Shown piece after piece: positions 1 through 64,000 of a stretch of DNA of 64,000 nt. Source of the DNA: Plantactinospora soyae (GTDB lineage: Bacteria > Actinomycetota > Actinomycetes > Mycobacteriales > Micromonosporaceae); NCBI RefSeq assembly GCF_014874095.1, contig NZ_JADBEB010000001.1, positions 7,812,001-7,876,000 on the forward strand, given 5' to 3'. The notes beneath the pieces are model-generated. The model did not search any database. It was not told the origin of the DNA and saw only the letters and a list, made by a program, of their open reading frames with translations. The position numbers were made by a program, and so were the translations under genes. Each line of letters opens with the position of its first letter. The first letter of the stretch is position 1.

Positions 1-110
1 ACCTGGGCGGGCATCGGCCCCGGGACGCCGTACTTCCGCTGGACCCCAGCCTCGAGCAGTACCGGCGTCCACCGGCTCCGGGCCGCTTCGGCCGGCTGGG
101 CCGGATCGAG

Positions 111-2096
111 ATGTTCCGGACCGAGCGGCGTGGCCAGTTGACCGCGACCGGGTCGGCGGACGCCTCCGGCACCCGGTTGCGCCGGACCCTGGCCCGGCTC
201 CGGCGCGTCCTGCTCGGGCCACCGCTGGCCAGCGCCGCCGTGTTGCAGGAACGGATGCGCAAGCTGGTCGCCCTGCCGGTGCTCTCCTCGGACCTGCTCT
301 CCTCGGTGGCCTACGGACCCGAGGCGATGCTGGCCATCCTGGTACTGGCCGGCAGTGGCGCGCTCGGGCTCTCCCTGCCGATCGCCGCCGGACTGGTGGT
401 GCTGATGATCACGGTCGGTACGTCGTACCGACAGACCATCTACGCCTATCCGCACGGCGCCGGCTCCTACCTGGTGGCCAGCGACAGCCTCGGTCCCCGG
501 TTCGGTCTGACCGCCGCGGCCGGCCTGATCCTCGACTACGTCCTGACCGTCTCGGTGTCGGTGGCGGCCGGGATCGGCGCGATCACCTCGGCGCTGCCCG
601 GACTGACCCCGTTCACCGTGCCCCTCGGCCTGCTGGTGATCGCCGGACTGCTCGCCGGCAACCTGCGCGGCGTACGGGCGGCCGGCAAGATCTTCGCCGC
701 GCCGACGTACCTCTTCATCGCCGCCGTACTGCTGCTCTTCGCCGCCGGCCTGGCCCAGGCGGCGGCGCGCGGGTTCACCCCGGTCCCACCGCCGCCGGTC
801 GGCGCCGTCGAGGGTCTCGGCCTGCTGGTCGTACTCCGGGCCTTCGCCTCCGGCGCGTCCTCGATGACCGGCATCGAGGCGGTCGCGGACGCCGTGCCGG
901 CCTTCCGCCCGGTCGAGTGGCGGCAGGCCCGTACGACGCTCACCTGGATGGTCGGCATCCTGGTGGTGCTCTTCGCCGGGCTGACCATCCTGATCGACTT
1001 CAACGGTCTGGTCCCCCGGGGCGACGAGACGCTGCTCTCCCAACTCGCCCGCCGGACGTTCCCCACCGGCCCGTGGTACGCCCTGATCCAGGCGGCGACC
1101 ACGATGGTGCTGCTGCTGGCCGCGAACACGGCGTTCAACGATTTTCCCCGGCTGCTGTTCTTCATGGCCCGGGACAGCTACGCCCCCCGGCGCTTCCTGC
1201 ACATGGGCGACCGGCTCGCGTTCAGCAACGGCATCGTCGCGCTGGCCGTCGCGGCGGCGCTCGTCTTCGTCGCGTTCGGCGGCTACACCCAGTCGCTGAT
1301 CCCGCTCTACGCCGTCGGAGTCTTCCTCGCCTTCACCCTCTCCCAGGCCGGCATGGTGGCGCACTGGCGACGTCACCGGGGCCGCAACTGGCGTCGACGG
1401 GCGGCGCTGAACGCCACCGGCGCACTTCTCTGTGGGTTGGTCCTGGTCACCGCGGCGATCACCAAGTTCGTCGAGGGCGCCTGGGTGGTGGTGCTGGCCG
1501 TACCGCTGCTGGTGCTGCTCTGCCTGCACATCAGGTGGCACTACGACGCCATGCGACAGGCGCTCGCGTTGCCCCCGCCGGACACGCCCGACCCAGATCA
1601 GGGCGGCCGACCGGATCCGATGGGCCGGCCGAACCGGGTGGCGGAGTCGACCGGGCCGGATGACCTGCTGGTGGACCAGACACCACGGGAGGTACGACAC
1701 CTGGTGGTCGTACCGGTCGCCCGGCTCAACCTGGCCGCAATGCGGGCGCTGGCGTACGCGACCTCACTCGGGCAGCCGGTCTTCGCCGTACACCTCAGTC
1801 CCGAGCAGGAGGAGGCCGACCGGTTCCGGCGGCAGTGGGAGACCTGGGGCGACCACCTCCGGCTGGAGACGATCATCTCGCCGTACCGGACCGTCATCGC
1901 GCCGCTGGCCCAGTACGTCGAGGCACTGCACACGGTACGGCCGGAGGTCACCCTCACCGTGGTGGTGCCGGAGATCGTGGTCCGCCACCTGTGGCACAAG
2001 CTCCTGCACACCAGGACCGAGCTGCGGCTCCGCCGGGCCCTGCGTGACCTGCCCGGCGTGGTGGTCACCAGTGTGCCGATCCACCTGCCCGAATAG
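111..2096 (+). CDS. APC-superfamily permease with cytosolic C-terminal domain
   Basis: Probable amino-acid or potassium importer of the inner membrane. About 12 hydrophobic segments lie between residues 55 and 475, including the family signature 'LSSDLLSSVAYGPEA' near residue 60, which resembles the YdaO/KimA-type APC subgroup. Residues about 525-661 form a soluble tail beginning 'RHLVVVPVARLNLAAMRALA', which looks like a USP-type nucleotide-binding domain. The substrate cannot be told from sequence. The reading frame stays open to the left window edge and no clear ribosome binding site precedes the ATG at 111, so the true start could lie upstream. A kinase gene follows about 90 bases later on the same strand. 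Confidence 0.85.
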   Translation: MFRTERRGQLTATGSADASGTRLRRTLARLRRVLLGPPLASAAVLQERMRKLVALPVLSSDLLSSVAYGPEAMLAILVLAGSGALGLSLPIAAGLVVLMITVGTSYRQTIYAYPHGAGSYLVASDSLGPRFGLTAAAGLILDYVLTVSVSVAAGIGAITSALPGLTPFTVPLGLLVIAGLLAGNLRGVRAAGKIFAAPTYLFIAAVLLLFAAGLAQAAARGFTPVPPPPVGAVEGLGLLVVLRAFASGASSMTGIEAVADAVPAFRPVEWRQARTTLTWMVGILVVLFAGLTILIDFNGLVPRGDETLLSQLARRTFPTGPWYALIQAATTMVLLLAANTAFNDFPRLLFFMARDSYAPRRFLHMGDRLAFSNGIVALAVAAALVFVAFGGYTQSLIPLYAVGVFLAFTLSQAGMVAHWRRHRGRNWRRRAALNATGALLCGLVLVTAAITKFVEGAWVVVLAVPLLVLLCLHIRWHYDAMRQALALPPPDTPDPDQGGRPDPMGRPNRVAESTGPDDLLVDQTPREVRHLVVVPVARLNLAAMRALAYATSLGQPVFAVHLSPEQEEADRFRRQWETWGDHLRLETIISPYRTVIAPLAQYVEALHTVRPEVTLTVVVPEIVVRHLWHKLLHTRTELRLRRALRDLPGVVVTSVPIHLPE

Positions 2097-2189
2097 GGGC
2101 CGACGGCACCGCGCCGGACGGCGGAATGCCACCTTTCGGCCCGGCGTGTGCGACGGCGCGTCGATGTCGTTCCGGAGGAAACTGTCAGG

Positions 2190-3704
2190 GTGGACTCCCA
2201 GCAGGTGCTCGGCGGTCGCTACCGGCTGGAGGACCAGCTCGGTCAGGGCGGCATGGCGGTGGTGTGGCGGGCCCGCGACGAGGTGCTGGGACGTTCCGTC
2301 GCGGTCAAGCTACTGGCCGGTCCGCACGCCCAGGACCCGTCGTCTAGGCGGCGGATCCGTCACGAGGCCCGGGCCGCCGCCCTGCTCTCGCACCCCAACA
2401 TCGCCCAGGTGTACGACTACGGCGAGTCCGTCGACGGCCTGACCTGCGTCCCGTACGTCGTGATGGAACTCGTCTCGGGAAGCACCCTGGAGCAGCGTCT
2501 CGCCGCCGGGCCGCTGCCGCCGAAGGTCGCCTTCCGGATCTGTGCCGAGGTGGCCGCGGCGCTGGCCGCCGCCCACGACCAGGGCCTCGTGCACCGGGAC
2601 ATCAAGCCTGGCAACGTGATGGTGACCTCGGCCGGAGCGAAGGTCGTCGACTTCGGTATCGCCGCGGCGGTGGGCCGTAACGACGGGGACGAGTGGGGTG
2701 ACGAGTTACTGGGCACTCCGGGCTATCTGGCTCCGGAGCGGATCAGCGGCGACGCGGTCGAACCGGCCTCCGACGTGTACGGCGTGGGCGTACTCCTCTA
2801 CCGGCTGCTGGCCGGTGGTGCCCCGTGGAGCGCGGAGACCGTGACCGGGATGCTCAGGGCGCACGTGTACGTCGAGCCTGCACCGCTGCCGTCGCTGCCC
2901 GACGTTCCGGCCAAGGTCAGCGACCTGTGCCGGCGGTGTCTACGGAAGGATCCGGCGCAGCGACCGACCGCCCGGGAGGTGGCCGCCGTCCTCGCCCGGG
3001 CTGCCGGGGTGCGGATCGTCGACGACGAACTCTCCCACTCGGTGGCCCCGGCGGTGGTCGACGGCGAACCGTCGATCGTGCTGGTGTCCCGGCCGGCGAA
3101 CGGGGCCGGTCGGCCGGCGCGGCGGCACTCGCTCACCCTGGCCGGCGCTGTGGCGACGGTAGCCGTGGTCGGCACGCTGGTCTGGCTCGCCGACCCGACC
3201 GGCTCGGGGCAGAATCGGTGGCCCGGAGCGGGGCGACCGGGTCAGAGCGGGCAGCCCGTTGTCGACGCCAGTACGCCCGGAACAGCCCCCGGTGCACCGA
3301 CGGCTCCCGTCGGCGGCGGCACCCCGGTCGTCGGCGTACCGCCGGCCCGCTCGGGCTCGCCCGGTTCCGATGCCGGCACGGTGCAGTCCGGCCAACCCGA
3401 TCCGACCTCGGACGGCGGCACACCGGCGCCGACGACCGGGACCCCACCGGCCTCTCCCGAGGAGCCTCCGGTGGACGAGCGGACCCTGTCGTCGGAAGGC
3501 GGCTCGGTCCGGGCGACCTGCACCCCGGACGGGGACGCGCGGCTGCTGTCCTGGGCGGCGACCCGGCCGTACAAGGTGGAGCAGGTCGACGCCGGCCCGG
3601 CGACAGCGGCCACCGCCGCGTTCCGGCACGGGAACCGGGTCGTGCAGATGACCATCACCTGCACCGACGGCGTGCCCTCGACGGAGAACACCGTCTCCGA
3701 ATGA
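2190..3704 (+). CDS. Membrane-anchored Ser/Thr protein kinase (PknB-like)
   Basis: Transmembrane eukaryotic-type kinase. With the GTG at 2190, which has GGAGGA ten bases upstream, the protein is 504 residues. The kinase domain shows the glycine loop 'LGQGGMAVV' (17-25), catalytic lysine in 'VAVKLL' (K40), 'HRDIKPGN' with D137, 'DFG' (154-156) and 'GTPGYLAPE' (175-183). A membrane segment lies at about 309-336. The outer part is a Gly/Pro/Thr-rich linker followed by a short compact domain with two cysteines; no PASTA repeats are visible. A more upstream GTG at 2148 is possible but has no ribosome binding site. The signal sensed is unknown. Confidence 0.93.
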   Translation: MDSQQVLGGRYRLEDQLGQGGMAVVWRARDEVLGRSVAVKLLAGPHAQDPSSRRRIRHEARAAALLSHPNIAQVYDYGESVDGLTCVPYVVMELVSGSTLEQRLAAGPLPPKVAFRICAEVAAALAAAHDQGLVHRDIKPGNVMVTSAGAKVVDFGIAAAVGRNDGDEWGDELLGTPGYLAPERISGDAVEPASDVYGVGVLLYRLLAGGAPWSAETVTGMLRAHVYVEPAPLPSLPDVPAKVSDLCRRCLRKDPAQRPTAREVAAVLARAAGVRIVDDELSHSVAPAVVDGEPSIVLVSRPANGAGRPARRHSLTLAGAVATVAVVGTLVWLADPTGSGQNRWPGAGRPGQSGQPVVDASTPGTAPGAPTAPVGGGTPVVGVPPARSGSPGSDAGTVQSGQPDPTSDGGTPAPTTGTPPASPEEPPVDERTLSSEGGSVRATCTPDGDARLLSWAATRPYKVEQVDAGPATAATAAFRHGNRVVQMTITCTDGVPSTENTVSE

Positions 3705-3861
3705 GTTTCGCGGGCCGTCCGCTATCTGAGGTGTCGTCCGACGTCCTTGCAGGCCGGCGCCACCGCCCCGGAGAACGTGAGCTCCCCCAGCCGGACGGTC
3801 CCACCCGGCCCGGCGGGTAGCTCGCGCATCGCGTCGGCGACCGCCGCCCCGGTATGAGGGA

Positions 3862-3892
3862 GGCGCCTCCCCCGCGCGAGGGAGGCGGCGCC
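3862..3892. terminator. Stem-loop terminator after the kinase gene
   Basis: GGCGCCTCCC pairs with GGGAGGCGGCGCC (one bulged base) around an 8-base loop. It begins 158 bases past the kinase stop codon. There is no T-run, as is usual for intrinsic terminators in very GC-rich actinomycetes. The left half is also inside a 14-bp palindrome GGGAGGCGCCTCCC (3858-3871). Confidence 0.5.
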
Positions 3893-3953
3893 GTTCCGGC
3901 AGGTGGATCATGCCAGGGGTGAGCCGCCCGAGATCGTGGACGGAGGTGCCAGG

Positions 3954-4463
3954 ATGGCCGACGGTACGACCGGCGCAGCTGAGCTAGACCGGGGCATCGC
4001 CCTGGTGCCACCGGGGTCGACGGAGGCCCGCCACCTGCTCCGGTGTTACTTCGACGAGATAGTCAGCCGCTACGACGGGCGGCCGGTGTCACCGGAGCGA
4101 ATCGACACGCTGCTGCGGGACAACCCGGCCGACGACCTGGCGCCGCCACACGGCTGGTTCCTGGTGGCCCGGCTGGATGCCGTGGCGGTCGGCTGCGCCG
4201 GTCTACGGCTGCTACCGGCGTACGGCGCCGAGGTGCACCGGGTCTTCGTCGCGCCCGCAGCACGCGGTCACGGGATCGCCTCCCGCCTGCTGCGCCGCCT
4301 GGAGGGGCTGGCCCGCGCGCACGGAGTCACCCGACTGCGGCTGACTACCCGGCACGACCTCGTCGAGGCCCGCCGGCTCTACGCCCGACACGGTTATCGG
4401 GAGACACCGGCGTACAACGAAGACCCCTATGTCGACCACTGGTTCGCCAAGGAGCTGCGCTGA
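3954..4463 (+). CDS. GNAT-family N-acetyltransferase
   Basis: Probable acetyl-CoA-dependent acetyltransferase of 169 residues. Motif A is clear: 'VFVAPAARGHGIASRLL' contains the R-x-x-G-x-A acetyl-CoA pyrophosphate loop. The C-terminal 'LTTRHDLVEARRLYARHGYRET' is the usual GNAT motif B with the tyrosine-bearing 'LYARHGY'. The ATG at 3954 is chosen because GGAGG (3942-3946) precedes it by seven bases; the frame is open 17 codons further upstream but without a site. The substrate is unknown. It converges on the radical SAM gene, leaving only 18 bases between stop codons. Confidence 0.9.
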   Translation: MADGTTGAAELDRGIALVPPGSTEARHLLRCYFDEIVSRYDGRPVSPERIDTLLRDNPADDLAPPHGWFLVARLDAVAVGCAGLRLLPAYGAEVHRVFVAPAARGHGIASRLLRRLEGLARAHGVTRLRLTTRHDLVEARRLYARHGYRETPAYNEDPYVDHWFAKELR

Positions 4464-4481
4464 GCACCTGTCGCCGCGACC

Positions 4482-5786
4482 TCAGTTCGCCGGCAGGGTG
4501 TCCATGAACGAGCTGACCGAGAAGACCGCGTTGCCGGCCCCGGGCGGGCCGTAGCCGGGCGGGCTGCTCAGCCCGTTGGCCTCCATCGTCGCCCGGTACG
4601 CCTCCAGCAGCCGGATGTGGTACTCCAGCGGTGCGCCGGCGGGATTCATCTTGCCGAGCGGGGTGGTCGGTTCCGGGCACCAGGTGGTGAAGCGTGGCGT
4701 GATCCCCCGGGACATGAAGTACTGCAGCCCCTCGGTGGTGGACTGGATCGCCTCGTCGACCGTGCGGAAGCCGTACGGCTCGGCCATCTCGATCCCGGCG
4801 ACGAAGTTCGGGATGACGTTACGTGGACCGAAGACCTCGGCGGAGTCGAGGATCCGGCGGTGCCACTCCTCGCGACCGACGTACCGCTCCTTGCCCGGGC
4901 AGTGCAGCTCGAACAGCCGCTTGTCCCAGACCTCGTAGTTCGGGTGGTAGATCCGGATGCCGTAGTCGTGGAACCGCTGCACGTCGGCCTTGGGCAGCGC
5001 CTGCGCGACGACCTTGCCGATCCACCGGCCGGGGAAGCGCTCCTCGATCGCCTTGGCGTACCGGCCGTAGAAGTCGGCCTCGGCCAGCCCGTCGACCTTG
5101 GAGGTGATGCTGCCGCCGGTGAGGGTGTACGCGTGCGAGGCGCCGGCGGTGTCGTACCGGTCGATGATCTCCATCGCCTCCAGCACCTCGTCCACCGGCT
5201 TCACTCCGGTGTACGGCCGACCCGCCGCCTTGTGCTGCCGCCAGTTGTGGTTGATGTCGCAGTACTGGCACTCCTCCTTGGCGCCGAAGTACTGGCAGAC
5301 CCGGAAGACCGTCAGGTAGATCAGGTAGCCCCACTGGATGGTGGGCGCGACCTCCATCACCGACTTGCCGTTGCCGAGGGTGTGCCGGTAGTACTCCGGC
5401 ATCGGCGGCAGCCCGACGTCGGCGATCGGGCGGTCGTCCAGGTAGAGCCGGAGCACGCCGTCGCCGCCGTCCTTCACCCGGTACGGCGAGTCCGGGTTGA
5501 CCCGGACCGAGACGACGGTACGGCGCAGCTCGTACGGGCCGCCGGTCAGGACGATCTCCTCGGGCGGCCGGCGCAGTGCCGCCGAACCCAGCTCCGGCAG
5601 GGTGCGGTGGTCGAACGAGAAGATGAAGTACGACTTCGGCTTGACCTCGCCGCCCTCGTTGTCGGTCAGCGCCGAGTCGTCGAATGCCATCCCGCCGCGC
5701 AGCAGGTCTTCCTTGATGACCGCCTCGCGGGGAATGTGCGGAAAGCGCCCCATGAGGTCCTCGATGAGATCAGTGCGGGTCTGCAC
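4482..5786 (-). CDS. Radical SAM protein with non-canonical CX8CX2C motif
   Basis: Radical S-adenosylmethionine enzyme of 434 residues from the GTG at 5786 (GGAGG seven bases upstream). The only plausible iron-sulfur cluster cysteines are C164, C173 and C176 in 'CQYFGAKEECQYCD', spacing CX8CX2C instead of the canonical CX3CX2C. A glycine-rich 'YTLTGGSITSK' further on fits the SAM-binding 'GGE'-like motif, so the fold is convincing. The N-terminal ~150 residues match no domain I recognise. I do not know the substrate. The flanking GNAT and membrane genes do not reveal a pathway. A frame extension up to 5855 exists but has no ribosome binding site. Confidence 0.85.
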   Translation of the reverse strand: MQTRTDLIEDLMGRFPHIPREAVIKEDLLRGGMAFDDSALTDNEGGEVKPKSYFIFSFDHRTLPELGSAALRRPPEEIVLTGGPYELRRTVVSVRVNPDSPYRVKDGGDGVLRLYLDDRPIADVGLPPMPEYYRHTLGNGKSVMEVAPTIQWGYLIYLTVFRVCQYFGAKEECQYCDINHNWRQHKAAGRPYTGVKPVDEVLEAMEIIDRYDTAGASHAYTLTGGSITSKVDGLAEADFYGRYAKAIEERFPGRWIGKVVAQALPKADVQRFHDYGIRIYHPNYEVWDKRLFELHCPGKERYVGREEWHRRILDSAEVFGPRNVIPNFVAGIEMAEPYGFRTVDEAIQSTTEGLQYFMSRGITPRFTTWCPEPTTPLGKMNPAGAPLEYHIRLLEAYRATMEANGLSSPPGYGPPGAGNAVFSVSSFMDTLPAN

Positions 5787-5945
5787 GCGCGCTCCTCCGG
5801 TCCGCTGTGACGCTGTCGGGTCTCTCGACGAACTCGACGAGGCCTCCGTCACCATGGCATCTCGCGCCGGTGCGGTGGCGACCGCCGGTCGTCGGTGTGC
5901 CCCCGAACACGCTACCCGCGCCCCGGTCGGGACCGGCCGGGTGGA

Positions 5946-7013
5946 TCAAGGATCGACGCCGAGCGTCGCCTTGCGTTCGGCCAGGATGACCACTGTCAGG
6001 ACGCTGACCAGCGATCCGAGCAGTACCGTGCCGAATGTGCCGTACGCGTGGACGGCGAAGGTCTGTCCCTGTGGCGCCCACCGGTCACCGGACAGGATCG
6101 TCGGCATGGCGAGAAAGCCCGCACCGACCATGCCGCCGCCACCGAGCCAGACCGCAACCAGCGGTACGACGAACCGGCCCCGGGCCGGCCACCGGTGGAC
6201 CATGCCGAGGAGTCCTGCCGCGGCGAGCGCCACCTGGAACGCCGTGACGGTGTCCCCGAAGCGGAGCCAGCCGGCCCGGGGCTCCACCACCAGTCCGGCG
6301 GTGCCGCCGAGGGCCCAGTACAGCCGCAAGATGACCAGGCCGGCCGCCAACACCCCGGCGAGCCAGGCCAGCGGCACCTGTACGCCGTGCGTGGCGCCGA
6401 CCTCGCCCTCCGCCACGGTCCCGCGCACCAGTACGGCGAACCGGTCGCGGGCGTACAACGCCAGGGCGATGGCGAGTGCGACGCCGAGCACGAGGAAGCT
6501 GCCGTACACGATCAGGAAGATCCACGGCTGCAACAGCGGCTGTGTGCTGTCGGCGGCCGGCGACGTCGGCGCCCACCAGCCGAGCGCGAAGAAGATCCCG
6601 CTCGCCGGGAGGACGACGACGAACGGGGCCAGCAGGCCGGCGCCGACCCACATCGGCACGCCGAGCAGCCACACCGGCAGCCGGGTTCCCCACGGGCGCA
6701 CCGTCGCCAGGCCGACGATCATGCCGATCACTCCGAGCGTTCCGGTGAGCGCGTTGTCCAGCACCCACCGGGTTCGGGAGATGTCACCGAGGTCATCGAT
6801 CCCGATGCCGCTGCCGCAGATCCACAGCACCTTGAGGGCGACGTAGATCCCCGAGGCCGCTACCGCGGTCCAGCCGGCGACCTGTCGCGTCCGCCCGACG
6901 CCGGTCGTCCCGGACGCCCGCCCGGTGCCATCGGTCGCCGACGCGGCACCGGCCGGCGCCGGTCTGCTGGTCACCGGCCGGCGCCGGAGACCCGTCCTGT
7001 GCTCCACCGTCAT
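5946..7013 (-). CDS. Polytopic membrane protein of unknown function
   Basis: Predicted inner-membrane protein of 355 residues. After a basic N-terminus of about 40 residues there are roughly eight to nine hydrophobic helices, for example 'TGTLGVIGMIVGLATV', 'WIFLIVYGSFLVLGVALAIA' and 'VLLGSLVSVLTVVILAE'. The ATG at 7013 is preceded by GAGGG at good spacing; an upstream in-frame start at 7052 has none. No transport or enzyme motif was recognised, and I cannot assign a function. It is transcribed toward the radical SAM gene, about 160 bases before it, so co-transcription is possible. Confidence 0.75.
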   Translation of the reverse strand: MTVEHRTGLRRRPVTSRPAPAGAASATDGTGRASGTTGVGRTRQVAGWTAVAASGIYVALKVLWICGSGIGIDDLGDISRTRWVLDNALTGTLGVIGMIVGLATVRPWGTRLPVWLLGVPMWVGAGLLAPFVVVLPASGIFFALGWWAPTSPAADSTQPLLQPWIFLIVYGSFLVLGVALAIALALYARDRFAVLVRGTVAEGEVGATHGVQVPLAWLAGVLAAGLVILRLYWALGGTAGLVVEPRAGWLRFGDTVTAFQVALAAAGLLGMVHRWPARGRFVVPLVAVWLGGGGMVGAGFLAMPTILSGDRWAPQGQTFAVHAYGTFGTVLLGSLVSVLTVVILAERKATLGVDP

Positions 7014-7155
7014 TCCGTCACCCTCGCCGGACCGGTCCCCTCGGCGGCTCACGCCGTGGCGGGAGCCGGCTACCTCGCAGGTGGGAGCGGCCGGCCGGGG
7101 CGTTCGCGATCGCGATGCTGGTGTAGAGCAGCGCGCCGGCTGCCGGCGGCGTCGG

Positions 7156-8553
7156 TCACGGCAGCAGTTGCCGCTTCTGCACCTTTCCCATCGCGTTGCG
7201 CGGCAGCGCGTCGACCAGGTGCACCTGGCGTGGCCGTTTGTGCCAGGAAAGCCGGCCGGCGACGAAGTCGATCAGCGCCTGCGCCGCGACGCCGTCGCCG
7301 ACCACGTACGCCACGATCTCCTGGCCGAGTTCCGGATGTGGCACCCCGACCACCGCCGCCTCCCGGACCCCGGGATGCGCCAGCAGCATGTTCTCCACCT
7401 CGCCGGCCCCGATCCGGTATCCCCCGCTCTTGATCAGGTCGATGCTGGCCCGGCCGACGATCCGGTGCTGCCCGTCGGGTCCCACCGTCGCCACGTCACC
7501 GGTGCGGAACCAGCCACCGGGGGCGTGGCTCGCCTCGGTGGCCTCCGGCATCCCGAGGTAGCCCGCGAAGAGGGTCGGTCCCCGGACCTGCAACTCACCG
7601 ATGCTCTCGCCGTCCTCCGGCACCGGCTGGCCGGCGTCGTCGACCAGCCGGGTGGCGATCCCCCGCAACGGCAGCCCGACGTGTCCGGGCCGGCGCTCGC
7701 CGTCGACCCGGGTGCTGACCGTGATCAGGGTCTCGGTCATCCCGTACCGCTCGACGGGCCGGTGTCCGGTCAGTTCGCGCAGCCGGTCGAAGACCGGGAC
7801 CGGCAGCGGCGCGCTGCCGGAGACCAACAGCCGCGCCGGGGCCAGCGCCCGCGCCGACACCGGGTCGGCGGCGATCCGTGACCAGACCGTCGGTACGCCG
7901 AACAGCAGGGTGCCGCCGGCCGTGGCGTACCGGTCGGGGTGGGGCCGGCCGGTGTGTACCAGTCGGCAGCCGACCCGCAGCGCGCCCAGCACACCGAGGA
8001 CCAGCCCGTGCACGTGGTACAGGGGCAGGCCGTGCGCGAGCGTGTCGTCGGGCGTCCAGGCCCACGCCTCGGCGAGGGCGTCCAGGCCGTACCCGATCGC
8101 GTCGCGGGTGAGCAGGACGCCCTTGGGCGCGCCGGTGGTGCCACTGGTGTAGAGGATCAGCGCGGTCGCCGTACCCGGAGGTTCGGCGATGGGGGTGGAC
8201 GGCCCCGGCCGCGCCCGGTCGACCGGCTCGACCGGAATCGGCAGCGGGACCGGCGGCGGTGTCTGCGCCAACAGCAGCGCGGCGCCGGAGTCGGTGAGGA
8301 TGTGCGCCAGTTCGACCGGACCGGCGTCGGCCGGTACGGGCACCACCGGTACGCCCGCCATCAGCCCGCCGACGATCGCGACCACGGTGTCCAGCGAGGC
8401 GGTGGCGTGTACGGCGACCGCCGGCGCCCCGGCGATCCGGCCGGCGATCCCGGCGGCGGCGTCGCGGATCTGCTCCCAGGAGGCGGTCTGGTCCCCGACC
8501 CGGATCGCCTCCCGCTGGTCGGGCAGTGCTCCGCCCAGTGCCGGCAACAGCAT
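7156..8553 (-). CDS. matB: MatB-like malonyl/acyl-CoA synthetase
   Basis: AMP-forming acyl-CoA synthetase of 465 residues. It has the P-loop 'YTSGTTGAPKGV', 'YGMTETL', 'RTGDVA' and the C-terminal catalytic lysine in 'PRNAMGKVQKR'. The short length and the segment 'LPLYHVHGLVLGVLGALR' closely resemble the Streptomyces malonyl-CoA synthetase MatB. That enzyme makes malonyl- or methylmalonyl-CoA from the free diacid and can feed polyketide or fatty-acid synthesis. No polyketide synthase or malonate transporter lies nearby, so the substrate rests on similarity alone; other small acids are possible. Confidence 0.88.
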   Translation of the reverse strand: MLLPALGGALPDQREAIRVGDQTASWEQIRDAAAGIAGRIAGAPAVAVHATASLDTVVAIVGGLMAGVPVVPVPADAGPVELAHILTDSGAALLLAQTPPPVPLPIPVEPVDRARPGPSTPIAEPPGTATALILYTSGTTGAPKGVLLTRDAIGYGLDALAEAWAWTPDDTLAHGLPLYHVHGLVLGVLGALRVGCRLVHTGRPHPDRYATAGGTLLFGVPTVWSRIAADPVSARALAPARLLVSGSAPLPVPVFDRLRELTGHRPVERYGMTETLITVSTRVDGERRPGHVGLPLRGIATRLVDDAGQPVPEDGESIGELQVRGPTLFAGYLGMPEATEASHAPGGWFRTGDVATVGPDGQHRIVGRASIDLIKSGGYRIGAGEVENMLLAHPGVREAAVVGVPHPELGQEIVAYVVGDGVAAQALIDFVAGRLSWHKRPRQVHLVDALPRNAMGKVQKRQLLP

Positions 8554-8635
8554 CGGATCCTCCGTCCGTCGGATGACGTCGTACGATCCTGCCAGCTTCC
8601 GACCCGTTCCGGCCCGGCCGGTGACCCGGGCGTGC

Positions 8636-9835
8636 TCAGACGGGTGGATTCGGCTCTATCGCCAGCTCCCCCGGATTGCGCAGTACGTCGGCGACGACGA
8701 TCCCGGCCAGCACGGCGGTGGCGAGAAACGGCGCCACCAGCAGGGGCAGGAAGGCGGCGACCGGCGTGAGGAGGGCGAGCGCGAGGATGCCGTACCACCG
8801 GGTCGAGGCGACCTTCGCGGACATCTCCTGCTCACACCAGGCCCGGCCGGCGAGGAAGAGCGCGGGGCCGCCGAAGATGATCGAGATCCAGGTCAGGTCG
8901 TGCGACGGGTACGGGTCGGCGATGAGCAGGCCGTACCCGACGGCGGTGGAGACGATCCCGCAGACCATGACCAGGTGGGTGTAGCCGGAGGAGCGGCTGA
9001 ACCGCAGATGGTCGCGGGACGAGTCGAACGCCGAGGCCAGTGGATGACTGGCCTGGTAGAAGTAGACCCGCCAGAAGAAGACGGTGGTCAGGAAGGTCGC
9101 CACGAACGTCGCGGTTCGTTCGACGGCGAAGCCGACGGCGCTGAGCACGAATCCGCTGACCAGGATCGCCTCGCCGAGGGCGATGAGCAGGACCTGCTGG
9201 TACCGCTCGGCCAGGTGGGGCGCCCCGATCCGCCACTCGTCGCGGTCGGTCCGGCCGAGCCCGGGGGTGGGCCAGCGCAGGGCGGCGCCGATGAACTCCA
9301 GGGCCACCGCCGCGGTCCAGAGGATTCCGCGTCCGGCCCCGCCGTTCAGCGCCCCGGCGATCCAGCCGACCGAGGAGAACACCGACCAGAACAGGATCCG
9401 GGTCGAGGCCGGCTGGCGGGGATGGCCGCGTAACAGCAGTACCAGGAAGAGCGGGCGACCGATCTGGATCGCCACGAACGTGCTGGCGAAGATCACGCCG
9501 CGCTCGCCGAACGCCTGCGGCAACGACACCGCCATGATCAGGGCACCGAACATCGAGGCGATGACCAGGAGTTGGATCTCGATCCGGCGTGGGTCGAACC
9601 TGCTGGTCACCCAGGCGGTGAGCAGCCAGACCTGCCACAGGGCGAGCAGGACCAGCAGGGTCTGCCCCAGTTCGGAGAAGAGGGTCCGTCGGCTGACGGT
9701 GAAGTCGTCGGTCAGTCGCTGGGATAGCCGGGTGAGCGCGAAGACGTACACCAGATCGAGGAAGAGCTCCAGGTAGGTGGCCCGCCCTCGGCTGGTGGAG
9801 TCACCGATATGCCCGACCCGGTTATCCGCCGCCAC
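8636..9835 (-). CDS. LtrA (low temperature requirement A) family membrane protein
   Basis: Member of the LtrA family, named after a Listeria cold-growth gene; the biochemical role is unknown. The N-terminal signature 'ATYLELFLDLVYVFALTRLSQ' is diagnostic. About 11-12 membrane helices follow over 399 residues, with short loops and the family's 'AERYQQVLLIALGEAIL' segment in the middle. Translation probably starts at the GTG at 9835; the ribosome binding site is weak. The gene is monocistronic in appearance, with 82 bases separating it from matB. Confidence 0.9.
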   Translation of the reverse strand: MAADNRVGHIGDSTSRGRATYLELFLDLVYVFALTRLSQRLTDDFTVSRRTLFSELGQTLLVLLALWQVWLLTAWVTSRFDPRRIEIQLLVIASMFGALIMAVSLPQAFGERGVIFASTFVAIQIGRPLFLVLLLRGHPRQPASTRILFWSVFSSVGWIAGALNGGAGRGILWTAAVALEFIGAALRWPTPGLGRTDRDEWRIGAPHLAERYQQVLLIALGEAILVSGFVLSAVGFAVERTATFVATFLTTVFFWRVYFYQASHPLASAFDSSRDHLRFSRSSGYTHLVMVCGIVSTAVGYGLLIADPYPSHDLTWISIIFGGPALFLAGRAWCEQEMSAKVASTRWYGILALALLTPVAAFLPLLVAPFLATAVLAGIVVADVLRNPGELAIEPNPPV

Positions 9836-9942
9836 GGACGGTCCGCCTTATCCCGATTTGCACCGTCACTCGGCAGTCATATCACGAGCGACGGGCCACG
9901 GAAGGAGGTTCACGGCCACCCCGGTCGGCCCGCTGCCGACCA

Positions 9943-10001
9943 CGGGCGGGCGCGGCGGAACGGCCCCGTCGCCACGACGAAGCCCCGCGGGCGCCCGCCC
10001 G
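9943..10001 (-). terminator. Stem-loop after the glycerophosphodiesterase gene
   Basis: CGGGCGGGCGC (9943-9953) is perfectly complementary to GCGCCCGCCCG (9991-10001), with a 37-base intervening region that can itself fold. It lies just past the stop codon of the minus-strand gene that ends at 10009. There is no T-run. Confidence 0.45.
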
Positions 10002-10008
10002 GTACGCC

Positions 10009-11127
10009 TCAGTCCAGCGCGGCCCGGGCCGCGACCGCGGTGTCCGGGTGATCGCTGAACACGCCGTCCAGGCCGAGGCCGAAGAAGAGCTCGTACTCCG
10101 CGATGATGTCGCCCCGGGCGTTCGGGTCGGCACCGATCCGGTAGTCGGTCGGCAGGAACTGGTTCTCCGCCCGGAAGGTCCAGGCGTGCACGACCAGGCC
10201 GGCCCGGTGCGCGTCCCGGACCACTGCGGTGGGCGGGAGCAGCTTGCCGGTCGCGTCCCGGGGAACGAGCAGGTTCTTGTTCGCCCCGATGCCGTCGGCG
10301 TAGGTGCTGATCCACTTCAGGTTCTCGGGCTTGACCAGGTCCGCGTACGTCCGCGCGTCCCCGGCCACCGTGAAGTCGTACGGCCGGCCGGCGGCGTCGA
10401 GCAGCTGGACCAGCCGTACGTCGGTCATCCTGCTCAACTTGCGCAGGTTGGCGGTCTCGAAGGACTGGATGATCACCCCGTCCCGCTTGCCGGTCAACCC
10501 GTTCTGCCGGAGTACCCGTACCAGCGGCTCCTCCAGCGGCAGGCCGATCGAGGCGAAGTAGCTCGGGTGCTTGGTCTCGGGGTAGATGCCGATCGTCCGG
10601 CCCAGTCGCCGGCTCTCGCTCCTGGCCAGGTCGATGACCTCCTGCAGGGTGGGCACCGGCAGCTTGCCGTCGAAGGCGGTGTTGGTCGTGCGTACCTGGG
10701 GCAGCCGCTCCTTGGCCCGCAGCGTACGCAGCTCGGCGAGGGTGAAGTCCTCGGTGAACCAACCCGTCACCGCGACCCCGTCGATGGTCTTGGTGGTCCG
10801 GCGGGCGGCGAACTCCGGATGGGCCGAGACGTCGGTGGTACCGGAGATCTCGTTCTCGTGCCGGGCCACCAGCACCCCGTCCCGGGTGGAGACCAGATCG
10901 GGTTCGATGAAGTCGACGCCCATCCGGATCGCCAGCCGGTAGGCCTCCAGGGTGTGCTCCGGACGGTAGCCGCTGGCGCCGCGGTGCGCGATCACCAGCG
11001 GCCGGTCAGCGGTCACCCGGGCCGGCCGGTCGTCGTGGTCGCGCGCGGCGGCCTGGGTGACCGGCAGCACCACGGCGGTGGCCAGCAGCAGGCCGGCCAG
11101 GCCGAGAACGGGAAGGGTACGGGACAA
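10009..11127 (-). CDS. glpQ: Secreted glycerophosphodiester phosphodiesterase
   Basis: Hydrolyses glycerophosphodiesters to glycerol-3-phosphate and an alcohol outside the cell, a way to scavenge phosphate or carbon. A cleavable signal peptide covers residues 1 to about 28 (hydrophobic core 'VLGLAGLLLATAVVLPV', AxA-like end). The GDPD catalytic signature is intact: 'VIAHRGASGYRPEHTLEAY', 'FIEPDLVSTRDGVLVARHE', and the late 'GADPNARGDIIAEYELFFGLGLDGVFSD' region. The start is a TTG at 11127 with AGGAGA seven bases upstream. The 372-residue length is normal for GlpQ-type enzymes. Confidence 0.93.
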   Translation of the reverse strand: MSRTLPVLGLAGLLLATAVVLPVTQAAARDHDDRPARVTADRPLVIAHRGASGYRPEHTLEAYRLAIRMGVDFIEPDLVSTRDGVLVARHENEISGTTDVSAHPEFAARRTTKTIDGVAVTGWFTEDFTLAELRTLRAKERLPQVRTTNTAFDGKLPVPTLQEVIDLARSESRRLGRTIGIYPETKHPSYFASIGLPLEEPLVRVLRQNGLTGKRDGVIIQSFETANLRKLSRMTDVRLVQLLDAAGRPYDFTVAGDARTYADLVKPENLKWISTYADGIGANKNLLVPRDATGKLLPPTAVVRDAHRAGLVVHAWTFRAENQFLPTDYRIGADPNARGDIIAEYELFFGLGLDGVFSDHPDTAVAARAALD

Positions 11128-11374
11128 CGTCGTCTCCTGTCGTCGGGGTGGTACAGGTCTCGGATCGACCTGGAATCCAACCCGTCGCGGGCGACCAGCA
11201 GTCGGGCGGCGGCTGTCCGTACGGTGAACCTCCGGGGTGCCGCAGATCGGCCAGAACTCCGGGCATCGGGCCGTCCCCCCGTTCGAATCCGCCCCTGCTC
11301 GAAGTGATTATTCCGACCGTCCACTGTCCTGACCTGGGATCGACCGAACTGCGCCGGCCCGTCGACGGAGACTC

Positions 11375-11417
11375 TTGACGCTCGATGCCTAGCCGCTAGA
11401 CTCTAGCCGTTAGGCAT
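11375..11417 (+). promoter_or_regulatory. Promoter with nested symmetric operator for the PadR operon
   Basis: TTGACG (11375-11380) and TAGACT (11397-11402), 16 bases apart, form a good -35/-10 pair. Over the -10 region lies a dyad centred on base 11401. The outer arms are ATGCCTA (11385-11391) and TAGGCAT (11411-11417), the inner arms GCTAGA (11395-11400) and TCTAGC (11402-11407). Both arms share the same centre. This fits binding of a dimeric regulator, most simply the PadR protein encoded 13 bases downstream. Confidence 0.7.
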
Positions 11418-11430
11418 AGGAGGGTGACCG

Positions 11431-11988
11431 ATGAAACATGTGCTGCTCGGACTGCTCGCCGCCGGACCGGCGCACGGTTACGAGCTCCGCCGCCGGTACG
11501 ACGAGCTGTTCGCCGACGCCGGTGCGGAGGTCAACATCGGTCAGATCTACGTGACCCTCGGCCGGCTGGAACGCGACGGACTCGTCGCGCACACCACGGA
11601 GTCGGCCGGGGACCGCCGGGACCGCAAGGTCTATCGGCTGACCGAGGCGGGCACGACGGTGCTCCGCGACTGGCTCGCCGCACCCTCGGAAACTCCGCTG
11701 GTGAAGCCGGACGTACTCCTGCGGCTGGTCACCGCCCGCCTCGCCGCCGGGCTGTTGCCGGACGTGGACCCGCGAACGGTCATCAACAGCCACCGGCAGC
11801 GCTGTCTGGAGGCGCTGCGCGATCTCGACCACCAGGCCGCCCGGACCACCACCGGCAGCGTCAGCGGCCTGCTGGTACAGGCGACCGCGCTGCACCTGCA
11901 GGCCGAACTCCGCTGGCTGGAGGCGTGTCAGCAGCAGCTCACCCGGATCGAACTCAAGACCTCCTGGAAGGGAGAAGGCGATGACTGA
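11431..11988 (+). CDS. PadR-family transcriptional regulator
   Basis: Winged-helix repressor of 185 residues. The N-terminal 'LLGLLAAGPAHGYELRRRYDELF' and 'INIGQIYVTLGRLERDGLV'-type helices are typical PadR, followed by a wing and an alpha-helical dimerisation domain. The ATG has GGAGGG six bases upstream. It overlaps the start of the ABC ATPase gene by eight bases, so all three genes of the operon are probably translationally coupled. PadR proteins next to ABC exporters commonly repress them until a drug or peptide ligand binds; here the ligand is unknown. Confidence 0.93.
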   Translation: MKHVLLGLLAAGPAHGYELRRRYDELFADAGAEVNIGQIYVTLGRLERDGLVAHTTESAGDRRDRKVYRLTEAGTTVLRDWLAAPSETPLVKPDVLLRLVTARLAAGLLPDVDPRTVINSHRQRCLEALRDLDHQAARTTTGSVSGLLVQATALHLQAELRWLEACQQQLTRIELKTSWKGEGDD

Positions 11989-12718
11989 CCCGCTGCTCCG
12001 CGCCCACGGACTGGAGCGGACCTACCAGGGGGCGGCGCGGACCCTCGCCGCCCTGCGGAACGTCTCGATCGAGGTGGCCCGGGGCGACTGGATCGCCATC
12101 ACCGGACCGAGCGGCTGCGGCAAGTCCACCCTGCTGCACCTGCTCGGCGGCCTGGACCGGCCGGACCGCGGCGAGGTGTGGCTGGCCGGCAACCGGCTGG
12201 ACAACCGCTCCGAGAGCGAGCGCGCACTGCTCCGGCGCCGACACGTGGGCTTCGTCTTCCAGTTCCTCAACCTGGTGCCGACGATGACCGCCGTCGGCAA
12301 CGTGGAGCTGCCGCTCGTACTCCAGGGCGCCGGCCGCCGGGAGGCCCGCAGCCGGGCGCTGGAGGCCCTCGACGAGTTGGGCGTGGCCGACGTCGCCGAC
12401 GCCGCTCCGACCGAGCTCTCCGGCGGGCAGCAGCAACGGGTGGCCCTGGCCCGGGCCGTGGTGCACCGCCCCGACGTACTGCTCGCCGACGAGCCGACCG
12501 GCGCGCTCGACTCGGCCGCCGCCGAGAACGTCGTCGACCTGCTGCGCCGACGGCACGAGGACGGCCAGAGCATCGTGCTGGTCACCCACGACCACCGGTT
12601 CGCGGCGGCCGCCGACCGGGTGGTCACGATGCTCGACGGGCAGCTCGTCGACGAGCGCGACCTGACCGCGTCGGGCCCCCGGCCCGCGTTCACCAACCTG
12701 ATCAACCTGGAGGGCTGA
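11981..12718 (+). CDS. ABC transporter ATP-binding protein (MacB/LolD type)
   Basis: Nucleotide-binding subunit of 245 residues. Walker A is 'GPSGCGKST', the Q-loop lies in 'FVFQFLNLVPTMTAVGN', the signature is 'LSGGQQQRVALARA', Walker B 'VLLADEPTGALD', and the H-loop histidine lies in 'LVTHDHRF'. The sequence type is that of ATPases partnering FtsX/MacB-like permeases, which use mechanotransmission and do not carry substrate through a channel. The partner gene begins three bases after this stop codon. Confidence 0.95.
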   Translation: MTDPLLRAHGLERTYQGAARTLAALRNVSIEVARGDWIAITGPSGCGKSTLLHLLGGLDRPDRGEVWLAGNRLDNRSESERALLRRRHVGFVFQFLNLVPTMTAVGNVELPLVLQGAGRREARSRALEALDELGVADVADAAPTELSGGQQQRVALARAVVHRPDVLLADEPTGALDSAAAENVVDLLRRRHEDGQSIVLVTHDHRFAAAADRVVTMLDGQLVDERDLTASGPRPAFTNLINLEG

Positions 12719-12721
12719 GCC

Positions 12722-15043
12722 GTGTCGGCCATCCTCCGGCTCGCCCGGTCCGGCCTACGCGGCGGCAACCGGGCCAGCGCGATCGCCACCGTACTGGTCG
12801 CCGCCCTGGCCACCGTCGGTGTCGTCGCCGGATTCTCGGTACGAGGCCAGGGCGGGCCGGAGGTCGACCGGATCTACCAGCAGGCCGGCCGGCCCGACCT
12901 GGTCGTCTACGGCACGCCACAGACCCTGGAAGGGCTGCGCCGGGACGAGGCGTTCGCCGAGACCTCGCCGGTGACCCCGTTCGTCGACGCGGCGGTCACG
13001 TTCGGCCCGGACTCGGTCGACGCGCGGATCGCCGCACTTCCCGCCGACCCGGCCGGGGTGGGCCGCCCGCTGCTGCGTTCGGGTGCCTGGCCGGGCCCGG
13101 GCGCCACCGGCGAGGTCGTCCTCGACCAGGCCGCCGCGACCGAGGAGGGTGTTCGGCCCGGCGACCAGGTACGAATCACCATCGACGGCCGGCCCGCCAC
13201 GATGACCGTGGTCGGCACGGCGGTCGACCTGACCGACTGCTTCTATCCCGACTGCGACCCGATCCGGCTGTTCGTCGATCCGGCCGCGCTGGCCGCCCTC
13301 GCCCCCGCTCCGGGCTCGGTGACCGTTGCTCCAGGTCCGGCCACCGGCCCCGGCCCGACCACACAGACCGCGCTGCTGATCGCCCGGCTGACCGAGCCCG
13401 ACCGGGCCGACGCGGTGGCTGCCCGGCTCGGCACCCGGAACGGTGTCGTGGGCGTCCAGCCGTGGCCGGACACCCGGGACGACATCCTGGTCCGGGACCG
13501 GATCTTCGGGGCGTCGCTGGCCGGGTTCGGCGTCTTCGTACTCCTCGCCGCCGCGTTCGTGGTCGCCGGCACCGCCACCGCCCGACTGCTGGCCCGGCGG
13601 CGGGAGATCGCGCTGCTCCAGACGGTCGGCTACACCACCCGGCAGATCATCACCGGCCTCGTCGGCGAGTCCCTGCTGCTGGGCGCGGTCGGCGTACTCG
13701 TCGGCTGGGTGATCGGCACCCTGCTCGCCCCGTTCCTACAGGTCGGCCTCGGCGGTGCCCTGGGCCGTCCCGGTCTCCGGATCGAGCCGCTCTCGCTCCT
13801 CGGCTCTGCCGCGCTCGTCGGGGCGATCCTCGGCGCGGCCACCCTGATCCCCGCCCGGCGAGCCGCCCGGCAACCGGTCTCCGATGTGCTGCGTGACGCC
13901 CCGCCGCGGACCGCCGCCCCGGCCCGGGTCGCCCGGCTGCTCGACCGCCTCCGGCTGGGCCCCGCCTACCGGTACGGCCTCGGCACGGTACTCACCCGGC
14001 CCGGACGCTCGGCGCTGACCGCCGCCGCGCTCGCGGTCGCCGTCGCGGCGATCGTCGTCGGCGGCGGGTTCACCGCCACGATGGACCGACTGGTCGCCGA
14101 GCCGGCCCGGGTCGGCGACCCCTACGACGCCCTCGTGGTGGTGGACCACGGCACCGACCCCGCCGCGCTGGCCGGACGACTCGCCGGCACGCCCGGTGCC
14201 AGCGGCTGGTACAGCCAGACCGACCGCCGCACCACCCTCGGGGACCAGACGTTCCTGTCCCGCGCGATCGGTGGCGACCCGGCCGACGCCGGGTTCATCG
14301 TCCGCGAGGGCCGCCCGCTGCGTGCGGCCGGCGAGGCGATCGTCGGGTACGGCCTGCTGCGCCGATTCAACCTCCAGGTCGGTGACACCGTCACGGTACG
14401 GGCCGGCGACACCCCGCTCACCCTGACCATCGTCGGCTGGTACAGCGAAACCGAGGACGGCGGCGAACTGCTGATGTACCGGGCGGAGATGCTGCCGGGA
14501 GTGCCGCCCGACGCCTACCTCGTCTCGACCGGTCCGGGCGGTACGCCGGAGGCGCTGGCCGCCGCCCTGCGGGACCGGCTCGGGCCGGACGTCACCGTGC
14601 ACGCCCGGGAGTCCGACCCGGACGGTCTCGGCATGTTCACCGTGGCGATGCGGCTGCTGGCCGTGCTCGTCCTCGCCGTCAGCCTCGCCAACCTCGCCGC
14701 CACGCTGCTGACCGGCTCCCGCGAGCGTTCCCGCACGCTCGGCGTGCTCCGGACCGTCGGCTTCACCGTCCGGCAGACCCTGGCCCAGTCCGCCACCGGC
14801 GGCGCCGCGCTCGGTCTCGCCGCCGGGATCGTCGGACTGCCGATCGGCCTGCTGCTCCTGCACGTGCTGGCCAACCAGGTCACCATCGGCATCGGCGCCG
14901 GTCCGGGGCTCACCGAACAGCCCGCCTGGTCGCTGCTGGCCGCCACCGTGCCGGCGACCGTGCTGGCCGGCGCGCTCGCCGGGGTCCTGGCCACCCACCG
15001 GCTGTCCCGGACGTCCGCGTCCGCCCTCGTTCGGTGGGAGTGA
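12722..15043 (+). CDS. FtsX-like ABC permease
   Basis: Large permease of 773 residues with a duplicated layout. An N-terminal membrane anchor (about 20-40) is followed by an extracytoplasmic domain, an FtsX helix block (about 260-390), a second anchor, a second outer domain, then a final FtsX block (about 635-765). The recurring 'RRREIALLQTVGYTTRQI' and 'RERSRTLGVLRTVGFTVRQ' loops are the usual coupling-helix regions of FtsX repeats. It should act with the ATPase just upstream to export or extract a lipophilic compound, peptide or lipoprotein. GTG start. The export substrate is not evident. Confidence 0.93.
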   Translation: MSAILRLARSGLRGGNRASAIATVLVAALATVGVVAGFSVRGQGGPEVDRIYQQAGRPDLVVYGTPQTLEGLRRDEAFAETSPVTPFVDAAVTFGPDSVDARIAALPADPAGVGRPLLRSGAWPGPGATGEVVLDQAAATEEGVRPGDQVRITIDGRPATMTVVGTAVDLTDCFYPDCDPIRLFVDPAALAALAPAPGSVTVAPGPATGPGPTTQTALLIARLTEPDRADAVAARLGTRNGVVGVQPWPDTRDDILVRDRIFGASLAGFGVFVLLAAAFVVAGTATARLLARRREIALLQTVGYTTRQIITGLVGESLLLGAVGVLVGWVIGTLLAPFLQVGLGGALGRPGLRIEPLSLLGSAALVGAILGAATLIPARRAARQPVSDVLRDAPPRTAAPARVARLLDRLRLGPAYRYGLGTVLTRPGRSALTAAALAVAVAAIVVGGGFTATMDRLVAEPARVGDPYDALVVVDHGTDPAALAGRLAGTPGASGWYSQTDRRTTLGDQTFLSRAIGGDPADAGFIVREGRPLRAAGEAIVGYGLLRRFNLQVGDTVTVRAGDTPLTLTIVGWYSETEDGGELLMYRAEMLPGVPPDAYLVSTGPGGTPEALAAALRDRLGPDVTVHARESDPDGLGMFTVAMRLLAVLVLAVSLANLAATLLTGSRERSRTLGVLRTVGFTVRQTLAQSATGGAALGLAAGIVGLPIGLLLLHVLANQVTIGIGAGPGLTEQPAWSLLAATVPATVLAGALAGVLATHRLSRTSASALVRWE

Positions 15044-15048
15044 CGGCG

Positions 15049-15528
15049 TCAGGCGTACCTCCAGTGGATGCCGGGCGGGCGCCTCTTCGGGTTGCCCGCC
15101 CGGTCCAGCGGCCGGTCGTTCGCCTTCCGCACCAGCTCCTCGCGGTCCGGGCCGAGTAGCAGGGGCATCAGCCGGCGCAGCCACATCGCATTGTGCTCCA
15201 GCGTGCGCCGGACCACCTCGGCGCCGTAGGACTCCCAGGGCACCTTGTGCCGGGGCGCGAACACCGCCGCCTCGACCAGATCGGGCAGGTCGGCTCGGCA
15301 GTGCCGGTCCGGAATCAGCAGGTCGGCGCTCACCACGATCCCCGCGCTGTCGCGCGGAACCTGTTCCCAGGACACCGAGACCAACAGGTCCGGCCGCTCG
15401 TACCAGACAACCGGAAAGAGATCCTCGGTGTACGTCGGTTCGGGCATGCCGTAGTCGTCGACGAGGAACTGGAAGCACTGCCGGACCTCGGTTTCGAAGA
15501 CGACCGGCTTCTGTCGGCTCTTCTTCAT
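15049..15528 (-). CDS. Conserved hypothetical protein, 159 aa
   Basis: Soluble protein with a basic start ('MKKSRQKP') and an acidic middle; no signal peptide or membrane helix. The segment 'YTEDLFPVVWYERPDLLVSVSWEQVPR' suggests an alpha/beta fold like small immunity-type or SMI1-like proteins, but I cannot place it in a family. It converges on the ABC permease gene, with only five bases between the two stop codons. ATG start preceded by GGGGAGGTAGCGG. Function unknown. Confidence 0.6.
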   Translation of the reverse strand: MKKSRQKPVVFETEVRQCFQFLVDDYGMPEPTYTEDLFPVVWYERPDLLVSVSWEQVPRDSAGIVVSADLLIPDRHCRADLPDLVEAAVFAPRHKVPWESYGAEVVRRTLEHNAMWLRRLMPLLLGPDREELVRKANDRPLDRAGNPKRRPPGIHWRYA

Positions 15529-15563
15529 CCGCTACCTCCCCACCACCTCGGCATCCACGCTAA

Positions 15564-15716
15564 CGCCGGATCGGGTCCGTCGCTGGAACGCTCGGGTGGC
15601 CGGCGGAACGGCGCCAGGGGCTGTGCAGACACGGCCGCACCGACCGCTTCAGTTACCAACTCGTCGAAGAGAGCAAACGCAGTACCGCGACCGTCACCAT
15701 CCAACTCCCCGCCTGA
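15564..15716 (+). pseudogene. Possible remnant of a beta-rich (emfourin/Ig-like) domain gene
   Basis: A frame without a start codon encodes about 50 residues ending 'TDRFSYQLVEESKRSTATVT...' and a stop at 15714-15716. The ending resembles the C-terminal strands of emfourin-like inhibitors or bacterial Ig-like repeats ('DRFxYxVxxxxxxxTATVT'). The upstream part is blocked by a stop at 15561. Short length makes chance possible, so this is a tentative call. Confidence 0.25.
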
Positions 15717-15790
15717 ACAGGCACCCGGCGCACTCTTCTGGCGCGAGCCACGCGTGCCGGCCGTTGCCGAGTAGCTGCTCCGGAACGGAG

Positions 15791-16420
15791 TCATGCGTAC
15801 GTTCTTGGCTCCTCGACAGGGGCTGAGCGGGTACGCAGGTCGTCGTCAGTGATGTGTCGGACGACTCGGCAGGGTACTCCGACGGCGACGGTCATGGCCG
15901 GGATGTCGGACGTGACGACACTGCCCGCGCCGATGACGGCGCCGTACCCGATGCGTACGCCGGGGAGTACGACGGCGTTGCTGCCGATCCAGACCTTGTC
16001 CTCGATGACGATGGGTTCGGAGAACCGCCGGAAGTCCACTCGCAGCTCCGGGTGGACCGGGTGCCCGGTCGTGGTCAGAGTGACGCTTGGCGCGATCATG
16101 ACGCCGTCGCCGATCCGGATCTCCACGTCGTCGACGAACGTCAGGTTGACGTTGCCGAAGAAGTCGTCGCCGATGTGCACGTTGCTGCCGAAACCCGCGT
16201 GGAACGGCGGCAGGAGCACAGTACGCTCTCCGACCGACCCGAGGATCGCCTCCAAGAGAGACCGGCGTCGTGCGGTGTCGCTCGGCCGTGTCTGGTTGTA
16301 CTCGAAGATCAGGTCCGAACGGCGTTGAGAGTCCCGGAAGGACGCTTCCGACTCCGTGTAGAGAAGTCCTCGCCGGATCTTTTCCAGCACTTCCTCATCA
16401 CGATCGGCCACGAGCACCAC
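15791..16420 (-). CDS. Maltose/galactoside O-acetyltransferase family protein
   Basis: Left-handed beta-helix acetyltransferase (Maa/LacA/NodL type), about 209 residues, which moves acetyl from acetyl-CoA to a sugar hydroxyl. The N-terminal Mac domain is visible ('RRGLLYTESEASFRDSQRRSDLIFEYNQT'). Hexapeptide repeats follow, with 'HIGDDFFGNVNLTFVD', the catalytic histidine in 'TTGHPVHPELR', and 'IGYGAVIGAGSVVTSDIPAMTVAVGVPCRV' at the end. The start is either the GTG at 16420 or one at 16411; GAGAGG spacing favours 16411. The physiological acceptor sugar is unknown; detoxification of non-metabolised sugars has been proposed for the family. Confidence 0.9.
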   Translation of the reverse strand: MVLVADRDEEVLEKIRRGLLYTESEASFRDSQRRSDLIFEYNQTRPSDTARRRSLLEAILGSVGERTVLLPPFHAGFGSNVHIGDDFFGNVNLTFVDDVEIRIGDGVMIAPSVTLTTTGHPVHPELRVDFRRFSEPIVIEDKVWIGSNAVVLPGVRIGYGAVIGAGSVVTSDIPAMTVAVGVPCRVVRHITDDDLRTRSAPVEEPRTYA

Positions 16421-16509
16421 CCTCTCATGCGCTGGGCGTCGTTCGTGGTGGCGGGATGATCCATGTGCTGGGGTTGGACGGAAACCGGCGCGCTGAGCAG
16501 CCGCGAAAC

Positions 16510-17352
16510 TCAGATCATGCGTCGTAGCGCGGTCTCCACGGCATCGACCAGCGGATCACCTGTGGTCCGTGGGTGCCGTGCGAGACCGAGCTCGACGTCC
16601 GGCAGGGTGGGCAGGGCGTCCGCGTCGTGGCAGGCCATCGCCGGTTCGAGGTTCGCGGGCATGAGTGCCGCGACGCCGAGTCCGGCCCGTACGGCGGCGA
16701 GCACACCGACCAGGGTGTTGCTCTCGAACGCCATCCGCCAGCGCCGATCGGAACGTTCCAGCGTCTCCAGTACCGACGTACGCCAGAAGCACGGGTTCGA
16801 GAAGAGCACCACCGGCAGCGGATCGGCGGCCACGTCCACACCCTGGCCGATCGCCCAGACCAACGGGCGGCGTACCGTCCAGCGCGGCGGCCCGGGTACC
16901 TCCGGCACCTCGTTGAGCACGAGTTGGACGCGGCCCGCGTCGTACGCCTCCCGCATCGCGGCGCCGGACAGGCTGAGCACCTCCAGCGTCGCGCCGGGGT
17001 GCAGCCGGGCGAGGTCGGCGAGGGCCTGCGGCAGCTGGGACGCGGCGAGGTCTTCGAGCAACCCGACGCCGCAGTGGCCGGTAAGCGCGCGTCCGGTCTC
17101 GGTGAGTGCCTGTGCGGAGAGCGAGAGGATGCGTTCGGCGTACGGCAGGAGTTCCTCACCCGCCCGGGTCGGCGAGACACCAGAGGGCGACCGGTAGAGC
17201 AGCGGACGGCCGACAACGCTCTCGAGCCTGCGCACCTGCTGGCTGAGCGCGGGCTGGGTATGTCCGAGCGCGGTCGCGGCGCGGCTGATGCTGCCCGCCC
17301 GCACGGCGGTGACGAACGACCGCAACAACCCGGTCTCAAGGTCCTTGGCCAT
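16510..17352 (-). CDS. LysR-family transcriptional regulator
   Basis: 280-residue regulator. The N-terminal winged helix-turn-helix reads 'LLRSFVTAVRAGSISRAATALGHTQPALSQQVRRLE', the canonical LysR DNA-binding domain. The rest is the two-lobed effector domain. Divergently arranged with the MFS transporter gene that starts 72 bases away, so it probably controls that gene and itself from the shared intergenic region. The co-inducer is unknown. Confidence 0.94.
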   Translation of the reverse strand: MAKDLETGLLRSFVTAVRAGSISRAATALGHTQPALSQQVRRLESVVGRPLLYRSPSGVSPTRAGEELLPYAERILSLSAQALTETGRALTGHCGVGLLEDLAASQLPQALADLARLHPGATLEVLSLSGAAMREAYDAGRVQLVLNEVPEVPGPPRWTVRRPLVWAIGQGVDVAADPLPVVLFSNPCFWRTSVLETLERSDRRWRMAFESNTLVGVLAAVRAGLGVAALMPANLEPAMACHDADALPTLPDVELGLARHPRTTGDPLVDAVETALRRMI

Positions 17353-17372
17353 AAGTATTCATGATACCGACT

Positions 17373-17405
17373 CCAACAAATTAGCCACTTCCTATGGCCT
17401 GTTGG
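17373..17405. promoter_or_regulatory. Candidate LysR operator in the divergent intergenic region
   Basis: CCAACA (17373-17378) and TGTTGG (17400-17405) form a wide inverted repeat within the 72-base gap between the LysR and MFS genes. Its position, between divergent starts, suits a LysR activator. The arms are short, so the call is tentative. The MFS gene has no ribosome binding site and may be leaderless. Confidence 0.35.
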
Positions 17406-17424
17406 ACGATCTAGCGTCAGTCAG

Positions 17425-18777
17425 GTGACCGGATACCGAGAGGTGCTCGCCGTGCCAGGGATGGCACCGCTGCTGGGCGTTGCGCTGCTCGCTCGTGCCG
17501 CGATCACGGGCAGCGTGATGGCGCTGACGATGTACGTGGTGCTGGGTCTGGACATGAGCTACGCGGCAGCGGGTGGCGTCGTGGCGGCGATGACCGTGGG
17601 GATGGCGCTGGGCGGGCCGCTGCTCGGCCGCATGATCGACCGGCGGGGCCCGCGCGTCGTACTGCTGGTCACCGTCGTACTGCAGGTCGTGTTCTGGCTG
17701 AGCGTGCCGATCCTGCCGTACGGGACCCTGCTCGGCGCCGCCTTCGTGGCGGGTCTGCTGATGGTGCCGGCCCAGCCGTTGACCAGGCAGGCGATCGCCG
17801 CGATGACGACGGCGGGACAGCGCCGGGCCGCGTTCGCGCTGGAATCGGTGCAGGGCGAACTGTCGTACGTGGTGGGTCCGCCGATCGTGATCCTCTTCGC
17901 GACGAAGGTCTCCCCTGGCGTGGTGGCCTGGGTCATCGGCGCCGCGATCGTGGCGGGTGGAGCGGGGATCGCCCTGCTCAACCCGCCGCTGCGTGCCGAG
18001 GGCGAGGCGGATGCCGATCCGCTCGGCCGCCCCCGCCGCCGGGAGTGGCTGAGCCCGGGCATGATCGCCGTGCTGGTGATGGCGTTCGGCACCACGATGC
18101 TGCTCAGCGGTACCGACCTGGCCATCGTCGCCACCCTCGAGGAAGCCGGCCAGATCTCCTGGGCCGCCGTGGTCGTGGCGGTGTACGGCGTGGCCTCCAT
18201 CGTCGGCGGGCTGGTGTACGGCGTGCTCCCCCGGCCGCTGCCCACGTGGCTGCTGCTCGGGCTGCTCGGGCTGGCGACGATTCCCGCCGGGCTGGCCCAC
18301 GACTGGCCCTGGTTGTGCGTGGCCGCTGCCGGTGCGGGGCTGCTCGCCGCGCCGACCCTTTCCGCGGTGGCCGACGCGGTGAGCCGGCTGGCACCGGCCA
18401 GCGTGCGGGGTGAGGCGACCGGTCTGCAATCCTCGGCGCAGAGTGCGGGCTTTGCGCTCGGATCCCCGGTCGTCGGGGTGGCGATCGGCGTCTCTGTCCC
18501 AGCGGGCGGCTTCGCGGCGGCCGGGCTGGCCGGCCTTGCCGCCGCGCTGATTGGATGCCTGCTGGAGCGTGCGCCGGCCGCTCCGGGGCGACGACGACGG
18601 TCAGCGGGTGGACGGTCTTCTCAGCGGTGCGGGATCTCGTGGTTGGCCTGGAAGAGCCCGGCGGGGTCCGCGTTCTTCCGGAGCCTCAGCAGGGCGTCCC
18701 AGGTCGAGGCGTCGTACCCGGTCGACGGGTCCACGGCCTCCTCCTGGAAGTTCAGGTACTGCCGCCCGCGTGAGTAG
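17425..18777 (+). CDS. MFS transporter
   Basis: Major facilitator superfamily secondary transporter with about 12 helices in residues 10-385. The inter-helix 2-3 motif 'GGPLLGRMIDRRGPRVV' matches the MFS motif A (GxxxDRxGRR). Probably an exporter of a small molecule, since it is paired with a divergent LysR. GTG start at 17425. The last ~55 codons look non-native. They run antisense through the end of the FAD oxidase gene and contain residues unlike a transporter tail, suggesting that the original stop near 18610 was lost. Confidence 0.88.
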   Translation: MTGYREVLAVPGMAPLLGVALLARAAITGSVMALTMYVVLGLDMSYAAAGGVVAAMTVGMALGGPLLGRMIDRRGPRVVLLVTVVLQVVFWLSVPILPYGTLLGAAFVAGLLMVPAQPLTRQAIAAMTTAGQRRAAFALESVQGELSYVVGPPIVILFATKVSPGVVAWVIGAAIVAGGAGIALLNPPLRAEGEADADPLGRPRRREWLSPGMIAVLVMAFGTTMLLSGTDLAIVATLEEAGQISWAAVVVAVYGVASIVGGLVYGVLPRPLPTWLLLGLLGLATIPAGLAHDWPWLCVAAAGAGLLAAPTLSAVADAVSRLAPASVRGEATGLQSSAQSAGFALGSPVVGVAIGVSVPAGGFAAAGLAGLAAALIGCLLERAPAAPGRRRRSAGGRSSQRCGISWLAWKSPAGSAFFRSLSRASQVEASYPVDGSTASSWKFRYCRPRE

Positions 18778-20015
18778 GGTGCCATCGCGTCGACCACCCG
18801 CTCGCAGTCGGCGACGGTCTGCTTGGCGAACTCGCCCACCATCATCCCGCCGGTGATCAGCTGGAACTGGCCGTCCAATCTCGCCACCGCACCGGCGCCG
18901 GGCTGCGAGCGCCCGAGCGCCCCACCGAGCTGGCGCAGCTCCGCCGCCAGGAAGAGCGAGCTGCCGGAGTCCGCGCCGGCGACCTCGACCAGTCGGTCCA
19001 CGGCGGCCGGCGGCAGCTCGTCGAGCAACGCCGACTGCCCGCCACCTGGCGTGGGCTGCTCCGGATCCATGTGCAGCCGCGCCAGTGTCGCCGCTGGTAC
19101 CCGCCCGAAGGTGTCCAGCTCGGGTCCGAGGTCCCGCAGCGGCGCCAGGATCCGCTCCGCCTCGGCGTCGTCCGCCAGCACGGCGCCGTCGACGATCACC
19201 AACTGTCGACCCCGGAACGGCTCCGGGATCTCGGGGATCGGCGGGTACTGGAGGTGCCGGTACGACGTGGTGACCGCATCGGGCGCGTCGGCGGCCCAGC
19301 GCGCCCACCGGCTCAGCACCCGGTGCGCGTCCCGCAGGTCCCAGACGAGCATGCCGGCGTACGCGGTCTCGATCGGGTAGAGCGTGAACTCGATCGTGGT
19401 CACCACGCCGAAGTTGGCGCCGCCTCCGCCGCGTACCGCCCAGAACAGCTCCGGCTCGTGCTCGGCGTCGACCCGGGTCAGCGAGCCGTCCGCGGTGACC
19501 AGTTCGACCGCAGTCACGCTGTTGGCGGCCAGTCCCAGGGCCCGGCCGTACCAGCCCACTCCCCCGCCGAGCGAGTAGCCCACCACGCCGGTGTCCGGTG
19601 ACGAGCCGTGCAGGGCGGACAGGCCGTGCGCCGCCGCCGCTTCGATCACCGGCAGCCACAGGGCACCGGCCTCGACCCGGGCCCGGCGGGCGTCGGGGTC
19701 AATGTCGATTCGGCTCATCCCGGACATCCGCAGCAGCACGCTGTCGGTCAGGTCGCCGAGCGGGTGGGCGTTGTGCCCCGTACCGACCGGCGCGACGCGC
19801 AGCCCGGCGGAGGCGGCGGCCCGGACCACGGCCGCGACCTCCGCCGCACTGGTCGGGAAGGCCACTGCGGCGGGACGTAGATCGACGGCGAGCGCCCAGG
19901 TCGTCCGGGCACGGTCGTACTCCTCGTCGCCGGGCAGGAAGACGCCCCCGCCCGCCAGCCCGCGCAACGACGACACGCCCCCGGCCCTCTCCGACCGCGC
20001 GCTTTCGGTAGCCAC
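18621..20015 (-). CDS. FAD-binding oxidoreductase (berberine bridge enzyme-like)
   Basis: Flavoprotein oxidase of the VAO/PCMH fold, 464 residues. The FAD-binding region shows 'VAPVGTGHNAHPLGDL', whose histidine is the usual site of covalent 8-alpha FAD attachment, then 'SPDTGVVGYSLGGGVGWYGRALGL' and 'ELFWAVRGGGGANFGVVT'. The C-terminal BBE segment 'YLNFQEEAVDPSTGYDASTWDALLRLRKNADPAGLF' is conserved. Enzymes of this type oxidise sugars, alcohols or natural-product intermediates. GTG start. The divergent XRE regulator 203 bases away is the likely controller. Confidence 0.93.
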   Translation of the reverse strand: MATESARSERAGGVSSLRGLAGGGVFLPGDEEYDRARTTWALAVDLRPAAVAFPTSAAEVAAVVRAAASAGLRVAPVGTGHNAHPLGDLTDSVLLRMSGMSRIDIDPDARRARVEAGALWLPVIEAAAAHGLSALHGSSPDTGVVGYSLGGGVGWYGRALGLAANSVTAVELVTADGSLTRVDAEHEPELFWAVRGGGGANFGVVTTIEFTLYPIETAYAGMLVWDLRDAHRVLSRWARWAADAPDAVTTSYRHLQYPPIPEIPEPFRGRQLVIVDGAVLADDAEAERILAPLRDLGPELDTFGRVPAATLARLHMDPEQPTPGGGQSALLDELPPAAVDRLVEVAGADSGSSLFLAAELRQLGGALGRSQPGAGAVARLDGQFQLITGGMMVGEFAKQTVADCERVVDAMAPYSRGRQYLNFQEEAVDPSTGYDASTWDALLRLRKNADPAGLFQANHEIPHR

Positions 20016-20218
20016 TTGCTATTCCCCCCGGAAGTATTCAGGTCACACCAGACAGGCTGGTAACGGACAGACGTCCATCGGTCGTGCCGGCCAACTGTCG
20101 CCGAGCCGCGCTGCCGCTACCAGGGGAAAGCCTTGCCCTGGTTATTCCCGGTCGCCGACTGGTAAACGGCACGTCGACCCGACTTGGGGTCGGCGATTCT
20201 CGCGGGAACAATAGTGCG

Positions 20219-21058
20219 GTGAGTTCCGATAAACTGGCCTATTTCCTACGTGCCCGCCGCGCCGCGCTCCAACCCGACGAGATCGGCTTGGGCGCCCGGT
20301 CGCGCCGACGTACCGAGGGACTGCGACGTGAGGACGTCGCAGCGCTGGCCACCATGTCGACGGACTACTACCGCCGCCTGGAGCAGGCCCGTACCGGACC
20401 GCCCTCGCCGCAGATCCTGGACTCCATCGCGCGGGCCCTGCGGCTGACCGCCGACGAACGTGACTACCTGTACCGGGTCGCCGATCAGGAGCCGCCCGCA
20501 CGACCCACGGTCAGCCGGGAGGTCGCGCCGGCGCTGCAACAGCTCGTCGACGGGCTCGGCGACGCCCCGGCCCAGGTCATGACGATCCTCGGCGAGACGA
20601 TCGCCCAGAATCCGATGGCCGTCGCACTGCTCGGCGACCACTCGATCTACACCGGCGACGCCCGCTACACCACCTACCGCTGGTTCACCGACCCGGCCTC
20701 CCGGTCGATGCACCCGCCGGAGGACCACGAGGAGGAGAGCCGCGCCCGGGTGGCCGACCTGCGGGCGAGATCGGTGGACGGCGGCGACCCGGAGACCGAC
20801 CGACTTATCGGCACACTCCACGCCCGCAGCGCCGAATTCGCCCAGATGTGGCAGGAACAGAAGGTGGCGATCTGCCGGTCCGGCACCAAGACCCTGGTAC
20901 ACCCCGACACCGGGATGCTCGACCTGGAATGCCAGATCCTCAGAGCCGAGGGGCTCGGGCAGTTGCTCGTCACCTTCACGGCGGCACCGGGCAGCCGCGC
21001 GGCGGCACAGCTGCGCGAACTCTCCAGACCGAGCGGGGCGGAGCCGGTCAGAAGGTGA
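20219..21058 (+). CDS. XRE-family regulator with MmyB-like ligand domain
   Basis: 280-residue transcription factor. Residues 1-85 hold an XRE helix-turn-helix with the typical 'EGLRREDVAALATMSTDYYRRLEQ'. The remainder is the PAS-like MmyB ligand-binding domain ('QNPMAVALLGD', 'DPASRSMHPPEDHEEESRARVADLR'), which in homologues binds fatty acids. The GTG at 20219 is chosen because it begins just before the DNA-binding domain; an open frame upstream to 20084 encodes unconvincing sequence. Divergent from the FAD oxidase, which such regulators typically control. Confidence 0.9.
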   Translation: MSSDKLAYFLRARRAALQPDEIGLGARSRRRTEGLRREDVAALATMSTDYYRRLEQARTGPPSPQILDSIARALRLTADERDYLYRVADQEPPARPTVSREVAPALQQLVDGLGDAPAQVMTILGETIAQNPMAVALLGDHSIYTGDARYTTYRWFTDPASRSMHPPEDHEEESRARVADLRARSVDGGDPETDRLIGTLHARSAEFAQMWQEQKVAICRSGTKTLVHPDTGMLDLECQILRAEGLGQLLVTFTAAPGSRAAAQLRELSRPSGAEPVRR

Positions 21059-22316
21059 CCGGCAGGCTGCTCAGGCCCCGGGTCCGGAACGACGGCCGCC
21101 AGGCCAGCTCGGCCGGGTCGACCGCGAGCGCCAACCCGGGGAACCGACGCAGTACGGCGCCGATCGCGATCTGTGCCTCCAGCCGGGCCAGCGGCGCGCC
21201 GACGCAGTAGTGGATGCCGTGCCCCAGGCTGAGGTGCCCGTTGTCCGGCCGGCGTACGTCCAGCAGGTCCGGTTCGGCGAACCGCTCCGGGTCCCGGTTG
21301 GCGGTGGCGACGCAGAGCAGCACTGTCGCACCGGCCGGGATGGTGACCCCGCCGATGGAAAGATCGGTGAGCGGGAACCGGCGGAGCGCCACCGTTCCCG
21401 GCGGCTCGTAGCGGAGCAGTTCCTCGATCGCGGCCGGCGACGGCTCGGCGCCCTCCCTTACCGCGGCGAGCTGTTCCGGGTTGCGCAGCAGCGCGAGCAG
21501 GCCGGTACCGATCACGTGCACGGAGTTCTCGTAGCCGGCGAAGAGCACGAGGAAGGCGAGCGAGGTCAACTCCTCCTCGCTGAGCCGGTCGCCGTCCGAT
21601 CCGTCGCCCGTGTCGGTGCCGGTGCCGGGGTCGTCCGACCCGTCGTCGCGGGCCGCGATCATGGCGGTGAGCAGGTCGTCGCCCGGATTCCGCCGCTTCT
21701 CGGCGATCAGCCGGACCAGGAAGTCCTGTAGTTCCATGATCGCCCGCCCCCCGGCCCGGGGGTCGTCGGCGGGCGGCGCGATCATCACGTCGGTCCAGCC
21801 GCGCATCGCGGCCCGGTCGGCCTCCGGCACGCCGAGCAGGTCGGAGATGACCCTGACGGGTAACGGACCCGCGTACTCGGCGATCAGGTCCGCCTCGCCG
21901 TTCGGGGCGATCCGGTCGAGCAGTTCGGCCGCCGCAACCTCGATCTTGGGGCGCAACCGGGAGATCCGCTGCGGTCCGAACGCGTGCCGGACGAGCCGGC
22001 GGATCCGGCTGTGGTCCGGCGGGTCCATGTTCAGCAGGTTCGCGTCCAGGGCCGGCGGCAGCGAGAAGCCCTTCCAGCTACCGTCGCCGTTCGCCTTGTT
22101 CAGCGACAGCCTCGGATCGGCCAGCCCGGCGCGTACGTCGGCGTACCGGGTGACCAGCCACACCTTCGCGCCGTCCGGCAGGGTGATCTGGTGCACCGGC
22201 CCGGCCTCGCGCAGGGCGGCGAAGCCCGGATAGGGGTTCGCGATGAAGGCGGCGTCGAAGAGCGCGCCGGCGCTGGACGGGCGGGGCGGCGCGGCGGTAT
22301 CCGGCTGTCCGGTCAT
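21048..22316 (-). CDS. Cytochrome P450
   Basis: Soluble bacterial P450 of 422 residues, a haem monooxygenase. The haem ligand is C371 in 'LGHGIHYCVGAPLARLE'; the K-helix ExxR is 'EELLRYEP'; the I-helix reads 'LVLFAGYENSVH'. In the I-helix the acid of the conserved acid-alcohol pair is present (E) but the usual threonine is replaced by asparagine, which could change oxygen activation. No ferredoxin gene is adjacent. The gene converges on the XRE gene with an 11-base overlap of their 3' ends. Substrate unknown. Confidence 0.95.
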   Translation of the reverse strand: MTGQPDTAAPPRPSSAGALFDAAFIANPYPGFAALREAGPVHQITLPDGAKVWLVTRYADVRAGLADPRLSLNKANGDGSWKGFSLPPALDANLLNMDPPDHSRIRRLVRHAFGPQRISRLRPKIEVAAAELLDRIAPNGEADLIAEYAGPLPVRVISDLLGVPEADRAAMRGWTDVMIAPPADDPRAGGRAIMELQDFLVRLIAEKRRNPGDDLLTAMIAARDDGSDDPGTGTDTGDGSDGDRLSEEELTSLAFLVLFAGYENSVHVIGTGLLALLRNPEQLAAVREGAEPSPAAIEELLRYEPPGTVALRRFPLTDLSIGGVTIPAGATVLLCVATANRDPERFAEPDLLDVRRPDNGHLSLGHGIHYCVGAPLARLEAQIAIGAVLRRFPGLALAVDPAELAWRPSFRTRGLSSLPVTF

Positions 22317-22414
22317 TCCGCCAGATTACGCGCCGGTTGCCATCCGATCCGCCCCGGTCACGTCGCCGAGATGGGACCGGCGCGACCACTCGGGCCGCGC
22401 CGGTCCCACCCGGT

Positions 22415-22496
22415 CAGGTGCTCGGCTGACCAGCTGCTCAGCCAATCAGCTGCTCAGCTGATCAGGTGCTCAGCCGAGCAGAGGTGCTCAGCCGAT
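22415..22496. repeat. Tandem 16-bp repeat array
   Basis: Five near-copies of a 16-bp unit (CAGGTGCTCGGCTGAC, CAGCTGCTCAGCCAAT, CAGCTGCTCAGCTGAT, CAGGTGCTCAGCCGAG, then an 18-bp variant). They lie between the P450 and the sugar dehydrogenase gene, and the last copy includes the end of that gene. CAGCTG and GCTCAGC are themselves near-palindromic. Confidence 0.8.
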
Positions 22497-25331
22497 CAGG
22501 TCGAACCGTTCCCAGAGCCCGACCGAGGCGCGGTTGGCGATCAGTGGCGCCGCGCCACCGTTCTCCGCCGACACCAACTGGTTGTTGACCAGGGCGCGCA
22601 GGCTCACGCTCCCGTCGGAGTTGGCCACGAGCCGGAAGGTCTGCGCCGTCCCGATGCTGGTGCCGTTGGCGATCAGCGGGGACGTCGCGTTGGGCGCGGT
22701 CACCAGCAACCCGTTGGCCCTCGCCCGCAGCGCGATGTTGCCGCCGCCCGCGTCGAGCCGCTCGAACTGCTCCCAGGGCCCGATCGCGGCCCGGTTGGCG
22801 ATCAGCGGCGCGGCACCCGCGTTGTCGGCCGCGACGTACTGGCCGTTGGCGTGGGCCCGCAGGCTGATCACCGGGCCGGGACCGGGGCCGCCGGCCGTAC
22901 CGGTGGTGAAGGTGAAGGCGTCGACGTCGAACAGGTTGCCGGCACCGCCCTTGAACACCAGGAACAGGCTGGTCGAGGCGGCCGGCTGGTTGCTCAGCGC
23001 CGTGGAGACGTTGGCGAAGGTGTCCCAGCTACCGGTGTTCGGTACGGCGACGGTGCCGAGCAGGGTGCCGGTGGCCGAGCCGGCCCGTACCTCGATGGTG
23101 CCGCCGGGGCCGCCCGAGGAGACCCGGGCCTCGAACCGGGTCGCGTTCGCCAGCAGGTACGGCTGGTACGCAATCCAGTCGTTGTTGTCGATGAATCCGG
23201 CGGTCCGGCCACCCTCGGCCGCAGCGTGCTCGGCGACCTGCACCCCGCCGGACTGGCTGCCGAAGTGCTCGCCCTGACGGTGCTTCGGTTGCAGCGTACG
23301 GCTGCTGTTCGAGGTGAGCCCGCCGTTGTCGGTGTACGAGGCGTTGAAGACCCCGTAGATGTTCGCCGCCACGTCGTGTTCACCGTCGAGCGGTACGGCG
23401 ATGGAGCCGCTGCACCCGTTGACGGAGGTGATCTCGTGGGCGTGGCTGTCGTGCCCGAGCGCGTACGCGACGCGTACCCGGGAGCAGTTGATCGTGCCGT
23501 CCTCCGGGTCGCTCACCGTGACCTGGAACGGGATGGTGTCACCGAAGTTGAACAGTTGCCCGTTGGCCGGCAGGTTCAGCGTCACCGTCGGCGCGGCGTT
23601 GCCGACCGTCACCACCAGGCTTGCCGTCGCCGACAGCCCGGTCGGGTCGGTGACCCGCAGCGTCGGGGTGTACCTCCCGTTCGTGGTGTACGTCTTCGTC
23701 GGGTTGGCCGCCGTCGAGGTGGTGCCGTCGCCGAAGGTCCACAGGTAGCTCAACGCCCCACCCTCGGGGTCCGAGCTGCCCGCCGAGGAGAAGTTCACGG
23801 TCAGCGGGCTCGGTCCGGAGGTGCGGTTGGCCGTGGCGACCGCAATCGGGCTGCGGTTCCCGCCGCCGATGTACTCGATCCGGAACAGCGCCTGGTTGTT
23901 GTTGTTCGTGCCGTAGTCGAGCACGTAGAGGGCGCCGTCCGGGCCGAACGCCATGTCCATCACCTGGGTGCCGGTCCACGGGAACGCGGAGATCTCCCCG
24001 GGCGAGCCGTCGGAGTTGACCGCGATCGCCTTGATCCAGCGCCGGCCGTACTCGCCGGCGAAGTAGCGGCCGTTCATCGAGGCCGGGAACTTGACGCCGG
24101 AGTTCAGGTTGGCGTCGTACCGGTAGACCGGGCCGCCCATCGGGGACTCGGAGCCGCCGCCGAACTCTGGAGGCGAGCCCGCGTCGCCGTACTTGATCCA
24201 GCTCGCCCTGGCCGGCGGCAGCGTGGTCAGACCGGTGTTCCGGAACGAGTTGTTGGTCGGGCCGCCCGCGCAGTTGTACTTGCCCGCCGAAGGGCCGGAC
24301 GGGAACGTGTACTCGTTGTACGTCTCGGCGGTGGTGTTCGTCCCGGTGCAGTACGGCCAGCCGTAGTTGCCCGGCCCGGTGATCCGGTTGAACTCCACCT
24401 GGCCGCCCGGTCCCCGGTTGGCGTCGCCGACTCCGGCGTCCGGGCCGTAGTCGCCGAGGTAGACGATGCCGGTCGCCCGGTCGACGTTCATCCGGAACGG
24501 GTTGCGGAACCCCATGGCGTAGATCTCGGGCCGGGTTCCGGCGGTGCCGGGGGCGAACAGGTTGCCGGCCGGAACCGTGTAGCTGCCGTCCGGCTGCGGC
24601 TTGATCCGCAGCACCTTGCCCCGCAGGTCGTTGGTGTTGCCGGAGGACCGCTGGGCGTCGAACTGCGGGTTCCGGTTGGTCCGCTCGTCGATCGGGGTGT
24701 ACGAGTTCGACTCGAACGGGTTCGTGTCGTCGCCGGTGGTCAGGTAGAGGTTGCCGGCCGCGTCGAAGTCGAGGTCGCCGCCGACGTGACAGCACTGGCC
24801 CCGGTCGTTCGGCACCTGGAGGACGATCCGCTCGCTGCCCAGGTTGAGGGTGTCGTCGGCGTTCATGGTGAACCGGGACAGCCGCAGGTGCCCCTTCCAC
24901 CGCTCGAAGTCGGCTGCGGTACCGGTGGTCGGGGCGTCACCGGCCGGGGTGCTCAACGTCGGCGAGTAGTAGAGGTAGACGTACCGGTTGCTGGCGAAGT
25001 TCGGGTCGGCGGCGACGCCCTGCAACCCCTCCTCGTCGTGGGTGTAGACCGGGATGTTGCCGGCGACCTTGGTGTTGCCGGCGGCGTCGGTCACCCGGAC
25101 CGTGCCGTTGCGGGCGGTGTGCACGACCGAGCGGTTCGGCAGCACGGCCAGCGACATCGCCTCGCCGAGTTCGGCCGAGCCGGTGGCCAGGGTGACCTGC
25201 TGGTAGTCGGCGGCGGGGATCGGGTCCGCGTGGGCGGCCGACGGCGCGACGGCCACCGCCAGGGCCACGCTCGCGGCCGTCGTGCCGACCGCGACGAGCA
25301 GCCGGGCGGGGCGCCGAGGTTGCGGGAACAT
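22488..25331 (-). CDS. Secreted PQQ-type sugar dehydrogenase with PKD, CBM6 and beta-trefoil domains
   Basis: Secreted multidomain protein of 947 residues. A signal peptide (1 to about 35, ending 'SAAHADP') precedes a six-bladed glucose/sorbosone dehydrogenase domain, residues about 45-485 ('GLQGVAADPNFASNRYVYLYY', 'CCHVGGDLDFDAAGNLYLTTGD', 'EIYAMGFRNPFRMNVD'). A PKD domain (about 491-575), an Ig-like domain with one cysteine pair (about 576-690), a CBM6-like module (about 692-807) and a beta-trefoil lectin/fascin-like domain (about 818-947) follow. It likely oxidises sugars on polysaccharide. ATG at 25331 has AAAGGA upstream; the frame stays open much further but is non-coding there. It is last of a three-gene set sharing the trefoil. 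Confidence 0.92.
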   Translation of the reverse strand: MFPQPRRPARLLVAVGTTAASVALAVAVAPSAAHADPIPAADYQQVTLATGSAELGEAMSLAVLPNRSVVHTARNGTVRVTDAAGNTKVAGNIPVYTHDEEGLQGVAADPNFASNRYVYLYYSPTLSTPAGDAPTTGTAADFERWKGHLRLSRFTMNADDTLNLGSERIVLQVPNDRGQCCHVGGDLDFDAAGNLYLTTGDDTNPFESNSYTPIDERTNRNPQFDAQRSSGNTNDLRGKVLRIKPQPDGSYTVPAGNLFAPGTAGTRPEIYAMGFRNPFRMNVDRATGIVYLGDYGPDAGVGDANRGPGGQVEFNRITGPGNYGWPYCTGTNTTAETYNEYTFPSGPSAGKYNCAGGPTNNSFRNTGLTTLPPARASWIKYGDAGSPPEFGGGSESPMGGPVYRYDANLNSGVKFPASMNGRYFAGEYGRRWIKAIAVNSDGSPGEISAFPWTGTQVMDMAFGPDGALYVLDYGTNNNNQALFRIEYIGGGNRSPIAVATANRTSGPSPLTVNFSSAGSSDPEGGALSYLWTFGDGTTSTAANPTKTYTTNGRYTPTLRVTDPTGLSATASLVVTVGNAAPTVTLNLPANGQLFNFGDTIPFQVTVSDPEDGTINCSRVRVAYALGHDSHAHEITSVNGCSGSIAVPLDGEHDVAANIYGVFNASYTDNGGLTSNSSRTLQPKHRQGEHFGSQSGGVQVAEHAAAEGGRTAGFIDNNDWIAYQPYLLANATRFEARVSSGGPGGTIEVRAGSATGTLLGTVAVPNTGSWDTFANVSTALSNQPAASTSLFLVFKGGAGNLFDVDAFTFTTGTAGGPGPGPVISLRAHANGQYVAADNAGAAPLIANRAAIGPWEQFERLDAGGGNIALRARANGLLVTAPNATSPLIANGTSIGTAQTFRLVANSDGSVSLRALVNNQLVSAENGGAAPLIANRASVGLWERFDLIG

Positions 25332-25519
25332 GGTCGTCCTTTCTCGACGGTCGGCGGGCCGGCCCGCGATCGCGGGCCGGGACCGACCGTGGGGGGTGGC
25401 GGGGATGCGGGGGTACGCCGGGTCGGCCGACCGGTGGGCGGGGTCGGCCGACCCGGGCAGGTGTGCTGGGGCCGGCGGCTCGGCCGGGGGTGCCGAGGGG
25501 ATTCGCCGGGGTGCGGGGA

Positions 25520-26692
25520 TCAGCCGGTGACCAGGTCGAACTTCTCCCAGGGGCCGACCGTGGTCCGGTTGGCGATCAACGCGGCGGCGCCGCCGTTCTC
25601 CGCGACGACGTACCGGTTGTTGGCCAGGGAGCGCAGGCTGACCGTGCCATCGGAGTTGCGGAGCAGCGCGAACGTCTCCCAGCCGCCGGCCGCGCCCCGG
25701 TTGGCGATCAGCGGGGAGGCACCGGCCGCCTCGGCACAGACGTACGTGTTGCCGGCCCGGAACCGCAGTGCCACGTTGCCGCCGCCGAGGTCGACCAGGT
25801 CGAACCGGGTGGTGGCGCCGATCGCGGCCTGGTTGGCGATCAGCGGGGTGGTGGCGTTGGCCGCGCTGACGTACCGGTTGTTGGCCCGGGCACGCAGGTT
25901 GCTGGCGCCGGCCGGCGGCTCGACCACCCGGGGCGAGCAGTCCGCGGCCACCGCACCCGCCGCGATCTGGATCCCGCCGAGCAGCATCCGGGTGAAGTTC
26001 GAATCCGTGTACGTCGCCTCGGTGTGCCCGAGCCCGGTGTACCAGGCCCGGCCGCCGCCGTACGCCTGACACCAGGTGATCGGGTGGTCCCCGCCCATGC
26101 TGCCGCCGCTGTACGACGACTCGTCGAGATTCGCCAGCACCCGCACGTTGGGCCGGGGGTTGGTCCGGTAGTCGTACCACTCGTCGGTGCGGGGCCAGGT
26201 CGCCGGCAGGTGTGCCGTGGACGGATTCGTCCGGTCCTCGACCCGGATGGTGGCCTGCTGGGTCGCCGGATGCGAGCTGAAGTACGCCCCGACGAGCCCG
26301 CCGTACCAGGGCCAGTCGTACTCGGTGTCGGCGGCGGCGTGCACGCCGACGTACCCGCCGCCGGCGGCGACGTACGACTGGAATGCCGTCTGCTGGGTGG
26401 CGTTCAGTACGTCACCGGTGGTGGAGAGCCAGACGACCGCCTGGTACTGGGCGAGGTTGCCGGTGGTGAACGCCCCGGCGTCCTCGGTGGCGGTCACCGT
26501 GAACCCGTTGGCGGCGCCGAGCTGCCGGATCGCGGCGATGCCGTTCGGGATGGACGAGTGCCGGAAGCCGGCGGTCTTGCTGAACACCAGCACGTTGGTC
26601 AGCGGTGCGGCCGAGGCCGGGGTCGGGGCGACGCCCAGGGCGGCCAGCAGTACGGCCAGGACGACGAACAACGTCTGCGCACGGGTACGCAT
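25520..26692 (-). CDS. Secreted ThuA-like protein with beta-trefoil domain
   Basis: Secreted protein of 390 residues. A signal peptide ('TLFVVLAVLLAALGVAPTPASA') is followed by a ThuA-like glutamine-amidotransferase-fold domain, residues about 33-255 ('VLVFSKTAGFRHSSIPNGIAAI', 'GGGYVGVHAAADTEYDWPWYGGLVGAYFSSHP', 'GRAWYTGLGH'). ThuA is linked to trehalose or disaccharide utilisation, with the exact reaction unsettled. The C-terminal ~125 residues are a beta-trefoil nearly repeated in both neighbours. In many actinomycetes ThuA and the PQQ sugar dehydrogenase domain are fused in one protein; here they are adjacent separate genes. Confidence 0.9.
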   Translation of the reverse strand: MRTRAQTLFVVLAVLLAALGVAPTPASAAPLTNVLVFSKTAGFRHSSIPNGIAAIRQLGAANGFTVTATEDAGAFTTGNLAQYQAVVWLSTTGDVLNATQQTAFQSYVAAGGGYVGVHAAADTEYDWPWYGGLVGAYFSSHPATQQATIRVEDRTNPSTAHLPATWPRTDEWYDYRTNPRPNVRVLANLDESSYSGGSMGGDHPITWCQAYGGGRAWYTGLGHTEATYTDSNFTRMLLGGIQIAAGAVAADCSPRVVEPPAGASNLRARANNRYVSAANATTPLIANQAAIGATTRFDLVDLGGGNVALRFRAGNTYVCAEAAGASPLIANRGAAGGWETFALLRNSDGTVSLRSLANNRYVVAENGGAAALIANRTTVGPWEKFDLVTG

Positions 26693-26796
26693 GATCTGCT
26701 CTCCTCGCGTCGAGCGGGTGGGGGTAGGGGTGGTGGCGGGGAGTGCGGGCCCACCCGCCGCCCGTTCGGGTCGGTCGGCGAGTGGGCCGGAACCGG

Positions 26797-29700
26797 TCAG
26801 CCGCCGGTGAGTTCGAACTTCTCCCAGGGGCCGACCGAGGGGCGGTTGGCGATCAGCGGCGCCGCTCCCCCGTTGTCGGCGACCACGTACTGGCTGTTCA
26901 CCTGGGCCCGTAAGCTCACCGTGTTGTCGGAGTTACGGACCAGCGCGAAGGTCTCCCACGCCCCGGCCGAGTCCCGGTTGGCGACCAGTGCGGCAGCTCC
27001 GGCGTTCTCCGCACAGACGAACATCCCGTTCGCCCGGGACCGCAGCGCGACGTTGCCACCGCCCAGGTCGACGACGTCGAACTGGGTGGTGCCGCCGGTG
27101 CTGGCCTGATTGGCGATCAGCGGCGTGGTGGCGTTGGCGGCGCCGACGTACTGGCTGTTGGCCTGGGCCCGCAGGCTGGACCCGCCGCTGGGCGTCGTGC
27201 CGCCGGTCAGGATCCGCAACGCGTCGATCATGCCGACCGAGGTGGTCTTGTTGACGATCCGTATCGTGTGCGAGCCGTTGGCCAGCCCGGTACGTCGCCA
27301 GACCACCTGCTGGGCCTGGCGTGCGCCCGACGCGTTCAGGTTCACGTTGGCCTGGAACACGTTGTCGAGGTAGACGTCGACGTTGCCCATGTCGCTGAAC
27401 CGCTCCGACAGGAACTCCACGCCGGTGCCGGTGAACGTGTACGACGCCGCCGCGTTGACCGTGGTGCTGTGGTGCGTGTCGTCGTTGTAGTCGCCGTAGC
27501 CACGGGCGGTGGTGAGGTGCCAGTTCGCGTCGTACGTCAGCATGGTGTTGTTGACCAGCTCGTTACCGCCACCGCCGCCACTGCTGCCCAGGCCGAGCGT
27601 TGACGCGGTGTTGCGCAGCGTCTTGACGCCCTGGTTGGCGGTGCCGGTCAGGGTGGTCGCCGAGTAGTTGGTCAGCGGCTTGGCGGTGCGCTCCAGGACG
27701 TAGTTCGTGTTCGCCGCGGTGGCGAAGGTGATCTCGCCCGCCGTGCTGGTCGCCAGGATGGCGTTGTCCGAGGTACGCCGGACCCGGATCTGCTGGGTGC
27801 CCCACGGGTTGACCACCCGGGCCTGCTTGCCGAACTGGCTGCGCAGGCCGACGTACTTGATCTCGCCCGCCTCGCGTTCCGAGCTGACCAGGAAGCCGTC
27901 CTTGGCCAGCAGGGTGAACTTGCCGACGAAGCTGGAGTCGTTCGGCACCGCCGGGAAGACCCGGATCTTGTCGTTGTACGACTGCATCAGCGACTCGTTC
28001 ATCGCGGCCAGGTGGATACCGAGGTACTCGAAGACCCCGTTGGTGTTGTTGGTCATCCCGTTCGGGTAGTTCTGGTACTTCTGCAACATCGTCCGCATGC
28101 CCTGGAACGCCTGCTCGCCGAGGCCGAGCCGGGCGGCGTGCACGTGGTCGTTCGCCCAGACGTTGCCGTACGGGTGCGGCCGGACGTTGAAGGTGTTCAC
28201 CGCGGTCTGGTAGTCCGGGTAGCCGATGCCGGTCAGGTCGTACGGCCAGACCAGTTCCAGCGACACGTTCTCGCCGTTACGGGTCGGCGACGACGGCGGG
28301 TCGTGCGGCAGGTACGCGCCATTGGAGATCTGGTACGGCGCGAGGTTGTTCACGATGTTCTGCCAGTTGGCCCGCAGGCCGGCGTCCAGCCCGAGCTGCG
28401 TGCTCACCTGGATGGCCAGCGGAAAGAGCAGCCGGACCGCCGCCAGGTCCGTGATGGCGTTCTTGACGTCCCAGTACGTCTCGTGCGCGTTCGAGTTGGC
28501 CATGAAGTACCGGCCAGCGGAGTCCCGGGACAAAATGTCCTCGTAGAACTTCACCGCCTCCCGCATGTGCGGGTACGCGGTGTTCCGCAGGTACGCCTCG
28601 TCGTTGCTGTACCGGTACTGCAGGTACATGTTGTACGCGGCCTCGGTGCCGGTCGAGTACAGATCGTTGACGTAGTCGCTGTTGATGGTGCCCCGGGCGT
28701 TGCCGTCCCAGCCCATCGTCTCCGGTACCCAGAGCCCGTCACTGCCGTACCGCGTGGTGGTGTACGACTTCAGCGCACCAAGATTGCGGCTGTAGAGCCG
28801 GTTGAACCCGGCCATCAGGTCGGTGTGGTTGGAGGCGTAGAACGAGTTGTAGACGTCCCGCTGATTCCAGTACCAGTAGCCGTTGCTCCACTTGGAGTTG
28901 TCCTGGGTCGCCCGGAACACTCCGTTGATGAAGTGCACCGGATAGTTACCGAAGCCGCCGGCCGCGATCATGTAGGTGGCCAGGTAGTAGACGTTCTCCA
29001 GGTAGTCAGCGTCACCGGCCGAGTTCGAGTACTGCACGAACGACTTGGCCCAGAAGTTGTGCCACCAGTTGCGGTAGTTGTTCAGTGTGCTGGCGTACCC
29101 GGTGCTCTTCACCGAGGCGAGCTGGTTCTTCGCCTGGGTGACCGAGTTCTGGCCGGGCGAGTTGATCCGGGACGCGGCGGTGAACCAGATGGTGTAGCTG
29201 CTGGTCGGGGTGATGTTCAGCCGGACCCGGGTGCCGTTGACCACCTGCGAGGTGTAGCCGGCGCCCTCGACGGTCGCGGCCAGGGTGTAGCCGAAGTTGT
29301 TCGGGTCGGCCTGCCCCCGGCTGATCCCGACCCCGGTCGAGTCCGCGAAGGTGCTCGCGGTGCGCCAGGTCGTCAGATTGGGTACGTCCGCGATGTTCTG
29401 GACGCTGTTCAAATCCCAGAGACTCAGGTCGAGCCCGATGCTGGTCACGCCCGGCCGGGAGTCCTCGACGTGGATGCCCATCACCTCGGAGTTGGGCGAG
29501 CCCATGATGGTGACGGTGCGGTTGTTGTCGTACTTCGTGGTGAGGGTGCCGTCGTAGAGCGACAACCGCTGCTGGAACGTGGTGTAGCCGGTGTCCATCT
29601 GCGGATTGCTGAACAGGTTGACGTTGCCGGCCGCGTACGTCGACTGTTGCGCCAGGTCCACCCCGGAGACCTGCATGTTCAGGCCGTTCTGGTTCCACAC

Positions 29701-29940
29701 CATCGCGCCGGTCTTCCCGTTGCCGACGGTCAGTCCGTGGATCGGGTTGGTGTTGGGCCGGTTGTAGACGATGTCATGCTTCGACAGGTAGTTGGCGTAG
29801 TTGACGTTCAGTGCGCCGGTGCTCGAATTGAACGCTGCGTCCGTGGGCGCCGCTGCGGCCGGAGCGGCCGGGCTGACGGCGACGAGGCTGCCGCTGAGCA
29901 GGGCGGCAAGCATGACGCTGATCGGCGTCTTCACCTTCAT
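26797..29940 (-). CDS. Secreted GH95-like glycoside hydrolase with carbohydrate-binding modules
   Basis: Secreted 1047-residue glycosidase. A signal peptide (1 to about 36, 'AAPAAAAPTDA') precedes an N-terminal beta domain ('HGLTVGNGKTGAMVWNQNGLNMQVSG'). An (alpha/alpha)6 barrel follows ('WYWNQRDVYNSFYASNHTDL', 'NAHETYWDVKNAITDLAA', 'FEYLGIHLAAMNESLMQSYND'), the layout of GH95/GH65-clan alpha-L-fucosidases or galactosidases. A golvesin/CBM-like module lies at about 792-911 and the beta-trefoil at 919-1047. ATG at 29940 with AGAAGGA upstream. First gene of the secreted trio. The exact glycan specificity is inferred, not proven. Confidence 0.88.
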   Translation of the reverse strand: MKVKTPISVMLAALLSGSLVAVSPAAPAAAAPTDAAFNSSTGALNVNYANYLSKHDIVYNRPNTNPIHGLTVGNGKTGAMVWNQNGLNMQVSGVDLAQQSTYAAGNVNLFSNPQMDTGYTTFQQRLSLYDGTLTTKYDNNRTVTIMGSPNSEVMGIHVEDSRPGVTSIGLDLSLWDLNSVQNIADVPNLTTWRTASTFADSTGVGISRGQADPNNFGYTLAATVEGAGYTSQVVNGTRVRLNITPTSSYTIWFTAASRINSPGQNSVTQAKNQLASVKSTGYASTLNNYRNWWHNFWAKSFVQYSNSAGDADYLENVYYLATYMIAAGGFGNYPVHFINGVFRATQDNSKWSNGYWYWNQRDVYNSFYASNHTDLMAGFNRLYSRNLGALKSYTTTRYGSDGLWVPETMGWDGNARGTINSDYVNDLYSTGTEAAYNMYLQYRYSNDEAYLRNTAYPHMREAVKFYEDILSRDSAGRYFMANSNAHETYWDVKNAITDLAAVRLLFPLAIQVSTQLGLDAGLRANWQNIVNNLAPYQISNGAYLPHDPPSSPTRNGENVSLELVWPYDLTGIGYPDYQTAVNTFNVRPHPYGNVWANDHVHAARLGLGEQAFQGMRTMLQKYQNYPNGMTNNTNGVFEYLGIHLAAMNESLMQSYNDKIRVFPAVPNDSSFVGKFTLLAKDGFLVSSEREAGEIKYVGLRSQFGKQARVVNPWGTQQIRVRRTSDNAILATSTAGEITFATAANTNYVLERTAKPLTNYSATTLTGTANQGVKTLRNTASTLGLGSSGGGGGNELVNNTMLTYDANWHLTTARGYGDYNDDTHHSTTVNAAASYTFTGTGVEFLSERFSDMGNVDVYLDNVFQANVNLNASGARQAQQVVWRRTGLANGSHTIRIVNKTTSVGMIDALRILTGGTTPSGGSSLRAQANSQYVGAANATTPLIANQASTGGTTQFDVVDLGGGNVALRSRANGMFVCAENAGAAALVANRDSAGAWETFALVRNSDNTVSLRAQVNSQYVVADNGGAAPLIANRPSVGPWEKFELTGG

Positions 29941-30111
29941 CGACACGATTCCTTCTAGATCGTCCGGTGGGATGATGTCTCGCGCCCCGGAGGCCGGTGA
30001 AGCTCCCCATCCGCCGAAACGGGGAGCGACGTCGAGACGGACCGGGCCGGTCGCCACCGGAGAGGTCGTACTGACCTCCGGGTAACCATCGACCCATGTC
30101 TGTGATTTGCA

Positions 30112-30140
30112 GTTAACATTGGATGTCTTGCATCCGTCAA
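30112..30140 (-). promoter_or_regulatory. Candidate promoter/operator for the secreted glycosidase gene
   Basis: On the minus strand TTGACG (30140-30135) is followed after 17 bases by GTTAAC (30117-30112). An inverted repeat, GGATG (30121-30125) and CATCC (30131-30135), fills the spacer, a good position for a repressor. It lies about 170 bases upstream of the glycosidase start in the 352-base divergent gap (29941-30292); nothing else was recognised in that gap. Confidence 0.4.
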
Positions 30141-30292
30141 TCCCCTCGCAGACTCTTTTCGGACCTTCTGGTGGCAGGCTGCCGGGTAGGATCGGCCGAA
30201 TACATCGGAGGTATGGTGCCCAGCCCGGGGTGTGGCGGCACGGCGGAGCCGACAGGGTCACAGGGCAAGGAGGGCGCGGACCGGACCTGATA

Positions 30293-31276
30293 GTGTCCGC
30301 CGCCGTGACTCTGCCGAGCGACACGAACCTCGCCTGGTCCGACCCGGTGCTGCAACACGCGGTCGACGCCCTGGCCTCCCGCGACCCGAGTCCCGGGTAC
30401 AAGGCGCTGGCCGACAGTGCCGGTGACTTCGACCGTCGTGAGTTGTACGTCGAGGTGCTGGGTGACGTTGGCGCCGTGCACCTCGGCGCCCTGCGGGCCG
30501 AGGCGGAACGGGCCGGCGACGACCCGCACTGGTGGCTGTTGTGCGGTTCCGCCGCGCGTGCCGCCGCGTGGGCCGCTCGCGGCGCCGCGCAGATGAAGTA
30601 CACGTCGGAGCAGCAGGTACGCAGATTGCGCGAGCTGTCTCGCGAGTCCCGTGACATGTTGCGGCTGGCGGCGAACCTGGCGCCGGAGGATCCGGTGCCG
30701 TGGACGGTTCGGCAGAGTATTGCCAAGGCGGCCCCGATTCGCGCGGACGAGCCGCATACGGTGTGGAATCGGCTGCTCGCGCTCGCTCCGGACTCGTTCC
30801 TCGGCAACCACCAGCGGCTGAGCATCCTGTGCCGCAAGTGGTACGGCAGCACCGAGCAGATGCTCGGGTTCGCACGTGAACGCCGCACCACCCTGCCGGA
30901 CGGACATCCGCTGTGGTCACTCGCGCCCCAGGCGTACATCGAGGTGTGGGTCGACGGCTGGATGGTCGGAAACCTGGCGACGCGGGTGTACCGGTTGATG
31001 ACCAGCGGCCCATTGAAGAAGCGCACCGCGCGGGCCGAGGTCGACGCGGCGTCGGACCGGTTCCTGGCTGGTGCCGCCGCCTACGCCGACCACCCCTGGC
31101 TGATGGTGGCTCATCAGATGTTCGGCGCGTATTACCACAAGGCGGGAGTACGCGACCGGGCCCGGACCCACCTGGAGTGTGGCGGTGAGCGGGCGTCGTC
31201 CTGGCCGTGGGGGTACTTTCCCGGCGAGCAGCAGGCCGCGTTGACCGGTGCGAGGCGGTCGGTCGGGCTCGGGTAG
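30293..31276 (+). CDS. Helical-repeat protein (DUF4034-like), function unknown
   Basis: Soluble protein of about 327 residues, nearly all alpha-helical with TPR-like composition. Segments such as 'HWWLLCGSAARAAAWAARG', 'WNRLLALAPDSFLGNHQRLSILCRKWYGSTEQMLGFAR' and 'AAAYADHPWLMVAHQMFGAYYHKAGVRDRARTHLE' resemble the DUF4034 family of actinomycetes. The start is uncertain: the GTG at 30293 or 30305 fits the beginning of convincing sequence, while AAGGAGGG at 30267-30274 is too far from either. Transcribed away from the glycosidase gene. No function assigned. Confidence 0.75.
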   Translation: MSAAVTLPSDTNLAWSDPVLQHAVDALASRDPSPGYKALADSAGDFDRRELYVEVLGDVGAVHLGALRAEAERAGDDPHWWLLCGSAARAAAWAARGAAQMKYTSEQQVRRLRELSRESRDMLRLAANLAPEDPVPWTVRQSIAKAAPIRADEPHTVWNRLLALAPDSFLGNHQRLSILCRKWYGSTEQMLGFARERRTTLPDGHPLWSLAPQAYIEVWVDGWMVGNLATRVYRLMTSGPLKKRTARAEVDAASDRFLAGAAAYADHPWLMVAHQMFGAYYHKAGVRDRARTHLECGGERASSWPWGYFPGEQQAALTGARRSVGLG

Positions 31277-31419
31277 CCATCGCCCCCCCCGAGCGGCCGC
31301 CCCGGGCGTCGCCACTGGGCGTACTGCCTGCGCTGTGGCGGCATGGGTTCGCCGAGTTGGGGCGGCCCGCCCCGGACCAGGGGGAGGCGGTCCAGGGCGG
31401 GCAGGGGTGAGAAGGCGGG

Positions 31420-31707
31420 TCAGCGGCGCCGGGGCACCCAGTAGAGAAGTTGACCGGCGATCAGCGCGGGGTGCGTGTCGGGCAGCGCTTGCATTGCGCG
31501 GGCGAGGTGAGCGGCGAGGTACATCATCAGCCCCACCCGGTCACCCTTGAAGCCGACCAGCAGGGCCAGCCGGGCCGGCGCGCACGGCCACGGGTCCTGG
31601 CAGGTCTGGCATCGGTACGACCACGCCGGGCCGTGCCCGCCGGCCGGGTAGCGCCGCTGCGCCGCCCTTCGCATCGCCCGGTACCAGCGTTCCTGCGGCC
31701 CGATCAC
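31420..31707 (-). CDS. Small conserved protein with CxxC pair
   Basis: 95-residue basic protein. It holds 'YRCQTCQDPWPCAPARLALL', with a CxxC and a third cysteine five residues later, and a hydrophobic stretch 'GLMMYLAAHLARAMQAL'. I recall this family as common in Micromonosporaceae next to XRE/DUF397 genes and sometimes mis-annotated as a flavin reductase; no flavin motif is visible. GTG start, three bases after the stop of the upstream small gene, so the pair is probably translationally coupled. Confidence 0.7.
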   Translation of the reverse strand: MIGPQERWYRAMRRAAQRRYPAGGHGPAWSYRCQTCQDPWPCAPARLALLVGFKGDRVGLMMYLAAHLARAMQALPDTHPALIAGQLLYWVPRRR

Positions 31708-31710
31708 GGG

Positions 31711-32055
31711 TCATGCCCGGGTGGTGGTCTGCCGCGACCGGTGCTGCTGAGCCGGAGTTGCGCCGCGTGCGCGGCCGTTGGCCGTACGGGCGTGTGCGGG
31801 GCCGTCCCAGCCATGGCGACGGTTGGTCGGCTTGGGGTGGGCCGGCTTGTCCGTCCGTCCGGGTGCGGAGGTCGCTGCGTGGACCGCGGCCCGGTACTCC
31901 GCACGGGAGAGTGGCGGCGGTGGCGGGGGTTGGTAGGGCATCTGCGGCAGCTCGACCGAGTCCGGGCAGCGCCACCGGTAACCGCATCGGCAGTAGCGCC
32001 AGAGCCGACGCCAGTACCGGCGGTGATAGGGCTTGCTTCTGCGCCAGAGTTTCAT
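31711..32055 (-). CDS. Small basic protein with Pro-rich centre
   Basis: 114-residue, strongly basic protein. The N-terminus is Arg/Trp/Tyr-rich ('MKLWRRSKPYHRRYWRRLWR') with a CRCGYRWRC cysteine cluster that could bind metal, then 'MPYQPPPPPPLSRAEYRAAV' and a long unstructured tail. ATG at 32055 has GGGAGG eight bases upstream. It leads a two-gene unit divergent from the Scr1-type XRE gene. Function unknown. Confidence 0.6.
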   Translation of the reverse strand: MKLWRRSKPYHRRYWRRLWRYCRCGYRWRCPDSVELPQMPYQPPPPPPLSRAEYRAAVHAATSAPGRTDKPAHPKPTNRRHGWDGPAHARTANGRARGATPAQQHRSRQTTTRA

Positions 32056-32286
32056 GATCGATGCCTCCCGTCGGCGGAATTGGACGGGGACGGCGCCCGG
32101 ATTCCACATAGGCACCGCCCCCGTAGGCACCCGCCCGGATTGGATGGGGGCCGGGCGGGGACCCGAATTCCACCCTGGACTGTCCGCCCATTTCCCCGGA
32201 AGATGCTGGTCGGGCGTGGGAAGCCCGTCGGCAAGCCAATAGACATGACCTTGAAAGCCGGAGCGTATTGGGGGACGTGAAGTCCT

Positions 32287-33072
32287 ATGTCTGCGAGTCA
32301 ATATCTGGTAGAGGAGCTTCGCCGGACGCGGGAGCTTATCGGGCTGACCCAAGAGGCGTGGGGCGAGCGGATCCACTTCTCCGCAAAGCACGTCGGCGCG
32401 GTGGAGCGAGGCGAGCGGCCAGCCCTCCCGGACTACCTGGGAGCTGTCGATCGCGCCTTCGGGACCGCCTTCATGCAGTTCTACCGGATGTTCGTGAAGG
32501 AGGAACTCGTCCCTGTCTGGTATCGCCCCTTCGTTGAGCACGAGGGCCGTGCCAGCCTGCTCAGGGTCTATCACCCGCTGTTGGTCCCCGGTGTGCTTCA
32601 GACCGAGGCGTACGCGAGGGCTGTCCTGACGGGATACCGCTTCCAGCCGGAGACGGTGGACGGCATGCTGGCAACCCGGCTCGGTCGACAGGAGATCCTG
32701 CACCGCCGGCCCGACCCATGCCAGTTGGTCGCAGTGGTGGACGAGGGAGTCCTCCACCGCCGGGTGGGAGACGCGGCGGTCATGCGCGAGCAATTGGCAG
32801 CCCTGGTGACGGCGTGCGATTACCCCAACGTGCGGGTGCAGGTCGTTCCGTTCGACGCGGGCGCCTACGTAGGACTGGACGGCGCGCTGGCGATCGCGAC
32901 CGTGGACGGCCGTTCGGTCGGCTACCTGGAAGGGCACCTGACGGGCCGCGTCGTCGAGAGCCCGGACGCCACGATGGACCTTGAGGGCGCTTGGGAGGCC
33001 ATCCGGGACTACGCTCTACCCAGCCAGCAAAGCCTTGAACTGATCACGAGGACGGCCGAGAAGTGGACCTGA
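32287..33072 (+). CDS. XRE regulator with Scr1/DUF5753 domain
   Basis: 261-residue helix-turn-helix protein. HTH at about 5-60 ('ELRRTRELIGLTQEAWGERIHFSAKHVGAVERGER'), followed by the DUF5753 (Scr1-type antitoxin-like) domain ('YHPLLVPGVLQTEAYARAVL', 'LVAVVDEGVLHRRVGD', 'VRVQVVPFDAGAYVGLDG'). In Streptomyces such proteins (WhiJ family) pair with small DUF397 partners and affect development and antibiotic production. It overlaps the DUF397 gene by ten bases. Confidence 0.94.
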   Translation: MSASQYLVEELRRTRELIGLTQEAWGERIHFSAKHVGAVERGERPALPDYLGAVDRAFGTAFMQFYRMFVKEELVPVWYRPFVEHEGRASLLRVYHPLLVPGVLQTEAYARAVLTGYRFQPETVDGMLATRLGRQEILHRRPDPCQLVAVVDEGVLHRRVGDAAVMREQLAALVTACDYPNVRVQVVPFDAGAYVGLDGALAIATVDGRSVGYLEGHLTGRVVESPDATMDLEGAWEAIRDYALPSQQSLELITRTAEKWT

Positions 33073-33248
33073 ACCCCGCCCCGAACTGGCACAAGTCGTC
33101 GCGCAGCGACAGCGGATCCTGCGTCGAAGTAGCCGACAACCTCCCCGGCCGGGTCCTCGTACGGGACAGCAAGGAGCGGCAGGGACCGGTCCTGACGTTC
33201 AGCCTTCGACACTGGCGCGGGTTCGTGAACCTGACCAAGCGTCACTAG
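33063..33248 (+). CDS. DUF397 domain protein
   Basis: 61-residue acidic/basic mosaic protein with the full DUF397 signature: 'WHKSSRSDSGSCVEVAD', 'VLVRDSKERQGPVLTFS', and a terminal 'WRGFV'. These proteins bind and modulate their adjacent XRE regulator (Scr1/Scr2- or WhiJ-type loci). GTG start inside the last codons of the XRE gene, so translation is coupled. Confidence 0.95.
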   Translation: MDLNPAPNWHKSSRSDSGSCVEVADNLPGRVLVRDSKERQGPVLTFSLRHWRGFVNLTKRH

Positions 33249-33638
33249 GCTTGATCATTCGCGGATCTGACGAATCGGCCTGATGTCGCCGGTCTGCATC
33301 GCCGCTGATCGAGGTCGTGTGACGGTGGGCATGCTGGCGAGTCATCTATCGCAGCGCGCGTCCTCTCCTGTAGTCCTGCGGCGCGGGTCGCGGGGGCTGG
33401 CTCGGGGGTCAGCCGGATGCGATGGTGCTGGGATCCGGGTGAACGCGGTGGTGATGTGGGCGGCCCATGGCCAAGGCTCGGCCAAGGCTCGGCCGCCAAC
33501 GACAGTGCATGCGTGTTAGCCGTTCGTGGTACACGATTTGGGAAACCCTTATCAACTGTCGCCATCGGAAGGCCATTATCTCGCGGAGTGATCGTGCTAT
33601 ACCAAAATTTTCTCCAATGTGGCCTCTGGCTAGAGGTT
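33249..33638. other. Gene-free stretch of about 390 bases
   Basis: No convincing coding frame on either strand. Right of the DUF397 stop is a weak CAAGC/GCTTG stem. At 33470-33491 the 11-base unit GGCCAAGGCTC occurs twice in tandem. Base composition falls toward AT at the right end, continuing into the pentapeptide-repeat gene, so a horizontal-transfer junction may lie here. Confidence 0.4.
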
Positions 33639-35375
33639 TCAGCCCCGCTTGATGCGGCCCCTTATCGCCAGGGCACAGAGTCCTAAAAGCACTGGACCTA
33701 CGAACCGCAATGCGAGAGAGATGTACTCACCCATCACATTGACTGCGGATGGCGACTGCCATCCCAAACAACTCTTCAGCGCTATTAGCGTCGCGTCCAG
33801 GAGCGAATATCGGGGGGCTCCCCGGGAATCTGGACTCAGGCCACAGAGTGCAATGATAGCAGTCCCGGCCGTTACTGCGATCAGGAAAGCGACGAAGGCG
33901 CGGCTTGCACGCAGTCCGAACCCGGAGATCAACCAGTAGGCGCCGATAATCACACGCTCAGCTCTCGACGTATGGGCTGCACGCATTCTCATCAGCATTT
34001 CTCCATAATAGAAATCTGCCGCTCCCGGCTCATCCTTGCGATCCTCCCTCCCCTTCCTCAATTGTCTGTATATTGACGCAACCTGCTCGTCCGTGACACC
34101 GCTCTGCCCTTCGGCCAAACCCTGCGGGTGAAGCGCCTTCCGAAGTTCCAACTCCTCTGCAATTACCATTCGTTTGACACCGAAACGCGTGGTGCTCATG
34201 AAGCTGAAGGGCCGCTCGGTTGCCTGAATCTGAAGCTTGTCGAGATTGTGCGAGCCGACAAACCTGCAGCCATTCAGGTCGACTTCCGACAAGGCGAGAC
34301 CAGAAAGGTCGGCCCGTGCTACTGAACGAACGGTCGTGCCAAGCGCCACCTCAGAGGAGATCATGAATGGTTGCGGGAAGCTGGCGTCTTCGATATCCAG
34401 CTCCGAAGGACCATTCATGCGCACGTGCCCGCCATTGAGAAACCTCGTGCTTTTGAACGAAACGCTCCGCGCATCAACCGTAATATGAACAGCACGCGTG
34501 AACGTGATGCCCTCCAAGGAGAAATTTCGGCAAACGACGTCGGCGCCGACAAAGGTCACATCACCACCCTCGAAGCTCGCCTGCTCGAAAGACGTATCAC
34601 CTCTGAACGCAGTCGAGCTGAATAACGCTCCTCGGGCGAAGATTCGGCGTCGGAACTTCGTGACGCCATTGAACTTGACGTTCGAGAACTGTGCGGCGAC
34701 GCCAAAATAGCCAGCGGAGAAGTTGGCGAAGTCATGGAATTGCGTGCGCGAGAAGTCCGCACCATCGCCGAACCGCGCGGAAGAGAATGAGGCCTCGCTA
34801 CGAAAATTGGCGAAGGTCCAATTTACCAGAGAGCCGAATCGCGCGTCTCCAAATGCTGCCGTATCACTGAAATCGGACTGCCAAAAGATTGCCCCATCAC
34901 CAATTGTCGCTCCACCGAAGTTGATGGGGCCCGTAAACTTGCAATTGCCGAACTTCACGTGGTTACCGAACGTACAGTTCTCGAAACGAGTCGTGCCGAC
35001 GAATTCGGCGCCCGTGAAATCAACCTCGTCGCCGAAGGAGGCGTTCCGGAAGTCAGGGCTATCGAAGCTCGCATGAATGAAGTTTGCTCCTCGGGGAAAG
35101 GAGCAGCCGCCGAACCTGCATCCGGCTAAAAATGTCGCTCCCTCGAAGGAACACCCAGACAGATCCCGGATTCCTTTCCTGTTGCGAGACGCAATCTCGA
35201 CCACTTCGTCAAAAAATGCGGCGTCAACAGTGACATTATCCAGCGCCAGGTGCCTATTTCCCACTGCCCAAGATTCGAGGAAGCTAAGCTTATCTTCCTC
35301 CTTTAGGTGCTTCGCGCAACGTCGGTCCCCCGCCACGCTCGTCCCCCGGCACGCTTTCATCGAGCAGACTCCCAA
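33639..35375 (-). CDS. Membrane-anchored pentapeptide-repeat protein with N-terminal zinc knuckle
   Basis: 578-residue protein. Residues 4-23 hold C4, C9, C20 and H23 ('CSMKACRGTSVAGDRRCAKH'), a likely zinc knuckle. From about 70 to 390 run pentapeptide repeats with F or L at every fifth position ('FDSPDFRNASFGDEVDFTGA', 'FGDARFGSLVNWTFANF'), which form a right-handed quadrilateral beta-helix. The C-terminus has an ion-channel-like layout with helices at about 485-520 and 550-573. The TTG at 35375 is chosen because AGGAGGG lies six bases upstream and it keeps C4; an ATG at 35360 is the alternative. AT-richer than its neighbours, suggesting transfer. Function unknown. Confidence 0.85.
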   Translation of the reverse strand: MGVCSMKACRGTSVAGDRRCAKHLKEEDKLSFLESWAVGNRHLALDNVTVDAAFFDEVVEIASRNRKGIRDLSGCSFEGATFLAGCRFGGCSFPRGANFIHASFDSPDFRNASFGDEVDFTGAEFVGTTRFENCTFGNHVKFGNCKFTGPINFGGATIGDGAIFWQSDFSDTAAFGDARFGSLVNWTFANFRSEASFSSARFGDGADFSRTQFHDFANFSAGYFGVAAQFSNVKFNGVTKFRRRIFARGALFSSTAFRGDTSFEQASFEGGDVTFVGADVVCRNFSLEGITFTRAVHITVDARSVSFKSTRFLNGGHVRMNGPSELDIEDASFPQPFMISSEVALGTTVRSVARADLSGLALSEVDLNGCRFVGSHNLDKLQIQATERPFSFMSTTRFGVKRMVIAEELELRKALHPQGLAEGQSGVTDEQVASIYRQLRKGREDRKDEPGAADFYYGEMLMRMRAAHTSRAERVIIGAYWLISGFGLRASRAFVAFLIAVTAGTAIIALCGLSPDSRGAPRYSLLDATLIALKSCLGWQSPSAVNVMGEYISLALRFVGPVLLGLCALAIRGRIKRG

Positions 35376-35574
35376 GAGAACCCTCCTGCAAGATATTCAG
35401 CAACGCGTCGGAACTCCTAGAAACTTCCTAAGGGGAGAAATGAGCCAGAATTGCAGGCGACAAGGCTGCCGGCTGGCCGAGGGCTACGGGTCGTCGGGGT
35501 GACCGGCCAGGTCGTGACCATCGCCGAGGCGCTCGTGGCGGCGCCTGCGCCAACAGGACACACTGATTGACGTG

Positions 35575-36273
35575 TTAATCCTCGAAACTCAGATTTTGAG
35601 GACGCGCTTGCACTGGAGTTCCGTCAAGCATGTCGGTTACTGGCACGTCGTGCGTAACCTCGTCGAACTCTATGTCATCCACCCACATCTCGCCCACTTC
35701 AACCAACAGCGCGCCGAAGACTATCCGCTTAGCGCGTCTCGGAATATCAAGGATTATCTGACATTGCTGCCAATCCTGGGTGGCGGCGACGGAGCGGTTG
35801 TGCATGTTGTCGAATGCGAGCATCTCGTCGGCCGGGCCATCGACTCGCATCCAAAGAGCTGCATGAAGCGCTCGTCGCGTCTTAACGAATCCTGTCATCC
35901 GCAGTCGACGGTCCCGGTAAATAGATGCGTTGAACGACTGTTTGATGGCAGCGAAACCACACGATCCATCCCTGGCAGCGATGCGGACGCTCGCCGACCC
36001 TGTATGATAAACCGTTCTGTCGACAGTTATGTCATATTCGAACCATCGTGTGCCGGTGGCAACCCATGGACGGGGAAGGTTCGGAGTCGAGGCCAATCCC
36101 ACACCCAAATTCGTTAGGATGCTCGTAGTCTCAGCCTGCGCTCTCTGCGCCTCGGCATCAAGCTTCCTCGCTTCGGCCGCGACGCGCTTTCGATTTCCGA
36201 GGTAGGTCACGACGGCCACCACGGTCCCACCGAACAGGGAGGACAGGATTCCAAGCGTGGCCTGGGTCAACAT
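35575..36273 (-). CDS. Membrane-anchored lectin-like (CBM-type) protein
   Basis: 232-residue protein. One N-terminal membrane helix ('GILSSLFGGTVVAVVTYLG') is followed by a short coiled-coil ('RVAAEARKLDAEAQRAQAET'). A jelly-roll domain (about 68-215) follows with 'YHTGSASVRIAARDG', 'MTGFVKTRR', 'WMRVDGPADEMLAFDNMHNR' and 'VEVGEMWVDDIEFDEV'. I recognise this motif set from carbohydrate-binding-like domains fused to peptidases and regulators in actinomycetes. Codon use is AT-rich relative to the window. It lies 199 bases upstream of the pentapeptide-repeat gene on the same strand, so the two may form one unit. Confidence 0.75.
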   Translation of the reverse strand: MLTQATLGILSSLFGGTVVAVVTYLGNRKRVAAEARKLDAEAQRAQAETTSILTNLGVGLASTPNLPRPWVATGTRWFEYDITVDRTVYHTGSASVRIAARDGSCGFAAIKQSFNASIYRDRRLRMTGFVKTRRALHAALWMRVDGPADEMLAFDNMHNRSVAATQDWQQCQIILDIPRRAKRIVFGALLVEVGEMWVDDIEFDEVTHDVPVTDMLDGTPVQARPQNLSFED

Positions 36274-36417
36274 GTCTCATTGCCTCCACGGAGGGTGATG
36301 GATACATGTTCCCAGCGACCGAGGTAATTATCTCAGCTAACTGTCAAATAGTCGACTCGCGATTCTCTCGGTCCGCCTGCGGGCCAGCCACCTGTGGCCG
36401 GCGGGTATGAGGGGGTG

Positions 36418-36848
36418 TCAGCACCTCACACCTCGCCGGAGGTCTTCCTTTCGATCAAGCCGACATACCGGCTCACGCTGTGACAGCGGCTCCGAGGCCG
36501 GCTGCCGTATTTGTCCCATCAGCCGGGTCGCGACGGCGGGGGAAAGCACGGCCTGTCCCCGGGCGGCCGCCTCGACCGCGCGGAACAGTTCGTCCCTCGG
36601 CGCGTCCTTGAGCAGGTAGCCGGTGGCGCCGGCCTCGATGGCGGGCAGGACGTCGCTGTCGGTGTCGTACGTGGTGAGCACCAGGATCCGGGCCGGCACA
36701 CCGCGTCTGGCCAGTTCCTTGATCGCGGTGACCCCGTCGGTCCTCGGCATCCGCAGGTCCATCAGGATCACGTCAGTTGCAGCCTCTCCCCGGCGGCGAT
36801 CGCCTCGGCGCCGTCGCCGGCCTCGCCGGTCGCGTTGCTTGCTGCTCG
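36418..36848 (-). pseudogene. Decayed NarL/LuxR-type response regulator
   Basis: The receiver domain from 'VILMDLRMPRTDGVTAIKEL', including the phospho-acceptor Asp, to 'AGATGYLLKDAPRDELFRAV' is well preserved. Upstream, 'GEAGDGAEAIAAGERLQ' is encoded in another frame; one base is missing in the Pro-Asp region near 36775. The first ~35 residues with the acidic pocket are absent. At the other end the sequence breaks at 'PLSQRE', the exact beginning of the LuxR helix-turn-helix, and continues as unrelated residues. No sensor kinase is nearby. Not functional as a regulator. Confidence 0.85.
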
Positions 36849-36959
36849 TTCACTGACCCGCAGGACGCCGATGGGCCCGCCGGTGCCGGACGATGGCATC
36901 GGCGGGCCCACCCGGAGTGGCGGCGAGGTCCGGACCGGCCGGGCCCCGCTGATCTCGGC

Positions 36960-37997
36960 TCAGTCGGTCGGTCGGGAGACCACCTCCAGCGCCGGGACGC
37001 TACTGGTCGCCTGCTGGGTCACCACGAACAGGTATTTCAGGTCGCCGGACCAGGCCAGGCCCCGGGTGGCCACCACCTCGCCGCTGTCCAGGTCGACCTT
37101 CTTCTCCGGCAGGATGCCGCCCACCTCGTAGACCAGGACGTCCTCCCGGCCGCTGGTGTTGCGGCCGACGGCCAGGTAACGGCTGTCCGGTGAGGCGGTC
37201 ACCGAGTTGGGCCGGAACCCGGTGGCGTACGCCCCACGGCGGGCGAGGTCGGCCGGAGCGAACGCCTCGGCGTGGTCCCGCGACCCGGAGGCGGTGAACA
37301 GCGTCGCCCCGTCCGGGCTCAACGCGAGGTCGGCGAGGCTGCTGCCGACCACGTCGCCCGTCGCACCCTCGGCCAGCTCGACGCCGGCCACCGAGAAGAC
37401 CCGCACCGTCGACAGGCTGAGCGAGAGCTGCCCGGCGACCAGCGGTCCGGCGTCGGCGCTCACCGCACCGAGCAACGGGGCCCGCTGGAAGATCGCCTCG
37501 CCCTGCCGGTCGAGCGTGATGGCCGGCGGGGTCGCGGCGGTGTCCAGTGCGCCGATCTTTCCGGACCAGTCGCTCTCGCAGCCGTACCCGAACCAGATCG
37601 TGGTGCCGGTCCGGGCCAGGTGCGTCGGGCAGGTCTGCGAGCCGACCGGGTACCGGGCCGTCTCGGCGTACGTCGTGGTGTCGATCGCCGAGATGGCGTC
37701 GCCGCTGGCCAGCGCGGCGTAGAGCGTGGTGCTGTCGGCGCTGAGCGCCAGGCCGGTCGCCCCGGGCTGGCCGGTGATGCTCTTCTTCACCCGCCCGGAG
37801 AAGTCGGTCACCACGATGCCGTTGGTGGTCGGGCCGCCGCTGACGAACACCCGGTCGTGGACGTCGTCCACCACGATGTCCCCGTAGCTCGGCAGCGGCA
37901 GCCGGTCGTCGTTCGCCTGGGCCGGTGCACCGGTTGCGGCTATCACCATTGCCGCGACCGCCGACCCCGCTATGGCCCTGAGGGGGAATCTCCGCAT
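36960..37997 (-). CDS. Secreted YncE-like beta-propeller protein
   Basis: 345-residue secreted protein. ATG at 37997 has AGGAG upstream and starts a signal peptide ('LRAIAGSAVAAMVIAATGAPAQA'). The rest is repeated beta-propeller blades with lactonase/YncE-like strands: 'SYGDIVVDDVHDRVFVSG', 'GLALSADSTTLYAALASG', 'DLALSPDGATLFTASG', 'SVTASPDSRYLAVGRN'. Such proteins bind surfaces or partners; no catalytic residues can be named. The frame continues upstream of the ATG into an RHS gene relic, which is probably not translated with it. Confidence 0.85.
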   Translation of the reverse strand: MRRFPLRAIAGSAVAAMVIAATGAPAQANDDRLPLPSYGDIVVDDVHDRVFVSGGPTTNGIVVTDFSGRVKKSITGQPGATGLALSADSTTLYAALASGDAISAIDTTTYAETARYPVGSQTCPTHLARTGTTIWFGYGCESDWSGKIGALDTAATPPAITLDRQGEAIFQRAPLLGAVSADAGPLVAGQLSLSLSTVRVFSVAGVELAEGATGDVVGSSLADLALSPDGATLFTASGSRDHAEAFAPADLARRGAYATGFRPNSVTASPDSRYLAVGRNTSGREDVLVYEVGGILPEKKVDLDSGEVVATRGLAWSGDLKYLFVVTQQATSSVPALEVVSRPTD

Positions 37998-38100
37998 TCC
38001 TTCGCTCCTCTTTCCGTCGTCGACAGATGTCCTTTGTGTCTCGTGCCTCATGTAGGTCCGGGTTCTCGCTCTGTCGGAACCAGACGACCGCACGCACGTG

Positions 38101-38176
38101 CGCGGCGCGTTGTGTGCCGAGTAGGCGCCCTCGACCTGAAGCGCGGCCGTGCGCAGCGTCCGCGGCGCGGGCGCCT
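38101..38176 (-). pseudogene. 76-bp relic of an RHS toxin gene N-terminal region
   Basis: These 76 bases match 44899-44974 of the intact RHS gene at about 70 positions, in the same orientation and frame ('LRTAALQVEGAYSA'). It is preceded in its frame by a TAG (38177-38179). It marks either a partial duplication or the scar of a second RHS gene. Confidence 0.8.
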
Positions 38177-38193
38177 ACTTCGGAAAGGTCCTT

Positions 38194-38700
38194 TCAATCC
38201 AGGCGAATGAGCCTATGAAGACGTCCCGCGACCGCGTCCTCGAACGCGAATTCAGCAGTCGCACATGCGTAGCGCCCCGCCCCAAAGGACGGCAAGATCA
38301 TTTCGTCGTCACCCAATGAGGTTCCTGTTGCAGCGGCATCGAATACGACTGCCCGCTCTGCGAGCTCGAAAGTCGGGCCTTCCTCCCAAACAAGACCCGA
38401 CTTCGCCGAATTCCGAGCAGCATCCACCAGCTGATGGGCCGAGGGCGCGTAGTGCCATTGAAGAATGCACCGAAGATCCGGGACGAATGTTGTCCGAAGT
38501 GGCTCGTCTCCGATCACCAGGCCGATCCGCTGATGACCGGCCGAACCCCATTCAATCAATCCCAGGTAGCCTGCCACCTCGCATGCCCGGTCATAGTCCG
38601 GCCCCTCACTTCCTGTCCAGTCGGGCAGGTCCGGAGCGGCAAGGACCACCAGCGGCCCACCGGCCGACTCAATCCAATGCAAGTATTCTTCGTCCATCAT
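38194..38700 (-). CDS. Imm21-family immunity protein for the RHS toxin
   Basis: 168-residue cytosolic protein starting at the ATG 38700, whose ATGA overlaps the RHS stop codon by four bases. The start 'MMDEEYLHWIESAGGPLVVLAAPDLPDW' followed by 'DYDRACEVAGYLGLIEWG' and 'GLVIGDEPLRTTFVPD' matches the Imm21 immunity family. It should bind and neutralise the C-terminal toxin tip encoded directly upstream. An in-frame ATG at 38769 exists inside the toxin gene but family alignment favours 38700. AT-richer than the RHS core, as expected for an exchanged toxin/immunity cassette. Confidence 0.88.
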   Translation of the reverse strand: MMDEEYLHWIESAGGPLVVLAAPDLPDWTGSEGPDYDRACEVAGYLGLIEWGSAGHQRIGLVIGDEPLRTTFVPDLRCILQWHYAPSAHQLVDAARNSAKSGLVWEEGPTFELAERAVVFDAAATGTSLGDDEMILPSFGAGRYACATAEFAFEDAVAGRLHRLIRLD

Positions 38701-41700
38701 CTTCCCAATCGGAGCGCCCAGGCCTGCGAGTATAGAGGTCTCATAATCGGCGCCAACTGACGAGCCCATCCCGCTTGGTTACGACTGCATGGCAGACACT
38801 GCGGGTAGAGTCGCTGCGGCATCCCATCGGGAATCCACGAGCTGATCGGCTGGTGATCGGGAACGAACCGCTCTCCTTTCGAGAATGGGTCGGTCGTGCC
38901 GCACGTGTGACAACCGAACGACCGGCCCAGCGCATCGATCTTTTGGCGCTCCTCCGAGGTGAAGTCGCGATCCTTGCTACGTGCCGGAATCGACTCGTTT
39001 GCATACCTACCTATGGGGCATACCTGCTCAGGATCACTACGGCCGTTGCTGTTGTGCACAAGGACGGCCGACTCGGCGGCGAGCACATAGTACGTGTGGA
39101 TGTCGGCCACGGTCAGGTTGTGCACCCGTTGCTGCTGGCTCCAGGCCCGTACGGAAACCACCCGGACCAATTCCCGGTCCTCCGTACGGAGCCAGTCGCC
39201 GGCCGCTAGGTCGTCGGCGTCTGCCCAGCGCCCGTCGGTGTCCAGCCAGAAGGGGTGACCGGCGGTGGCGATGACCGTGCCGGTCGCGTCGCCCCGGGCC
39301 CCGTCGGTGTCGACGGTGACCTCGACCAGGTCCTTCGCACCTTCACCGACGATCAGTGCGACAACCGGCCGGGACTTGGTCAGCCCGTTGACGGGATCGG
39401 TCGCCAGCACCTGATCGCCGACCTGGACATCCTCGATCGGCTTACTGGTGCCGTCGGCCATCACCACGGCGGTGCCCGGCACGAAGCTGTTGGGACAGCC
39501 CGGCCGCTTCGGTGCGGCCGGCGGTGCCTGCGGCGGGGGCGCCGGTTTGGCCGGCCCGGCCGGTGCCGCTGGAGTGTTGCCGGCCGGCTGTGCCGGCGGA
39601 GCGTCCCCACCCTTGGCCGGTGGAGCGGGTGGAGCCTCCCCACCGGTCTTCGCCGGGGGTGCGCCCTTGGCACCGGCGGCCACCTCGTCGGCGCCCTTCG
39701 CGCCGGTCTGCATGGCGTCGATGCCTGCCTTGCCGTACTTGCCGGCCTTGACCGCGCTGGCGCCGTACCCGGCGAGCGGGATCGCCGAGGTGAACGAGAG
39801 CGCGGCGTCGACGTAGTTGCCCTCGGCGGCGTACCAGATGCCGTTGGCGACGTCCGCGACCTCACCGACCACCGGCACCAGGCCGACCACGTCCAGCGCG
39901 GCGTGGCCGATGTCGCTCCAGGACGGCCAGTGTCCGGTCAGGTCGACCATGCTGATCGGGTTGCCGCCGCCGAAGGAGTACCGGTTCATGGTGAACGGGT
40001 TCATCGACAGCGACAGGTCGGACAGGGCGCCGTTGTAGAGGTCGAGGGAGAGGAACCGGTTCTCCCCGGGGCTGTAGTCCCGCAGCCCCATGTCGTAGTT
40101 GCCGGAGGCCGAGTCCCAGCGGGCGGTGTTGAACCGGTAGACACCCTCCGGCTCGGCGTCCGGGTTGCCGGCGTCGGGCTTGTCGACGCCGGTGAAGGAG
40201 GCGGTGTCGTCACCGCCGTACGCGGTGTAGCCGTAGGTGGCCCGGTTGTTCCCGTCCTCGTCCGTCAGGCTCTCCACGTCGGCGTGCGCGTTGTAGCCGT
40301 GGTACGACTGCTCCCGCTCGCCGTCCTCCGGGACGCTGAGCTGCCCGAGCAACTCCCCGAACGGGGAGTACTGGTACGACTTGCGCAGCTCGCCGTCGAC
40401 CCGCTCGGTGAGCACCTGCTGGGTCAGCCCCAGGTAGTCCAGGGTGGTGGTCTTGGCGTCGCCGCCGCCCGCCTTCGCGGTCCGGCTCACCGTCCGGTCC
40501 AGCGGGTCATACGCGTACCGGGTGGTGTTGGTGGCGGCCCCGGTGCCCTGCCGGTATTCGGCGGTGCGGTCGAAGCCGTCGTAGATATAGCGCTCGGTCT
40601 GCTCGCCGCCGGTGCTGATCCGGTTGAGCCGGCCGAACGGGTCGTAGCCGTAGACGAAGGTGGTGCCGGAGACGGTGGACGAGGCCAGCCGGTTCCGGTC
40701 GTACCGGAAGGTGGTGGTGTCGTCCTTGATCTTCTGCTCGATGATGTTGTTGTTCGCGTCGTGCCGGTAGGTTTCGGTGGACTTCTCGTCCCCGTCGGTG
40801 CCGGCCTTCGTCACGGTGCGGACCCGGTCGCGGGGGTCGTAGGCGTAGCTGACGACGTTGTCGAGGTAGTCGTCGTGGTCGTCGGCGTTCTGGAGCCGGG
40901 CGGTGTCCTTGATCCGGTGCGAGTTGGCGTTGTATTCGAGCGTGTGCTCGTTCACCACCGTGCCGCCGGACTTCTTCTCCACCTGGTGCCGCAGCAGCCC
41001 GTCGCGGAAGTATTCGAAGTCGACGGTGTTGCCGTTCGGCTTTACCTGCTGCCGCACGTGCGACCGGGCGGTGTAGCTGAACGTGGTGACCTTGTCCTCG
41101 GCGCCGGACCCGGTGGCCCGGTTGGTGATCCGCTCCACCAGGTCCCGCGCGTCGTAGCCGAAGGTGGCGGTCTGGTCGTCGTGCCGCCAGGCCGAGAGGT
41201 TGCCGTTCGGGTCGTACTCGTAGCCGGTGGTGTTCCGGAGCGTGCCGTCCTTGCGCTCCTCGATCGAGGTCGCCCGGTCCAGCACGTCGTAGCCGACCGT
41301 GTACTCGTCGATCCGGGCACCCGCACTGGCGTCGGTGACCGAGACCAGGTTGTCGTTGACGTCGTACCGGTGGTTGAAGGTCTTCCGCTCGGTGTCGACG
41401 TCGGCGCTGTTGTCCCGGACCAGCCGCAGCGCGTCGGCCACCACCGGGTTGTCGGCATCGCCGACCAGGGTGATGTTGCGCAGGTTGTCCTCGGTGAAGG
41501 CGAAGCGCCCGAGGCTGACCCACTCGCCGGCGTCCTGGGTCTGGTCGACCGTCCGGGTGGTGCTGCCGCCGTTGTGCTCGACGGTGTAGCGGGCGTTGGT
41601 CGCGGCGCCGCGCGGGAACCGGACCGCGACCTCGTAGTCGCCGCTGGCCGGGATATCCGCCTTCCAGGTGAAGCTGCCCTCGGTGGCGGTGGCGACCCGG

Positions 41701-44700
41701 TAGTCGTAACCCTCGTTCTCGGCGCCGCCCTCGACGGCCCGCCAGCCGCCGGTCAGCTCGGTGTGCTCGGCGTCGGAGTTGTCCACCAGCACCACGTGCT
41801 GGCCGACCGGCACCCCGTCGTCGGAGCGGGACTTGAGCTTGCCGTTGAGCTGGTATTCCCAGGACATGGTCCGGCTGGAGCCGCCACCCGCGCTGAGGAA
41901 CGTACGGGAGGTCTGCGCGCCGACCGTGTTGTAGTCGTAGTTGGTCCGGATGCCGAACGGGTCGACGGAGCTACGCAGCCAGCCGTTGTCGTAGTAGGTC
42001 TGCCGGGTGACGTTGCGGACGCTCTGCCCATCCGACGGCGGGGCACTGACCTCGGTGAGCTGGCCGACCTGGTCGTACCCGTAGAAGATCTTGTCCGGGG
42101 CGTTGACCGTCTCGTCGCCCGGGTCGAACGGGAGGTGCTTCTCCCGGATCCGGTTCAGCTCGTCGTAGACGACGGTCTGCACGAAGTCGTTCGCGTCGTC
42201 GGTCTCCACCCCGCGTGGCGTGGTGGTCCGGGTCGGGTTGCCGACCTGGTCGTACTCGTAGCGGGTGGTGAAGTAGCGGATGTCGTCGCCGTCGCCCGAG
42301 TGCGGCGAACGGGTCTCGCGGACCATGCCCCGGGCGTCGAGGCTGACCAGGGTGGCATTGCCCTCCTGGTCGGTCGACTCGACGACGTTGCCGTCCCGGT
42401 CGTACCGGACGCTGGCCCGGTGCCCGGCCGCGTCCACCACGGCGGTAACCCGGTGGTTCAGGTCGTACTCGGTCTTCGTGGTGTAGTCGTTCGGGTCCGG
42501 GGTCTGGTTCTTCTTCGGGTCGACCTCGGTGACCAGGTTGCCGACCTCGTCGTAGGCCGCCGTGCTGCGCTGCCCGAGCGCGTCGGTCACGGTCAGCCGC
42601 CGGTTCAGCTCGTCATACGTGTACCGGGTGACGAAGTCGTCCGAGTCGTCGCGGGTCAGCGTCCCTTTCGGTCGGGTCTCCGCCAGCAGGTTCCCGACCG
42701 GGTCATAGCGCAGCGTGCTGGTCTTCGCCGGTTCACCGGCCGACTCCCGGGGCGCGGTCAGCGCCACCATCTGGTCGTTCTCGTCGTACGTCGCCGTGGT
42801 CACCGCCCGGTTGGCGGCGGTCAGCGTGATCATGTTGTCGTTCGCGTCGTACTTCGGGCCCGGCGTGACGATGTACTCGCCGGCCGCCGCGTCCTTCGGG
42901 ATCCTGGTGGTCAGCGGGCGGTTGAGGATGTCGTACGTGAAGGTGCGGGTCTTCTGCCGGGCGTCGACCGTGGAGACCACGTTGCCGGTCGCGTCGTAGC
43001 TGAAGAAGCTGGAGCAGTCGAGCGCGTCGGTGATCCGCCGTGGATAGCCGTTCGCGTCGTAGTCGGCGTACGTGGTCGGGTTGCCGTTCGCGTCGGTGGT
43101 GGTGGTGAGGTGGCCGAACTCGTCATAGACGTACCGGCTGGTGTAGTCGCCGTCGGCGGCGCTCGCCGTACCCAGCGGGTCGGTGACCGCGACCAGGTTG
43201 CCCCGGTCGTCGTAGACGAACTTCCAGCGCCGGCCCTCCGGGGAGGTCTTCTCGGTCAGGTCGGCGACGTGCCCGTCCAGGTCGAACCGGTAGCCGAGCC
43301 GGGTCGGCGGGTGGTCGTGCGCGTTCGCCTCCGCGTCGCGGATCTCCAGCGGATAGCCGGTCTTGGGGTCGTAGACCCAGGTGGAGAGGGCGCCGTTGTG
43401 CTCCCGGAGCCGGACGACGTTGTTGTCCTCGTCCCAGACGAGCTGGGTGACCTCACCCTTGGCGTTGGTCAGCCGCTCGGTCCGGCCGTACCCGTCGAGC
43501 AGCAACTGCGTCGGGTTGCCGTTGGCGTCGGTCACCGTGGCCGTCAGCTTCGAGCCGTCGGATCCGTCGGCGTCGGCGTACCCGAAGTCGGTGCCGTGCC
43601 CACGGCGGTCGGTGAGTTCGGCGACCCGGCCGCGCAGCAGCGACCCGGCGCCGCTGTCGTGGTACCCGATGTCGGCGTTGTTGCCGTTCGGGTCGACCAC
43701 CCGGACCAGCCGGCCGTCGTCGTAGTGGAAGCCGAGGGCCCGCGCCTGCGGCGTGCCGGTGCCGTCGACGATCTCCTGGAGCAGCCCGGACTCGGTGTAG
43801 GTGAAGGTGAGCGTCCGGCCGGAGACGTCGGTGATCGACCGGAGCTGGTACGCGATGTCCGCGTCGCTGAGGTTCTTCGCCGACCGCCTGGTCGTACCGA
43901 CGAAGTAGGAGTAGTCGTCGCCGGGCTGGTAGTAGTCGAGGGTGAGGGTGCGTCGCCCGGTGGCGTCGGTCAGGTGGGTCAGCGTGCCGGTGTGCCGGTT
44001 GCCGACCTGGCCCTGCGCGTAGCCGAAGGTCAGCTCGTTGCCGTTTCGGTCAACCGTCGCGGTCTGGTAGCCGCGCTCGTCGAAGTACATCCGGGTCCGG
44101 TCCGGCCCGGTCATCGACCAGCGCCGGCCGTCGTCGTCCAGCCCGGTCCGTTGCAGCAGCAGGTGCACCCCGGCCGGGCTGTCGTACGTCCACTTCGACC
44201 GGTCGTTGCTGTCGTTGCGGTTCAGCTCGAACCGGTGCCCGGTGCCGTCCCCGTCGACGAGCGTGACCCGCTGCGGATGGTCCGACCCGCCCTGGAACTC
44301 CAGCGGGGAGCCGAGCCGGGTCAGCGTCGAGGTGGCCAGCGACCAGCCCGGGCCGAGCGAGGAGGAGGAGCCGTCCTGGCTGTTGTAGGCGAGCCGGACG
44401 AAGGTGACCGGCCCCCGGCTGGGGTTGGCCACCGGCGCGTAGTCGAAGACGGCGTTGCCGGAGAAGGCGTTCACCGCGATGCCGGAACCGACGCCGGTCC
44501 CGGTGCCGGCGTACTGGTAGAAGCTCTCCATGCCGAGCTGGTCGGAGGTGGGGTGCTCGACGGTCACGTCCTGGCGCAGCGCGGGCACGCCGGCGGTCTC
44601 GGAAAGCCAGGTCCGGCGCTGCCGGTCCCGCAGGTCCCAGGCGAGCACGTAGCGCTCGCGGCTCCGCTCGAGGAGGCCGTCCTCCGGTGCCTTGGCCCGG

Positions 44701-45182
44701 GCCTCCAGCACGACCGAGGCGCCGGGCGCGAGGTCCGCCGGCAGCGCGGTCTCCAGCCGGTTGGTACCGGTGGTCCGGTCGCGCCCGTCCGCCGAGAACC
44801 AGCGGTACGACAGCACGTACGTGCTCGCCGGCAGGGTGGCCCCGGTGGTGTTCCGGACGGTCACCTGGACCGGGTACTCGTCGGAGGGGATCATCCGGCG
44901 CGGCGCGTCGGGTGCCGAGTAGGCGCCCTCGACCTGGAGCGCGGCCGTGCGCAGCGGCCGGGGAGCGGGCGCCTGCCGGCTTGCGGTGGTCGCCGGGGAG
45001 CGGGTCGGCGTCGGACACGACGCGACCGCTGGCCGGGGACCGTCGGAGCGGGGTTGCCCGTCCGGCCGGACCCTGGCGGCGGCGGGCGCCGCCGTGGCAG
45101 CCGGTGTCGGTGTGACAGCCGCCAGGGTCAGCACCAAGGTGGGCAACAATCCGAAGCTGATGAATCGTCTGAAACGTGCCAC
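38697..45182 (-). CDS. Secreted RHS polymorphic toxin with Hint domain and HNH-type nuclease tip
   Basis: 2161 residues, GTG start. The order is: signal peptide (1-33); NEW3/Ig-like region (about 90-190); RHS shell entry 'GSGIAVNAFSGNAVFDYAPVA' (about 230); YD repeats (about 380-1110 and 1260-1700); a golvesin-like inserted module (about 1130-1260); the RHS core end 'GLRDYSPGENRFLSLDLYNG' (about 1700); a pre-toxin hydrophobic region (1730-1810); an Ala/Pro/Gly linker; a Hint autoprotease from 'CPNSFVPGTAVVMADG' to 'AVLVHN' (about 1895-2045). The toxin tip has two CxxC pairs and 'FVPDHQPIS', an HNH/Endonuclease VII-like pattern. Likely an antibacterial nuclease released by Hint cleavage. Base composition drops over the tip. 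Confidence 0.94.
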   Translation of the reverse strand: MARFRRFISFGLLPTLVLTLAAVTPTPAATAAPAAARVRPDGQPRSDGPRPAVASCPTPTRSPATTASRQAPAPRPLRTAALQVEGAYSAPDAPRRMIPSDEYPVQVTVRNTTGATLPASTYVLSYRWFSADGRDRTTGTNRLETALPADLAPGASVVLEARAKAPEDGLLERSRERYVLAWDLRDRQRRTWLSETAGVPALRQDVTVEHPTSDQLGMESFYQYAGTGTGVGSGIAVNAFSGNAVFDYAPVANPSRGPVTFVRLAYNSQDGSSSSLGPGWSLATSTLTRLGSPLEFQGGSDHPQRVTLVDGDGTGHRFELNRNDSNDRSKWTYDSPAGVHLLLQRTGLDDDGRRWSMTGPDRTRMYFDERGYQTATVDRNGNELTFGYAQGQVGNRHTGTLTHLTDATGRRTLTLDYYQPGDDYSYFVGTTRRSAKNLSDADIAYQLRSITDVSGRTLTFTYTESGLLQEIVDGTGTPQARALGFHYDDGRLVRVVDPNGNNADIGYHDSGAGSLLRGRVAELTDRRGHGTDFGYADADGSDGSKLTATVTDANGNPTQLLLDGYGRTERLTNAKGEVTQLVWDEDNNVVRLREHNGALSTWVYDPKTGYPLEIRDAEANAHDHPPTRLGYRFDLDGHVADLTEKTSPEGRRWKFVYDDRGNLVAVTDPLGTASAADGDYTSRYVYDEFGHLTTTTDANGNPTTYADYDANGYPRRITDALDCSSFFSYDATGNVVSTVDARQKTRTFTYDILNRPLTTRIPKDAAAGEYIVTPGPKYDANDNMITLTAANRAVTTATYDENDQMVALTAPRESAGEPAKTSTLRYDPVGNLLAETRPKGTLTRDDSDDFVTRYTYDELNRRLTVTDALGQRSTAAYDEVGNLVTEVDPKKNQTPDPNDYTTKTEYDLNHRVTAVVDAAGHRASVRYDRDGNVVESTDQEGNATLVSLDARGMVRETRSPHSGDGDDIRYFTTRYEYDQVGNPTRTTTPRGVETDDANDFVQTVVYDELNRIREKHLPFDPGDETVNAPDKIFYGYDQVGQLTEVSAPPSDGQSVRNVTRQTYYDNGWLRSSVDPFGIRTNYDYNTVGAQTSRTFLSAGGGSSRTMSWEYQLNGKLKSRSDDGVPVGQHVVLVDNSDAEHTELTGGWRAVEGGAENEGYDYRVATATEGSFTWKADIPASGDYEVAVRFPRGAATNARYTVEHNGGSTTRTVDQTQDAGEWVSLGRFAFTEDNLRNITLVGDADNPVVADALRLVRDNSADVDTERKTFNHRYDVNDNLVSVTDASAGARIDEYTVGYDVLDRATSIEERKDGTLRNTTGYEYDPNGNLSAWRHDDQTATFGYDARDLVERITNRATGSGAEDKVTTFSYTARSHVRQQVKPNGNTVDFEYFRDGLLRHQVEKKSGGTVVNEHTLEYNANSHRIKDTARLQNADDHDDYLDNVVSYAYDPRDRVRTVTKAGTDGDEKSTETYRHDANNNIIEQKIKDDTTTFRYDRNRLASSTVSGTTFVYGYDPFGRLNRISTGGEQTERYIYDGFDRTAEYRQGTGAATNTTRYAYDPLDRTVSRTAKAGGGDAKTTTLDYLGLTQQVLTERVDGELRKSYQYSPFGELLGQLSVPEDGEREQSYHGYNAHADVESLTDEDGNNRATYGYTAYGGDDTASFTGVDKPDAGNPDAEPEGVYRFNTARWDSASGNYDMGLRDYSPGENRFLSLDLYNGALSDLSLSMNPFTMNRYSFGGGNPISMVDLTGHWPSWSDIGHAALDVVGLVPVVGEVADVANGIWYAAEGNYVDAALSFTSAIPLAGYGASAVKAGKYGKAGIDAMQTGAKGADEVAAGAKGAPPAKTGGEAPPAPPAKGGDAPPAQPAGNTPAAPAGPAKPAPPPQAPPAAPKRPGCPNSFVPGTAVVMADGTSKPIEDVQVGDQVLATDPVNGLTKSRPVVALIVGEGAKDLVEVTVDTDGARGDATGTVIATAGHPFWLDTDGRWADADDLAAGDWLRTEDRELVRVVSVRAWSQQQRVHNLTVADIHTYYVLAAESAVLVHNSNGRSDPEQVCPIGRYANESIPARSKDRDFTSEERQKIDALGRSFGCHTCGTTDPFSKGERFVPDHQPISSWIPDGMPQRLYPQCLPCSRNQAGWARQLAPIMRPLYSQAWALRLGR

Positions 45183-45705
45183 GCCACCCGTACCCTTCGT
45201 CTGAATGTCCTGGCCCTATCGACCGGCCACATCGGTCGCCGGGAACCGATCAGGGCATGACGAGTTCAGTGCACGAAGAACTCGGCGCACTACGAATGCA
45301 GGGCATGCCAAATCGGCGCATGGCGAAGAATGCGCAGGTGAATAGCAGTGATTGCGGCCGAACGCTGTGGCCGCGAGACCGGAATGATCGTGCTATCAGG
45401 ACTGAACCGCCCGATCCACAATGGTCGGAGTGGAACTCTCAACCATCGGCCCTCAGGTCGACCGGGCCCCCCGTGTGCCCCCTTCCATCGCTATCCCTGA
45501 CAGCTGCGAGAAAGACTATCGATGGAAGCGACGCTTTTCGACCCTGTTTACTGTCGGGTATTCGCACCTTCTGACGCGCCACCGGGAGGGCGGGGCCAGT
45601 TCACGGTCGGCCTCGGGACAGTGCTGTCGACGCTCGCGGTCGTCAGGGAAGGACCATCGGGTATCGACGGGAGATGCGCTGCTGTCGGACCGAACGAGAA
45701 CGCGG
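45183..45705. other. Gap between RHS toxin gene and nrdB, no gene recognised
   Basis: About 520 bases with stop codons in all convincing frames. Composition is mixed and locally AT-richer than its neighbours. It must contain the RHS promoter, but I could not pick a clear -35/-10 pair. Confidence 0.4.
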
Positions 45706-45749
45706 CGCGGCCCGGCGGGCGACCGGGGAGGTCAACCCGCCGGGCCGCG
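45706..45749 (-). terminator. Terminator of the nrdAB operon
   Basis: CGCGGCCCGGCGGG (45706-45719) and CCCGCCGGGCCGCG (45736-45749) form a perfect 14-bp stem with a 16-base loop. It sits 41 bases past the nrdB stop codon on the minus strand. No T-run, as common in high-GC hosts. Confidence 0.75.
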
Positions 45750-45789
45750 GTGGCATGCCGTGCTCCACCCCGAACCGCCGTCGCCGGGA

Positions 45790-46842
45790 TCAGAAGTCGT
45801 CGTCGAACCGGACCGTGCCACCAACCCCGACCTGGTACGCCGACACCCGCCGCTCGAAGAAGTTCGACAGCTCCTGTACGTCCTGCAACTCCATGAAGGC
45901 GAACGGGTTGCTCGACCCGTACAGCGGGGCGATGTCGAGCTGGGCCAGCCGGCGGTCCGCCACGTACTGGAGGTACTCCCGCATGTCCGGCAGGGACAAC
46001 CCGGAGACCCCCTGTTCGAGCAGGTCCTCGGCGAACTGCACCTCGCACTCGACCGCCTCGGCCAGCATCTCCCGGACCTGCTGCCGCAACTCGTCGTCGA
46101 ACAGCTCGGGCTCCTCCTGACGTACCGTGTCGACCACGTCGAAGGCGAACGCCATGTGCATCGACTCGTCCCGGAACACCCAGTTGGTGCCGGAGGCTAG
46201 CCCGTGCAGCAATCCCCGTGAGCGGAGGAAGTAGACGTACGCGAAGGCGCCGTAGAAGAACAGCCCCTCGATGCAGGCGGCGAAGCAGATCACGTTGAGC
46301 AGGAACGCCCGCCGGTCGTCCCGGGTCTTCAGCTCACGCAGCTCGAAGACCGAGTCGATCCAGCGGAAGCAGAACTCGGCCTTCCGACGGATCGACGGGA
46401 TGGTCTCGATCGCGGCGAACGCGGCGAACCGCTCCTCCTCGTCCGGCACGTACGTGTCGAGGAGGTTCAGGTAGAACTGGACGTGCACCGCCTCCTCGAA
46501 GAGCTGGCGGGACAGGTACAGCCGCCCCTCCGGCGAGTTGACGTGCTGGTAGAGGTTGAGCACCAGGTTGTTGGCGACGATCGTGTCGCCGGTGGCGAAG
46601 AACGCCACCAGCCGGCCGACCAGATGCCGCTCCGCCGCCGAGAGCCGGTCCAGGTCGGCCAGGTCGGAGTGCAGGTCGACCTCCTCGACCGTCCAGGTGT
46701 TCTTGATCGCGTCCCGGAACCGGTCGAAGAAGTGCGGGTACCGCATCGGGCGCAGCGTCAGATCCATCCCGGGGTCGAGCAGCATCGGCGTCGCACGCCC
46801 GGCGGTGCTGCTGACAGTCGTACTCTCGTCGACCGCGCTCAC
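45790..46842 (-). CDS. nrdB: Ribonucleoside-diphosphate reductase, beta subunit (class Ia)
   Basis: R2 radical-generating subunit of 350 residues. The di-iron ligands are in place: D in 'FFATGDTIVANN', E and H in 'EEAVHVQFY', E in 'CIEGLFFYGAF', E and H in 'RDESMHMAF'. The radical tyrosine is retained four residues after the histidine ('HVQFY'), as in E. coli NrdB and unlike the Chlamydia class Ic enzyme. The C-terminal acidic 'VRFDDDF' is the docking tail for NrdA. The GTG at 46842 overlaps the nrdA stop by four bases (GTGA), so the subunits are translationally coupled. A further upstream ATG at 46857 is less likely. Confidence 0.97.
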   Translation of the reverse strand: MSAVDESTTVSSTAGRATPMLLDPGMDLTLRPMRYPHFFDRFRDAIKNTWTVEEVDLHSDLADLDRLSAAERHLVGRLVAFFATGDTIVANNLVLNLYQHVNSPEGRLYLSRQLFEEAVHVQFYLNLLDTYVPDEEERFAAFAAIETIPSIRRKAEFCFRWIDSVFELRELKTRDDRRAFLLNVICFAACIEGLFFYGAFAYVYFLRSRGLLHGLASGTNWVFRDESMHMAFAFDVVDTVRQEEPELFDDELRQQVREMLAEAVECEVQFAEDLLEQGVSGLSLPDMREYLQYVADRRLAQLDIAPLYGSSNPFAFMELQDVQELSNFFERRVSAYQVGVGGTVRFDDDF

Positions 46843-49301
46843 TGGCAGGCCTCGCATGCCTCGGGGTTCTCCAACGAACAGGCCAGCGCCTCGTCGTCCG
46901 AGGTGTTAGGAAGGGGCCCTTCTACAACGGAAAGCGATAACAAGGGGCCCTTCCTTACACCTACCGTGGCTTGTTGGATTCGGGTGGCGGGGCGGGAGCG
47001 GAGGTAGTACGTGGTCTTCAGGCCGGACTTCCAGGCGTGCAGGTACATCGAGCTGAGCCGGCCGATGTCGGGCGCCGCCATGAAGAGGTTGAGCGACTGG
47101 GACTGGTCGACGTAGGGGCCGCGCGCGGCGGCCAGGTCGATCAGCGCCCGCTGCGGCAGTTCCCACGCGGTACGGAACAGCTCACGCAGCTCCGCCGGAA
47201 GCTCCTCGATGCCCTGTACCGAGCCTTCGGCCCGCTTGATCGCGGTACGGATCTGCTCGGTCCAGAGCCCACGTGCCTTCAATTCCGCCACCAGGGCGGC
47301 GTTGATCTGGAGGAACTCGCCGCTGAGCGTCTCCCGCTTGAACAGGTTGGACACCTGCGGCTCGATGCACTCGTAGCAGCCGGCGATCGAGGCGATGGTG
47401 GCCGTCGGTGCGATCGCCACCAGCAGGGAGTTGCGCAGCCCGTGCGCCGCGATCCGCGTCCGCAGTGCGGCCCAGCGCTCCGGCTGGTTGCCGGAGACAC
47501 CCCACAGGTCCGGTTGGAGCTGACCGGCCGCCGCCCGGGTCGACGGGTACGCCGGATGCGCACCGAACCGCTCGGCCAGCTCGGCCGAGGTCTCCAACGC
47601 GGTCAGGTAGATCTCCTCGGCGATCCTGGTGGAGAGTTCCACCGCCGGTGCCGAGTCGAAGGGCAGCCGGAGCGCGAAGAAGACGTCCTGGAGCCCCATC
47701 ACACCGAGCCCGACGGGGCGCCAGCGCGGGTTGCTCGCCGCTGCCTCCGTACTCGGGTAGTAGTTGATGTCGATCACCCGGTCGAGGAAGGTCACGGCGG
47801 TCCGGACCGTGCCGCGCAGCCGTTCCCAGTCGATCCCCTCGCCTGTCCTGATGCCCTCGCCGTTCGGGTCGGTGGCGAGGTGGGCGGCCAGGTTGATCGA
47901 GCCCAGGTTGCAGACGGCGGTCTCGGTGTCGCTGGACACCTCGAGGATCTCCGTGCAGAGGTTGGACAGGTGCACGACGTTGCCCGGCTCGGCGCTCTGG
48001 TTGCACAGCCGGTTGGCGGTGTCCTTGAAGGTCATCCAGCCGTTGCCGGTCTGGGCGAGCGTGCGCATCATCCGGCCGTACAGGTCCCGGGCCTTCACCT
48101 GGCGCACGAACCGGCCCTGCTCCTCGGCCGCCCGGTACGCCGCGTCGAACGCCTCGCCCCACAGGTCGGGCAGCTCCGGCACCTCGTCCGGATCGAACAG
48201 CGACCACATCCCGTCCGCCTCGACCCGCCGCATGAACTCGTCCGGGATCCAGTTGGCCAGGTTGAGGTTGTGGGTACGCCGGGCGTCCTCGCCCGTGTTG
48301 TCCCGCAGTTGCAGGAACTCCTCGACGTCCGGGTGCCACGGCTCCAGGTAGACGCAGGCCGCGCCCTTACGCCGGCCGCCCTGGTTGACCGCCGCCACCG
48401 ACGCGTCCAGGGTGCGCAGGAACGGCACGATCCCGTTGGACTGGCCGTTGGTGCCCCGGATCAGCGCGCCGCGCGAACGCACCCGGGACCAGGCGATGCC
48501 GATCCCGCCGGCGAACTTCGACAGGTGCGCCACCTGGGCGTAGCGCTCGTAGATCGAGCCGAGTTCGTCGCGCGGCGAGTCGACCAGATAGCAGGACGAC
48601 ATCTGGGTGTGCCGGGTGCCGGAGTTGAACAGCGTCGGCGAACTGGGCAGGTAGGCGAGCGACGCCATCAGCCGGTAGAGGCCGATCGCCTCGCCCGCCT
48701 TACGGGACAGGCCGCAGGCCACCCGCAGCAGCCAGTACTGCGGGGTCTCCACCACGAGCCGTTCGGTCGGATGCCGCAACAGGTACCGGTCATAGACCGT
48801 ACGGAGTCCGAAGTACTCGAACCGCCGGTCGGCGCCTGGATCGACGGCGTCGTCGAGCTTGCGCGCGTTGACCCGGACGAACTCGGCCGTCTCGTCGCCG
48901 ATCAGCCCGTGCCGGTGCCCGAGCCCGATCGCCTGACTGAACGAGGCGATGCCCTGGCCCCGGACCTCCTTGTCGATGTACCCGGTCAGCAGCCGAGCGG
49001 CCAGCCGGGAGTACTGCGGCTCTTCACCGATCATCTCGGCGGCGGTCTGGATCGAGAGCCGATCGAGTTCGGCGGTGCTGGCGCCGTCGTACAGGCCGCT
49101 GATCGTCCGGGTCGCCACCCGGAGCGGCTCGACGTCGGTCAGGTCGTCCGCCCAGCGTTCCACCGCTCGGACGATCTTGTTGACGTCGACCGGCTCGGTG
49201 TCGCCGTTACGTTTACGCACCCGCATCTGGGGACGCCGGGGCGCGATGCTGGCGCCGTCCGCCACGCCGGAATCGGCCGGCAGGACCTCGGTGACCGTCA
49301 C
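46839..49301 (-). CDS. nrdA: Ribonucleoside-diphosphate reductase, alpha subunit (class Ia)
   Basis: Catalytic R1 subunit of 820 residues, making dNDPs from NDPs. An N-terminal ATP-cone allosteric domain (about 28-118, 'VRKRNGDTEPVDVNKIVRAVE') is complete. Active-site residues are visible: the first redox cysteine in 'MSSCYLVDS' (about 237), the Asn-Cys-Glu triad in 'NLCTEIL' (about 445) and the C-terminal shuttle pair C816/C819. Between 'RIQQATV' and 'SDDEALAC' about 20 extra residues are encoded by an inserted palindromic element. GTG start with AGGAG eight bases upstream. The cobalamin riboswitch upstream matches the known B12-dependent repression of class Ia genes in Streptomyces. Confidence 0.97.
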   Translation of the reverse strand: MTVTEVLPADSGVADGASIAPRRPQMRVRKRNGDTEPVDVNKIVRAVERWADDLTDVEPLRVATRTISGLYDGASTAELDRLSIQTAAEMIGEEPQYSRLAARLLTGYIDKEVRGQGIASFSQAIGLGHRHGLIGDETAEFVRVNARKLDDAVDPGADRRFEYFGLRTVYDRYLLRHPTERLVVETPQYWLLRVACGLSRKAGEAIGLYRLMASLAYLPSSPTLFNSGTRHTQMSSCYLVDSPRDELGSIYERYAQVAHLSKFAGGIGIAWSRVRSRGALIRGTNGQSNGIVPFLRTLDASVAAVNQGGRRKGAACVYLEPWHPDVEEFLQLRDNTGEDARRTHNLNLANWIPDEFMRRVEADGMWSLFDPDEVPELPDLWGEAFDAAYRAAEEQGRFVRQVKARDLYGRMMRTLAQTGNGWMTFKDTANRLCNQSAEPGNVVHLSNLCTEILEVSSDTETAVCNLGSINLAAHLATDPNGEGIRTGEGIDWERLRGTVRTAVTFLDRVIDINYYPSTEAAASNPRWRPVGLGVMGLQDVFFALRLPFDSAPAVELSTRIAEEIYLTALETSAELAERFGAHPAYPSTRAAAGQLQPDLWGVSGNQPERWAALRTRIAAHGLRNSLLVAIAPTATIASIAGCYECIEPQVSNLFKRETLSGEFLQINAALVAELKARGLWTEQIRTAIKRAEGSVQGIEELPAELRELFRTAWELPQRALIDLAAARGPYVDQSQSLNLFMAAPDIGRLSSMYLHAWKSGLKTTYYLRSRPATRIQQATVGVRKGPLLSLSVVEGPLPNTSDDEALACSLENPEACEACQ
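46901..46962. repeat. Palindromic mobile-type element inserted in frame in nrdA
   Basis: The 21-base left arm (46901-46921, starting AGGTGTTAGGAAGGGG) and the right arm (46942-46962, ending CCCTTCCTTACACCT) are complementary at 19 of 21 positions, around a 20-base loop. The outline (GGAAGGGGCCC arms plus a short AT-containing loop) resembles a REP/MITE-like element I recall as dispersed in Micromonospora and Salinispora genomes. It adds whole codons to the flexible tail of NrdA without a stop. Other copies were not found in this window. Confidence 0.8.
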
Positions 49302-49412
49302 AACTCTCTCCTCGCGAGCTCGGTCCGGTTCGGTCCGGAGGCACGCGGAAGACGCCGACGGGCACGCAGCCGCGTACGTCGGTGGCGTCGGCCGTCCCGC
49401 GCGGCCTCGAAC

Positions 49413-49438
49413 CGCCGCGTACGGGTTCGTACGCGGCG
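49413..49438 (-). promoter_or_regulatory. Hairpin of the riboswitch expression platform
   Basis: CGCCGCGTACG and CGTACGCGGCG make a perfect 11-bp stem with a four-base loop, five bases downstream of the cobalamin riboswitch on the nrdA-coding strand. It is the likely expression platform. With no T-run and 110 bases left to the nrdA start it could act as a GC-type terminator or alter access to later mRNA. Confidence 0.65.
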
Positions 49439-49442
49439 CGCT

Positions 49443-49612
49443 GGCAGGTCTTCGGACTCGTGGGCAGGCACGGGCGTACCCGTGTTCTCCTACTGGCCGT
49501 CGCTTCCCGGGCGGCCCGGCTTCCGGCCGGACGAACCCAGTGCGTGATGACGGCGGTCGTTCCCACTTACCGCTGCGGGGCAGTCCCGGACTCCCACCGG
49601 ATTCCCTCTTGC
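49443..49612 (-). promoter_or_regulatory. Adenosylcobalamin riboswitch upstream of nrdAB
   Basis: Reading the minus strand, the 49612-49567 segment gives the conserved core GGGAA..CCGGTG..A.TCCGGGACTGCCCCGC. The B12 box GAGTCCGAAGACCTGCC (49459-49443) matches the consensus at 16 of 17 positions. The whole aptamer, about 170 nt, precedes nrdA. In Streptomyces a cobalamin riboswitch represses class Ia nrdABS when B12 allows the class II NrdJ enzyme to work; the same logic is expected here. Confidence 0.95.
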
Positions 49613-49655
49613 CTCGACCACCATCGGATGACGGCGACCGAACCAGCTGCGGTCA

Positions 49656-49702
49656 ACACCATATATAGGGACGCTCGGAAAGTCACACCCAAGATGTCGT
49701 GT
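49656..49702 (-). promoter_or_regulatory. nrdAB promoter with tandem NrdR boxes
   Basis: Two 16-base sites match the NrdR consensus acaCwAtATaTwGtgt. ACACCATATATAGGGA (49656-49671) matches at 13 positions, and ACCCAAGATGTCGTGT (49687-49702) at 12. Their starts are exactly 31 bp apart, about three helical turns, the spacing known for tandem NrdR boxes. The TATATA within the first box is a plausible -10 and a TTGGGT in the second a plausible -35, so NrdR-nucleotide binding would block RNA polymerase just before the riboswitch. Confidence 0.8.
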
Positions 49703-49950
49703 CGGCGTGTCGACGACGCGTCGGTCCGGACGATCGGATGGACCCGGGTGCCGACCGCTCGCGCCGAGCGAAACCGGAGCCCGAGCCGGGACGCCGGGAC
49801 GCCATCGGTCACCCTGCGTACTCGTTGCCGCCGGTCACATTCCGCGGACCTGTCCCGTCTGCCCTCCGTGGAACCACGGACCGTCGCCGCCGTCGCCGGT
49901 CGGACCAGCAGACCGGGTCGGGTCGACCCGGCGGAAGGAAACAGGGACCG

Positions 49951-50805
49951 ATGAACATCCTGATCACGGGGGCGACCGGACGCCTCGGCCGGGTACTGAC
50001 CCCCGAACTGGCCCGCGCCGGGCATGCGGTCCGGGCGACGAGTCGCGCCCCGGCGGGCGGCCCCGGCACCGCCCCGGCCGGGGTCGAGCCGGCCGGGAGC
50101 AACCCGGCGCGGGTCGACTCGGCGCGGACCGATCCGGCGCGGATCGACTGGGTGCGGGTCGACCTGGCGACGGGCGAGGGTCTCGACGCGGCGGTCGGCG
50201 ACATCGACACCGTCGTCCACCTGGCGTCGGCGCCGTACCAGCGCGGCTACACCCGACAGGTGGACGTGGACGGCACCCGCCGGCTGGTCGAGGCCGCCGG
50301 CCGGGCCGGGGTACGACACCTCGTGTACCTGTCGATCGTCGGCGCCGACCGCGTGCCGTGGCCGTACTTCAAGGCCAAGGTCGAGGCCGAGGCGATCGTG
50401 GCGGCCGGGCCGGTGCCCTGGACGGTGCTCCGGGTCACCCAGTTCCACGACCTGCTGGACGAGGCGATGACCAAACTGGCCCGGCTCCCCGTCCTGCCGG
50501 TCGACCCGCAGATCGTCGGACAACCCGTGGACGTACGCGACGTGGCCGCGCACCTGGGATGGCGGGTGACCGCCCCGCCCGGCCGGGCGACCGAGGAGTT
50601 CGCCGGCCCGACCGTGATCGGCTTCGCCGAGGGCCTCCGCGACTGGCTGACCGTCCGGCAGGTCCGCCGGCCGATGCTCCGGCTACCCGTGCCAGGCCGG
50701 CTGGGCCGAGCCTTCCGCACCGGAGCGCTCACCAGCGCGACCGGCAACCGGGGACAGATCAGCTGGCACGACTACCTCGCCGACGGGGTCGGACGGGTCG
50801 TCTAG
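49951..50805 (+). CDS. NAD(P)-binding atypical SDR / NmrA-like protein
   Basis: 284-residue Rossmann protein. The N-terminal 'ILITGATGRLGRVLTPELARAGH' is the glycine-rich NAD(P)-binding motif, followed by 'VVHLASAPY', 'VYLSIVGADRVPWPYFKAKVEAEAIV' and 'VPWTVLRVTQFHDLLD', as in NmrA/atypical SDR proteins that lack a full catalytic triad and often act as quinone reductases or redox sensors. ATG at 49951, GGAAGG upstream. Between strands 2 and 3 a degenerate 15-bp repeat expands the loop. Its 3' end overlaps the convergent membrane-protein gene by about 120 bases. Confidence 0.9.
   Translation: MNILITGATGRLGRVLTPELARAGHAVRATSRAPAGGPGTAPAGVEPAGSNPARVDSARTDPARIDWVRVDLATGEGLDAAVGDIDTVVHLASAPYQRGYTRQVDVDGTRRLVEAAGRAGVRHLVYLSIVGADRVPWPYFKAKVEAEAIVAAGPVPWTVLRVTQFHDLLDEAMTKLARLPVLPVDPQIVGQPVDVRDVAAHLGWRVTAPPGRATEEFAGPTVIGFAEGLRDWLTVRQVRRPMLRLPVPGRLGRAFRTGALTSATGNRGQISWHDYLADGVGRVV
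50104..50163 (+). repeat. In-frame 15-bp tandem repeat in the SDR gene
   Basis: Four units (CCGGCGCGGGTCGAC, TCGGCGCGGACCGAT, CCGGCGCGGATCGAC, TGGGTGCGGGTCGAC) encode P-A-R-V-D-like five-residue repeats. Being a multiple of three they lengthen the loop before the NAD(P)-specificity strand without frameshift. Confidence 0.75.
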
Positions 50806-51180
50806 GGCGGATCTGCGGATCCGGCGGTATCCGATACCGAGCACGGCGGCGAAGCCGATCGTCAACGCGTACCACCAGAGGTCGCCGTGCCGGGTCGTCA
50901 GTTCGCCATATTGGTTGGCGAGGAACCCGGTGAACACCAGGACAGATAGCAGATAAACGGACAGTACGGCCCGCAGATCCGGAACGAACGTCGCGTACCC
51001 GCCCACGACGACGGCCATCACGACCAGCCGGCCCGCGACCTCGCCCCGTGGGAACAGCGCCGCCGCCACGACCGCGGCGACCACGACCAGCACGCTGCCG
51101 ATCGCGACGCTGATCCCGGTGGGCGTACGGTCGGCTGCCCGCTCGGAAAGATCATCGGAAACGACGGCCATCATCCACAC
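50683..51180 (-). CDS. Small integral membrane protein
   Basis: 165-residue protein with four predicted helices ('VAIGSVLVVVAAVVAAALF', 'LVVMAVVVGGYATFV', 'LSVYLLSVLVFTGFLA', 'WYALTIGFAAVLGIGYRR'). No recognised family. The last ~35 residues are polar and are encoded antisense to the SDR gene's 3' end, so the original stop was probably nearer 50800. A start later than 51180, for example the third ATG codon, is possible. Confidence 0.65.
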   Translation of the reverse strand: MWMMAVVSDDLSERAADRTPTGISVAIGSVLVVVAAVVAAALFPRGEVAGRLVVMAVVVGGYATFVPDLRAVLSVYLLSVLVFTGFLANQYGELTTRHGDLWWYALTIGFAAVLGIGYRRIRRSALDDPSDPVGEVVVPADLSPVAGRAGERSGAEGSAQPAWHG

Positions 51181-51328
51181 CCCTCACCTCGCAGAACGAA
51201 CATGTCCGCTCGATGACAACCGAGGCGACGCAGCCGGCCCACCCGGGTTGACGCGTTCACTACGGCGACGGCCGGTTTCTTCACACCTCGCTGGCGCCGC
51301 ACGGAGCCGGGGTCGCGGCGGTGTCGGC

Positions 51329-51376
51329 GAGCCACGAAAATGTCCGAGAGCCACGGGGATGTCGGAGAGCCACGGC
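51329..51376. repeat. 19-bp direct repeats in the gap before the Lrp-like gene
   Basis: Two 19-base units (GAGCCACGAAAATGTCCGA and GAGCCACGGGGATGTCGGA) and a ten-base partial third copy lie in the 367-base gene-free stretch 51181-51547. No coding or palindromic structure; possibly a binding array or slippage product. Nothing else was recognised in that gap. Confidence 0.7.
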
Positions 51377-51547
51377 GGGGCCGGGGGGTGCCGGGGCCGA
51401 GACGTGCCGCTGCGGGGTTGGCGTTCCGAGCACGCGGAGCCTGGACGAGCGGGCCCGGTATGGGCCGCGTACGGGAAATCGGTGTGGCCGTAGCGGGCGC
51501 GTCAAGGGCGCTGGCGGATGGGCGTCCGGCGCGTCACCGTCGGTCTC

Positions 51548-51943
51548 GTGACAACGAATGAACCGGAGTCGCTCTCCGTCGTCCAGGCCCTGGTGTTCGT
51601 CCGGCTACCCGGACCCGACCGGGCAGGGTTCCGGCGGTTCCTGACCGGCGAACCGTCCGTCAGGGCCGCCTGGCAGGTCGTCGGCGACATCGACCTCGTA
51701 CTGCACGTCTCGTGTCAGGACCTGCCCGAACTGGACCGGCTGATCACCACCATGCGGATCCGGGGCGGGGCGAGCGCCACCAGTACCCACCTCGTGATCG
51801 GCACGGCAGAGCAGCACCCGGGCGAGCCGCTGCCGGTGGAAGCGCGCTCGACGAAACAATCCGGAACCGTGGGCCGACGACGGTCAGCGTCCCGGGGCCG
51901 TGGACTCGGAGACCTTCCGGTCGCGGCGAGGGCCGGACGATGA
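51548..51943 (+). CDS. Lrp/AsnC-type ligand-binding (RAM) domain protein
   Basis: 131-residue protein consisting of one RAM (Lrp/AsnC effector) domain: 'SVVQALVFVRLPGPDRAGFRRFLTGEPSVRAAWQVVGDIDLVLHVSCQDLPELDRLIT' then 'TSTHLVIGTAE'. No helix-turn-helix precedes it, so it belongs to the stand-alone class of small ligand-binding modules that bind amino acids. The GTG at 51548 just before the domain is preferred. The last ~35 residues are polar and disordered. It overlaps lysA by four bases (ATGA), which implies a functional link to an amino-acid step. Confidence 0.85.
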   Translation: MTTNEPESLSVVQALVFVRLPGPDRAGFRRFLTGEPSVRAAWQVVGDIDLVLHVSCQDLPELDRLITTMRIRGGASATSTHLVIGTAEQHPGEPLPVEARSTKQSGTVGRRRSASRGRGLGDLPVAARAGR

Positions 51944-53271
51944 CCCTGGCGGACATCATCCCCTCGTTGCGCTCCTCACTGCGGGCGCCCTTGACGCAGG
52001 TGTGGCCGTCCACGGCGGCCTGGGGCGAGCACGGCGACCTGACCATCGGCGGGGTCGCGATGACATCCGTGGTGACCGCGCACGGCACACCGACGTACGT
52101 GCTCGACGAGGCCGACGTACGGCAGCGGTGCCGCGACTACCTGACCGCGTTCGGCGGCGACGGTGTCGCGTACACCGCGAAGGCCCTGCTCAGCCGGGGC
52201 ATCGCGCGTTGGCTCGCCGCCGAGGGGCTGCGGCTCTACGTCGGCTCCGCCGGCGAACTCCGGGTGGCCCTGGCCGCCGGCTTTCCGGCCGACCGGATCG
52301 TCCTGTACGGCAGCGCGAAGACGCCGGAGGACCTCGAGGCCGCGTACGCCGGTCGGGTCGGCACCATCGTCGTCGAGTCGCTCGGCGAGATCACCCGACT
52401 GGCGGCCACCGCACCGCAGGGTCAGCGCGTGCTGCTGCGGGTGCTCGGCGGCACCGAGCCGGCCGAGGGCACCGACTGCCGGTTCGGGCTGCGGATCGGC
52501 TCGGGTGAGGCGGCGGCCGCCGTGGCCCGGATCGTCGCCCAGCCCCGGCTGACGCTCGTCGGGGTGGACTGTTCGGTCGGCCACCAGGTCAGCCGGTTCA
52601 GCGTGTACGAGCACGAGGTGCGCGGCGTGCTGGAGTTCCTCGCCGAGATGCGGACCCGGCACGGCGTGGAGCCGACGGAGTTGAACCTCGGCGGTGGCCA
52701 CGCCGTCGCCTACTCCGGCGGCGACCCGAGCCTGGCGCTGGCCGCCTTCGCCAGCCGGATCCGGGCGGTGCTGCGACTGGCGGCGGAACGGCACGACTTT
52801 CCGGTTCCGCGGCTGACCGTGTCGCCGGGCCGGGCCATCGTGTCCCGGGCTGGCATCACGCTCTACCATGTGGTGGCGGTGAACCGGGGGCCCGACGGGC
52901 ACATCCTCGTCGCCGTCGACGGCGGCATGACCGACTGCCCGTCGGGCGCGCTCTGCGGCGGCCAGCACACGGCGGTGCTGTTCGGACGTACCACCTGTGC
53001 CCAGCCGGTCCGGGCCACGGTGGTCGGCCGGCACAACGATGCCGACGACGTGATCGTCCCGGCGCTGACCCTGCCGGCCGACGTACATCCGGGTGACCTG
53101 CTCGCGGTGGCCGGATCCGGGGCGTACCACCACTCCCGCGCCTCGAACTACCACCTGGTCGGCCGTCCGCCGCTGTTGAGCGTCCGGGACGGGCGGACCA
53201 CCACCCTGGTACGCCGGGAGTCCTCGGAGGACATGCTGCTGCGTGACGTGGACGAGCGGGACGCCGCCTGA
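51940..53271 (+). CDS. lysA: Diaminopimelate decarboxylase family protein
   Basis: PLP-dependent fold-type III decarboxylase of 443 residues. The PLP lysine is K81 in 'GVAYTAKALLSRGIARWL'; 'GLRLYVGSAGELRVALAAGF' and 'RIVLYGSAKTPEDLEAA' follow the LysA pattern. The glycine-rich phosphate loop 'LNLGGGHAVAYSGGDPSL' and the C-terminal 'VAGSGAYHHSRASNYHLVGRPPLLSV' are conserved, and the substrate cysteine region reads 'GALCGGQHT'. It normally makes lysine from meso-diaminopimelate. The pairing with a RAM protein and the nearby condensation domain suggests a secondary or regulated copy. ATG overlaps the upstream stop. Confidence 0.9.
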   Translation: MTLADIIPSLRSSLRAPLTQVWPSTAAWGEHGDLTIGGVAMTSVVTAHGTPTYVLDEADVRQRCRDYLTAFGGDGVAYTAKALLSRGIARWLAAEGLRLYVGSAGELRVALAAGFPADRIVLYGSAKTPEDLEAAYAGRVGTIVVESLGEITRLAATAPQGQRVLLRVLGGTEPAEGTDCRFGLRIGSGEAAAAVARIVAQPRLTLVGVDCSVGHQVSRFSVYEHEVRGVLEFLAEMRTRHGVEPTELNLGGGHAVAYSGGDPSLALAAFASRIRAVLRLAAERHDFPVPRLTVSPGRAIVSRAGITLYHVVAVNRGPDGHILVAVDGGMTDCPSGALCGGQHTAVLFGRTTCAQPVRATVVGRHNDADDVIVPALTLPADVHPGDLLAVAGSGAYHHSRASNYHLVGRPPLLSVRDGRTTTLVRRESSEDMLLRDVDERDAA

Positions 53272-53522
53272 CCGAAAGCGATCAGCAGCGTTACCAGGGC
53301 GGCCAGCGTGCCCGCGCCGCTGACCACGGTCGCCAGGCCGGCGAGTGTCCCGTCGGCCGGTGCGGACAGGTGCGCCAGGATCCAGGCGTCCAGTGGGGGC
53401 ACCCGGTCCCGCAGCAGTCCGCCGGCCAGCATCACGGCGGCGACCGCGATCAGGCCCGGCACGATCACGGACCGACGCCGGTCGGCCGGCGGACCGGCCA
53501 CAAGATCGATGTGCGTCAGCAT
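53148..53522 (-). pseudogene. Truncated PAP2-phosphatase-like membrane protein
   Basis: The first ~85 residues resemble the start of a PAP2 phosphatase: two hydrophobic helices and 'PLDAWILAHLSAPADGTLAGLATVVSGAGTLAALV'. From about 53270 leftward the frame runs antisense into lysA as 'SRSSTSRSSMSSEDSRR' and ends. All catalytic motifs (KxxxxxxRP, SGH, SRxxxxxHxxxD), which lie further on in the family, are missing. It looks like a gene cut by the event that joined it to lysA. Confidence 0.65.
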
Positions 53523-53864
53523 GTGGACAGTCTGGGCGACGGGTCGACGGGCCTGCCTCCCTTGAGGCCCCGAGATCTTCCCGATCTACCGACCCTGATC
53601 CCCCGGACCCGCGGCGACGACCGAAATGACTCGTGACCGCCACCCGGGCGCAGGAGCGAGACAGCGACGTACCACCCCTGGTAACGTCGGCGACACTCGG
53701 CGTCGAAGGAGCGGTGCGACCATGCCGCGAGTCGCCGGCTCCTGATCGGCAGTTGATCGGACAGGGAGTTTCGCTGCCCACATGAGGCTTTCACTTCTCT
53801 TCACGCTGCGGGTACACCCTGACCCGGTTGCGCCAGTTGCCGTCCGGACACCGGGGGTGTCGCG
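53523..53864. other. Gene-free stretch before the condensation-domain gene
   Basis: 342 bases without a convincing frame. It should carry the promoter of the gene starting at 53865. I see no clear operator or terminator in it. Confidence 0.4.
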
Positions 53865-55490
53865 ATGACCAGTCAGGTCGACGTCCAGCAGAGCTATCCA
53901 CTCTCGCCGGTCCAACGTGGCATCCTGCGCCAGGCTCTCGCCGAGCCGGGTCCGAGCCCGACGAGCTACCTCGAACAGGTACGACTCATCGTCCGTGGGC
54001 GGCTGCGGGTGGCCGACTTCCAGCTCGCCTGGAGCCGGGTGATCGCCCGACACGCCACGTTGCGGACCGGGTTCGTCTGGCACGGGATCGAGGAGCCGGT
54101 GCAGGTGGTCGTGCCGACGGCACCCGCACCCGAGTGGTACGTCGACGATCTGCGGAACACCCGGGCCTGCCAGCGTCGGCGTGGCCTGGCGGAGTTCCTC
54201 GCCACCGACCGGGCCCGTGGCTTCGTGCTGACCGCCCCGCCGCTGTCCCGGTTCGCTCTGCTCCGGGTGTCCGAAACCGAGCATCTTTTCGTCTGGACCG
54301 CGCATCATCTGGTCATCGACGGATGGAGCTTCCCGATCCTGCTCCGGGAGGCGCTGGAGGAGTACCGGGCCGCGATCGAGGGCCGGGACGCCGCGTTGCC
54401 GGCCCCGGCACCGTTCCGCGACCATGTCGCCTGGCTGGCCCGGCGTGACCTCACCGGCGCGGAGGAGTTCTGGCGCGCCGAGCTGGCCGGCCGGTCCGCA
54501 CCGACGCCACTGCCGACCGACCAACCGGACGGGCCGGCGGACGAGTTCGGCCCGCCGGACGTCTCCGGGGCACCGGACGTCTCCGGGGTACTGAAGCAGT
54601 CGCGACCGACGGGGCCGTCCGGCACGGTCGGCGGGTCCGGATCGTCCGGCACGGTCGGCGGGTCCGGATCGGCCGGTGTGGTCGGGCCGCGCGGCGCGTC
54701 CGGGCTGGCGGACATCCCCGGGCCGACCGGCGCACCGGGGCCGGCGAACGTCTTCGGACCGGCCGACGCGGTCGGGCCCAGGGGCGAGTCCCCGGTGGAG
54801 GACCCGTTCGCCGAACACCGTGTCGAAGTCAGCGGCGACGACACCGCGCGGCTGCACGAGACCGCCCGTCAACAGCGGGTCACCCTCGAAACCGTGCTGC
54901 ACGGATGCTGGGCCCGGCTCCTGTCGGCGCACAGCGGGGAGACCGACGTCGTCTTCGGCGCGACGGTCTCCTGCCGGCCGGTGGAGGCCGAGGCGTCGCA
55001 GAACATGATCGGGCCGCTCGTCAACACGCTCCCGGTCCGGGTACGGATCCATCCCGACGAGCCCGTCGGCGCCTGGCTGCGACAACTGCAACAGCATCAG
55101 GCGCTGGCCCGCCCGTTCGATCACGTGCCACTGGGCCGGATCGAGTCCTGGACCGAGACGCCGGCCGGTTCGCCGCTGTTCGAGACGTTGGTCGACTTCG
55201 AGAACTACCCGGTCGACAACGACCTGTTCACCGGCACGGCCGACGCGTCGACCCTGTCGATGCGGTTCGAGGGCCGGTGGTCGTCGTCGCACCATCCGCT
55301 CACCCTGCTCGTCGTACCGGGTGAGCGGCTCGGGCTGCACACCACGTACGACCGCCGCCGCCTCCGGCCGGCAACGGTCGAGCACCTGCTCGCCCAACTG
55401 ACGGTCCTGCTCGTCCAGTTCGCCGCCGATCCGGAGCGGCCACTGTCCGATCTGTCCCTCTCCGATCGCGAGTACGGCCCCGCGGCGTAG
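53865..55490 (+). CDS. Stand-alone NRPS-type condensation domain with collagen-like insertion
   Basis: 541-residue member of the chloramphenicol-acetyltransferase/condensation superfamily. It begins 'YPLSPVQRGILRQAL' (C1 motif), with 'HATLRTGF' (C2), and H147-H148...D152-G153 in 'WTAHHLVIDGWS' is the intact HHxxxDG catalytic motif. Later motifs 'DVVFGATVSCRP', 'MIGPLVNTLPVRV' and 'PLFETLVDFENYP' are conserved. Between the two lobes, about residues 225-312, lies a Gly/Pro/Ser-rich run with collagen-like G-x-y triplets. No A or T domain is attached. It could join amine or acyl groups in trans. ATG start with GGGGG seven bases upstream. Confidence 0.9.
   Translation: MTSQVDVQQSYPLSPVQRGILRQALAEPGPSPTSYLEQVRLIVRGRLRVADFQLAWSRVIARHATLRTGFVWHGIEEPVQVVVPTAPAPEWYVDDLRNTRACQRRRGLAEFLATDRARGFVLTAPPLSRFALLRVSETEHLFVWTAHHLVIDGWSFPILLREALEEYRAAIEGRDAALPAPAPFRDHVAWLARRDLTGAEEFWRAELAGRSAPTPLPTDQPDGPADEFGPPDVSGAPDVSGVLKQSRPTGPSGTVGGSGSSGTVGGSGSAGVVGPRGASGLADIPGPTGAPGPANVFGPADAVGPRGESPVEDPFAEHRVEVSGDDTARLHETARQQRVTLETVLHGCWARLLSAHSGETDVVFGATVSCRPVEAEASQNMIGPLVNTLPVRVRIHPDEPVGAWLRQLQQHQALARPFDHVPLGRIESWTETPAGSPLFETLVDFENYPVDNDLFTGTADASTLSMRFEGRWSSSHHPLTLLVVPGERLGLHTTYDRRRLRPATVEHLLAQLTVLLVQFAADPERPLSDLSLSDREYGPAA
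54555..54670 (+). repeat. In-frame tandem repeats forming the collagen-like linker
   Basis: Two 18-bp copies (54555-54572, 54573-54590; core GGACGTCTCCGGGG) and two identical 27-bp copies (54617-54643, 54644-54670; beginning GTCCGGCACGGTCGGCGG) lie in the condensation-domain gene. All are multiples of three, so the linker probably grew by slippage. Confidence 0.85.
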
Positions 55491-55497
55491 TTCCTCG

Positions 55498-55896
55498 TCA
55501 CGGCGCGGCCACGACTTTCGGCCGGCGCCAGAGCAGCGCGACGAGGACGATGGTGAGCAGTGCACCCGGAACGAGGCTCGCCCTGATCCAGGGTTCCGTG
55601 ATCAGGGCGAAAACGAAGAATCTGCCGATGAACTGGATGCCGAGCAGGACCGTCAGCAGCACCCGACGCCAGCCTCGCCCGAAGCGTGATCCCAGCGCCA
55701 GCCACGCGTACGCGACTCCGAAGCTGAGGTGGAAGGCGTGCTCGACCCCGAGCTGGTACGGCGGGGTGACCAGTGCGTACAGGTGCTCCACGACCAGCAC
55801 CCAGAGCAGGATGGTGGCCGGATCCGGCCGGGAACGGGCCGCCCCGGGACGAGCCGACGGACGGGACGCAGCGGTGACGCTCGCAGGTTCGGGCAC
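55498..55896 (-). CDS. Small four-helix membrane protein
   Basis: 132-residue protein. After a polar N-terminus of ~28 residues there are four hydrophobic helices ('ATILLWVLVVEHLYALV', 'FGVAYAWLALGSRFG', 'VLLTVLLGIQFIGRFFVFAL', 'ALLTIVLVALLWRR'). No family recognised. Divergent from the MarR gene with a shared 85-base promoter region, so it is the probable MarR target. Converges closely (7 bases) on the condensation-domain gene. Confidence 0.7.
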   Translation of the reverse strand: MPEPASVTAASRPSARPGAARSRPDPATILLWVLVVEHLYALVTPPYQLGVEHAFHLSFGVAYAWLALGSRFGRGWRRVLLTVLLGIQFIGRFFVFALITEPWIRASLVPGALLTIVLVALLWRRPKVVAAP

Positions 55897-55933
55897 GGGA
55901 CACGTCTCCTCGAAACACCAGAAAGGGCCGGCT

Positions 55934-55953
55934 GAGACTTTCTCAGATGAGAG
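55934..55953. promoter_or_regulatory. Candidate MarR operator with overlapping inverted repeats
   Basis: TGAGA-CTT-TCTCA (55934-55946) and TCTCA-GA-TGAGA (55942-55953) share the middle TCTCA. The site lies in the 85-base divergent gap, 29 bases before the MarR ATG, and would cover both promoters. Confidence 0.65.
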
Positions 55954-55981
55954 TATCTTGTCCGCGTCCTAGGATCCAGGC

Positions 55982-56464
55982 ATGAACGCCGCACGATCCC
56001 GATCCGATGCGTCCCCGCTGGCCTTCCTGCCCAGGGACGTCGCCACCGGCATGCTGATCAGCACGGTGCACCGGCACAGCCAGAAGGTCCTCAACGATGC
56101 GCTGCGCCCGCTCGGGATCGAGGAGCGGCATTTCGCCACCATGGCCGTACTGGACAGCCGTGGGCCGCTCACCCAGCGTCAACTCATCGACCTGCTCGAC
56201 CTCGACAAGTCGTCGCTGGGCCGGATCGTCGACGAGCTGGAGCGGCAGGACCTGGCCGAGCGCCGGCCGGTACCCGGGGATCGTCGCGCCCACGCCATTC
56301 ATCTGAGCGCCCAGGGCCGGCAGCGGGTGGGCGAGGCGCAGCAGATCGCCGCCGGGGTGGGGCAGCAACTCTTCGGACACCTTCCGCCGGAGGCCCGCCA
56401 GGCCCTCGACAACGCGCTGCGGCAGCTGTTACCCCGGCACGGTGCCGACGGCGCGCCGGGCTGA
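55982..56464 (+). CDS. MarR-family transcriptional regulator
   Basis: 160-residue winged-helix regulator. 'LRPLGIEERHFATMAVLDSRGPLTQRQLIDLLDLDKSSLGRIVDELERQDLAERR' holds the recognition helix and 'DRRAHAIHLS' the wing with the conserved D-x-R. Dimer of the usual type, probably responding to a phenolic or drug-like ligand. It is divergent from the four-helix membrane protein and has a palindromic site between them. Confidence 0.94.
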   Translation: MNAARSRSDASPLAFLPRDVATGMLISTVHRHSQKVLNDALRPLGIEERHFATMAVLDSRGPLTQRQLIDLLDLDKSSLGRIVDELERQDLAERRPVPGDRRAHAIHLSAQGRQRVGEAQQIAAGVGQQLFGHLPPEARQALDNALRQLLPRHGADGAPG

Positions 56465-56525
56465 CCGAGACGACGACGCGACGCAGCGGCTGGCGCCGCG
56501 GCGTGCCGAGCCGACGTACCGCAGG

Positions 56526-57149
56526 TCAGCGCAGTCCCGCCGCCAGCCGGTCCCGGACCGCCTGCGACGCCTTCGCCGGGGAGCCGGCGTCGAAGGGCGG
56601 CTGCGGGTCGTACTCGATGGCGAGTTGGATGGCCTCGGCGGTGGTCCGGTCGGCGATGGTCGCGGCGAGGGTGAGGGCCATGTCGAGCCCGGCGGAGACT
56701 CCGGCGGCGGTCATCAGCTTGCCGTCGCCGACCACCCGCTGCGGGGTGTAGGTCGCACCGAACGAGACCAGGTCGCCCGCCCGCCGCCAGTGCGTGGTGG
56801 CGGTACGCCCGCGCAACAGTCCGGCGGCGCCCAGCAGCAGCGATCCGGTGCAGACCGAGGTCGTCCACCGGGTGGTCTCGTTCATCCGGCGGATCCAGTC
56901 CAGCAGCGGTCCGCCGACCAGGTGCTGGTCGACGCCCGGACCGCCGGGCACCACCAGCACGTCGCAGGAGTCGATCTCGGCGAGCGTGGCGTCGGCGGTG
57001 AGGGCGAGGCTGCCGACGTTGTTGCGGACCGGTCCGACGGCGGTCGCGGCGAAGACCACCTCGGCGCCGGGCAGGAGCTTGAGTACGTCGTACGGGCCGA
57101 CCGCGTCGAGCGCGGTGAACCGGTCGAAGAGCGGAATGACGATGCGCAT
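56526..57149 (-). CDS. DJ-1/PfpI family protein (isonitrile hydratase-like)
   Basis: 207-residue single-domain protein of the class I glutamine-amidotransferase-like superfamily. The nucleophile elbow is 'TTSVCTGSLLLGAAGLL', with Cys conserved, and the preceding acidic residue lies in 'FTALDAVGPYDVL'. 'VLVVPGGPGVDQH' and 'GDGKLMTAAGVSAGLDMAL' match the isonitrile-hydratase/ThiJ group. It lies 16 bases after the GlxA gene and is probably in one operon with it. AAGGGG precedes the ATG. The substrate is uncertain. Confidence 0.88.
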   Translation of the reverse strand: MRIVIPLFDRFTALDAVGPYDVLKLLPGAEVVFAATAVGPVRNNVGSLALTADATLAEIDSCDVLVVPGGPGVDQHLVGGPLLDWIRRMNETTRWTTSVCTGSLLLGAAGLLRGRTATTHWRRAGDLVSFGATYTPQRVVGDGKLMTAAGVSAGLDMALTLAATIADRTTAEAIQLAIEYDPQPPFDAGSPAKASQAVRDRLAAGLR

Positions 57150-57165
57150 CGGGTCCCCTTGGTGT

Positions 57166-58137
57166 TCAGGCGAAGTGGTGGCGGTACTGGCCGGGGGTGA
57201 CCCCGATGGTGCGTTTGAAGCGCCGGTGCAGGGTCTCGACGGTGCCGAAGCCGCATCCCCGGGCGATCGCCCCGACCGGCGCGTCGGTGCTCTCCAACAG
57301 GCGTCGGGCCGCCTCGACCCGGACGGATTCCACGTACGCGGCCGGGGTCTGCCCGGTCTGCGCGGTGAACATCCGGGCGAAGTGCCGCTCGCTCATTCCG
57401 GCCCGGTTGGCGAGTGCCGGCACGCTCAGGTCCTCGGCGAGGTGATCGACGATCCACACCTGGATCTGCCGCAGCGGGGTACGCACCGGGCGCTGTGCGG
57501 CCAGCTGCGTACTGAACTGGGCCTGGCCGCCGGGACGCTGGACGAACATGACGAGTCGACGGGCGATCGCCCGGGACGTCTCCGCGCCCCGGTCCCGCTC
57601 CACCAGTGCGAGCGCGAGGTCGATCCCCGCGGTGACCCCGGCCGAGGTCCAGACGCCGTCGTCGTGGACGAAAATGGGATCGGGTTCGACCGTCACCAGC
57701 GGATACCGCCGGGCAAGTTCGGCGCAACTCCCCCAGTGGGTGACCGCCCGCCGGCCGTCGAGCAGGCCGGCCTCGGCCAGCAGGAACGCGCCGCCACACA
57801 CCGACGCCACCCGTCCGGAGCGGGTGGCCGCGGCGGCGATCCAGTCGATGAGCCGGCGGTCGGCGCACGCCTGCGTCCGGCCTGACCCGCCGACCACCAT
57901 CAGGGTGTCGATCCGCCCCTCGTGGCACTGGTCGATCGTGGCGTCGGGGGTGATGCTGAGGCCGCCGCTGGCCCGGATCGGACCGGCGACCCCGGCCACA
58001 GTCGCCAACTCGTAGCCCGGCGCCAACTCATGGCCCGGCGCCAACCGCTCGGCCTGCGCGAAGACCTCGTGCGGGCCGGTCAGGTCGAGGATCTGGAACC
58101 CCGGGAAGATCACGAAAACGATGCGGTGGCTGTCCAC
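57166..58137 (-). CDS. GlxA-family transcriptional regulator (DJ-1 domain plus AraC HTH)
   Basis: 323-residue regulator from the GTG at 58137. The N-terminal half is a DJ-1/PfpI-like domain ('IVFVIFPGFQILDLTGPHEVFAQAERL', 'VASVCGGAFLLAEAGLLDGR'), the C-terminal half an AraC/XylS double helix-turn-helix ('LANRAGMSERHFARMFTAQTGQTPAAYVESVRVEAARRLLE'). The frame continues upstream to 58314 but with poor protein-like sequence. Probably activates the DJ-1 gene just downstream and possibly itself; ligand unknown. Confidence 0.93.
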   Translation of the reverse strand: MDSHRIVFVIFPGFQILDLTGPHEVFAQAERLAPGHELAPGYELATVAGVAGPIRASGGLSITPDATIDQCHEGRIDTLMVVGGSGRTQACADRRLIDWIAAAATRSGRVASVCGGAFLLAEAGLLDGRRAVTHWGSCAELARRYPLVTVEPDPIFVHDDGVWTSAGVTAGIDLALALVERDRGAETSRAIARRLVMFVQRPGGQAQFSTQLAAQRPVRTPLRQIQVWIVDHLAEDLSVPALANRAGMSERHFARMFTAQTGQTPAAYVESVRVEAARRLLESTDAPVGAIARGCGFGTVETLHRRFKRTIGVTPGQYRHHFA

Positions 58138-58338
58138 CTGCCCATCGTTTCCGGCACCGGCCCTGGCAGCAATGCCACACTGCTGACGATTTCGGCCATC
58201 CTCCGGCCGCCGGGCTCGGAGTTCACGCTCTCGTTGCCCGGCCATCGACCTCGGTACATCAAACGGTAGACCTTGGTAGCGCCACGCCAGTCTCCGGTCC
58301 ACTGTGCCGGCCACGCTGCCCGGCCCAGACTCGACGAC

Positions 58339-59409
58339 ATGTCACGGACATCCCCGGTTCCCCGCCCGACGCCCGGACCGCGGTTTCGGCGACGCATGCT
58401 GCCGGTCATCGGGCTCGCCCTGCTCGCGCCCTGGGTGCCGGAGTACCTGGTGGGCAGCCACACCGTCCGCGACCTCCCGTTGATCATCTTCCTCGTACCG
58501 CTGTACGGCGGCGGGGCCCTGCTGATCCGCGAACTGGCCCGTCGTACCGGCCGGGGATGGCCGACGATCCTGCTGCTCGGGCTGGCGTACGGCGTCGTCG
58601 AGGCCGGCCTGTTCGACCAGTCGCTGTTCAACCCCGACTTCATGGGCGAGAACTTCGGCACTCCGGCCCGGATACCCGGGCTCGGCGTGAGCGCCCACTA
58701 CCTCCTGGTGTTCGTCGGCGGACACGCGATCTGGAGCATCGGCACCCCGATCGCGATCATCGAGTCCCTGGTCCCCGACCGGGCGGACCGGCCCTGGCTG
58801 CGTACCCCGGGTCTGCTGGTGGTGGCCGGTCTGTATCTCCTCGGCGGCGCCATGATCTACACCGATCTGCGGTCCACCGAGGGATTCGGCGCCAGCGGAC
58901 CGGAACTCGCCGCCGCCGGAACGGTCGCGGTCGTGCTCGTCGGTGCCGCGTTTCTCGTACGGCGCCGTCCGGCGGATCCGGTCGCGAAGGCGCCGCCCCG
59001 GCCGTGGCGGGTCCTGCTGGTCGCGTTCCTGCTGTCCAGCCTGCTGGGGATCTGGGAGAACTGGTACGGGGTCGCGCTCGGGGTGGCCGTGATCGCCCTG
59101 ACGGTCTGGTACGTCACCCGGTGGGCCCGCAGTCCCCGATGGTCCCAGCGACACCGGCTGGCCCTGGCCAGCGGCGCCCTGCTCACCTGGGCCTGGCACG
59201 GCTTCGTCCTCCAGCCGTGGCGGGAGGTCTCACCGGCCGCCGAACTGGCCAGCGACATCGCCTTCGCGCTGGCGGCGATCGCCCTGGTCGTCCTGCCGGA
59301 CCGGCGGCTGCGGCGCGCACGGTCCGCCGATTCCCGGGCGACGGTCGCGGACGATCCGGCCGAGGGCGCGGCGACGCGGCCGGAGGGTCGGTCGCACGTC
59401 GAGCCCTGA
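58339..59409 (+). CDS. Polytopic membrane protein, function unknown
   Basis: 356-residue membrane protein with about nine helices from residue 20 to 325. The segments 'PLYGGGALLIRELARRTGRGWPTILLLGLAYGVVEAGLFDQSLFNP' and 'LLGIWENWYGVALGVAVIAL' are conserved-looking, with charged residues inside helices. I recall similar unnamed proteins in actinomycetes but know no function. ATG at 58339 is preferred over the open frame to 58273. The C-terminal ~40 residues are polar; the last codons fall inside a 33-bp tandem repeat that also supplies the stop codon. Confidence 0.75.
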   Translation: MSRTSPVPRPTPGPRFRRRMLPVIGLALLAPWVPEYLVGSHTVRDLPLIIFLVPLYGGGALLIRELARRTGRGWPTILLLGLAYGVVEAGLFDQSLFNPDFMGENFGTPARIPGLGVSAHYLLVFVGGHAIWSIGTPIAIIESLVPDRADRPWLRTPGLLVVAGLYLLGGAMIYTDLRSTEGFGASGPELAAAGTVAVVLVGAAFLVRRRPADPVAKAPPRPWRVLLVAFLLSSLLGIWENWYGVALGVAVIALTVWYVTRWARSPRWSQRHRLALASGALLTWAWHGFVLQPWREVSPAAELASDIAFALAAIALVVLPDRRLRRARSADSRATVADDPAEGAATRPEGRSHVEP

Positions 59410-59480
59410 CGACCGGAGGGTCGGTCGCACGTCGAGCCCTGACGACCGGAGGGTCGGTCACACATCGCGCCCTGACGGCC
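59382..59480. repeat. Three tandem copies of a 33-bp unit spanning a stop codon
   Basis: Units at 59382-59414, 59415-59447 and 59448-59480 start GGAGGGTCGGTCGCACGTCG; the first two are identical and the third differs at a few bases. The TGA ending the membrane-protein gene lies in the first copy and is repeated in each, so the extra copies are untranslated. Confidence 0.9.
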
Positions 59481-59742
59481 GGCGCCGCGCACAGCACCAT
59501 CCCATCATCTGGTTCACGGGGCCGGCCGACGAGCCGCCGAACGGCCCGGATCTCGACCCCGAATGGCAGTGGTCAGACCTCCGGACGGCCGATCCCACAC
59601 GGCGGCGACCCGGGTTCAGCACGACCGACCGGCGGCCGACCGGACCGCGACCGGACCACCAGTAAGCCTGTTACCAGCAGAATCCGCTCTACCCCGACCG
59701 CCGACGACCTTGATAACGGTCAGATCACGAGGTCTTCCCAAT

Positions 59743-59830
59743 CCGTACGAGACTCACGTACGGTCCCGGAAAGGCAGGAGGTCAGACCTCCATCCTCATG
59801 CCTCTGAGCGTTCCCGAGGTGAGCTGCTAG
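59743..59830 (+). promoter_or_regulatory. Structured leader with a 10-codon upstream ORF before the dipeptidase operon
   Basis: Two dyads, CCGTACG/CGTACGG (59743-59763) and GGAGGTC-A-GACCTCC (59777-59791), precede a small frame ATG (59798) to TAG (59828-59830). It encodes MPLSVPEVSC, and its stop shares one base with the GTG of the dipeptidase gene. The arrangement suggests RNA-level or repressor control. The small frame has no well-placed ribosome binding site, so its translation is uncertain. The rest of the 420-base gap (59410-59829) holds only the 33-bp repeats. Confidence 0.4.
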
Positions 59831-61032
59831 TGCAGGAACATGCTTCCCGCTATGCGGGATACCGGTCGTTTGACTATTTGACCCCGCAGGTCGACTTCAA
59901 GGTGTTCGACCTCGCGCCACAACTAGGTCGGGTCCCCGAACACGATCTCGGCCTGACCGATGCCCAACGCGACCGGGTGTCCCGGCTGCTTCGCGACTAC
60001 TCCGCGATCTCGCTGCACGAACACCCGAAGATCCTGCCGGCCGACGTCACGCAGCTACGTGACTACAACCGCACCGGACGCAACTCCTTCGGCTTCGAGG
60101 GACTGGCCCGGTCCGGCATGACCGCGGTGTTCGACAACTTCATGAACGGCACCGGCTGCGTCACCAGCGAGGCCGCCTGGAAGTGGGACGACGTCATCTA
60201 CGACATCGGCCTGCGGTTCGCCGACATCGCCAAGCAGGACCACGTCGTGGTGGCGACCACCCTGGAAGAGATCTTCACCGCCAAGCGGAACGGCCAGCTC
60301 GCCCTGGTGGCCGGCCTGGAAGCGGCCACGATGATCGAGAACGAGCTGGACCGGATCGACATCCTGTACGGCTTCGGCGTCCGCCAGATGGGCATCGCCT
60401 ACAGCCAGGCGAACATGCTCGGCTCGGGCCTGTCCGAGGATCGCGACGGCGGACTCACCCACTTCGGCCGGCGCGCCGTCGACCGGATGAACAAGCTCGG
60501 CATCGCCATCGACATCTCGCACTCCGGCGACCAGACCTCACTCGACGTCATCGAGGCCAGCCGGGTACCGGTCTTCATCACCCACGCCGGCGCCCGCTCG
60601 GTCTGGAACACACCCCGGATGAAGCCGGACGACGTGATCCGGGCCTGCGCCGAGCGCGGTGGTGTGATCGGCATCGAGGCCGCCCCGCACACCACGCTGT
60701 CGCAGGAGCACCCGCACCACTCCATCGAGTCGGTGATGGACCACTTCGTCTACTGCGTCGACCTGGTCGGCATCGACCACGTCGCGTTCGGGCCGGACAC
60801 CAACTTCGGTGACCACGTCGGCCTGCACGACACCTTCACCGGGCACCTGGCGATCGGCAAGGCGCACGGCGCGGTGGAGCACCCCCGGGTGCCGTACGTC
60901 TCCGGCATGGAGAACCCGGCCGAGTGTTTCAGCAACATCGTCGGCTGGCTGGTCACGCACGACTACTCCGATGACGAGATCGCCAAGGTCATCGGCGGCA
61001 ACATCATTCGCGTTCTTCGGGAGGTTTGGTGA
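59830..61032 (+). CDS. Membrane dipeptidase (M19) family protein
   Basis: 400-residue zinc-dependent dipeptidase-like protein, cytosolic by its lack of a signal sequence. The TIM-barrel pattern is visible: 'ISLHEHPKILPAD' in place of the usual HxD metal motif, 'LVAGLEAATMIEN' (bridging glutamate), 'IAIDISHSGDQTSLDVIE' and 'PVFITHAGARSVW' (histidine ligands), and 'VDHVAFGPDTNFGDH' late in the barrel. HxH instead of HxD is a deviation from classical renal dipeptidase. GTG at 59830 with GAGGTGAG upstream. First gene of an operon with a dipeptide/oligopeptide ABC importer, so it probably processes the imported compound. Confidence 0.88.
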   Translation: MQEHASRYAGYRSFDYLTPQVDFKVFDLAPQLGRVPEHDLGLTDAQRDRVSRLLRDYSAISLHEHPKILPADVTQLRDYNRTGRNSFGFEGLARSGMTAVFDNFMNGTGCVTSEAAWKWDDVIYDIGLRFADIAKQDHVVVATTLEEIFTAKRNGQLALVAGLEAATMIENELDRIDILYGFGVRQMGIAYSQANMLGSGLSEDRDGGLTHFGRRAVDRMNKLGIAIDISHSGDQTSLDVIEASRVPVFITHAGARSVWNTPRMKPDDVIRACAERGGVIGIEAAPHTTLSQEHPHHSIESVMDHFVYCVDLVGIDHVAFGPDTNFGDHVGLHDTFTGHLAIGKAHGAVEHPRVPYVSGMENPAECFSNIVGWLVTHDYSDDEIAKVIGGNIIRVLREVW

Positions 61033-62666
61033 GCAAGACAATCAACGGCCGCGCCCGTCGCTGGCGGGCCGCCGTCGCGCTCGGCGCGGCGGCCGCGCTC
61101 GGCCTGTCCGGGTGCGGGCTCAACGAGGACAACGGGGCGTCCGGCGAGAGTGCCGCCGGCGACGCGGTGCTGCGCATCGGCACCACCACCGACGTGTCGA
61201 ACTTCAACCCGCTCCAGTCGCTGAGCAAGACCGACTCCTGGATTCTCAACGCGATGTACCCGCACCTGCTGCGGATCGACGAGAACGCCAAGAAGGCGCC
61301 GGAACTGGCCAAGGACTACACGTACGAGAACGACGGCAAGACCGCCGTGTTCCACCTGCGCGACGACTTCACCTGGACCGACGGCAAGCCGGTGGTGGCC
61401 GACGACGTCAAGTTCAGCGCCGAGTCGATCATGAAGTACAAGCTCGGCAACGTCGCGGCGAAGCTCACCTGGGTCACCTCGATCGAGGCGCCGGACGCCA
61501 CCACGGTCAAGTTCAACCTCTCCCAGCCGTACGCGCCGTTCGCCGAGGGCGTCGGGTTCTGGATGTCGGTGGTGCCGAAGCACATCTTCGAGGCCGCCGG
61601 TGACCTGTCGAAGTTCCCCAACGACTCGAACTGGGTCGGCGCCGGACCGTTCGTGCTGGAGAGCGCCACCAAGGGCCAGCGGTACGTGATGAAGCGCAAC
61701 GACAAGTACCCGCTGGCGCCCGGCGGAAAGCCGGCGGTCAGCAAGGTCGAGTACCGGCTCTACCCGGACGTCAACACGATGATGCTGGCGCTGCGCAACG
61801 GCGACATCGACCTGATGGGCACCCCGGTCCCGGCGTCGGCCGCGAAGACCTTCGAGAACGACGCGAAGATCAAGATGGCCAAGGTCGGTGCGCTCGGCTT
61901 CGCCCACCTGACCTACAACATGAACAACAAGGACCTGGCCAAGCAGGAGGTCCGACAGGCGCTGTCGATGGCGATCGACACCAAGTCGATCATCTCCTCG
62001 GTGCTCCAGGGTGACGCCCAGCAGATGTCCGGGCCGATCTCGCCGATCTTCGCCGACTACGACAACACCGAGATCCAGCCGTACGCCTTCGACCCGGCCG
62101 GCGCGAAGGCCAAGCTGACCGCGGCCGGTTACTCCGACGGCAACGGTGACGGCCTCTTCGACGGCCTGGAGCTCGGCGTGGCCTGCGACCAGTCCAACGC
62201 CAACCTCACCCGGGTGGTGCAGCTGTTCCGGGAGAGCGCCGCGAAGGCCGGAATCAAGCTGGAGAACGAGTGCGTGGAGCGGAACACGTTCCTGTCCCGC
62301 ACCAAGGACGGCAAGTACGACATCGACGCGTCGCAGTGGGGCGTCTTCGACAACCCGATGGACCAACTGCGCAGCACCTACCTGTCCAGCAACCCGGGTG
62401 GGATCAACTACAACCTGCTCAAGTCCCCCGAGATCGACCAGCTGATCAACGACGCGGCGGGCACCACCGATACGGCGGCGTTCGCCACGAAGATCAAGAA
62501 CATCGACAAGGTGGTGCACGAGCAGGCCTACCTGACCCCGCTGTACGTGGAGAACTTCCAGTTCGCCTACAACGCCAGCAAGTTCGGCGGCTTCGTCGCC
62601 TCGCCGTCCGACCTGCTCGGCATGGTCACCGCGTACTCGCTGGCCCAGGTGAAGCCGGTCGGCTGA
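61029..62666 (+). CDS. ABC transporter solute-binding lipoprotein, family 5 (DppA-like)
   Basis: 545-residue periplasmic-type binding lipoprotein for peptides, nickel or related solutes. The signal ends with the lipobox 'LGLSGCG' (lipidated Cys near residue 31). The mature part begins 'LRIGTTTDVSNFNPLQSLSK' and shows the SBP_bac_5 pattern 'APELAKDYTYENDGKTAVFHLRDDFTWTDGKPVVADDV'. The GTG at 61029 overlaps the dipeptidase stop by four bases (GTGA), with GGGAGG just upstream. Ligand not identifiable, but the linked dipeptidase favours a peptide-like substrate. Confidence 0.95.
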   Translation: MSKTINGRARRWRAAVALGAAAALGLSGCGLNEDNGASGESAAGDAVLRIGTTTDVSNFNPLQSLSKTDSWILNAMYPHLLRIDENAKKAPELAKDYTYENDGKTAVFHLRDDFTWTDGKPVVADDVKFSAESIMKYKLGNVAAKLTWVTSIEAPDATTVKFNLSQPYAPFAEGVGFWMSVVPKHIFEAAGDLSKFPNDSNWVGAGPFVLESATKGQRYVMKRNDKYPLAPGGKPAVSKVEYRLYPDVNTMMLALRNGDIDLMGTPVPASAAKTFENDAKIKMAKVGALGFAHLTYNMNNKDLAKQEVRQALSMAIDTKSIISSVLQGDAQQMSGPISPIFADYDNTEIQPYAFDPAGAKAKLTAAGYSDGNGDGLFDGLELGVACDQSNANLTRVVQLFRESAAKAGIKLENECVERNTFLSRTKDGKYDIDASQWGVFDNPMDQLRSTYLSSNPGGINYNLLKSPEIDQLINDAAGTTDTAAFATKIKNIDKVVHEQAYLTPLYVENFQFAYNASKFGGFVASPSDLLGMVTAYSLAQVKPVG

Positions 62667-62697
62667 CCGGCCACTAGAGAGAAGGGAGGGGTCCCCC

Positions 62698-63651
62698 GTG
62701 GCACGTTTCGTGCTCAACCGGGCACTGAAGGCCGTACTGACCATCTGGATAGCGATCACCGCGACGTTCTTCCTGCTCCGGTTACTTCCGGGGGACCCCA
62801 CGACCCTCATGGTCGAGGGGGACATGACGCCGGAGATGCGGGCGGCACTGCTCAAGACGTACGGCCTGGACCAGCCGCTGCTGGAGCAGTACGTCTCGTA
62901 CCTGCGCGAACTGCTGCACGGCAACTTCGGCATCTCGTTCCGGCAGATCCAACCCGTCACCGACATCCTGCTCGACCGGCTGCCCTGGACCCTGCTGCTG
63001 GCCGGGGTGGCGTTCCTGCTAACCATCGCCGTCGGCATCCCGATCGGGGTGTACGCGGCAGCGCACCGGGGCCGTTGGCCGGACAAGCTGCTCCAGGGGT
63101 TCGGCATCGGCGGACACGCCCTCTTCGTGCCCAGCGTCGCGATGCTGCTGCTGGTCTACCTGGGCGCCAAGCTCGGCTGGTTCCCGATCGGCGGTGCGGT
63201 CGACCCGGACACCCGGGGTGCGGCGGCCTACCTGAGTCTGGCGCACCACCTGGTACTTCCGGTGGCGTCGCTGGTGCTGGTGCAACTCGGCCCGTACGCG
63301 CTGACGCTGCGGACCAACCTGATCGACGTACTCGGTGAGGACTACATCCGGGCGGCCCGGGCCCGGGGCCTTTCCGGCCGGCGCCGGCTGTGGAAGCACG
63401 GCCTGCGCAACGCGATCCTGCCGGCCCTGACCCTGATGGGCCTGCAACTCGGCACGCTGGTCGGCGGTGCCGTGCTCACCGAGACCGTGTTCGCGTACCC
63501 CGGGGTCGGCCGGCTGATCTACGAGGCGGTCGGGCAACGCGACTATCCAGTCCTGCAAGGAGCGTTCATCATGCTCGCCATCACCGTGGTGGTCGCCAAC
63601 GCGCTCACCGACCTGCTGTACGCGGTACTCAACCCCAGGATCCGGCTGTGA
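62698..63651 (+). CDS. dppB: ABC transporter permease (DppB-like)
   Basis: 317-residue inner-membrane permease with six helices. It has the DppB/OppB N-terminal signature 'FVLNRALKAVLTIWIAITATFFLLRLLPGDPTTLM' and the EAA loop 'DYIRAARARGLSGRRRLWKHGLRNAILP' for coupling to the ATPase. 'FAYPGVGRLIYEAVGQRDYPVLQG' near the end is typical. GTG start, 31 bases after the binding-protein gene. The ATPase genes must lie beyond the right edge. Confidence 0.95.
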   Translation: MARFVLNRALKAVLTIWIAITATFFLLRLLPGDPTTLMVEGDMTPEMRAALLKTYGLDQPLLEQYVSYLRELLHGNFGISFRQIQPVTDILLDRLPWTLLLAGVAFLLTIAVGIPIGVYAAAHRGRWPDKLLQGFGIGGHALFVPSVAMLLLVYLGAKLGWFPIGGAVDPDTRGAAAYLSLAHHLVLPVASLVLVQLGPYALTLRTNLIDVLGEDYIRAARARGLSGRRRLWKHGLRNAILPALTLMGLQLGTLVGGAVLTETVFAYPGVGRLIYEAVGQRDYPVLQGAFIMLAITVVVANALTDLLYAVLNPRIRL

Positions 63652-63699
63652 GCGCGAGGAGTGAGCCGGGTTTGCGAGCCCCGCAGTCGCGAACGAAAG
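63652..63699. repeat. Short dispersed-type spacer between permease genes
   Basis: The spacer contains GTGAGCCGGGTTTGCGAGCC followed by CCGCAGTCGCGAACG. I recall near-identical strings as intergenic elements repeated through Micromonospora genomes. Only one copy was seen in this window, so the repeat status rests on recall. Confidence 0.4.
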
Positions 63700-63709
63700 G
63701 CAGGCACCG

Positions 63710-64000
63710 ATGAGTGGGCCGCTGGTGACCGAGCCGGCCGCGGCGGCGGTGCCGGTCCAGGAGGTCGGGCCCGGTACCCGGTCGGCGTGGCGGACCTTCC
63801 TGCGCCAGCCGTCCGGACTGCTCGCCGCCCTGGTCCTGGTGGTGATGGTGCTGCTCGCGGTCTTCGCGCCGCTGATCGCCGACGAGCCGGGCGGCACCAG
63901 CGCCGACGTGCTGCTCTCCCCGTCCGGCGGGCACTGGTTCGGCACCGACGACATCGGGCAGGACATCTTCGCCCAGGTGGTCTGGGGGACCAGGACCAGC
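63710..64000 (+). CDS. dppC: ABC transporter permease (DppC-like), cut by window edge
   Basis: N-terminal 97 residues only. After a polar start, the helix 'LLAALVLVVMVLLAVFAPLIAD' is followed by 'LLSPSGGHWFGTDDIGQDIFAQVVWGTRTS', the conserved DppC/OppC signature ('HxFGTDxxGRDxFSRVxxG'). ATG at 63710 with AAAGGCAGG upstream. Partner of the DppB-like permease; continues beyond the window. Confidence 0.93.
   Translation, partial: MSGPLVTEPAAAAVPVQEVGPGTRSAWRTFLRQPSGLLAALVLVVMVLLAVFAPLIADEPGGTSADVLLSPSGGHWFGTDDIGQDIFAQVVWGTRTS

Follow-up and report, generated by a model that had tools for sequence, protein, structure and literature searches.

A palindromic repeat of gene 3' ends lies in an intact reading frame within nrdA of Plantactinospora soyae

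We analysed a stretch of 64,000 nucleotides of the Plantactinospora soyae genome (the window), in which a palindrome lies inside nrdA, the gene for the large subunit of class I ribonucleotide reductase. This segment is very probably a copy of a high-copy repeat of about 60 bases located mainly at gene 3' ends, which would have landed in frame in a linker of the enzyme and been tolerated there as a peptide some 20 residues long. The best-known examples of palindromic repeats in frame come from Rickettsia, which are obligate intracellular bacteria and in which such insertions can be put down to genome decay. The genomes studied here are large and GC-rich and show the same phenomenon: a single reductase linker carries the element in three genera, and other hosts include helicases. 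Nature has here replicated an experiment on how a peptide derived from a repeat is tolerated, or put to use, by a core enzyme. Annotators should take such segments as repeats, not as conserved protein motifs.

The palindrome within nrdA

The preliminary description of the sequence proposed two 21-base arms, complementary at 19 positions and lying in frame inside nrdA ahead of the CxxC motif; both the palindrome and its position were confirmed. The features of the locus are as follows.

46901..46962, minus strand: palindromic repeat, 19 of 21 arm positions complementary; NrdA residues 780-801
46901..46921: left arm of the inverted repeat
46922..46941: inter-arm spacer of a minor subtype (CTACAACGGAAAGCGATAAC)
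46942..46962: right arm; its minus-strand outer end, TGTAAGG, in other copies faces gene stop codons
46839..49301, minus strand: nrdA, class I ribonucleotide reductase large subunit with ATP cone (PF02867, PF00317, PF03477, TIGR02506)
45790..46857, minus strand: nrdB, small subunit (PF00268), open reading frame

The nrdA open reading frame encodes 820 amino acids, and the insert translates as V-GVRKGPLLSLSVVEGPLPN-TS, between the barrel-domain match, which ends at residue 767, and the C-terminal CxxC motif (C816-E-A-C819), which follows shortly after. We propose that the repeat landed upstream of the nrdA stop codon, in this barrel-to-CxxC linker, and in what would be the sole right-end frame that a variable edge base, described below, cannot close (GTA AGG AAG GGG CCC...). 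Since the right-end frame is open in nrdA, the element would be translated into some 20 residues of linker, and GPLLSLSVVEGPLPNTSDDEALACSLENPEACEACQ is the tryptic peptide predicted from it. The AlphaFold model of NrdA (mean pLDDT 61; residues 764-820 below 50) is weak as a whole, so it simply fails to contradict a disordered tail.

The RNA of the element on the nrdA strand is predicted to fold at -34.7 kcal/mol (z -3.9; 2 of 200 shuffles equal or better), and the family consensus, which we derived ourselves, at -42.8 kcal/mol (z -7.3). A repeat finder at default settings did not call the arms as an inverted repeat and reported only a 12-base direct repeat, AAGGGGCCCTTC; AAGGGNCCCTTC, with up to one mismatch, had four matches in the window, all within the nrdA element. 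Direct reading found no T run on either side of the hairpin, and a terminator scan of positions 46400-47400, which allows loops of 3-8 only, found none. A U-tract intrinsic terminator was rejected on the grounds that this is a GC hairpin without a T run.

The start of nrdB, previously placed about 60 bases further on, was corrected: the first ATG of the nrdB frame, at 46857, lies about 44 bases beyond the element and overlaps the end of nrdA, and a start that matches the MLLDPG of relatives may lie near 46785, about 116 bases past it. Both this proximity and the stable predicted fold would suit the view that the nrdA copy owes its retention to the tuning of nrdB translation or polarity by its mRNA hairpin. 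We consider this distinctly unlikely, however, given that nrdB follows nrdA without the element at 28 of the 30 loci L061-L090, and that the arms in g17 clade B pair imperfectly, both of them reading GGGCACC. Moreover, ribosomes translating nrdA should melt the hairpin, and should likewise keep it from acting as a 3'-end structure. On the other side of nrdB, an adjoining open reading frame of 2161 amino acids (window positions 38697-45182) resembles, in a translation read by eye, an RHS/YD-repeat protein with an HNH-like C-terminal part.

A repeat family at gene 3' ends

A first DNA search with the element gave at least 41 matches in the genome (238 candidates, 40 scored). A 55-base pattern, allowing at most 3 mismatches, matched 163 times in the 9.7 Mb genome (88 forward and 75 reverse, with 100 places listed), and its backward-read control did not match the genome at all. 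A linker as hypervariable as this one might have become palindromic by accident, whether by chance or as native sequence, but the 163 matches to the same pattern, against none for the control, practically rule this out. A sole match in Rfam, mir-617 (E 0.97; 17.6 bits against a gathering score of 80), was discarded.

The aligned copies share an ungapped core, GTTAGG...CCTTNCA, and the outer bases, GAGGTG/CACCTC, are less conserved; the element therefore consists of the 55-base core and short outer arms, about 62 bases in all, with terminal inverted repeats. The minor spacer subtype of the nrdA copy is common to L002, L003, L004 and L009. With respect to covariation, the copies of the own genome resemble one another too closely for a judgement, and the best register has 83% paired cells. 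Beside L002, L008, L132 and L160, the right-end sequence TGNAAGGAAGG recurs about 12-14 bases further out, and these repeated ends may be traces of the mechanism of movement.

A stricter pattern found matches in 81 of 354 genomes (the own genome included), belonging to 6 of 44 genera, and in none of the controls; the taxonomic family concerned is probably Micromonosporaceae. The number of matches ranged from a single one in some genomes to 196 in G329; these counts in relatives add both strands, some sites being counted twice, and the stricter pattern undercounts the own genome (19) and G016 (17). The possibility that the element occurs nowhere else fails on the 163 matches in the genome and the 81 genomes. 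Among the matches listed in literature searches for palindromes, MITEs, REPs and repeats of Micromonospora, Micromonosporaceae and Actinoplanes and for the arm letters, subscription papers lying mostly outside their scope, the family was unreported.

Placement was judged with a codon model, for which 27 open reading frames of the window served as training set; given 240-base pieces of these same frames, it chose correctly in 89% of cases. The sample consisted of 103 distinct copies (from L001-L030 and L091-L161), being the 30 loci most like the nrdA copy and the first-listed pattern matches, and is thus a non-random part of at least 163. At 97 of these copies at least one gene runs toward the element. 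Both sides could be decided at 82 copies, with raw counts of 47 in convergent, 33 in tandem and 2 in divergent position. The right end is faced by 84 genes, 72 of which stop at -7 to +2, and the left end by 60, of which 35 stop at -12 to +2. The number of matches and this placement bear out the earlier view of the element as a repeat of intergenic type. At these sites it probably serves as a terminator or as an mRNA-end structure.

Read in the direction of the facing gene, the right end is mostly TGNAAGG, and the edge base N is linked to the frame of that gene. It is true by definition that a stop at +2 has T and a stop at 0 has A, and what counts is a set of 40 genes whose frames run on to the right end uninterrupted by a stop. 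In this set, N was A, which gives TGA, for all eight genes in frame 0 (Fisher p 1e-8), and T, which gives TAA, for 25 of the 28 genes in frame 2 (Fisher p 2e-6). N is unable to close frame 1, which four genes used: nrdA and a non-ribosomal peptide synthetase (NRPS) gene read through, and those at L022 and L147 are closed by other edge changes. The edge base was either part of the host stop codon on which the repeat settled, or was fitted by selection.

In other genomes, 30 loci gave 24 rows, some of which represent one site on both strands; a gene runs toward the right end in 17 rows, and 6 of the 18 decided rows are convergent. We count 13 distinct sites among them, with a stop at -7 to +2 in seven, so that the right-end rule looks looser there.

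In-frame copies and the NrdA linker in relatives

Three of the 103 copies are crossed by an open frame with coding signal: those in nrdA, in the adenylation domain of an NRPS (L030, directly before YLIYTSGSTGRPKG) and in a UvrD/PD-(D/E)XK helicase-nuclease (L007, read off the other strand). Three further facing genes, at L009, L103 and L154, end within the element or at its far edge. In-frame hosts were accepted only with codon-usage support on both sides, and an open frame alone was rejected as evidence of coding, long open frames without coding signal being common; L019 and L117, whose open frames pass through the element, were judged by eye to be non-coding there. In relatives, where the test covered frames on the nrdA-like strand and some regions had been chosen for their open frames and are uninformative on frame preference, the in-frame hosts comprise a protein without Pfam match in G138 and G022 (L197 and L281, at the identical site), an HRQ1-like helicase (L282) and a LuxR-type regulator (L286) in G022, and a PKS linker in G219 (L255). 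There is a possible read-through at L194/L204 of G016, where a frame on the left-hand strand stays open beyond the element as far as the locus extends. The linker of the L007 helicase carries a variant element also in G004 (EVLGGGPSTTESDNGGPFL), and seven other orthologues (L302, L303, L305-L308 and L310) have unrelated linkers, mostly rich in Gly, Pro or Asp; of the 14 loci entered in this comparison, 9 rows matched the search expression and 5 were without a row.

A joint pattern of the YYLRSRPA codons and the element edge identified the nrdA element in 12 of 354 genomes (G000, which is the own genome, and G002; G022, G138, G139, G141, G142, G145 and G146; G219, G282 and G308), in 3 of 44 genera, and in no controls. 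A 13th carrier, G140, was found only by reading the tails, so the joint pattern can miss carriers. The element thus occupies the same NrdA linker in 13 of the 75 genomes whose tails were read, which were selected by match (74 and G237) from a larger searched set, and in three genera. The other 62 tails have unrelated linkers of variable length, which excludes that all orthologues share the same tail residues without a palindrome. The tail after LRSR has 50 residues in the own genome, 38 in G016 (L034) and 54 in G005 (L033), the last without the element. The earlier statement that the element adds about 20 codons holds for the residues it spans, but it is loose as a measure of gain, as linker length varies in all orthologues. 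We suggest that the insert was tolerated because the NrdA linker is free to vary among orthologues in both length and sequence. Within g17, the NrdA of G144 is without the element, and those of G137 and G143 retain only TTVRK, in different codons; this TTVRK without the element (L272 in G143, L273 in G137), with which the linkers of relatives that carry the insert also start, is either a remnant or an older target sequence.

Where the comparison was made, the nrdA copy appears to be mostly of the subtype resident in the same genome. By eye, GGGCACC is found in nrdA and in most of the listed resident copies of G138, G139, G140, G141, G142 and G146, and GGGACCC/GGGTCCC in both the nrdA copy and the residents of G022. 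The spacer TTAACGCCTCCGGTAGAG is common to the nrdA copy and the residents of G308 and G282, the resident search in G308 having scored 40 of 240 first-look candidates. The nrdA spacer of G219 is of the TATCG type, and its residents were sought with another spacer type.

These patterns would fit a wider reading, possible but put forward tentatively, of the repeat as a mobile 3'-end cassette with a stop-codon adaptor. It would settle on stop codons, one edge base closing two frames and leaving the third open, and copies in linkers with an open frame would become protein and be repeatedly re-invaded or overwritten by the resident subtype, as in nrdA and DNA-repair helicases. As edge base and host frame are linked, a stop-codon adaptor is an idea that can be tested directly; if the cassette reading is true, a repeat family keeps editing the sequences of core DNA-metabolism enzymes.

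In the NrdA tree, constructed by a quick method from 54 of the 93 tail rows with the tail excluded, the insert label needs at least six changes, five of them forced by starred branches. This suggests at least two separate gains in nrdA and more likely three to five, some of which could be conversion instead. A single ancestral insertion, lost many times, with the survivors overwritten by conversion from resident repeats, would account for the identical linker, orientation and frame in all 13 genomes, and also for single sites at which two species hold different subtypes (L197/L281 in g17 and the helicase linker of G000 and G004). It is nevertheless doubtful, since the g1 pair with the insert belongs to a clade of 32 NrdA rows whose 30 remaining members have no element and would require many losses, and since the points of entry lie as much as about 12 bases apart. 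The sequences do not cleanly separate independent insertion from one older insertion followed by conversion, above all in g17.

The reading of the insert as a tolerated linker peptide can be compared with its rate of change. Across six g17 species, a pS of 0.137 and a pN of 0.053 (ratio 0.39) were obtained for the 18 insert codons, on 28 synonymous and 32 non-synonymous differences over 15 pairs, which are non-independent, against a pS of 0.194 and a pN of 0.028 (ratio 0.14) for 150 codons of the enzyme body in the same species. Between G000 and G002, the insert codons show two changes, one synonymous and one non-synonymous. By these ratios constraint acts on the insert peptide, though less strongly than on the enzyme body, which supports the term "domesticated" used earlier only in part. 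Recruitment of the peptide to a function in NrdA, such as that of a spacer of the swinging arm, would agree with the ratio of 0.39 and with the free variation of the linker after the insert, but we regard it as unlikely in view of the stronger constraint on the body, the non-independent pairs and the 62 of 75 orthologues that do without the insert. As a tolerated peptide, the insert may be near-neutral for the enzyme. The gene had also been called essential; this is weakened because the genome encodes a vitamin B12-dependent class II ribonucleotide reductase near 4.085 Mb (4085132-4086796, L279; 1085.7 bits against a cut-off of 859), and nrdAB may be dispensable given this enzyme.

Site occupancy and relation to known repeats

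Sixteen sites of the own genome were searched in G002 and G005, and ten were aligned. In G002, nine sites are filled (L006, L023, L030, L091, L097, L100, L102, L137 and L157) and seven are undecided; because nine of the sixteen are filled, the spread looks mostly older than the split from G002. Nine sites were seen in G005: four are filled (L006, L100, L137 and L157), one is cleanly empty (L023), and four lack the element but have other sequence in its place (L007, L091, L097 and L102). At L023, the G005 gene has the same last residue (RMLLRL), followed by TAG as against the TAA of the element, so the repeat sits there on the native stop; no target-site duplication was seen at this one clean empty site. 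At L100, G005 retains its own TGA two bases ahead of its copy, and at L137, an orthologous convergent site (L243 and L244), the copies of G002 and G005 are inverted relative to the own genome. The repeat may thus move by insertion, and the term "mobile-type" of the preliminary description gains indirect support from the empty site, the four element-less sites and the nrdA subtypes in three genera. The replacement sequence of G005 is hairpin-like by eye at L091/L230, L097/L234 and L102/L232.

Rickettsia palindromic elements (RPEs) are described as repeats that lie between genes and are also fused in frame inside conserved protein genes (PMC2229807, PMC10969869), with lengths given there as 105-146 bases (PMC2229807) and elsewhere as about 150; nearly half of the R. 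conorii RPEs are intragenic (PMC10969869). The nrdA family is likewise inserted in frame, in nrdA, NRPS, helicase-nuclease and other genes, but it differs from RPEs in its length of about 62 bases, which falls outside both values, in having 3 of the 103 copies examined intragenic as against the share reported for R. conorii, and in its unrelated host group.

GTAG/CGTC REPs, as described by Di Nocera et al. (2013, PMC3733652), are placed in convergent or tandem position near gene 3' ends, with termini that supply stop codons, and some are intragenic, many of these in DNA synthesis and repair genes including the UvrD/REP helicase and recB. Micromonospora, Salinispora and Streptomyces do not occur in the main text of that paper. 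The nrdA family shares with these REPs the convergent or tandem 3'-end placement, the stop-supplying termini and the intragenic position of some copies, but it has no GTAG/CGTC tag, its ends in 103 copies being GTTAGG and mostly TGNAAGG, which the search pattern partly imposes. The element is best described as working like the in-frame palindromic elements and the 3'-end REPs while belonging to neither by the tags tested, and the family as RPE-like or REP-like palindromes at gene ends, at times in frame, with nrdA as a recurrent host.

The family resembles MITEs in being short, with inverted arms and a high copy number; as regards the other features of MITEs, no target-site duplication was seen at the one clean empty site, and no partner transposase was identified in a search that covered PF01797. 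That search sets the family apart from REPs: the Y1/RAYT transposase had no match in the copy-rich genomes G000, G022 and G016, and a REP/RAYT system was rejected on this basis. Of the ten genomes searched, three had PF01797 matches (G138, G002 and G219); among these Y1_Tnp matches (L217-L220), one has an internal stop and two lie at contig ends.
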